From a virus, in the IMG/VR virus record IMGVR_UViG_3300031857_001293, positions 1 through 24,850 of that record: a DNA stretch of 24,850 nt. One strand, 5' to 3'. The stretch's first letter is position 1, and every line of letters starts with the position of its first letter. Shown one piece after another: positions 1 through 24,850 of the stretch. Below the pieces are notes generated by a model that made no database searches, was not told the DNA's origin, and saw only the letters and a program-made list of their open reading frames with translations. Made by a program: the position numbers and the translations under genes.

Positions 1-2
1 AA

Positions 3-434
3 TCATTGCTGCGGTGTTGTCCGCTGACACCGATGGTCGACAGCAAGCGGCGCGAGCATGGCGTCAGCTATGGCTTGAGTGAGGCGGGGTATGATGTCCG
101 CATCAAGCAAGAGGTGCGGCTGAACCCTCAGAACAAGTTCGTTTTGGCATCAACGATAGAGCGGTTTGAGATGCCGAACCATTTGGTCGGCGTTGTGCAT
201 GACAAATCCACCTGGGCCCGGCAGGGTCTCAGCGTGTTCAACACCGTGATCGAACCAACCTGGGAGGGCTACCTGACCCTCGAGTTGGTCTACCATGGCA
301 ATGGTGAGCTTCTGATCCCGGCAGGCGCTGGCATCGCCCAGGTGCTGTTTTACAGCTTGTTGCAAGAAGCAAGCTACGCTGACGGGAAATACCAAAATCA
401 ACCGGATGAGCCGGTTGGTGCGAAATTCGTTTAG
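3..434 (+). CDS. dcd: dCTP deaminase / dUTPase-fold protein, 5'-truncated by the window edge
   Basis: This enzyme deaminates dCTP to dUTP, and bifunctional forms continue to dUMP, so it feeds thymidylate supply for phage DNA synthesis. Counting from the TTG at position 6, the active-site block HDKSTWARQGL sits at residues 65-75 (Ser68 and Arg72 match the catalytic Ser/Arg of E. coli Dcd). The block IEPTWEGYLTLEL places the general-base Glu at residue 93, and the PAGAGIAQ loop follows. The frame is open to the left edge, and the family usually has more residues before the GVSYGLSEAGYDVRI segment, so the true start probably lies outside the window and the TTG is not the real start. The next gene begins 12 bases downstream and the whole block points to DNA replication. 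The family assignment is secure. Whether it acts only on dCTP or also on dUTP cannot be told from the sequence. Confidence 0.85.
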   Translation, partial: SLLRCCPLTPMVDSKRREHGVSYGLSEAGYDVRIKQEVRLNPQNKFVLASTIERFEMPNHLVGVVHDKSTWARQGLSVFNTVIEPTWEGYLTLELVYHGNGELLIPAGAGIAQVLFYSLLQEASYADGKYQNQPDEPVGAKFV

Positions 435-446
435 AAAGGCATACCC

Positions 447-938
447 ATGACAACCCAGATCACCATGATTAAAGACCTGAAGAAAAGCTGCGGAGACTGC
501 TCGGCATGCTGCTCTGGCGCGCTGAGTGGGCAGGCCCACGGTCATTTTTTCTTCAAGGGTCGGCCCTGCTTTTTCCTCAAAAACAGCGGGTGCTCGATCT
601 ATGAGGACCGGCCCGAGAACCCCTGCGTCACTTACAAGTGCGGCTATCTGACGGAGGCGTTCTTTCCTGAGTGGATGCGGCCCGATCAGTGCGGGTTCAT
701 CGCTACCGCCCGTGTGCATCGCTATATGGAGAAGGTGAAGGATGGCGACACAGAGCACGACGTCGAGCGTATGATCCCCTACATGCAACTGATCGAGTAT
801 CAGGGCCCAACCAGCGCCAGGGCCCTCTGGTGGTTCATTGAGAAGCATCTGGAGGGGTCGATCCCCAACCTGCTGATTGAAATTGATGGCGGGTATCAGC
901 GCATGGGCAGCATGGACTTCCTGCGGGCCAAGCTCTAG
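447..938 (+). CDS. YkgJ-like zinc/iron-chelating cysteine-cluster protein
   Basis: This is a 163-residue soluble protein with a CGDCSACC motif (CxxCxxCC) at residues 15-22. A second cysteine set follows in the form C-x5-C..YxxRPxxCxxYxC, around residues 41-65. This layout is the hallmark of the YkgJ family (CxxCxxCC domain, PF03692), which is predicted to bind zinc or an iron-sulfur centre; no biochemical role is established for phage members. No membrane segment or signal peptide is visible. A GAAAGG ribosome-binding site overlaps the upstream stop codon. An alternative start is the ATG at codon 7. It sits between dCTP deaminase and DNA polymerase, so it is expressed with the replication genes. 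A link to nucleotide metabolism or redox chemistry is only a guess from position. Confidence 0.7.
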   Translation: MTTQITMIKDLKKSCGDCSACCSGALSGQAHGHFFFKGRPCFFLKNSGCSIYEDRPENPCVTYKCGYLTEAFFPEWMRPDQCGFIATARVHRYMEKVKDGDTEHDVERMIPYMQLIEYQGPTSARALWWFIEKHLEGSIPNLLIEIDGGYQRMGSMDFLRAKL

Positions 939-965
939 CCTGTAGACCGCAATGGATAACTGAGA

Positions 966-2810
966 ATGACGACGTGGGTTTTTGACACTGAGACGATGCC
1001 GAACCGCACCCTAATCTGCGCCAAAAACGTGGATACGGGTGCGTGGTTCGACCTGTGGCGGCATGAGCCGAACGCCCCGGATCGGCTAACGCAATTCATC
1101 GGTCAGCCGAAAGCGACATTTGTCGGGTTTAATTCCAAGTCGTTCGACAGTCTGATCGTCTCGGCATTCTGCGCCGGGCGCACAGAACTCGAGATCAAGC
1201 GCATTGCGGATGACATTATCAACAACAATGTGCCGCCCTGGATAGCGATGCGTAAGTTCGCGTTGGAGGACGTGTTTGCCGATCACATCGACCTGATCGA
1301 GGTGGCACCCTCGTTCGTGGGCCTCAAAGCCTACGGGGCCCGCATGCACATGCCGCGCCTGCAAGAGATGCCCTTGGCACATGACGCATTCCTTGAGCCG
1401 GATCAGGAGGCGCTGCTGCTGGAGTATTGCCACAACGACGTGGAAACGACGGTGGAGCTTCTCAACCAGCTTGAGAAGGAGGTCGTCCTCCGGGTGGAGA
1501 TGAGCCGCCGCTACGGCGTCGACATGCGGAGCAAGTCTGATGCTCAGATGGCCGAGCAGGTCTACATCACGACGATGGGCCTGCAACGCGCAAAGAACGA
1601 CATCCCAACACACGTTGTGTATACAGCCCCCAAGTTCCTGCGGTTCAAAGATGCCGGGCTTCAGCACATTCTGAACAGCGTCGATGGCCGTCAATTTGAG
1701 GTCAACCCCGAAACCGGTTACGTCAAACTGCCTGACTTCCTGGGCGATGCGTCGGTGAAGTTTGGCACAGGCGAGTATCAACTCGGGGTCGGTGGTATCC
1801 ACAGCGTGCATGACCGCAAGGTATGCCACATTGCGGGCGACGACGTGATCTGCGACATCGACGCCGCCAGCTTCTACCCGAGCATCATCCTCGAGTGCGG
1901 CTTTGTGCCGGAGAACCTGGGGCAGCGGTTCATCGAGGAGTATCGGACGATCTACGACCGGCGGCTGGAGGCCAAGCGGGCCGGTGACAAGGTGACCGAC
2001 GGCACGTTGAAGATTTCTCTCAACGGCACATTCGGCAAACTGGCCAGCCGCTATTCGGTGCTCTACTCGCCCGATCTGATGCTGGCAGTGACGCTGACCG
2101 GGCAATTGACGCTGTTGATGCTGATCGAGTGGCTGGAGGCTGTTGGTGCTACCACGCTCAGCGCCAACACTGACGGCATTGCCATCCGCTACCCAAAAAA
2201 TCTTGACCCGGCTATTCAGCAGGCGGTTGCAAAATTTGGCGAGACCTCTAAATTCAGCTTTGAGTTCACGTCTTACCGCGTGCTCGCCATGAAAGATGTC
2301 AATAACTACATAGCTGTAAAACCGGATAGATCGTTGAAAACCAAAGGCATTTACGCCCCGTTATCGCTGAAGAAGAACCCCACCGCTCAGGTGTGCGCCG
2401 ATGCGGCTGGGCAGTGGCTGGCCAAGGGTGTGTCGTTCCTCGAGACAATCAAGGCGGCCCCGTTCTGCGATTTCATCTCTGCTCGCAACGTGACGGGTGG
2501 CGGCGAGCAGATGGGCAAATACCTGGGCAAGGTGGTTCGCTGGTATCAGTCGAATGACCCAGCCCTCGAGCCGATCCGGTACAAAACGAACGGCAATAAA
2601 GTACCTAAGACCGACGGTGCCCGAGCCTGCATGGAATTGCCCGACAAGGTTGAGCACCCGCCGGACTTGGATTACGAGTGGTATCACAGGGAGGCCATCA
2701 AGATTGCGGTGGCCCTGGGATGTACGAATTACCTGACACCCGACGACATAACTCTGATAACGCCACCCCCTAAGATCAGGAAGATCAAAAATGGAAAACC
2801 CAAACAGTAA
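966..2810 (+). CDS. Family B-type replicative DNA polymerase with 3'-5' exonuclease, compact palm
   Basis: This is the phage replicative DNA polymerase. The proofreading exonuclease is N-terminal: Exo I is FDTETM (Asp7, Glu9), Exo II is GFNSKSFD (Asn56, Asp61) and Exo III is YCHNDVE (Asp158). Polymerase motif A is DAASFYPSII with Asp299, motif B is KISLNGTFG (Lys349 to Gly357), and motif C is SANTDGI, where Asp403 is the metal ligand and the first Asp of the usual DTDS is Asn401. KTKGIY at 458-463 resembles the KxY motif of family B. At 614 residues it is shorter than most cellular family B enzymes. The spacing from A to B is only about 50 residues, which leaves no room for a large insertion such as the TPR1 of protein-primed polymerases. 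It overlaps the next gene by 20 bases. Family B is well supported; whether priming uses RNA or a protein is unknown. Confidence 0.87.
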   Translation: MTTWVFDTETMPNRTLICAKNVDTGAWFDLWRHEPNAPDRLTQFIGQPKATFVGFNSKSFDSLIVSAFCAGRTELEIKRIADDIINNNVPPWIAMRKFALEDVFADHIDLIEVAPSFVGLKAYGARMHMPRLQEMPLAHDAFLEPDQEALLLEYCHNDVETTVELLNQLEKEVVLRVEMSRRYGVDMRSKSDAQMAEQVYITTMGLQRAKNDIPTHVVYTAPKFLRFKDAGLQHILNSVDGRQFEVNPETGYVKLPDFLGDASVKFGTGEYQLGVGGIHSVHDRKVCHIAGDDVICDIDAASFYPSIILECGFVPENLGQRFIEEYRTIYDRRLEAKRAGDKVTDGTLKISLNGTFGKLASRYSVLYSPDLMLAVTLTGQLTLLMLIEWLEAVGATTLSANTDGIAIRYPKNLDPAIQQAVAKFGETSKFSFEFTSYRVLAMKDVNNYIAVKPDRSLKTKGIYAPLSLKKNPTAQVCADAAGQWLAKGVSFLETIKAAPFCDFISARNVTGGGEQMGKYLGKVVRWYQSNDPALEPIRYKTNGNKVPKTDGARACMELPDKVEHPPDLDYEWYHREAIKIAVALGCTNYLTPDDITLITPPPKIRKIKNGKPKQ

Positions 2811-3141
2811 GACGGTCTTTGTGATTCAGGCCGACAAAAACAAAGATTTCTCAGATGCTCGTCGTTTTGGGAATTTGCGAGCGGTGTTTAACAACCCGCG
2901 CAAGCCCTACGATACGAGTGCGATGATAGACCGCGCAAAGCGAGTGCTCCGAGATTGGAAGCCGGGTGACTACCTGCTGATGATCGGAGACCCGACGCTA
3001 TGCGCTGTCTGTATGACCCTGGTCACCGAAGAGTATGATCAGGTGAACGTGCTTAGCTGGGACCGCGAGACGTTCCAATATCTGAAACAGGAATGGGATT
3101 TCCGCCAGTTGAGCTTTGACTTTGGCGAAACCGAAAACTGA
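2791..3141 (+). CDS. Conserved phage protein of unknown function
   Basis: This 116-residue soluble protein overlaps the 3' end of the polymerase gene by 20 bases, which suggests translational coupling. It has a beta-strand start (TVFVIQADKNKDFSDA), a central DYLLMIGDPTL segment near residues 60-71 and a late LSWDRETFQYL segment near 88-99. This succession (VxVIQ, DYLLxxGDP, LxWDRxxxxY) matches a small protein family that I recognise from other phage replication blocks, but I know of no function for it. No catalytic motif, membrane segment or metal-binding pattern is evident. Its location between polymerase and the Sak4-like ATPase suggests an accessory role in replication or recombination, by inference only. 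Confidence 0.75.
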   Translation: MENPNSKTVFVIQADKNKDFSDARRFGNLRAVFNNPRKPYDTSAMIDRAKRVLRDWKPGDYLLMIGDPTLCAVCMTLVTEEYDQVNVLSWDRETFQYLKQEWDFRQLSFDFGETEN

Positions 3142-3159
3142 CAACGAAAGGATAACACA

Positions 3160-3900
3160 ATGAGTGATTGGACAAGCAACCTGCGGAAGGGCAAGCAATC
3201 TGTGCCGCCGCGTATTGTCATCTATGGCGGCCACGGCATCGGCAAGAGCACGCTCGCCAGCCAGTTTCCCAGGCCGATTTTTATCAGCACGGAAGACGGT
3301 CTCGACAGCCTCGATGTGACCAGCTTTCCCAAAGCCACGCACATCAAGGACGTGGTTGAGAGCATCAAGACGCTGATCAAAGAGGATCACGATTTTCAGA
3401 CCGTGGTGATCGACTCCGTCGATTGGCTGGTAGAGCCCCTCATCGTCAGCAACGTCGAGGCCACGCACGAGGCCAAGGATTTGGCATACGGCAAGGGTCA
3501 GATGATGGTCGCCGAAGAGTTCCGCGAAATCCTTCAGGGCCTTGATGTGCTGCGCCTGAAGAGAAACATGAACGTGGTGCTGATCGCCCATGCCACGGTG
3601 GTGCGGTTTGAAGACCCGCGCACTGAGCCGTATGACCGCTATCAGCCGAAGCTGCCGAACCGCTGCAATGCGCTGTTGCAAGAGTGGGCTGACGTGATTG
3701 CGTTTGCCGCATTCAAGGTGATCATCCGCAAGAGCGATACAGGCTTCAATAAGGAAAAGACGCGCGGCGTCACGACCGGCGAGCGCCTCCTGCATTTTGT
3801 CGAGAACCCCGCCTATGCGGCTAAGAACCGCTATGCCTGTCCCGACGAAATCGAGATGACGATTGAGAATCTCGGAAAAGTTATCCCCATCGCAAACTGA
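3160..3900 (+). CDS. Sak4-like RecA-fold ATPase (AAA_24), recombination protein
   Basis: This is a 246-residue P-loop ATPase. The Walker A motif GGHGIGKST spans residues 23-31, with Lys29 and Ser30. The Walker B strand TVVIDSVDWL has Asp85. A later strand, MNVVLIAHATV, is the position where RecA-type proteins place a sensor residue. The short length, the start close to the P-loop and the immediately following DUF669 gene are typical of Sak4/AAA_24 proteins. These are RecA/Rad51-core relatives known in phages to promote single-strand annealing. A GAAAGG ribosome-binding site lies 8 bases before the ATG. With the downstream SSB-like protein, PD-(D/E)XK nuclease and RuvC-like resolvase it would form a phage-encoded annealing recombination pathway. 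The P-loop ATPase call is certain; the Sak4 subgroup is strongly suggested by context. Confidence 0.85.
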   Translation: MSDWTSNLRKGKQSVPPRIVIYGGHGIGKSTLASQFPRPIFISTEDGLDSLDVTSFPKATHIKDVVESIKTLIKEDHDFQTVVIDSVDWLVEPLIVSNVEATHEAKDLAYGKGQMMVAEEFREILQGLDVLRLKRNMNVVLIAHATVVRFEDPRTEPYDRYQPKLPNRCNALLQEWADVIAFAAFKVIIRKSDTGFNKEKTRGVTTGERLLHFVENPAYAAKNRYACPDEIEMTIENLGKVIPIAN

Positions 3901-3915
3901 GAAAGGAATACGACA

Positions 3916-4407
3916 ATGGCTAAGTTTGGATTTGACGTTACCGAGGTCGAACCGTCCGCCCCCCGGGGTGATTATGAACCGATACCGGCAGGTAATTATA
4001 TCCTTAAGGCCCTCGAGGCTGATGAGAAGAAAACCGCAAGCGGCGGCACCATGATCACCGTAAAGTTTGAGGTGGTTAAGGGCGAGCATGTCGGTCGCCT
4101 GCTCTGGCAGAATTTTAACACTGTGAACAACAGCCCTACCGCCCAAAGCATTGGGCGTGGGCAGATTGTGGCCTGGGCGCATGCTTGCGGTAAGCCGAAT
4201 GCCGATGACACTGACAAGCTGCTCGGCAAGCCGTTTGCTGCGTCGGTGGACATCGACCCAGCAAAGAACGGTTACAAGGCCAGCAACAAGATCAAGGCGT
4301 TCCTGGCCCAGCAGGACGATGGCGAGGCCCCTGCGAAGAAGGCCCCGCCTGCACCCAAGCCTGCCACCAAGTCTGCCCCAGCAGGCAACGCAAACCCCTG
4401 GGATTGA
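3916..4407 (+). CDS. DUF669 family protein, likely single-stranded DNA-binding partner of the Sak4-like ATPase
   Basis: This is a 163-residue protein. The conserved core runs over about residues 1-130, with YEPIPAGNYILKALEADEKK and then TMITVKFEVVKGEHVGRLLWQNFN, as in DUF669 (PF05037). A lysine/alanine/proline-rich, probably disordered linker follows (about 136-157), and the protein ends in NPWD. A folded beta-rich core, a flexible linker and a short acidic or aromatic tip is the plan of bacterial SSB proteins, and DUF669 proteins are regularly encoded beside Sak4-type recombinases, so a single-strand DNA-binding role is likely. It starts 15 bases after the ATPase stop codon, with GAAAGGA as ribosome-binding site, and ends 3 bases before the nuclease gene. 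DNA binding itself is inferred. Confidence 0.8.
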   Translation: MAKFGFDVTEVEPSAPRGDYEPIPAGNYILKALEADEKKTASGGTMITVKFEVVKGEHVGRLLWQNFNTVNNSPTAQSIGRGQIVAWAHACGKPNADDTDKLLGKPFAASVDIDPAKNGYKASNKIKAFLAQQDDGEAPAKKAPPAPKPATKSAPAGNANPWD

Positions 4408-4410
4408 TCC

Positions 4411-5247
4411 ATGGTAGCCATCCCGCCCCCTCCTGAGCAGCAGATCGTAAACCGCATCTATGCGGCAATTGAGAAGGAAAAGGTCAACCCTGACCTGTAC
4501 CTGGGGCGGCTTGGTTCCTCTTTCATAGGCGAGGAGTGCCTCCGTCAAATCTGGCTCGAGTGGCGAGGTTTCGCCCGTGGCCAGTTTGAAGGGCGCATGC
4601 TTCGCCTGTTTGAGACGGGGCACTTGCAAGAGGAGCGGATCGTGGCCGATCTGCGCCGGGCAGGGTTTGCCGTCTGGGACAAGCGCGAGGATGGTCGACA
4701 GTTTGAGTTTGTCGACCAGACCGGGCATTTCATCACAAAGGTCGACGGTGTGGTGAAAAACGTCCCAGAGAGCGATGAGCCGCACCTGCTGGAGATTAAG
4801 ACCCACAACAGGAAGAGCTTCGACAGCCTGCTGAAGAAGGGCGTGCAAGGCGCGAAGCCGCTGCATTACGCCCAGGTGCAGATCAGCATGGCGCTGGGTG
4901 GATTCACCCGGGCGCTGTATGTGGCCCTCTGCAAGGACGACGAGCAGTTTTATGTCGAGCGCGTCGAGGAAGACAAAGCCTTCCAGGCGAAACTGCAAAC
5001 CAAGATCACCAAGCTGGTTGAGGCTCAGTTGCGCCCGGCAGGCATCAGCGACGATGCGTCGTCCTTTGGCTGCAAGTTTTGCAGCATGAAGGCGGTCTGC
5101 ACCAAGGAAACCCCGCCCCTACATCACTGCCGCACCTGCGCCATGTGCTCGGCAGGTGCCGAAGGCAAATGGGTTTGCAATTTGAACAGCTTCACCCTGA
5201 CCCTGGATGAACAACGCCAGGGCTGTGAACATCACGAGGCTCTATGA
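4411..5247 (+). CDS. PD-(D/E)XK (RecB/Cas4-like) nuclease with cysteine-rich C-terminus
   Basis: This 278-residue nuclease has the motif order of the RecB-like PD-(D/E)XK superfamily. GHLQEE (about 70-75) supplies the first acidic residue. VDG has Asp112. LLEIKTHN carries the Glu128-x-Lys130 pair. HYAQVQ (152-157) matches the QxxxY-type helix of RecB/Cas4/AddB nucleases. After residue 220 there are eight cysteines, in a C-x2-C-x5-C group (221, 224, 230), a C-x2-C-x2-C group (240, 243, 246) and singles at 256 and 272. Cas4 and AddB use C-terminal cysteines for an iron-sulfur cluster, but here the number and spacing suggest one or two zinc or Fe-S sites. It is likely a 5'-3' or end-processing exonuclease that makes single strands for the Sak4/DUF669 pair. 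The stop codon overlaps the RuvC-like start by 4 bases. Confidence 0.85.
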   Translation: MVAIPPPPEQQIVNRIYAAIEKEKVNPDLYLGRLGSSFIGEECLRQIWLEWRGFARGQFEGRMLRLFETGHLQEERIVADLRRAGFAVWDKREDGRQFEFVDQTGHFITKVDGVVKNVPESDEPHLLEIKTHNRKSFDSLLKKGVQGAKPLHYAQVQISMALGGFTRALYVALCKDDEQFYVERVEEDKAFQAKLQTKITKLVEAQLRPAGISDDASSFGCKFCSMKAVCTKETPPLHHCRTCAMCSAGAEGKWVCNLNSFTLTLDEQRQGCEHHEAL

Positions 5248-5705
5248 TGCTGACAATTGGAATTGATCCGGGCCTAACCGGTGCCGTGGGCGTGCTCGAA
5301 AACGGCGAGTTTCTAGCCGTCTTTGACATGCCCACGGTGTCGAAAGGCTCCGGCAGTGTGAAGAATGAGGTGGACCCGGCGGGCCTCGCCGCAATTCTTC
5401 GTGACTATCATGCGCTATGCGTGATCGAGCGAGTCAACGCGATGCCCAAGCAAGGCTCCTCATCGACATTCAGCCTGGGCGACAGTTTTGGAGCCGCCCG
5501 GGCGGTTGTGGCTACAATGGGCATCAGCCTGACTTACGTCACGCCAACGGCCTGGAAGAAGCATTTCAAGCTGCCGTCAGACAAAGAGATGAGCCGTGCC
5601 CTGGCGATCCGCATGTTCCCTTCAGCACCCCTCAATCTGAAGAAACACGCGGATCGCGCCGAAGCCCTGTTGATGGCGCGGTGGCTCTACGAGACGCAGC
5701 GGTAA
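5244..5705 (+). CDS. RuvC-like Holliday junction resolvase
   Basis: This 153-residue protein has the RNase H-fold resolvase motifs in order. IGIDPGLTGA carries catalytic Asp8, VIERV carries Glu62, and KKHADRAEALLMA near residues 133-145 carries His135, Asp137 and Glu140 in the HxxADA-like C-terminal helix of RuvC. PTAWKKHFKL (101-110) resembles the conserved phage RuvC segment before that helix. It is expected to cut branched DNA made during recombination and late replication, clearing concatemers before packaging. Its ATG overlaps the stop codon of the nuclease gene (ATGA), and an in-frame ATG follows directly. It is the last gene of the plus-strand arm; its TAA lies three bases from the stop codon of the opposing arm. 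Confidence 0.87.
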   Translation: MMLTIGIDPGLTGAVGVLENGEFLAVFDMPTVSKGSGSVKNEVDPAGLAAILRDYHALCVIERVNAMPKQGSSSTFSLGDSFGAARAVVATMGISLTYVTPTAWKKHFKLPSDKEMSRALAIRMFPSAPLNLKKHADRAEALLMARWLYETQR

Positions 5706-5715
5706 GCCTTACTGC
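5699..5715. terminator. Small hairpin at the convergent gene junction, possible bidirectional terminator
   Basis: The two facing TAA stop codons (5703-5705 plus, 5711-5709 minus) lie around a three-base loop, GCC. They extend to a seven-pair stem, GCGGTAA with TTACTGC, including one G-T wobble. No T-tract follows on either strand, so it is weak as an intrinsic terminator, and the TAA/TTA part of the stem arises automatically from facing stop codons. It is the only structure seen where the two transcription arms meet. Confidence 0.2.
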
Positions 5716-8700
5716 GGAAGGCGCGTTGCCATCACGTTTACGTTGATGGGTTCAGGCTGGCGGTTGGATACGTTTTCCAATGCCCGGATAGCTGCAGCCA
5801 CGCTTGTTGGATTGTTTGACGCCAGCATTTCCGTGATCCGAACGGCGCGAGCCTCATCCAACTGTCCGTTTTGAACGGCCTGCGTAACCAACCTTGTGAG
5901 CGATTGGTCAAACCCTCCGATTGCCGCAGAACTGTTACGAGACGTTTGATTGGCCCGATGAAACAATTGCGCTTCTCGATTGAGGGTGGCTGTGAACAGG
6001 TCGGCATAAGCGGGCGTTTCAAAAATTGCCCCGATGCGATTACGCATTGCCGGTGAATTGATCAGGCTTTGCGTGCTCGCCAAACTGGCCGCCGGATTCA
6101 TAACAGAGCCGTAGATGTTTTGAACTGAACCGACACCCTGCTGAGGATCGGCGCTCTCCTCTTCAAAAAGTGCGCGACCGGCAGGGCCAGCCAGCCAGCC
6201 TTGCAGGCGACGAACAGCCTGATCCTGCTGCCCAGGCAGACGCGCATCTCGCATGAGCGCCGCGAACAGCGTTGGATCAGGATCGGTTACGGCCCGAGAA
6301 ATCAATCTCGCCGCACGATCAGAAGTTATATTTGTAAAAAAATTATTAAGCGCGCTTGATGCAATTGCCGGAGTTTGAATGTTTCCAGTGCCGGTAACTT
6401 GGGAGACTTTACGACCAATTGCCGCACCACCTAGCTGAAGAAGCCTGTTTATCAATCTGTTTTGTGGTTCAACAACAATGCCGCCAATGTCGGGCAAATC
6501 ACCGCGAGCACGCTCCAGCGCGGTAAACTCCGTTCCAATTTGACGAAGGCGATTAAGTTCTTCAGGGCTAAAAACAGCCTCAAACACCGCGCGCTGTTTA
6601 GGACCATTCAGCATTTCAAGAATGGTGCTGCCTCGGAAAACTTCACCATTAAGGCCCGTTTGGCGAGAATTGGCCAAAACATTGTCTACAAAAGCACCCC
6701 GGAGGCCAGCCAAAGCCGCCCCGGAACTGTCGCGGGCCGCTGATCGCCTGAGCGATGTGGCAGCTTCAACGGGATTGTCCGCTCTAAATATGCGCGTCAC
6801 CGCATCGTTAGGGTTGCCTTCCAAGAACCGTGCAATTGCTGTTTCTCGGGGGTTTTCTAAATTGCGAGAAACACCAATTTGGCGAGCTCCGGCACCCCGG
6901 GCTCGGGTTTGAGCTTCCAGGGCGTTGGTGACGGTTTCACGAAGTTGAGGATATTGCTCCAAGAGCGCCTCATTGCTCCGCATCCAAGACTCAACCGCTT
7001 CAGGTTTTAGACGACCTTCTGCTGTGACCGCACGATCACGCAGGGAACGGGTCAGGTAATCTTGGATGGCGTTTTGAACAACTTCGTTTTGACCCGCCCC
7101 GATATTGGTCGGATCAGAAGTTGCGACACGCAAGGCGCTTTCAGCAACACCCCCCTGCACGCCGCCCTGACCGATGAGGCTGGTCAGTGTCATTTCAGCC
7201 GGAATCGCAGGTGATCCGCCGCGCGTATCAACAAGCCTTCCCGCCGGGCCTTCAGTAAACGTCTCATTTAGCCGTCGAGAAAAATCACGGGCAAGCGCAT
7301 ACGGGCCGCCGATATCACCCAAGCTATTCATTGTTTTTAAAGTGGCTTTAGCCAAGTCTCCAGCTATACGAGCCTGATTGGGCTGCCCGGCGTCAGACGC
7401 ACGACGTGCAATATCCAACATTTCCGAACGAAAACCTTGAAGTTCTGAAGGAATTTCAAAGTCTCCAAGAAGTCGTTCCCCTTTCTTATTGGGTGCAAGA
7501 AAGCCGCGCGCAAACTCAGGAATATTTTGTTGTTGAGTGCGCGCAGTATCTGCAACAAGTTTATCAAATTCAACAAACAGCGGCCTAGTATCAATTTGCA
7601 CTTCTTTTGGAATTTCGTTCCAAAGAGTGTTTTCTTGTTTTCGCGCTGCTCTATACGCTTTTTCAAATTCTTCACGAACAACGCGAGAAGCGTCTTCAGC
7701 TGTTGACTGAGGCTCCAATGCCGCAACACGTTCACTCGCTTGGGTTCGAGCTTGTTCAACACGGGCTTGAAGGGCAGCATTCAACCGATCACGGCGGTTT
7801 TCCAAAAACGCTCGCGTTTGGGTTGGGTCACCACCAAGAGCGCGGGTTTCTTCCAACAAGGTCGCCTGCGCTGCTTCGGCCCGATCACGAAGAGACTTTT
7901 CAATTGTCGGATCAGATTTTGCAACAGCGCGCTCCAGCGATAAAAGCAGTGGCTGTTGCGTGCGCTGGGCAGGCGTCAGGTCAGCGATTGTAGAGGTTTC
8001 GGCAGCAACGGCTGCCGCTTCGGGATCAGCCGTGAGGCTTTGCAGGCGACCGGGGGCGCGCGTCGGATCGGCTTGCGCTTCCCGCGCCCGACCGACCGCA
8101 CGAGTAACCAATCCCGTAGGGCCATACCGCAAGAGCATGCCAGCAAGCCCGGGCGAAACACCGCCGACGAGTTCACCGATCATGCCACCATACGGGCTGT
8201 CCGGGTTGTACTCTTCCCCAACAAAACGACCGGCCCCGGCACCTGCGCCAGACGCCAATTCACCTGCGACAGTGGAAGCTGGCGCAACAAATTGACCGAA
8301 ACGACCCGTCGAAGACCCAACCGGCGCTTGCGCGATACGTTGGCCCACACCAGCAACAAGAGGGTTCGCTGAAGATGCTGCCAAACGAGCGGCACCATAG
8401 CCGGGCACCAGCATACCCACCGATTCGCCAACGCCGCGCCCGATGTACTCCGCAGGTGTTTCAGGCTGTTGATCGACTCCTGGCACCATTTGGGCTCCAG
8501 TAGCCCGACCGAACCTCGACATGCCCGATTCAATGCTTGCTGAACCGCCGAAGGGCCGATCACTGACCGGCATGCCGGTGTATTTCAAAGCGAGGTTGGC
8601 CAGATCAACGGGCATGCCAAGCACCGATGCGATGCCACGATTTAGAAATGGAAGCGCGCCCCCGCCGCGCCCGGTTTCTTCGGCGGGCTCCGAAAAACTA

Positions 8701-8762
8701 GACCAAGGGCCTGTCTCAGCAGGAGGCTGAGGTGCAGCAAAACGTTCCCAGGGACCGGCCAT
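5709..8762 (-). CDS. Large putative ejection (internal virion) protein
   Basis: This 1017-residue protein is the last gene of the late operon. The N-terminus has two short GPWxxF repeats (residues 3-8 and 18-23), then glycine/alanine-rich, partly hydrophobic stretches (about 110-140 and 190-220) that could contact membrane. A charged region rich in Glu, Arg, Gln and Ala (about 265-380) is predicted to be helical or coiled-coil. I see no enzyme motif, including no clear lytic transglycosylase. Size, composition and position behind three other low-complexity proteins are typical of podovirus proteins injected with the DNA (compare the size and place of T7 gp16). The start ATG overlaps the preceding stop codon as TAATG, with GGAG about 9 bases upstream. 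Ejection-protein status is inferred, not shown by homology I can name. Confidence 0.72.
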   Translation of the reverse strand: MAGPWERFAAPQPPAETGPWSSFSEPAEETGRGGGALPFLNRGIASVLGMPVDLANLALKYTGMPVSDRPFGGSASIESGMSRFGRATGAQMVPGVDQQPETPAEYIGRGVGESVGMLVPGYGAARLAASSANPLVAGVGQRIAQAPVGSSTGRFGQFVAPASTVAGELASGAGAGAGRFVGEEYNPDSPYGGMIGELVGGVSPGLAGMLLRYGPTGLVTRAVGRAREAQADPTRAPGRLQSLTADPEAAAVAAETSTIADLTPAQRTQQPLLLSLERAVAKSDPTIEKSLRDRAEAAQATLLEETRALGGDPTQTRAFLENRRDRLNAALQARVEQARTQASERVAALEPQSTAEDASRVVREEFEKAYRAARKQENTLWNEIPKEVQIDTRPLFVEFDKLVADTARTQQQNIPEFARGFLAPNKKGERLLGDFEIPSELQGFRSEMLDIARRASDAGQPNQARIAGDLAKATLKTMNSLGDIGGPYALARDFSRRLNETFTEGPAGRLVDTRGGSPAIPAEMTLTSLIGQGGVQGGVAESALRVATSDPTNIGAGQNEVVQNAIQDYLTRSLRDRAVTAEGRLKPEAVESWMRSNEALLEQYPQLRETVTNALEAQTRARGAGARQIGVSRNLENPRETAIARFLEGNPNDAVTRIFRADNPVEAATSLRRSAARDSSGAALAGLRGAFVDNVLANSRQTGLNGEVFRGSTILEMLNGPKQRAVFEAVFSPEELNRLRQIGTEFTALERARGDLPDIGGIVVEPQNRLINRLLQLGGAAIGRKVSQVTGTGNIQTPAIASSALNNFFTNITSDRAARLISRAVTDPDPTLFAALMRDARLPGQQDQAVRRLQGWLAGPAGRALFEEESADPQQGVGSVQNIYGSVMNPAASLASTQSLINSPAMRNRIGAIFETPAYADLFTATLNREAQLFHRANQTSRNSSAAIGGFDQSLTRLVTQAVQNGQLDEARAVRITEMLASNNPTSVAAAIRALENVSNRQPEPINVNVMATRLPQ

Positions 8763-10327
8763 TATTCGCGACTCCAGTTGTTCTGGTCAGACGGATCACC
8801 GCCCGTGAAAGTGTAGCCGTCAATTACCTGACCCACTCGCGGAATTTGCGTATTGCGTGCGGTAGGGCGCTGACGGCGCGGAGGTGCAGCCTCTTCACGT
8901 TCCTGCGGAACACCAAGCGTAACCAGCAAGTTTCTAATATTGTTAGCCGCCTGCACTGCTTCTCTACGAGTGGTAACAGGAAGAGATGTGTCCCTACCTT
9001 CACGCTCTCGATTTGCCAAACTTGAACGCAGTGTTGTGTCAAGGGTTCTAATTCTTGCAACAAGCGTTTGTGGATCAGTTAGAGCGGACGGTTCAATATT
9101 AATTTCTTTACGAATGCGCTCTTGTTCTGCAACAGGAAAACGCGGATTATTAATTACAGAACGAATAATATCATTTTGAAAATTTGCAAACGTTTGACGA
9201 CGTTCTGTAAATTCAGGCGAAACCACGTTAACACCCGCCTGACCCAACACACGCTGCGCGTTTTCAGCCGCAGCCGGGCCAACACCCGTAGTAAATGGCG
9301 TTCTAGCCAAGTCATACAGCGATGCCACTGGTCGGGCACCTTCTGTCTCAGCAGGGCGAGCCGTACCGCTGCCAGCGGCAGCAGGAGCGGCAACAGGAGC
9401 CGCTGTCGTTGGGGCTGCGGTTGTTGGGGCAGCCGCCGGAAGCCCGGCAAGCGACGCCGCAGGCGCTGTCACGGGCCTCGACTCCCCTGTGATCCGGTTC
9501 ACAAGTTGTGGCGTTCCGGTAACGGGATCAGGAACGACGCTGTCAACATTATCAACAATTCGAGAAGCCGTTTGGCGATCAACATTGTAAGTAGACATCA
9601 TGTCATTGATTCGGGTTTCTCGCGCGCTTGGCTGATTACCCCGAAGATAGGCTTCAATCACTTTGCTGTTGATTGCACGACGTTCTGCCGCTTCTTGACC
9701 GGCAAGAGTTTGAAGCGATGCCAAATCCTGGCGGGCACCTGTCATCCGCAGTTCCTGAGCCCGCAAGCCCAGGGCGCGGCGATCAGCTTCTTCAGTCCTG
9801 CGGCCCTTGGCGTATTCGCTCATTTCCTTGCCGACGAGCGACAGGTTCTCAGCAAACTTGCCCGTTTTGGTGGGAGCACCAAAAGCCGCAGCCAAACGGA
9901 AATACATCTCGGCGCGAGATGTGGGGCTGTCGCTACGCTCAGACATTTGCCGAACCGCGTTAGAAAAAGCCTCAGTTTCGCTCCGAGCCGCCTGCTGGGC
10001 TTGTGCAAGCTGGGCACCGTAATTTGTGGTCGGGGTGGCATACCGCTGCAAAAGACTTTGTAGGTCCATCGTGCGGTTGTCGGATGCGGCAGGGATCGTT
10101 ACCCGAGCCGGTGGCGGTGCCGCAGAGCTTGCGCCTTCGGTGGTTACATCACTGCCAGCGCCATCAGCAGGATCAGCCTGACCGGAGCCATCGTTGTACG
10201 CCATCGCCATGTCATTGAGGCCGCCCTCGTCAAAACGACGACGCACTGAACCGCCCTTGGCGTAGGCCGACTTTTTGCTCGGGGCCCCGCGATATTTCTG
10301 GTTCAGCCGATACAGATCAGATTTCAT
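8762..10327 (-). CDS. Putative ejection/structural protein with GGDP C-terminal motif
   Basis: This is a 521-residue, alanine- and arginine-rich protein. The N-terminal 40 residues are basic with a YAKGGSVRRRF motif. Residues about 90-250 are charged and likely helical. A proline/alanine/threonine linker follows around 285-330 (repeats of APTTAAP type). The C-terminus has VGQVIDGYTFTGGDP followed by an Asn-Trp end. A GY-x-F-x-GGDP ending is one I recognise from proteins of podovirus ejection clusters. The gene has the strongest ribosome-binding site of the late block, GAGGAGG 6-7 bases before the ATG (10334-10340). That site lies across the stop codon of the 751-residue gene, so translation of the two is probably linked. 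No enzymatic motif is visible. Confidence 0.72.
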   Translation of the reverse strand: MKSDLYRLNQKYRGAPSKKSAYAKGGSVRRRFDEGGLNDMAMAYNDGSGQADPADGAGSDVTTEGASSAAPPPARVTIPAASDNRTMDLQSLLQRYATPTTNYGAQLAQAQQAARSETEAFSNAVRQMSERSDSPTSRAEMYFRLAAAFGAPTKTGKFAENLSLVGKEMSEYAKGRRTEEADRRALGLRAQELRMTGARQDLASLQTLAGQEAAERRAINSKVIEAYLRGNQPSARETRINDMMSTYNVDRQTASRIVDNVDSVVPDPVTGTPQLVNRITGESRPVTAPAASLAGLPAAAPTTAAPTTAAPVAAPAAAGSGTARPAETEGARPVASLYDLARTPFTTGVGPAAAENAQRVLGQAGVNVVSPEFTERRQTFANFQNDIIRSVINNPRFPVAEQERIRKEINIEPSALTDPQTLVARIRTLDTTLRSSLANREREGRDTSLPVTTRREAVQAANNIRNLLVTLGVPQEREEAAPPRRQRPTARNTQIPRVGQVIDGYTFTGGDPSDQNNWSRE

Positions 10328-10338
10328 ATCCAGCCTCC

Positions 10339-12594
10339 TCAGATGCTACCCAAAGCCTTGGCAGTATAGATGCCCGTGGCCAATTGCGACAGCGGCGACG
10401 GGCTATAACTGGCACCCGAGGTGCTACCCGTACTCGTCTGCACGGTTGGCACAGAGGGTGCGATACCGCGTATCTGCGTGCTGAGCCAATCCAATTGCTT
10501 CTGCGGATACAGCCGATCTTCCTCGGCCTTAGCACGGTCACGGTCAAAAATCCGCTGCACCATGTTTTGCTGAGCGGCACCAGCAGACTCAAGAGCCGCC
10601 GCATCCGCCGTTCTGAGGGCCTGATTTTGACGCGCCATCTCGCTGACATTCTGCAACGCCGACATCTGACGCACATAATCCTGGGCCTGGGCGGCTTGTG
10701 CCTGCTGCACCGCAGACAAACCATACTGTTGCTGAGCCTGACCGGCAGACGTCTGCATCTGGCCAATGTTGGCAAGAGTTTGCATCTGCTGACCGGTAAG
10801 CTGGCCGGATGTCTGACCCAAATTGGTGAGAGCTTGTAACTGCTGACCGGTAAGCTGTCCGGTGGTTTGGCCGAGATTTGCAAAAATATTGGCCTGCTGG
10901 CCTGTAAGTTGGCCTGCGGTTTGGCCAACATTGGCGAGGTTTTGCGCTTGCTGAGCAGTAAGCTGACCGGATGTTTGGCCGATATTAGCAAGGCTCTGCG
11001 CCTGCTGAGCGGTTAGCTGACCGGAAGACTGACCCATGTTGATAAGATTTTGTGCTTCTTGATTAGTAAGCTGTCCTGCTGACTGACCGAGGTTGGTAAG
11101 AGCTTGCATCTGCTGGTTGGTAAGCTGACCATAAGTCTGACCAATGTTAGTCAGATTTTGCATTTGCTGATTTGTAAGCTGGCCGGTGGTCTGACCCAAG
11201 TTGGTAAGAGCCTGCAACTGCTGAGCTGTGAGCTGACCCGTGGTCTGGCCCAAGTTGGTAAGAGCTTGCATCTGCTGGCCAGTGAGCTGACCGGCGGTCT
11301 GGCCAAGGTTACCGTACTGGGCACCACCCTGAAGAACGCGCGACAAGTCTGCGCCGCTGATGCTGCCCACGGTGCCAGCCAACTGAGCCTGCCGCGCCAG
11401 ATCGGCTTGGGCGGCGCTGAGAGACTGACCATAACCCTGTTGTGCCGCTTGAGACTGCTCTCTAAGGATGGCCTCCTGCGTGTCTCGCAGGGCGCGAGAA
11501 CCAAACTCACCCATACGGTTGGAACCGAACTGCCCGGCCTTGATGAAAGCGTCGGAGACCTGCGGCAGCAGGTTCTCGGACAAGTTTCGGGCACCCTGCT
11601 TTGCAATGACATCCAGCACGCCCTGCTGATAGGGCGACATATACTGGCCGACCTGTGAGGCCGAAGTCTGACCAGCGGCGGTGAGGTAGGGACTAGCTGC
11701 TGTCAGCGCGCGCTCGGCAAGAGATTGGGCAGTAGTGTTCTCGGCCTTGTTCAACAGCGGCTGCGCCGCGCCCACAATGTCCATCGACCCGGCGCGATTA
11801 AGGTACGGCTGCGCCGCGCCCACGATGTCCAGGGCACCGGCGCGATCAAGGTATGGCTGGGCTGAACCTATAACATCCAAAGCCGACGCGCGCTGAAGAT
11901 ACGGATCAGCGGCTTTAACGTTGTCAAGGGCGTTGGCTTTGTCAAAATATTTTTGAGCCGCTCCGATGCCACTCTTTGACGCGGCTTGATCAAAATAAAA
12001 TTTGGCAGCGCCTGCAATATCTTGCGATGCGGCTCGTTCAAGATAAGGCTGCGCCGCCCCTGTAATATTTTGAGATGCGGCTTGACCCAAATAAGGCTGT
12101 GCGGCCCCCATGAGATTTTGAGAGGCGGCTTGGCCCATATACGGCTGGGCTGATCCCAAAATATCTTGAGACCCAGCGCGCTGAAGATAAGGCTGGGCGA
12201 CCCCGGCAATGTCCATCCCGGCGGCTTGGCCATACAATTGCTGGCCAGCGTTAAGGCTTGAACCGACCAAATCTTGCCGAAGATACGGAGCCTGACCGGC
12301 TCTAAGCTGATCCGCGGTTCCCCTGCCGGAAAAATCCTTCATGCCCGTGCTGGCAAAAGTCATGTCGGGCTGGTATGCCCCGACGTTCTTGTTTACGAGG
12401 TCATACGCCTGCAATTGCTGCGGCGCGAAGCCTGCAAGCCTCTCGCCTTTATATGCTTCATATGGCCGGTTAGCTATATTGGTGGATGTTTGAATTAAAT
12501 TGTAAATAGCATCTTGCATCCACTTCGGTGTTTCCGAAGTGTTTTGTGCATACGATGTGGCAACTTGCGGCTCGCCCTGAAACAAACTAGCCAT
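10339..12594 (-). CDS. Repeat-rich virion protein with 16- and 18-residue arrays
   Basis: This is a 751-residue Gln/Ala-rich protein. Residues 1-116 form a non-repetitive head. Residues 117-292 are eleven units of 16 residues (consensus AQPYLxRAxSxDIxGA). Residues 293-430 are a helical, non-repetitive middle. Residues 431-610 are ten units of 18 residues (consensus GQTxGQLTxQQxQxLxNL). The C-terminal 140 residues include a charged helix and a Ser/Thr tail. No enzyme motif is present. An 18-residue period equals five alpha-helical turns, and a 16-residue period also permits regular helical packing, so long rods or stacked helices are plausible. Its place between two other putative ejection proteins favours an injected or tail-interior protein; a ruler-like role is an alternative. 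The ATG overlaps the upstream stop codon as TGATG, with AGGGAG as ribosome-binding site. Confidence 0.75.
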   Translation of the reverse strand: MASLFQGEPQVATSYAQNTSETPKWMQDAIYNLIQTSTNIANRPYEAYKGERLAGFAPQQLQAYDLVNKNVGAYQPDMTFASTGMKDFSGRGTADQLRAGQAPYLRQDLVGSSLNAGQQLYGQAAGMDIAGVAQPYLQRAGSQDILGSAQPYMGQAASQNLMGAAQPYLGQAASQNITGAAQPYLERAASQDIAGAAKFYFDQAASKSGIGAAQKYFDKANALDNVKAADPYLQRASALDVIGSAQPYLDRAGALDIVGAAQPYLNRAGSMDIVGAAQPLLNKAENTTAQSLAERALTAASPYLTAAGQTSASQVGQYMSPYQQGVLDVIAKQGARNLSENLLPQVSDAFIKAGQFGSNRMGEFGSRALRDTQEAILREQSQAAQQGYGQSLSAAQADLARQAQLAGTVGSISGADLSRVLQGGAQYGNLGQTAGQLTGQQMQALTNLGQTTGQLTAQQLQALTNLGQTTGQLTNQQMQNLTNIGQTYGQLTNQQMQALTNLGQSAGQLTNQEAQNLINMGQSSGQLTAQQAQSLANIGQTSGQLTAQQAQNLANVGQTAGQLTGQQANIFANLGQTTGQLTGQQLQALTNLGQTSGQLTGQQMQTLANIGQMQTSAGQAQQQYGLSAVQQAQAAQAQDYVRQMSALQNVSEMARQNQALRTADAAALESAGAAQQNMVQRIFDRDRAKAEEDRLYPQKQLDWLSTQIRGIAPSVPTVQTSTGSTSGASYSPSPLSQLATGIYTAKALGSI
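10765..11304 (-). repeat. In-frame tandem repeat, 10 units of 54 bp
   Basis: Ten consecutive 18-residue units inside the 751-residue protein (residues 431-610), all exactly 54 bp without insertions. The invariant core is GQ-x2-GQLT, then usually QQ and LxNL/I. Units differ mostly at three or four positions, and the DNA repeats are similar enough to recombine. This is coding sequence, with no spacers between units. Confidence 0.95.
11719..12246 (-). repeat. In-frame tandem repeat, 11 units of 48 bp
   Basis: Eleven consecutive 16-residue units (residues 117-292 of the same protein), exact 48-bp period. The middle units follow AQPYLxRAxSxDIxGA. The first unit, two units near residues 197-228 and the last unit are more divergent, as expected for an old array with degenerate edges. 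Confidence 0.93.
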
Positions 12595-14555
12595 CAGGCA
12601 ACTCCCTTCAAATAGGTAAGCGGCGATTTAGCATCCGGGCTGAATTTACCTCGGGCGAGGGTTTTGCCTTTGTGCTTGCGGATTTCCGCCCGCATTTCAT
12701 CCAACCGCTTTGCACCAGCCTTGCTTGATCCATCACCAAGCATGGCGACGGTTTCCGCGTCGATAACATACTCGCCATCAGAAAGTTTGGCATCAATTTC
12801 ATCCGAGCGCCCGGTGCCGCCGCCTCGCACAAAACGAGACATGGCGTTCAAGCCGCCCTGCGCCATTGTCGGGGCCTTGTTGTACTCGCCGCTGCTGACC
12901 CGGTTCCAGTTTTGTGCCATGAACTGATCGAGCGTAAGGTTGCTGCTTGCAGCGTCTGCTGAAAGTTTGTCCCAGTCCCACACGATACTCGGGCGGTTGA
13001 AATATTCTTGCTGAGTGGGGGATAGGTTTCTGATCGCGCTCTGCACGGCGGGAGGCGCGGTTTTAGACGAACCCATGCCAGACAACGCCGCGAGAGCGGC
13101 ACCGCCCGCGAGAAGCGGACCCAGCCGACCCAGAGTGCCACTGGATTCACCAGGGGGTTCCGGCGGAATAGTGTTGGAAAGAGGATAGCCCTGTGCATCA
13201 AGTGCAACAGGGACCGTGTTGTCCGGGTAAATATCATTAAAAAATTGACTACCCGGCCCAAATTGAGATGCGGGTGCCGGATTTGTAACAGGCGCGCCTA
13301 AACCAGAAACTCCTGTGAGTGCTGGCATCGCTGCGGTTGTTGTAGATGCGTCAGCCGTGGGTGCCACACCCGTGGCAATTTGTTGGTTGCCTTCGCCGCC
13401 GAAATCATAACTGGCAACCGGGCTGGCAGTGGATGCTGCCGGGGCCGCGCCGTTTGTCGTGTCGGCAGCAGGGGTGCCATCGGGCCGCAAGGCGGCTCCG
13501 ATGTCCGGCAACGCTGGTAAGTTGTTTCTCATAAACCCACCAGCAAGACCGCCAAGAGCCGAAAGACCACCAGCCTGCAAAGCGTCTGAAGGCGATTGTC
13601 CTGCGGTGATAGCGCGGCCAAAACCTCGCGTTGCGTCCGAAACCACTTGGCTTATGGCGGGGTTTTCAATTCCGAGACCACCGAGCCCGCTAATAGTCGA
13701 ACCGATTGCGCCAGTGACCGCCCCGGTGAGCGGATCGCGGCCTTGTATGGCTGCTGCGCCAGCACCTGCCGCCGCGTTGCCAAGGGCGTTGGCCATACCT
13801 TCCGACAGACCCAAATTGAGTCCGCTGTTGATGCCACCGCCCAGAACATCACCAAGTCCTGCGCCAATACCGCCGGTTACCGCCCCCATCAGCGGATTTC
13901 CACCAGCGATTGCAGATGAGGCTGCGCCCAAGGCCGCGCCACCCAGAGCAATCGCCCCCGTGCTTGCGGAACCAAGCAACCCGCCAGTGAGGGCACTACC
14001 GATAATTCCACCGACACCCGGGATGATAGCGCCGAGAACGATGGGCGCAACCGCCGCCAAAACCTTGCCCCATTTTACTTTTTTAAGCCAGCTTTTGTAT
14101 TCACGAAGTCCGGTGTTTGGGTTGATCGTACCCGAACCACCCGCACGACGAAGCATGGCGGCTTCGCGCGGGTTGACGTGGGCTAACTCGGTATCACCGC
14201 CTCGACCTTGCGCGGCCAATTGCCGGGCAGCAACGGTCAAGCCACCCCGAGCGTAACCCTTTTTAGAAATGCGATCTTGCAAGCCGTAAAAAGCGACGAG
14301 CAGGGACACAATATAAACTTGGTCGTACTGCTTGGGCAGCATCTCTTCATCAACCATGTCATCGGCAATGGCCTTTGACCTGATTTCTGCGTACTTATTA
14401 GGATTTTTAATAATCTTTTCAAGGGTCTCAATACCCTCATCCAGATCGTCTGGCATGATTGGCATATTGATGACGGCGCGCTCCATGGCGTCCACCGCCT
14501 GGGCGAATTTCGGATCGCTTTGAGCGATCTGCATGATTTGTTCGCGCATCGACAT
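12594..14555 (-). CDS. Putative ejection protein with glycine-rich membrane-active region
   Basis: This 653-residue protein has an acidic helical N-terminus (1-95), then GYARGG (100-105). A long Gly/Ala/Ile/Leu-rich region follows (about 165-345), with several hydrophobic stretches and two related PL-x-GAVTG-x-IG segments (221-230 and 276-285). After that come a Pro/Ser/Thr/Ala-rich linker (350-480) and a conserved C-terminus with DEIDAKLSDGEYVIDAETV (585-603), LGDG and a basic end with SPLTYL. I recognise the LSDGEYV...LGDG...hK pattern as a recurrent ending in podovirus internal proteins. The glycine-rich middle could insert into membrane during DNA delivery. GGAG lies 9 bases before the ATG. 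Gene order (after the nozzle and a 77-residue protein) agrees with an ejection-protein role, which remains inferred. Confidence 0.75.
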   Translation of the reverse strand: MSMREQIMQIAQSDPKFAQAVDAMERAVINMPIMPDDLDEGIETLEKIIKNPNKYAEIRSKAIADDMVDEEMLPKQYDQVYIVSLLVAFYGLQDRISKKGYARGGLTVAARQLAAQGRGGDTELAHVNPREAAMLRRAGGSGTINPNTGLREYKSWLKKVKWGKVLAAVAPIVLGAIIPGVGGIIGSALTGGLLGSASTGAIALGGAALGAASSAIAGGNPLMGAVTGGIGAGLGDVLGGGINSGLNLGLSEGMANALGNAAAGAGAAAIQGRDPLTGAVTGAIGSTISGLGGLGIENPAISQVVSDATRGFGRAITAGQSPSDALQAGGLSALGGLAGGFMRNNLPALPDIGAALRPDGTPAADTTNGAAPAASTASPVASYDFGGEGNQQIATGVAPTADASTTTAAMPALTGVSGLGAPVTNPAPASQFGPGSQFFNDIYPDNTVPVALDAQGYPLSNTIPPEPPGESSGTLGRLGPLLAGGAALAALSGMGSSKTAPPAVQSAIRNLSPTQQEYFNRPSIVWDWDKLSADAASSNLTLDQFMAQNWNRVSSGEYNKAPTMAQGGLNAMSRFVRGGGTGRSDEIDAKLSDGEYVIDAETVAMLGDGSSKAGAKRLDEMRAEIRKHKGKTLARGKFSPDAKSPLTYLKGVA

Positions 14556-14561
14556 GCTATA

Positions 14562-14795
14562 TCACTCCAGAGTTTGGCAGAACCGTTCTGCCCATTCGTG
14601 CCAATTGTCAAAAGCGTATGGGATTGGCATGTTTTCTTTAAGGGTCATGTTGTTTATAAACTGCATGGCCCAGTTTTGCCATTGATCTTCGATGTCCAGC
14701 CGACCGAATGCCCCGAACGAATCCAGATCAAGCGCAATTTGATCTGCCCAATCCCTAAGCCCCATGCCGGTTGGCAGCGTGACCCTGGGCCTCAT
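14562..14795 (-). CDS. Small conserved phage protein between nozzle and ejection proteins
   Basis: This is a 77-residue protein rich in Trp, Asp, Asn and Phe. It begins RPRVTLPTGMGLRDWADQIA and carries a later WHEWAERFC segment. Its start overlaps the nozzle-gene stop codon by 4 bases (ATGA) and it ends 6 bases before the next start, so it fills the gap exactly, which is strong evidence that it is translated. The aromatic, acidic composition with no transmembrane helix suggests a small virion or assembly protein. I do not know a function for it. Confidence 0.7.
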   Translation of the reverse strand: MRPRVTLPTGMGLRDWADQIALDLDSFGAFGRLDIEDQWQNWAMQFINNMTLKENMPIPYAFDNWHEWAERFCQTLE

Positions 14796-16630
14796 CCAAG
14801 CACCGTCTTGTCGCCGCTGCTCATGTGGCCGATGATCTGGCCCATCTGGTAATCACCATAGACCGCGTTGCTCTCAAACCGCACGCGAAGCTCCCGGCGC
14901 TGTTCCTTCAGCATGACGATCTGCTCAAACGGCATCCCGGCAGTTTCAGGGAACTCAAACTGCGTGCTGTAGACCTCGGGCGCGCGGGCATTCGCTCGAC
15001 CGGTCACCTGCACCGTCATTGGGCCACTCTGAACAAAGTCAGGCTCAATCGCGGTGATGCGGATATATTCGTTTTTACCCTGCACCAGTTGTGAGATGTC
15101 AGCCGTCTCAAAATACGAAAGGATGGGGCGGATGTTCGGGCCGTCATATTCGTCGGTCAGTTGCTCATGCACCCAGACCCGGTATCCCGACCCGGTGTCT
15201 TCGACGCCCGTCAGGATCGGGGCGGCAAACGAATTGTTGAACTGCCCGGCAGAGCGGCCATAGTTGGGCAGTTCGGTGTCGTACCAGCAATTTTCGCGCA
15301 CGTTGTATATCACGGCGTGGGTGCATTCGGTCGCGTCGCCGCGCGGATAGCACCACCAGACTTCACCAAAGCGCGGAACCTTGAAGGCGAAAACCCGGCT
15401 GCGCTGGTTTTGGTTCAGGCCATCGAAAAACCAGTTCAAGTTCATCGAGTTGGGCACTTCGCGCACCACACCGTTGAACATCATGAACCGGTCAACGCCG
15501 CACCAGAAGAACACGCCGTCATAATCCACAACGCACTGCGGCGACATGATCGAGGTATCAGTGGCGATGATGTCAAACTGGAAGACCGTAGCGCCCCCGG
15601 TGAAAGTGGCGCGCAATACGGCGTCAAACGCCCAGAAGATCCCCGCCGGGGCGGTGCCAGAACCGGCACGCAGCGGGAAGCCTTTGATGATCTTCTGGCC
15701 CCAGACGCGCGCCAGGCCAGAACCGCTGCCTGTCAGGTTGGTGGGCTCGCCTGGCACCGACCAGCCGATGATGCCGTCCGTGCCGTAATAGAATAAATAG
15801 GGGTGCAGGGAAACAATCCCACCCGTCACATTGGCATCCGGCGGCAGGCTGATCGACTTTAAGTCACCTGTTCCGAGCACCTCACCAAAAAAGATTTGAC
15901 CACCCTCGTCATTGCAGATGCAACGCTCGTTGGGGGCCACATGGGAAATCAGATAGTTCTGGCTGGTGGATGAATCATATTGGTAGTCGAACATCCACAT
16001 GTTGCGTATCGAATTGGTCAGCGCAAACGAACCGCCATACATATCGGTTTTTGTGAATGTGATTGTGGTTGCCGTGACCAGCACCACAAACCGGTTAGGG
16101 TCAGACCCGGCACCGATGGCCGCGCTGATCGTAATGACCGACCCAACAGCGACAGCGGTGTATTCCGGTGAGGAGGTGTGAGCGTTGATGTTGGCGGCTA
16201 CCGCTGTCGCCGTGGTCGCCAGATTAGTGGTGAAAGCCACCGCCCCTGACATGATATTCACGCCGTCAACCGTGATCATGTTGACCGACCCCGCCGCGCC
16301 GCCGGTCAGTGTCACCGTGCCTGTAGCGGCCACGGCGATGGGTGTCCGGTCGGTCACAATTGAGCTATTGCCGGTTGCATCAATTGTGAAGCGGTCTAGC
16401 GTGGTCGCGCCGCCCGAGTGGCAATACACAAAGTTCTGCTGCGTGAAAGTTGAGAAGCCCCGGCTGATCTCTTGAAGGTATTTCTGGGTGGATCGGTATC
16501 CGCCCATTTTGCGAGGCAATGCGCGCTGCCAGCGCACCCACTGACCGTCAACGTAGAAGTCGCCCTCGAATTTCGTCCCGTCCCGCTTAATACCCGCATT
16601 GGATTTCAGAACGACCGTGTTCACAGGCAT
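14792..16630 (-). CDS. Tail nozzle-like (P22 gp10 / T7 gp12-like) short-tail protein with inserted domain
   Basis: This 612-residue, beta-rich protein starts PVNTVVLKSNAGIKRDGTK, followed by FVDGQWVRWQ-like and PRKMGGYRSTQ segments. Then come many strands ending in aromatic and glycine turns (MWMFDYQY, LFYYGTDGIIGWSVPGEP, FFWCGVDRFMMFNGV, VWWCYP), the pattern of a beta-propeller/tail-tube nozzle. Residues about 99-196 look like a separate domain inserted into this fold (VTLTGGAAGSVNMITVDGVNI, then NINAHTSSPEY and VGSVITI). It would form the lower short tail through which DNA leaves. The gene follows the adaptor gene with one fibre gene between, and its ATG overlaps the fibre stop codon as TGATG. 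I base the assignment on fold pattern and order, not on a named catalytic motif. Confidence 0.68.
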   Translation of the reverse strand: MPVNTVVLKSNAGIKRDGTKFEGDFYVDGQWVRWQRALPRKMGGYRSTQKYLQEISRGFSTFTQQNFVYCHSGGATTLDRFTIDATGNSSIVTDRTPIAVAATGTVTLTGGAAGSVNMITVDGVNIMSGAVAFTTNLATTATAVAANINAHTSSPEYTAVAVGSVITISAAIGAGSDPNRFVVLVTATTITFTKTDMYGGSFALTNSIRNMWMFDYQYDSSTSQNYLISHVAPNERCICNDEGGQIFFGEVLGTGDLKSISLPPDANVTGGIVSLHPYLFYYGTDGIIGWSVPGEPTNLTGSGSGLARVWGQKIIKGFPLRAGSGTAPAGIFWAFDAVLRATFTGGATVFQFDIIATDTSIMSPQCVVDYDGVFFWCGVDRFMMFNGVVREVPNSMNLNWFFDGLNQNQRSRVFAFKVPRFGEVWWCYPRGDATECTHAVIYNVRENCWYDTELPNYGRSAGQFNNSFAAPILTGVEDTGSGYRVWVHEQLTDEYDGPNIRPILSYFETADISQLVQGKNEYIRITAIEPDFVQSGPMTVQVTGRANARAPEVYSTQFEFPETAGMPFEQIVMLKEQRRELRVRFESNAVYGDYQMGQIIGHMSSGDKTVLG

Positions 16631-17832
16631 CAGAAGGCCCCGCCGTCGATGTTACCGGCCTGAGCCACGCCGAGTGCCGCCCAGGCGGCGGGCTGATCCA
16701 CCGCCGTGAACAAGGCAATGCCGGTGGCCGTACCGCCCAGGTTGATCCGGGCACCGCTGGCAGTGGTGGCATTCGTGCCACCCTCTGCGATGGTCAGAGG
16801 AACTGAGATGCCCTGCGTCGATGCGTTGAGAACATTGGTCCCATCGCAATACAGGATGGCGCGAGAACTCTGGGAGATAACAAACCCGGCACCGCCTCCC
16901 GAAGGCGAAATGGTGAGCGTGTACGCCCCGGTGGTTTGGTTATCGACCCAATACTGCTGCACGGTGGCGGGCACCACGACAGTGCGATTTCCGGTAAGAG
17001 TTCCGGTAAAACGATATGCAACCCGGTTTAGTTCCGAACCCGTGAGGGTGTAGGTGCCTGTACCCCCAATGGCGATCACCGTGTAGTCGAACGCGAATGT
17101 GGCCGACTGGCCGAAGCCAATGGTGAAAAAGTTCGTACCGTCAGACGCGATGATCGCGGATTCGCCGGGCTGAAACGAAAGGAACAGGGCACCGTTGATC
17201 GTGATGACGCCGGGCGGGTCTGCGACAATCGCACCCGTGCCGCTGTTCCGCAGATAGACGAACCAATTATTCCCAACCACCGTGGGGTCGGGCAGTGTGA
17301 AAGTGCCGCCCGCAGATGTCCAGTTGAACATCTTGGCGCGGTCGGTAACGCCCGCCGTGTAATTGGTGTTGAAGGTGGTGATGGGCACCGACTGGCTGAG
17401 CAGCGTGCCGACAGCCACGATGCCGGTCCCGGCCAGGGCGCTGGCATTGGCGATGGAAGTCGCCGCGCCATACTGGAGAGAGCGCCAGACGCCCGCAGCG
17501 GTGGTGTTGTCGGAGAGATAAACCTGCCACAGCGTGCCTGCCGGAACCGTGACGACCTGCGTCCCAACGGAGTTTTTAACGGTGAAGGTTTCGGCACCAC
17601 GGTTGTTAAACAGGATCGTGTTGCCGACGCCGGTCTTGTTGGCAGGCGGCAGGAAGATGCTGAACCCCGCCGCCGATGGCGTGACGTCGATGATTTTTGT
17701 AGCGAGGTTCTCGTTCGCAGAAGTCTCTTCCGGCCAGCTAAGAACCACGTCGACGCTGAGCGTGATCGAGCTATAGCTGATTTCACTCGGGTAGATATTC
17801 GCGCCGCCGAAGACGTCTTGATAAATGGTCAT
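16630..17832 (-). CDS. Tail fibre / receptor-contact protein
   Basis: This is a 400-residue, Thr/Gly/Asn-rich beta protein without enzyme motifs. The N-terminus (TIYQDVFGGANIYPSEISYSS, then LSWPEET and IIDVTP) resembles the conserved anchor I know from phage tail proteins. Residues 50-330 hold repeated beta units (VTVPAGTLWQVYLSDN and LSFQPGESAIIASDGTNFF types), each ending in an aromatic strand. The C-terminus has IAEGGTNATTASGARINLG, a common fibre-tip repeat, and ends in DGGAF. It is encoded between the adaptor and nozzle genes, overlapping the adaptor stop codon by 4 bases, with GAGGA as ribosome-binding site. It probably attaches at the adaptor/nozzle level of the tail. Fibre identity is likely; the receptor is unknown. 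Confidence 0.72.
   Translation of the reverse strand: MTIYQDVFGGANIYPSEISYSSITLSVDVVLSWPEETSANENLATKIIDVTPSAAGFSIFLPPANKTGVGNTILFNNRGAETFTVKNSVGTQVVTVPAGTLWQVYLSDNTTAAGVWRSLQYGAATSIANASALAGTGIVAVGTLLSQSVPITTFNTNYTAGVTDRAKMFNWTSAGGTFTLPDPTVVGNNWFVYLRNSGTGAIVADPPGVITINGALFLSFQPGESAIIASDGTNFFTIGFGQSATFAFDYTVIAIGGTGTYTLTGSELNRVAYRFTGTLTGNRTVVVPATVQQYWVDNQTTGAYTLTISPSGGGAGFVISQSSRAILYCDGTNVLNASTQGISVPLTIAEGGTNATTASGARINLGGTATGIALFTAVDQPAAWAALGVAQAGNIDGGAF
16639..16644 (-). promoter_or_regulatory. Ribosome-binding site made from fibre C-terminal Gly-Gly codons
   Basis: GGCGGG lies 8 bases before the nozzle ATG at 16630. It is read in the fibre gene as the Gly-Gly of the terminal IDGGAF peptide, followed by TGATG. 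The same layout recurs at 24046-24051. Confidence 0.5.
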
Positions 17833-18461
17833 GCTTCGGTCCTCGCCGCGCTACGGTCCATGATGCGTTTCATATCCTCGCCCGTGAGCGCCTGCGCGGT
17901 CCTGTCGTACATCGCTTGCCAGACCTGTATCCTCTCATCGCTCTTGAGGAATGGAGTAGCCTCCAACAGCGTGGCGTAGAGAAGAATGTCAGGCGCATAC
18001 TCCGTCAGCCAGTTGGTTTGCAGGTCATCTCCGAGCAGGGCAGGCTGCTCATAATACATAACCTCGAGGACACCCGCCGTGCTGGGCGTCGGGGTGATCA
18101 GCCAGTGCTGAAAATCATAATCGGCGTAAAACTGCGGCGTGCCGGTCGACGCCTCGTTGGGCCAATAGCTGCGCAGATATTCGTAGGATCGGGCAAAAAT
18201 CGGCGTGCCGTTGACGGTCATGCTGATCGTGTCGCGCCAGCGATCCGGCTTGGCATAGACCGCCACGCCGACCTGCAAGCTGGTCTGCACCGGGCGGATG
18301 AAGCCCTGAATTTTGAGTTCACGCGCGATCCGACGCTGTGCCAGCGTGATCAAACGCGGTAGCTGCTCATAGACGATCTGGTCGCTCTCGGCGGTAAAAC
18401 CGCGCTCGAGATAGCGACGAACGTCCACCAGCAGGCTGTCGTAAGTCATTACATAAGACAT
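17829..18461 (-). CDS. Head-tail adaptor protein of short-tailed phage
   Basis: This 210-residue protein is mainly helical at both ends. Residues 1-55 (TYDSLLVDVRRYLERGF, then LPRLITLAQRRIARELKIQGF) are the typical first helices of P22 gp4/SU10-type adaptors, with the LAQRRIxREL signature. A central beta part contains DRWRDTISMTV, RSYEYLRSYWP, and QHWLITPTPSTAGVLEVMYYEQP. A last helical part has YAPDILLYATLLEATPFLKSDERIQVWQAMYD. These proteins join the portal ring to the tail nozzle. GGAG lies about 8 bases before the start; a second ATG at codon 5 is less likely. It is the first structural gene after the lysis cassette, which suggests that the true head genes lie outside the window. Confidence 0.8.
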   Translation of the reverse strand: MSYVMTYDSLLVDVRRYLERGFTAESDQIVYEQLPRLITLAQRRIARELKIQGFIRPVQTSLQVGVAVYAKPDRWRDTISMTVNGTPIFARSYEYLRSYWPNEASTGTPQFYADYDFQHWLITPTPSTAGVLEVMYYEQPALLGDDLQTNWLTEYAPDILLYATLLEATPFLKSDERIQVWQAMYDRTAQALTGEDMKRIMDRSAARTEA

Positions 18462-18483
18462 GCGCGCTCCAGAGCTATGTCAG

Positions 18484-18498
18484 AGGCTGATGCAGCCT
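18484..18498 (-). other. Hairpin in the leader of the adaptor gene
   Basis: A perfect six-pair inverted repeat (AGGCTG, loop ATG, CAGCCT on the plus strand) lies about 23 bases before the adaptor start in the longest non-coding gap of the late arm (88 bases). No T-run follows in the transcribed direction, so it could affect RNA stability or processing more than termination. Confidence 0.25.
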
Positions 18499-18513
18499 GT
18501 GCCCGCAAAAAGG

Positions 18514-18543
18514 TTTATAGGCGTCAAACATCTGAGCGGGCAA
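18514..18543 (-). promoter_or_regulatory. Possible sigma70-like promoter before the adaptor gene
   Basis: On the minus strand TTGCCC (18543-18538) and TATAAA (18519-18514) are separated by 18 bases, with four and five matches to the -35 and -10 consensus. It lies in the only sizeable gap of the late arm, between the lysis cassette and the adaptor gene, and would drive adaptor, fibre, nozzle and ejection genes. Evidence is by eye only. Confidence 0.25.
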
Positions 18544-18549
18544 GATGTT

Positions 18550-18756
18550 TCACAAACAGACGGCCCGGTTAAATGCTCGGTCAACAGACATGGCATCGAG
18601 CATGCGGGTCAATGCCGGTGCCGTGGCCAATTCACCAGCGGCTTGCCGCTGCAATTCTGCCGGAAATTCAGTGACCCTCGGGCAGGGTCTATTAGAAATT
18701 GCCTGTCCGCAGGCGGTCAGCAGCAGTAGACTGCTGAGCAGTACGAGCAGCCTCAT
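18550..18756 (-). CDS. Rz1: o-spanin (Rz1-like outer-membrane lipoprotein)
   Basis: This 68-residue protein begins with a lipoprotein signal peptide: RLLVLLSSLLLLTAC with the lipobox LTAC and acylated Cys16. The mature part is about 53 residues. It would sit on the inner face of the outer membrane and pair with the i-spanin to fuse membranes in the last step of Gram-negative lysis. The first 65 bases of the gene overlap the end of the i-spanin gene in another frame and the rest runs past it, which is the overlapping spanin architecture. AAGGA lies 9 bases before the ATG. The mature part has few prolines compared with lambda Rz1. The lipoprotein call is secure, and the spanin role follows from lipobox plus position. 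Confidence 0.75.
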   Translation of the reverse strand: MRLLVLLSSLLLLTACGQAISNRPCPRVTEFPAELQRQAAGELATAPALTRMLDAMSVDRAFNRAVCL

Positions 18757-18913
18757 CGGCGGATTTCCTTATTTCCTGTTCGAGTTCAGCGGCATTGGCG
18801 CGAGCATGCTCGCCGCCACTCTTGCGTCCGATTGCCCAAGCCGAAGCAATAGCACCGACGACAACGAGGATTGCCGCCAGCGTGCCTTGCAGCTTACCCC
18901 AGATGAATGCCAT
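18692..18913 (-). CDS. Rz: i-spanin (Rz-like inner-membrane protein)
   Basis: This 73-residue protein has one N-terminal transmembrane helix (about residues 9-28, LQGTLAAILVVVGAIASAWA). A charged, alanine/glutamate-rich helix follows (EHARANAAELEQEIRKSADEAAR), suited to the periplasmic coiled coil of Rz. The start chosen is the ATG at 18913, which overlaps the endolysin stop codon as TGATG. The same frame is open further upstream to 19141, but that extension lies opposite the endolysin reading frame and is cysteine- and glycine-rich nonsense. It is shorter than lambda Rz (153 residues). A pinholin or holin is an alternative for a single-helix protein here, but the overlap with a lipobox gene favours spanin. 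Confidence 0.65.
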   Translation of the reverse strand: MAFIWGKLQGTLAAILVVVGAIASAWAIGRKSGGEHARANAAELEQEIRKSADEAARTAQQSTAADRLRTGNF

Positions 18914-19563
18914 CAGGCGTCCCTCTTCTTCAACAGGTATATCGCCGCAAGCACGACGGCCCCGGCAACCAAGGCCACGCCCACCGCCCAGTGAATGCCA
19001 CTGAGGCTTGTCAGGGCCGGTGCCGCAGTCGCAGCCGCCGCAGCGACACCACCCAGCTTGCTGGCATCCATCGCCATTGAGCCCTGGGCCGGTGTGGCGG
19101 GCTCGACGCTGCGAGAGGATACGAAAGCACCCTTGGCCCACAGACCGGCTTCAGCGGCCCGCCTGTTGCTCAGACCAGCGTTCACCTTTTTCTTGACTTT
19201 GTTCCAGCGAGCCAACTCGCCGGGCACTGCGCCTGCGTCGCCTGCGTTGAGTTTGCGGATAAGGGTGCTATTCCGCATGGCATTGGTGCCGACGTTGTAC
19301 GTCCAACTGACCAGGGCAGCGAACTGATTGTCGGTGAGTTTGGCGGTGACCGCGCGAGAAACCGCTTCTTCTGCAATTGAAAGATCAATGAGAAGAAGTT
19401 TGTCGGCGTCTTCCTGGCTGATCCGCATGCCTTCGGTGACGCCCAGCGTATGGCCATATCCGATGGTCCAGGCACCGGCAGTGCAGCGGTACGCCTCTAA
19501 ACGGAGACCCTCCCACTGCTTGATGAAAGCAAGCCCTTCAGGGCTGATCCGGCGCGTCATCAT
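18913..19563 (-). CDS. Endolysin, T4-type lysozyme (GH24), with C-terminal transmembrane segment
   Basis: This 216-residue muramidase cuts the peptidoglycan glycan chain. Near the N-terminus (numbered from the ATG at 19563) Glu18 in KQWEGLRLEAYRC, Cys27 and Thr33 in TAGAWTIGYGHT form the E-x8-C/D-x5-T triad of phage GH24 lysozymes. Later conserved parts are TDNQFAALVSWTYNVGTNAM and the NRRAAEAGLW segment. After about residue 150 an Ala/Ser/Pro-rich linker leads to a strongly hydrophobic helix (about 192-211, WAVGVALVAGAVVLAAIYLL) followed by KKRDA. No N-terminal signal or SAR segment is visible. The ATG overlaps the preceding stop codon by 4 bases. An upstream in-frame GTG at 19590 would add nine residues and has no ribosome-binding site. 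Confidence 0.87.
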   Translation of the reverse strand: MMTRRISPEGLAFIKQWEGLRLEAYRCTAGAWTIGYGHTLGVTEGMRISQEDADKLLLIDLSIAEEAVSRAVTAKLTDNQFAALVSWTYNVGTNAMRNSTLIRKLNAGDAGAVPGELARWNKVKKKVNAGLSNRRAAEAGLWAKGAFVSSRSVEPATPAQGSMAMDASKLGGVAAAAATAAPALTSLSGIHWAVGVALVAGAVVLAAIYLLKKRDA

Positions 19564-20036
19564 GCCAGCACCGGCCAGACGACATTCCACGGGAAGCCGG
19601 CTTGATTTGGCACATCCCGTAACGCTTGCCTATAAGTTGCCCAAGCAAGATCATCAACGGGAGCATCAGCCAGCTGAGTCCAATCAGATGCAGCCAATCG
19701 AGCATTTCGGTCTTGGCGCACGGCTTCAGCTTGCCGCGCATCCTGCTCAGCCAATTCATCTGCCGTTTTATTGACCACCTGAAATTTAATTACCCATTGC
19801 CCGTTTTCCAAAACAGGACCAGAGGCGGTAATTAATTTTTGGGTATGCTCATCATAAGATGGCGTTGCTTCATCAACTACTACCTCCAAAGTTTCGCCGG
19901 AATTATTAGCCTCGGTGCCTTGGAAGGCTTGATACAGTTCAAGGCCATTAAAATTTGTGTACGGATTATCAGCCTGCAATTCAGCATACCCGTATGGGTA
20001 TTGAACAACTTGGCCGTTTTTAATTTTGACATACAT
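19560..20036 (-). CDS. Tail fibre assembly chaperone-like protein (Phage_tail_APC type)
   Basis: This is a 158-residue protein. The N-terminus (YVKIKNGQVVQYPYGYAELQADNP) resembles fibre-assembly proteins, and the C-terminus RLAASDWTQLADAPVDDL followed by YRQALRDVPNQAGFPWNVVWP matches the Phage_tail_APC domain (PF16778) with its ASDWTQ, YRQALRD and GFP...WP hallmarks. Members sit next to tail-fibre genes and are thought to help fibre folding or attachment, though some may be virion parts. A GAGGA ribosome-binding site lies 9 bases before the ATG. It is the last gene before the lysis cassette and lies downstream of the two glycosyltransferases. Confidence 0.78.
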   Translation of the reverse strand: MYVKIKNGQVVQYPYGYAELQADNPYTNFNGLELYQAFQGTEANNSGETLEVVVDEATPSYDEHTQKLITASGPVLENGQWVIKFQVVNKTADELAEQDARQAEAVRQDRNARLAASDWTQLADAPVDDLAWATYRQALRDVPNQAGFPWNVVWPVLA

Positions 20037-20063
20037 GGCTGTGTCCTCACAAAGCGGTGGAAA

Positions 20064-20759
20064 CTACTTCATATTATCAATACGAACATTAGAGCGGTTC
20101 ATTTCAGAACGCCCCTCTATTGTCGTTTTGCCGTCCTGATCATCAAAAGCAAACAACCCTATTTGGTGAATAGGGAAGATATCTGCCCTTAACACAACGT
20201 CCAAAGATTTGGATATTCCATATTGTAAAACGTGCGCCAACATATTTTTTGCCACAGCCGGATCTATGGCATAAGCATGCGCCCGTAAAATAAAATGGTA
20301 ATTAGGGCCATCAGTCCCATGGGGGGGAGTTGGAAATATATTCCAGCCCTTTTGGGCCTGCTCATTACACCCGAGATATGCAATAGAATTAAAAACAGTA
20401 TGTGTAAGATAAGGGCGAACCATAATTGCGTCATGCTCAAGAATAACAATCGGTTTATCTTGGATAACGCATTTTGCCCACAAACTAATATGAGAAAGCG
20501 CGCAACAAACTTCTGCGCGAACCAAATAATGGTCCGTCAGCTTTATGCAACTCATGATTTGGTCGTTTGAAAGATGGTCTGGCGTTTTTATAAAGTCTCC
20601 AGTTCCATCATAAGCATCCCAAAAATCAAAAGGCATTCCCACATTTAAACAAGATTCAGCGCAATTTTTTGCTTTTTCTTCCGAAATAGGATTGCCTTTA
20701 ATGCGTATAATATACGCTTTATCAACATTCATATCATACGAGTAAAAAAGAGATTTCAT
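20064..20759 (-). CDS. Glycosyltransferase family 25-like protein
   Basis: This 231-residue, soluble, AT-rich gene product shows the GT25 (LPS/collagen-type glycosyltransferase) plan. KAYIIRIKGNP lies at residues 14-24, VCCALSHISLWAKCV near 84-98 (conserved Ser-His) and IVILEHDAIM at 104-113. Here Glu108-His109-Asp110 replaces the usual EDD metal-binding acidic patch. PHGTDGPNYHFILRAHAYAI near 146-165 fits the acceptor-side strand before the final helix. It would transfer a sugar onto LPS or, in phage context, onto a virion protein. Its ATG overlaps the stop codon of the preceding glycosyltransferase by 4 bases. The change within the EDD motif could affect activity. Confidence 0.78.
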   Translation of the reverse strand: MKSLFYSYDMNVDKAYIIRIKGNPISEEKAKNCAESCLNVGMPFDFWDAYDGTGDFIKTPDHLSNDQIMSCIKLTDHYLVRAEVCCALSHISLWAKCVIQDKPIVILEHDAIMVRPYLTHTVFNSIAYLGCNEQAQKGWNIFPTPPHGTDGPNYHFILRAHAYAIDPAVAKNMLAHVLQYGISKSLDVVLRADIFPIHQIGLFAFDDQDGKTTIEGRSEMNRSNVRIDNMK

Positions 20760-21754
20760 GCGGCAACCCTCAAGGACACTTTTTCTTTTAATGCCACTTG
20801 AACATTTGCCAAAGTGTCATCCCACTCCCCATATTTAGTTTGCCGAAAAAGTTTTACACTGTCATACCAAGCTGATTTATCGCCGGGAACCGCCCAAGTA
20901 TAATATGGCAAAACTGGAACAATAACCCATGTCTCTATTCCAAGCGCTCCCGCCAAATGCGCGATGCTTGTGCAAGAGGTTATGACAAGATCAAGGCCAG
21001 CAATAATGCTAGCAGCGTCTTCCCAAGTTTTTAGTTGGTCGCGCAAATCAGCAAAAGGCAAACCATCTATAAGATTGTCATCGCGTTGCAAGCTGTAGAG
21101 CGTCACATTTTGGATAGAATGTAAATTAATTAACGGTTCAGGAGGAAAAACGCGATGTTGTTGATGTTCAAATTCAGGACTACCTGCCCAACGTATACCA
21201 ACTTTTAAGGAGGCTTGTTTTGCAAAAAGTTTCCGGGGCTGTGCCGTTAGATAAGGTGCCCCCGACAAAATATTCATTTCATAACCAAGAATGTGGGCAG
21301 CAGACATTGCTGGAACCCAATAATCATAATGCACCCGCTCAACAACTTCAGTATCAATACAAATAAAACCATGACGCGAAAAAAGTGGTTTTAATTCAGC
21401 AGAGCAAGAAACAACAACACGAGCGCCTTTTTTAATAAAATCTTTTGCAAATCTAAAATTAATAATCTGATCACCGTAACCGCCTTCAGATCGGAATAAA
21501 AGCGTTTTACCTTTAAGCGGTTCATCACGCCATATTGGCCCTTTTATACGCGGCAATCCAAAACAATTAATAAAGCGACCTGCGTCCATAAGGCGTAGGC
21601 TTTCAGATAAATTACCATGACGCATTTCATGCCAACCAAGGTTAAACAATACTCGCGGATCATCTTGAGGTTGCTCACGCAATATATTTTCAGACACATC
21701 TTGGTGCCCGTTAATTGAAGCATGAAGAGCTGCATCAAGAGGATGAATTTTCAT
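20756..21754 (-). CDS. TPR-linked glycosyltransferase (GT9/GT41-like, GT-B fold)
   Basis: This is a 332-residue cytoplasmic glycosyltransferase. Residues 1-60 hold about one TPR-like helical pair (FNLGWHEMRHGNLSESLRLMDAG). The GT-B core then has LLFRSEGGYGDQIINFRFA (86-103), a glycine-rich first domain loop. LKVGIRWAGSPEFEHQQHR is near 183-201, VTLYSLQRDD near 217-226, and LDLVITSCTSIAHLAGALG near 254-272 is the nucleotide-sugar-binding part. The ending SAWYDSVKLFRQTKYGEWDDTL is also typical. Bacterial proteins of this type carry many TPRs and are linked to protein or surface glycosylation; here the TPR part is trimmed. Its ATG overlaps the RCC1 stop codon as TAATG. The low G+C content, unlike flanking genes, suggests acquisition. 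Confidence 0.8.
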   Translation of the reverse strand: MKIHPLDAALHASINGHQDVSENILREQPQDDPRVLFNLGWHEMRHGNLSESLRLMDAGRFINCFGLPRIKGPIWRDEPLKGKTLLFRSEGGYGDQIINFRFAKDFIKKGARVVVSCSAELKPLFSRHGFICIDTEVVERVHYDYWVPAMSAAHILGYEMNILSGAPYLTAQPRKLFAKQASLKVGIRWAGSPEFEHQQHRVFPPEPLINLHSIQNVTLYSLQRDDNLIDGLPFADLRDQLKTWEDAASIIAGLDLVITSCTSIAHLAGALGIETWVIVPVLPYYTWAVPGDKSAWYDSVKLFRQTKYGEWDDTLANVQVALKEKVSLRVAA

Positions 21755-22872
21755 TAAGAAAGACCTATACTAAAGAAAGAAGCATCAATTTGCGCCCATG
21801 TTGTTTTTGACCCCACTTGTGTAAAAGATGATCTTTGAGTGTTATCAGCTAATCCAAGTTGGCCTTGATTATTATATCCTACGGCCCATAAAGTTCCTGT
21901 TGTTTTAATTGCAAAATTAAATTCTTCACCAGCAGCAGCAGATGCCCAGTTAGTATCAGTTCCCACTTTTACTGGCGATGATCTATTGGTTGTATCGCCT
22001 TGGCCAAGTTCACCGTATTGGTTTCGGCCCCATGTCCACAAGGTTCCATCAGTTTTTATAGCTATGGATCCAGTAAGGCCACCAGAAACAGATTTCCAGT
22101 TCGTTAAAGCACCCACTTGAATGGGAGATGAATAATAAGTTGTATTACCCACTCCAAGTTCGCCATAGTCGTTTGATCCCCAAGCCCATAAAGTACCATT
22201 GGTTTTTATAGCAAGAGAAAAATATCTCCCACAAGCTACATATGCCCAATCTGTTCCAGCACCAATTTGAACTGGGGATGAATAACTTGTTGTGTTATTT
22301 AACCCAAGACTTCCAAATGCGCCAAATCCCATAGCCCATATTGTGCCATTAGTTTTTAACGCTATAGTATGAAGATCGCCACACGAAACCATGGACCAAT
22401 TTGTAAGACTTCCAACTTGTGTGGGAGATGACCTCTCAATAATATTGTTTTGGCCTTGCTGACCTTGGCCATTTCCTCCCCATGACCATAAAGTTCCGTC
22501 AGTTTTTACAGCCATTACTTGCAATTGCCCAATTGCAAGTTGTTTCCAATTTGTTAAAGCGCCCACTTGAACGGGAGATGATTTATTCCCTGTCGCGTTT
22601 TGGCCTAATTGCCCTGAATTATTTAACCCAAACATCCATAAAGAACGGTTATTTTTGATTATGCCCGCAGCATAATAACCGGCGGCAACTTTGGACCATG
22701 TTTTTAATGCCCCGATTTGCACGGGAGATGATTTGTTTACTACAGTATTATCACCTAAATTGCCGTTATCGTTTGGACCCCATGTATAAAGTTCATATCC
22801 TGCAACACCAGCGCTTAATCCTTGCCCAAACGCTCTAGCAGAAGCCGCGCCTCCGGTGATGATAGTAGGCAT
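21754..22872 (-). CDS. RCC1-like seven-bladed beta-propeller, probable virion surface protein
   Basis: This 372-residue protein starts with TIITGGAASARAFGQGL, a Gly/Ala anchor similar to the first residues of some phage fibre-type proteins. RCC1 repeats follow. The LWxWG-x-N-x2-G-x-LG motif occurs seven times at exact 50-residue intervals (Gly at 32, 82, 132, 182, 232, 282, 332), each followed by SSPxQVG and xNW. Seven blades make a closed propeller, and the missing last strand is likely supplied by the N-terminal part. RCC1 domains are binding platforms for proteins or sugars; no catalysis is implied. The position between a fibre gene and glycosyltransferases suggests a receptor-binding or decorated tail protein. 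GTGAGG precedes the ATG by about 8 bases. Confidence 0.83.
   Translation of the reverse strand: MPTIITGGAASARAFGQGLSAGVAGYELYTWGPNDNGNLGDNTVVNKSSPVQIGALKTWSKVAAGYYAAGIIKNNRSLWMFGLNNSGQLGQNATGNKSSPVQVGALTNWKQLAIGQLQVMAVKTDGTLWSWGGNGQGQQGQNNIIERSSPTQVGSLTNWSMVSCGDLHTIALKTNGTIWAMGFGAFGSLGLNNTTSYSSPVQIGAGTDWAYVACGRYFSLAIKTNGTLWAWGSNDYGELGVGNTTYYSSPIQVGALTNWKSVSGGLTGSIAIKTDGTLWTWGRNQYGELGQGDTTNRSSPVKVGTDTNWASAAAGEEFNFAIKTTGTLWAVGYNNQGQLGLADNTQRSSFTQVGSKTTWAQIDASFFSIGLS
21757..22806 (-). repeat. Seven in-frame 150-bp RCC1 repeats
   Basis: Residues 23-372 of the RCC1-like protein are seven units of 50 residues without any insertion or deletion. The DNA is clearly repetitive (recurrent forms of CCATAAAGT-CC-AGTTTTTA and of GGGGATGAAT-like stretches), compatible with recent duplication or continued exchange between units. 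Confidence 0.9.
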
Positions 22873-22881
22873 CCTATGGCC

Positions 22882-23688
22882 TCACTTAAATTGGGTTTGC
22901 GTGGTGAAAACAGTGAACGCTGCGGAACCCGTTTTTACAATGGTGTATGTATAAATATCAATGCTAGATGCATTGCCCGCAGTCCAAGCGGTGCCACCCT
23001 GATACTTAGGCGTTACCGCCGAACCATCAACCTGAACGGCGCTGTTGTAATATGCCGTCGCTCCCTGGGTAACAAGGAACGCTACCGTGATACATTGGCC
23101 TGTTGACATTGCCGTGTTCAACGATGTGCCAGACGAAGCTCTAAAATTCACCGTCCAGTTGGCCGAGGCATTACTGGTGTAATACAAAACGCTTTGCGTG
23201 GTTACATCATACGCAATCGTGCCGGTGGCAGCGGTTGCGCTTACCGTGGCAACCTCAGCGGCATTCGTGAGCACTGAAGCCAGCGCCGCAGTCGTCCCTG
23301 CCAGCGTCAGCGTTGTTCCGTTTGTGGTGATGCCACTGGTTTCGCCGACTACCGCCGCATTGTCATACAGCAAACGCGATGACGTACCGCTGGCGATGGA
23401 TGTAGTGCCAATTGTAAGACCGGAAGCAGGGGTCGAGAACGTCAACGTGCCCGATCCGTTGGTTGTGACCACCTGACCATTCGTGCCGTCTGCGGTGGGG
23501 TATTTCAGCCCCGCCGGGTTGTTCATGAGGCGAACGACTGTGCCTGAGGCGTTCTCAGCGAACAGCGCCATGTCAGCGTTGTTGATGTTGATCGCAAGTT
23601 CGCCGGGGGCGAGGTTTGCAGTCAACGGCACCGCTGCGGCGGTCGTCGTGCGGTATAATTGGATTGGGGTGTAGCCGGTTTGTGCCAT
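22882..23688 (-). CDS. Tail fibre-like beta-rich virion protein
   Basis: This 268-residue Thr/Ala/Ser/Gly-rich protein has the N-terminus AQTGYTPIQLYRTTTAAAVP and then LAPGELAININNADMALFAEN. This is a widespread start of phage fibre and collar-type proteins (GELAIN...LF/LY..N..G...). The middle is low-complexity beta repeats, including TADGTNGQVVTTNGSGTLTFS, as in fibre shafts. The C-terminal 110 residues (TGTIAYDVTTQSVLYYTSNA to the FTVFTTQTQFK end) form a globular tip domain that I recognise from other phages as a terminal segment ending in QTxF. A very good ribosome-binding site, GAGGTGAT, precedes the ATG. It is expressed together with the RCC1-like protein and may carry receptor-binding tips. 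The exact place on the virion is unknown. Confidence 0.75.
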   Translation of the reverse strand: MAQTGYTPIQLYRTTTAAAVPLTANLAPGELAININNADMALFAENASGTVVRLMNNPAGLKYPTADGTNGQVVTTNGSGTLTFSTPASGLTIGTTSIASGTSSRLLYDNAAVVGETSGITTNGTTLTLAGTTAALASVLTNAAEVATVSATAATGTIAYDVTTQSVLYYTSNASANWTVNFRASSGTSLNTAMSTGQCITVAFLVTQGATAYYNSAVQVDGSAVTPKYQGGTAWTAGNASSIDIYTYTIVKTGSAAFTVFTTQTQFK

Positions 23689-23692
23689 CAGA

Positions 23693-24037
23693 TCACCTCA
23701 GATTTTCAATCTTATACAGCGTTTTCATATACACCGCTGTCATTTCATCAAGGATATTTTCAAGGGCTGGAACGCCCCGGGCAATTTCCTTGCGGTTGGA
23801 ATTTAGCCATAGCAGGTCTTTGCGAAGAAACTTAGCAATATCCTTGACCTGCTCGGGGGCCTGTTCAAGCTGCCCAAAAGTGCCTTGGTATGCCTCAACA
23901 TAGCGGTCGAGCACGCCGATGATGTCTTCGTAGAACTCACCGAGAGCTTCGTGCTGGGAAAAACTGTTGGTCGTCCAATGGTTGGCATGTGCGGTATTCC
24001 GCGCCTCAAAGGACTTTGTGATCAGGTCTTTGATCAT
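23693..24037 (-). CDS. Dps/ferritin-like small protein (DUF5856-like)
   Basis: This is a 114-residue all-helical protein. The segment AHANHWTTNSFSQHEALGEFYEDIIGV, then LDRYVEAYQG, reproduces the ferroxidase-type spacing of Dps. His20-Trp21 corresponds to the HW pair, His29 to the second His, and Asp44 and Glu48 lie 15 and 19 residues after it, the spacing of the Dps Asp and Glu. The residue 4 after His29 is Gly, with Glu34 next to it, so one ligand is shifted. The remaining helices are charged. It is shorter than Dps (about 167) and may assemble as a four-helix bundle of two subunits. DUF5856 proteins occur in phages without known function. It lies between two fibre genes, the ATG overlapping the fibre stop codon as TGATG. 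Confidence 0.7.
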   Translation of the reverse strand: MIKDLITKSFEARNTAHANHWTTNSFSQHEALGEFYEDIIGVLDRYVEAYQGTFGQLEQAPEQVKDIAKFLRKDLLWLNSNRKEIARGVPALENILDEMTAVYMKTLYKIENLR

Positions 24038-24850
24038 CAGAACGTCCCTCCATCAAGACCGGCGAAAACTGGCACGCCCGCACCCGCAGATACCAGAACT
24101 TGTCCGGCAGTGCCATTGGCAATGAATGCCGTAGTTCCCGCCCCGCTTTGATATGGAATCTGACTGGCCGTTCCGCCCGCAAGATTGGTCGCAGTTCCCA
24201 CCGCCAAAGACGATTGTGCGGACCAAGTGGGAGAACCTGTTCCGCCCGAGAGCAAAACCTGAGCAGAAGTGCCTGCCGCGCTGAAGGCGTATGCTGAGCC
24301 GTCACCGTAAGCTACGGCACCAGCAGTTGGCGCGGCAGTGGCGTTCGTGCCGCCGTTTGCAACAGGCAGCGTGCCGCTCACATGCGTGGTGAGACCAATC
24401 TTGCCGTACAACGGTGCAACGCCCACGCCACCTGAAATCAGAGCATTACCGGTGGCGACATCTGCCAGCTTTGAAAGCGTGGTCGAAGCGCTGGCATAAA
24501 CAATGTCGCCAATTGCGTACGAGGCGATGCCCGTGCCGCCGTAATCTGCCCCTATGGTTGTCGCGTTCCAAGTCCCGGCGGTCAGGGTACCGACGCCCGT
24601 GATGCCCGTGTAGGAGCCGCTCAGGCGCGCCGAGTTGAGCGTGCCGGATGTAATCTGGGTGGCAGCAATCGCAATTGAGGTGTCAGCCGCTAGGGTCAAC
24701 TGGCCCTGAGCGTTCACCGTGAACGTGGGAACCGCTGAAGCCGATCCATAGCTGGCCGCCGTCACCGCCGTGTTGGTGATGCTGAAGACGGTTCCGGCAA
24801 GGGTCAGGCCGGTGCCTGCCGAATAACTGGCACCAACCGAATCAGCATCG
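24037..24850 (-). CDS. Tail fibre protein, 5'-truncated by the window edge
   Basis: The frame is open to the right edge without a stop codon, giving about 271 residues of the C-terminal part. A GTG at 24765 is internal to fibre repeats and is not a convincing start. The sequence is a chain of fibre-shaft repeats: GASYSAGTGLTLAGTVFSI, FTVNAQGQLTLAADTSIAI, ITSGTLNSARLSGSYTGI and GTLTAGTWNATTIGADYGGTGI are the familiar shaft units of phage tail fibres. They are followed by LPVANGGTNATAAP and PTAGAVAYGDGSAYAFSAAGTSAQVLLSGG, and the end is LDGGTF. No chaperone, peptidase or enzyme tip is seen. It is the first gene of the late arm in the window. The rest, including the virion anchor, lies beyond 24850. 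Confidence 0.83.
   Translation of the reverse strand, partial: DADSVGASYSAGTGLTLAGTVFSITNTAVTAASYGSASAVPTFTVNAQGQLTLAADTSIAIAATQITSGTLNSARLSGSYTGITGVGTLTAGTWNATTIGADYGGTGIASYAIGDIVYASASTTLSKLADVATGNALISGGVGVAPLYGKIGLTTHVSGTLPVANGGTNATAAPTAGAVAYGDGSAYAFSAAGTSAQVLLSGGTGSPTWSAQSSLAVGTATNLAGGTASQIPYQSGAGTTAFIANGTAGQVLVSAGAGVPVFAGLDGGTF
24046..24051 (-). promoter_or_regulatory. Ribosome-binding site made from fibre C-terminal Gly-Gly codons
   Basis: GGAGGG lies 8 bases before the ATG of the Dps-like gene and is read in the fibre frame as Gly-Gly of the terminal LDGGTF peptide. The spacing and the following TTC-TGATG are identical to the junction at 16628-16644. Confidence 0.55.

Follow-up and report, generated by a model that had tools for sequence, protein, structure and literature searches.

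An RCC1 propeller and two glycosyltransferases in an exchanged phage cassette: a probably self-glycosylated fiber tip

The low-G+C island of this phage sequence is a fiber-tip cassette that is horizontally exchanged between sister phages, and it encodes an RCC1 propeller, the proposed fiber tip, together with two glycosyltransferases. We consider it probable that this RCC1 tip is glycosylated by the phage's own enzymes, likely with heptose, in the way that TibC acts on bacterial adhesins. We infer that RCC1 is the acceptor, what the sugar is and what the benefit may be (tip stability, adhesion or shielding).

The window, that is, the whole stretch of DNA analyzed, comprises the 24,850 bases of an IMG/VR virus record whose phage has an SU10-type adaptor, and the module is also present (100% match) in a record of 39,851 bases. 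The larger genes lie on the minus strand from 5709 to the right window end. In the ORF list, the RCC1, GT-B and GT25 genes follow one another in the predicted order with TAATG and then ATGA overlaps. A search of INPHARED found no DNA-level match to the window, and a promoter and terminator scan of the window returned nothing informative. The features are listed below, with L numbers marking loci of related phages.

19766..22975, strand not applicable: low-G+C island (change-point fit and G+C profile, 41.4% versus 57.0%)
21754..22872, minus strand: RCC1 seven-bladed propeller, 372 aa, proposed fiber tip (PF00415 seven times; tip allelism; fiber fusions in relatives)
22825..22872, minus strand: leader, the first 16 codons of RCC1, and left exchange edge (blastn edge; ORF N termini of L178, L179, L183 and L185)
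20756..21754, minus strand: TPR-like and GT-B glycosyltransferase, 332 aa, heptosyltransferase (GT9/TibC) fold (AF2, Foldseek, VIA; PF01075 in relatives)
20064..20759, minus strand: GT25-family glycosyltransferase, 231 aa (PF01755, alignment, Foldseek)
19560..20036, minus strand: tail-assembly chaperone, chimeric (PF16778; GC3 0.41; sister homology resuming at 19564-19641)
22882..23688, minus strand: fiber protein upstream of the tip (phrog_5906 and phrog_1699; fusions in relatives)
23693..24037, minus strand: DUF5856 protein, backbone (Pfam; 100% identical in L178, L179 and L182)
24037..24849, minus strand: fiber-like protein that continues past the window end (phrog_30390)
18913..19560, minus strand: endolysin, conserved flank adjoining the cassette from outside (PF00959; 95-97% identical in L178, L179, L181 and L182)
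17829..18461, minus strand: SU10-type adaptor, the backbone marker of the association test (PF24175)

Base composition set the island clearly off from its surroundings. The four G+C samples counted by hand for the original prediction were all exact (28.3, 40.0, 61.7 and 66.7%), and a fit with two change points placed the island at 19766-22975 (41.4% G+C versus 57.0% outside; log-likelihood gain of 138 nats). The G+C ranges of 500-bp windows inside and outside the island did not overlap (maximum of 0.448 in the island versus a minimum of 0.464 outside), and GC3 was 0.28-0.35 in the three cassette genes versus 0.47-0.75 in other genes, with the exception of the chaperone (0.41). The low-G+C block that had been assigned to 20040-22880 is real, but it also covers most of the chaperone gene (19560-20036); the sharp change expected near 22880 exists as a composition edge at ∼22975, which differs from the exchange edge at 22825. 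Elsewhere, in other phages, the related gene families have a G+C content close to that of their surroundings (0.32-0.62), indicating that low G+C does not belong to the module as such and that the strong contrast is peculiar to this acquisition.

Sister phages were fetched via the adaptor protein, which is located outside the island, and most of their adaptor, DUF5856 and endolysin proteins share 95-100% identity with those of the window. As determined by blastn, nucleotide homology with L178 and L179 ends at 22825, within the first 16 codons of RCC1, and restarts at 19564; with L181 and L182 it restarts at ∼19641. The interval holds glycine-rich tips and a putative 2OG-Fe(II) oxygenase in L178, L179 and L185, a glycine-rich tip in L183, a DUF7483 protein in L181 and a repeat protein in L182. 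Near-identical flanks thus enclose different genes in exactly the same interval, as would be expected of the acquired cassette that had been predicted, and the island is a horizontally exchanged fiber-tip cassette. The leader MPTIIT[G/R]GAASARAFG is common to RCC1 and to the non-RCC1 tips of L178, L179, L183 and L185, with one position differing between RCC1 residues 1-16 and the glycine-rich tip of L179. Because some sister tips have this 16-residue leader in common with it, the RCC1 protein is an exchangeable fiber-tip allele. L184 has an adaptor 97% identical to that of the window, yet a different RCC1 and a GT-B protein only 40% identical; conversely, loci with no detected adaptor homolog contain several of the GT-B proteins closest to that of the window (76-80%). 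The chaperone is itself chimeric: its low-G+C N-terminal part is cassette and its C-terminal part is backbone.

The seven RCC1 repeats that had been read from the sequence were recovered by Pfam (PF00415 seven times, E 4e-66), with a further match to PF25390 (246.6 bits versus a cut-off of 150). Six loci join RCC1 to the N-terminal domain of the neighboring fiber protein (22882..23688), the fused part being the N-terminal ∼90 aa in L107, L108 and L110-L112 and the first 54 in L123; in four further loci, it is joined to other fiber-like domains. Among cultured phages, the T7-like Pseudomonas phage SeaP2 combines RCC1 with the T7 fiber N-terminal domain (E 6e-5, just below the Pfam cut-off), and RCC1 adjoins fiber or adhesion genes in Brevibacillus, Clostridioides and Synechococcus phages. 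Many relatives have multiple RCC1 genes, or a single protein of up to ∼2,200 aa that contains multiple propellers. RCC1 thus occupies the tip locus, exchanges with other tips and is fused to fiber anchors, and we propose from these sequence relationships that the propeller is a fiber tip. Its presence in the virion is suggested by analogy with phage phAPEC6, for which eleven RCC1-like proteins were reported and mass spectrometry of virions detected six proteins named DNA condensation protein, mostly of ∼40 kDa (PMC7247149). The authors of that study proposed that they order DNA in the capsid (PMC7247149), and PHROGs classes phage RCC1 under DNA metabolism; both would suit an ordinary mosaic, with low G+C arising by drift or from an unrelated insertion and RCC1 binding DNA as its annotation says. 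Tip allelism, the fiber fusions and the position of RCC1 in fiber operons argue against this explanation, which we find scarcely credible.

Pfam gave no match in the middle gene of the window, PF01075 included, although 13 of 44 GT-B relatives match PF01075 (best E 4e-4), and a profile search of PDB chains found none at E 0.1, TibC among them. Since the sequence-only search was empty, we turned to fold comparison. In the AlphaFold model (pLDDT 93.8), a helical TPR-like part at the N terminus precedes a GT-B fold, in agreement with the TPR-linked GT-B enzyme originally proposed. Foldseek ranked TibC first, and VIA-align gave Z 15.8-16.3 to GT9 enzymes and TibC (TibC, Z 16.0), or Z 14.7-16.3 over 224-246 aligned residues when WaaC and WaaF were included, which places the model in the GT9 fold. 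Asp-95, in an E-x-G-x-G-D turn-helix, is invariant in the 44 relatives, and we take this residue to correspond to the catalytic aspartate of GT9 enzymes. In TibC, the candidate catalytic base is Asp-110 (PMC4358343). The modeled fold suggests that the enzyme most likely moves heptose from ADP-heptose. Because TibC ties with a GT9 enzyme and the LPS heptosyltransferases, the fold points to the donor and not to the acceptor. WaaC, WaaF and the GT9 enzyme fit the model as well as TibC does, which counts against tip glycosylation and suits another explanation: that the enzymes alter host LPS or another surface glycan to keep progeny from adsorbing again to debris or the infected cell, a form of superinfection exclusion, and accompany the tip since they must change the receptor it reads. 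We regard this explanation as unlikely, on the evidence that follows.

The assignment of the third gene to GT25 was borne out (PF01755, 46.2 bits versus a cut-off of 24, E 6e-12), and a PDB search with the protein gave GT25 matches at E 5e-5. Glu-108, His-109 and Asp-110 are invariant in the alignment. With the GT25 model (pLDDT 78), Foldseek ranked human COLGALT1 first, followed by other galactosyltransferases, the PBCV-1 capsid-associated enzyme and mimivirus R699. The family name of PF01755 refers to LPS biosynthesis, in keeping with modification of the host surface; the first fold matches of both glycosyltransferases, TibC and COLGALT1, act on protein.

We collected loci from IMG/VR with the glycosyltransferase proteins alone. 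Where at least 4 kb of upstream sequence was available, RCC1 was present in 44 of 44 GT-B and 57 of 57 GT25 loci (14 and 18 clusters, respectively, at 85% identity), and every glycosyltransferase locus without RCC1 had less than 2.3 kb upstream. The GT-B frame opens within 300 nt of the RCC1 stop in 140 of 144 cases. A backbone-anchored test was seeded with the adaptor, which is unrelated to the glycosyltransferases, and comprised 42 loci with 8 kb upstream, drawn from the best 80 of 540 and the best 80 of ∼600 adaptor matches. One or both glycosyltransferases were found in 6 of 6 RCC1-positive and 0 of 36 RCC1-negative loci (p = 2e-7), or in 4 of 4 versus 0 of 36 without the two query phages (p = 1e-5); these p-values are optimistic because there are at least five closely related pairs within the 36 and one within the 6. 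The three genes had been suspected to co-occur as a unit in related phages, and the association proved stronger than guessed.

The converse does not hold. Propeller homologs regularly found without any glycosyltransferase had been named as evidence against the original prediction, and these turned up in part: in 5 of 16 RCC1-seeded IMG/VR loci, neither family was present in the fetched flanks, and for distant RCC1 proteins in fiber clusters of cultured phages, the deposited annotation, in which not all hypothetical proteins were scanned, shows no glycosyltransferase nearby. These distant proteins weigh against tip glycosylation. Within this set of loci, then, the presence of the glycosyltransferases requires RCC1 and the reverse is not true, a one-way dependence that is expected of an enzyme needing its substrate. 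A few RCC1-negative loci have GT2, GT1/4-type or sulfotransferase genes, so exclusivity applies to the two glycosyltransferase families and not to glycosyltransferases at large.

That the two families are missing where this backbone carries another tip fold argues against a host-surface role, as do the RCC1 tips themselves, which are ∼45-55% identical and so probably bind different receptors. A receptor-altering enzyme would likewise travel with its tip, and co-travel is predicted by both readings. It is quite improbable that the true target of glycosylation is phage DNA or some other protein of the virion or host, with the enzymes adjoining RCC1 through module transfer only. Capsid proteins, tail-tube proteins or DNA are glycosylated in other phages (reviewed in PMC12619734), but a bystander link does not predict that the glycosyltransferases always accompany RCC1 where upstream sequence is available. 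DNA glucosylation is unlikely, since the thymidylate-synthase-type hydroxymethylase (PF00303) was found in 0 of 21 long relatives, whose records may be incomplete.

Related cassettes carry further tailoring and sugar-supply genes. Many have sulfotransferases, fused to GT-B in 65 of 175 ORFs, and a methyltransferase is also present. An HldE-type adenylyltransferase occurs in 20 loci with RCC1 and a glycosyltransferase, and in 16 such loci, four of them fetched by the backbone alone, it is accompanied by an HldD epimerase. The profile matches are heptose-1-phosphate adenylyltransferase (TIGR02199, E 2e-53, 1 bit below cut-off), ADP-heptose epimerase (TIGR02197, E 4e-58, below cut-off) and UDP-galactopyranose mutase (TIGR00031, E 5e-82, below cut-off; PF03275, above cut-off), and a shortened HldE-type kinase is among the neighbors. 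Among cultured phages, the Synechococcus phages S-SRM01 and BUCT-ZZ01 combine RCC1 with a GT-B homolog. Interspersed among the RCC1 genes of S-SRM01 are a TPR-GT and a GT2-methyltransferase fusion, together with a 2OG oxygenase, a sulfotransferase and a nucleotide-sugar epimerase. The window has no sugar-supply gene, so its system would rely on the host for sugar. LPS is also compatible with ADP-heptose and sulfation, and the ADP-heptose genes count for the host-surface explanation as well.

Three arguments, none of them decisive, favor tip glycosylation over a change of the host surface. The glycosyltransferases track the RCC1 fold and not one receptor type, the RCC1 sequences being highly divergent; their reading frames overlap that of the tip within a tail operon, and an integrase was found in 0 of 21 long relatives (possibly fragments); and 2OG oxygenases, sulfotransferases and methyltransferases suit the tailoring of an adhesin. 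Coupling to tail genes would also be ill-timed for exclusion. Phage serotype-conversion (Gtr) clusters are likewise phage glycosyltransferases, but those of the window are soluble and lie in the tail operon beside the tip gene; we found no multi-pass Gtr-type membrane proteins (GtrA/GtrB) beside them, the neighbors being fiber, chaperone and lysis genes.

Under tip glycosylation, the propeller would be the receptor-binding tip, joined through the short common leader or, in relatives, a fused fiber domain. Both glycosyltransferases would be produced from the tail-gene operon through the overlapping, coupled reading frames and would modify the propeller, or the fiber bearing it, in the host cytoplasm before assembly. 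GT-B would transfer heptose from ADP-heptose, as TibC does, and GT25 would then add another sugar. The glycan would vary among phages, as relatives' cassettes with sulfotransferase, methyltransferase, ADP-heptose synthesis or UDP-galactopyranose mutase genes suggest. More tentatively, a widespread class of phages may swap RCC1 tips as self-glycosylating cassettes comprising a TPR-GT9 enzyme (often sulfotransferase-fused), GT25 or other glycosyltransferases, a chaperone and, in some, a private supply of ADP-heptose or UDP-galactofuranose, with the sulfated or heptosylated tip glycan forming part of host recognition.

Joint exchange of a fiber tip and its assembly chaperone between near-identical backbones is familiar from lambda Tfa and T4 gp38-type systems; tip and chaperone move together here as well, but two glycosyltransferases move too. 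The bacterial autotransporter heptosyltransferases (BAHT; TibC/AAH), of which TibC modifies bacterial adhesins (PMC4358343), are also cytoplasmic enzymes of GT-B heptosyltransferase fold encoded beside a repetitive adhesin, the counterpart of our proposed substrate. BAHT enzymes are iron-bound dodecamers. Unlike TibC/AAH, the window enzyme is a phage protein with an N-terminal TPR-like part and no PDB sequence match, and its proposed acceptor is an RCC1 propeller rather than a beta-solenoid autotransporter. The GT25 protein belongs to the family of COLGALT1 and mimivirus R699, which are among its closest solved folds and have an E-x-D type motif; it differs in being a single domain of 231 aa, and the RCC1 and glycosyltransferase proteins of the window have no collagen repeats. 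In mycobacteriophages, as PMC12619734 relates the work of Freeman et al. (2023), phage-encoded enzymes modify the capsid and tail tube. Our system, proposed from genomic linkage, would likewise direct phage enzymes at the phage's own virion proteins, but the target proposed here is an exchangeable fiber tip, with the enzymes inside the exchange cassette. A search of the open-access literature found no report joining phage RCC1, fiber tips and glycosyltransferases.

Reassigning RCC1 proteins now filed under DNA metabolism to fiber tips would change the annotation of many phages. If co-moving enzymes glycosylate the tips, phage receptor binding requires a post-translational step, one that would escape both host-range prediction from sequence and work with recombinant fibers, and adhesin heptosylation would extend from bacteria to phages. 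The ADP-heptose genes of some cassettes name a testable donor.

Two candidate patterns were set aside. An SSP motif occurs in 82% of blades in glycosyltransferase-linked propellers versus 40% in unlinked ones, but we do not claim it as an acceptor motif because the 63 unlinked blades form a small and divergent set, and SSP is present in aligned blades of linked and unlinked propellers alike. The pairing of 2OG oxygenases with glycine-rich tips does not establish that each tip type has its own enzyme, as 2OG-like genes occur in 5 of 36 RCC1-negative loci; we keep it as a lead only. Finally, a distant cellular homolog of GT-B in Rhodocyclus gracilis, with TPR repeats and a GT9 match, lies 4.6 kb from fliW, a flagellar setting in which protein glycosylation is plausible.

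Several loci of related phages pair RCC1 and glycosyltransferase (GT) genes with sugar-supply genes. Phage-encoded ADP-heptose synthesis genes, namely an HldE-type adenylyltransferase and kinase and HldD, neighbor RCC1/GT genes in L147, L129, L134, L166, L323, L338 and others, and UDP-galactopyranose mutase occurs in cassettes carrying both kinds of gene in L118 and 14 more loci. A sulfotransferase and the GT-B enzyme were fused in one ORF in 65 of 175 GT-B ORFs. In the sister phages L178, L179 and L185, glycine-rich tips and 2OG-Fe(II) oxygenase genes occupy the cassette site, possibly constituting a second tip-modifying cassette.

Features of related loci (coordinates of each locus)
L118:3785-5548, sulfotransferase–GT-B fusion ORF
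L142:2579-4420, sulfotransferase–GT-B fusion ORF
L366:5179-6984, sulfotransferase–GT-B fusion ORF
L147:6687-9554, ADP-heptose synthesis genes, adjoining RCC1 and GT genes
L118:8068-9069, UDP-galactopyranose mutase, RCC1+GT cassette
L178:7992-8666, putative 2OG-Fe(II) oxygenase (PF13759 tested in L178)
L179:7818-8666, putative 2OG-Fe(II) oxygenase, same site, with glycine-rich tip
L185:2655-3578, putative 2OG-Fe(II) oxygenase, same site, with glycine-rich tip

Phage RCC1 families phrog_7220, phrog_4219 and phrog_16766 are filed by PHROGs under DNA metabolism, which is contradicted by the fusion of RCC1 to fibre domains. RCC1 open frames of ∼2,200 residues in loci L055 and G005:C1 hold many tandem propellers.

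A cassette lacking RCC1 (L308:6004-8638) encodes a candidate tip of fibronectin type alongside a sulfotransferase and a protein resembling APS kinase. In Synechococcus phage BUCT-ZZ01 (L259:8281-9996), the GT-B homologue is fused to a weakly matching methyltransferase domain. The TPR-GT9 protein of Rhodocyclus gracilis (L373:5179-6831), a possible flagellin glycosyltransferase, is encoded 4.6 kb from fliW.

The 751-residue gene of the window contains 54-bp (∼10 copies) and 48-bp tandem repeats (10758-11304 and 11758-12171), and comparison of sister phages revealed that both differ among them.
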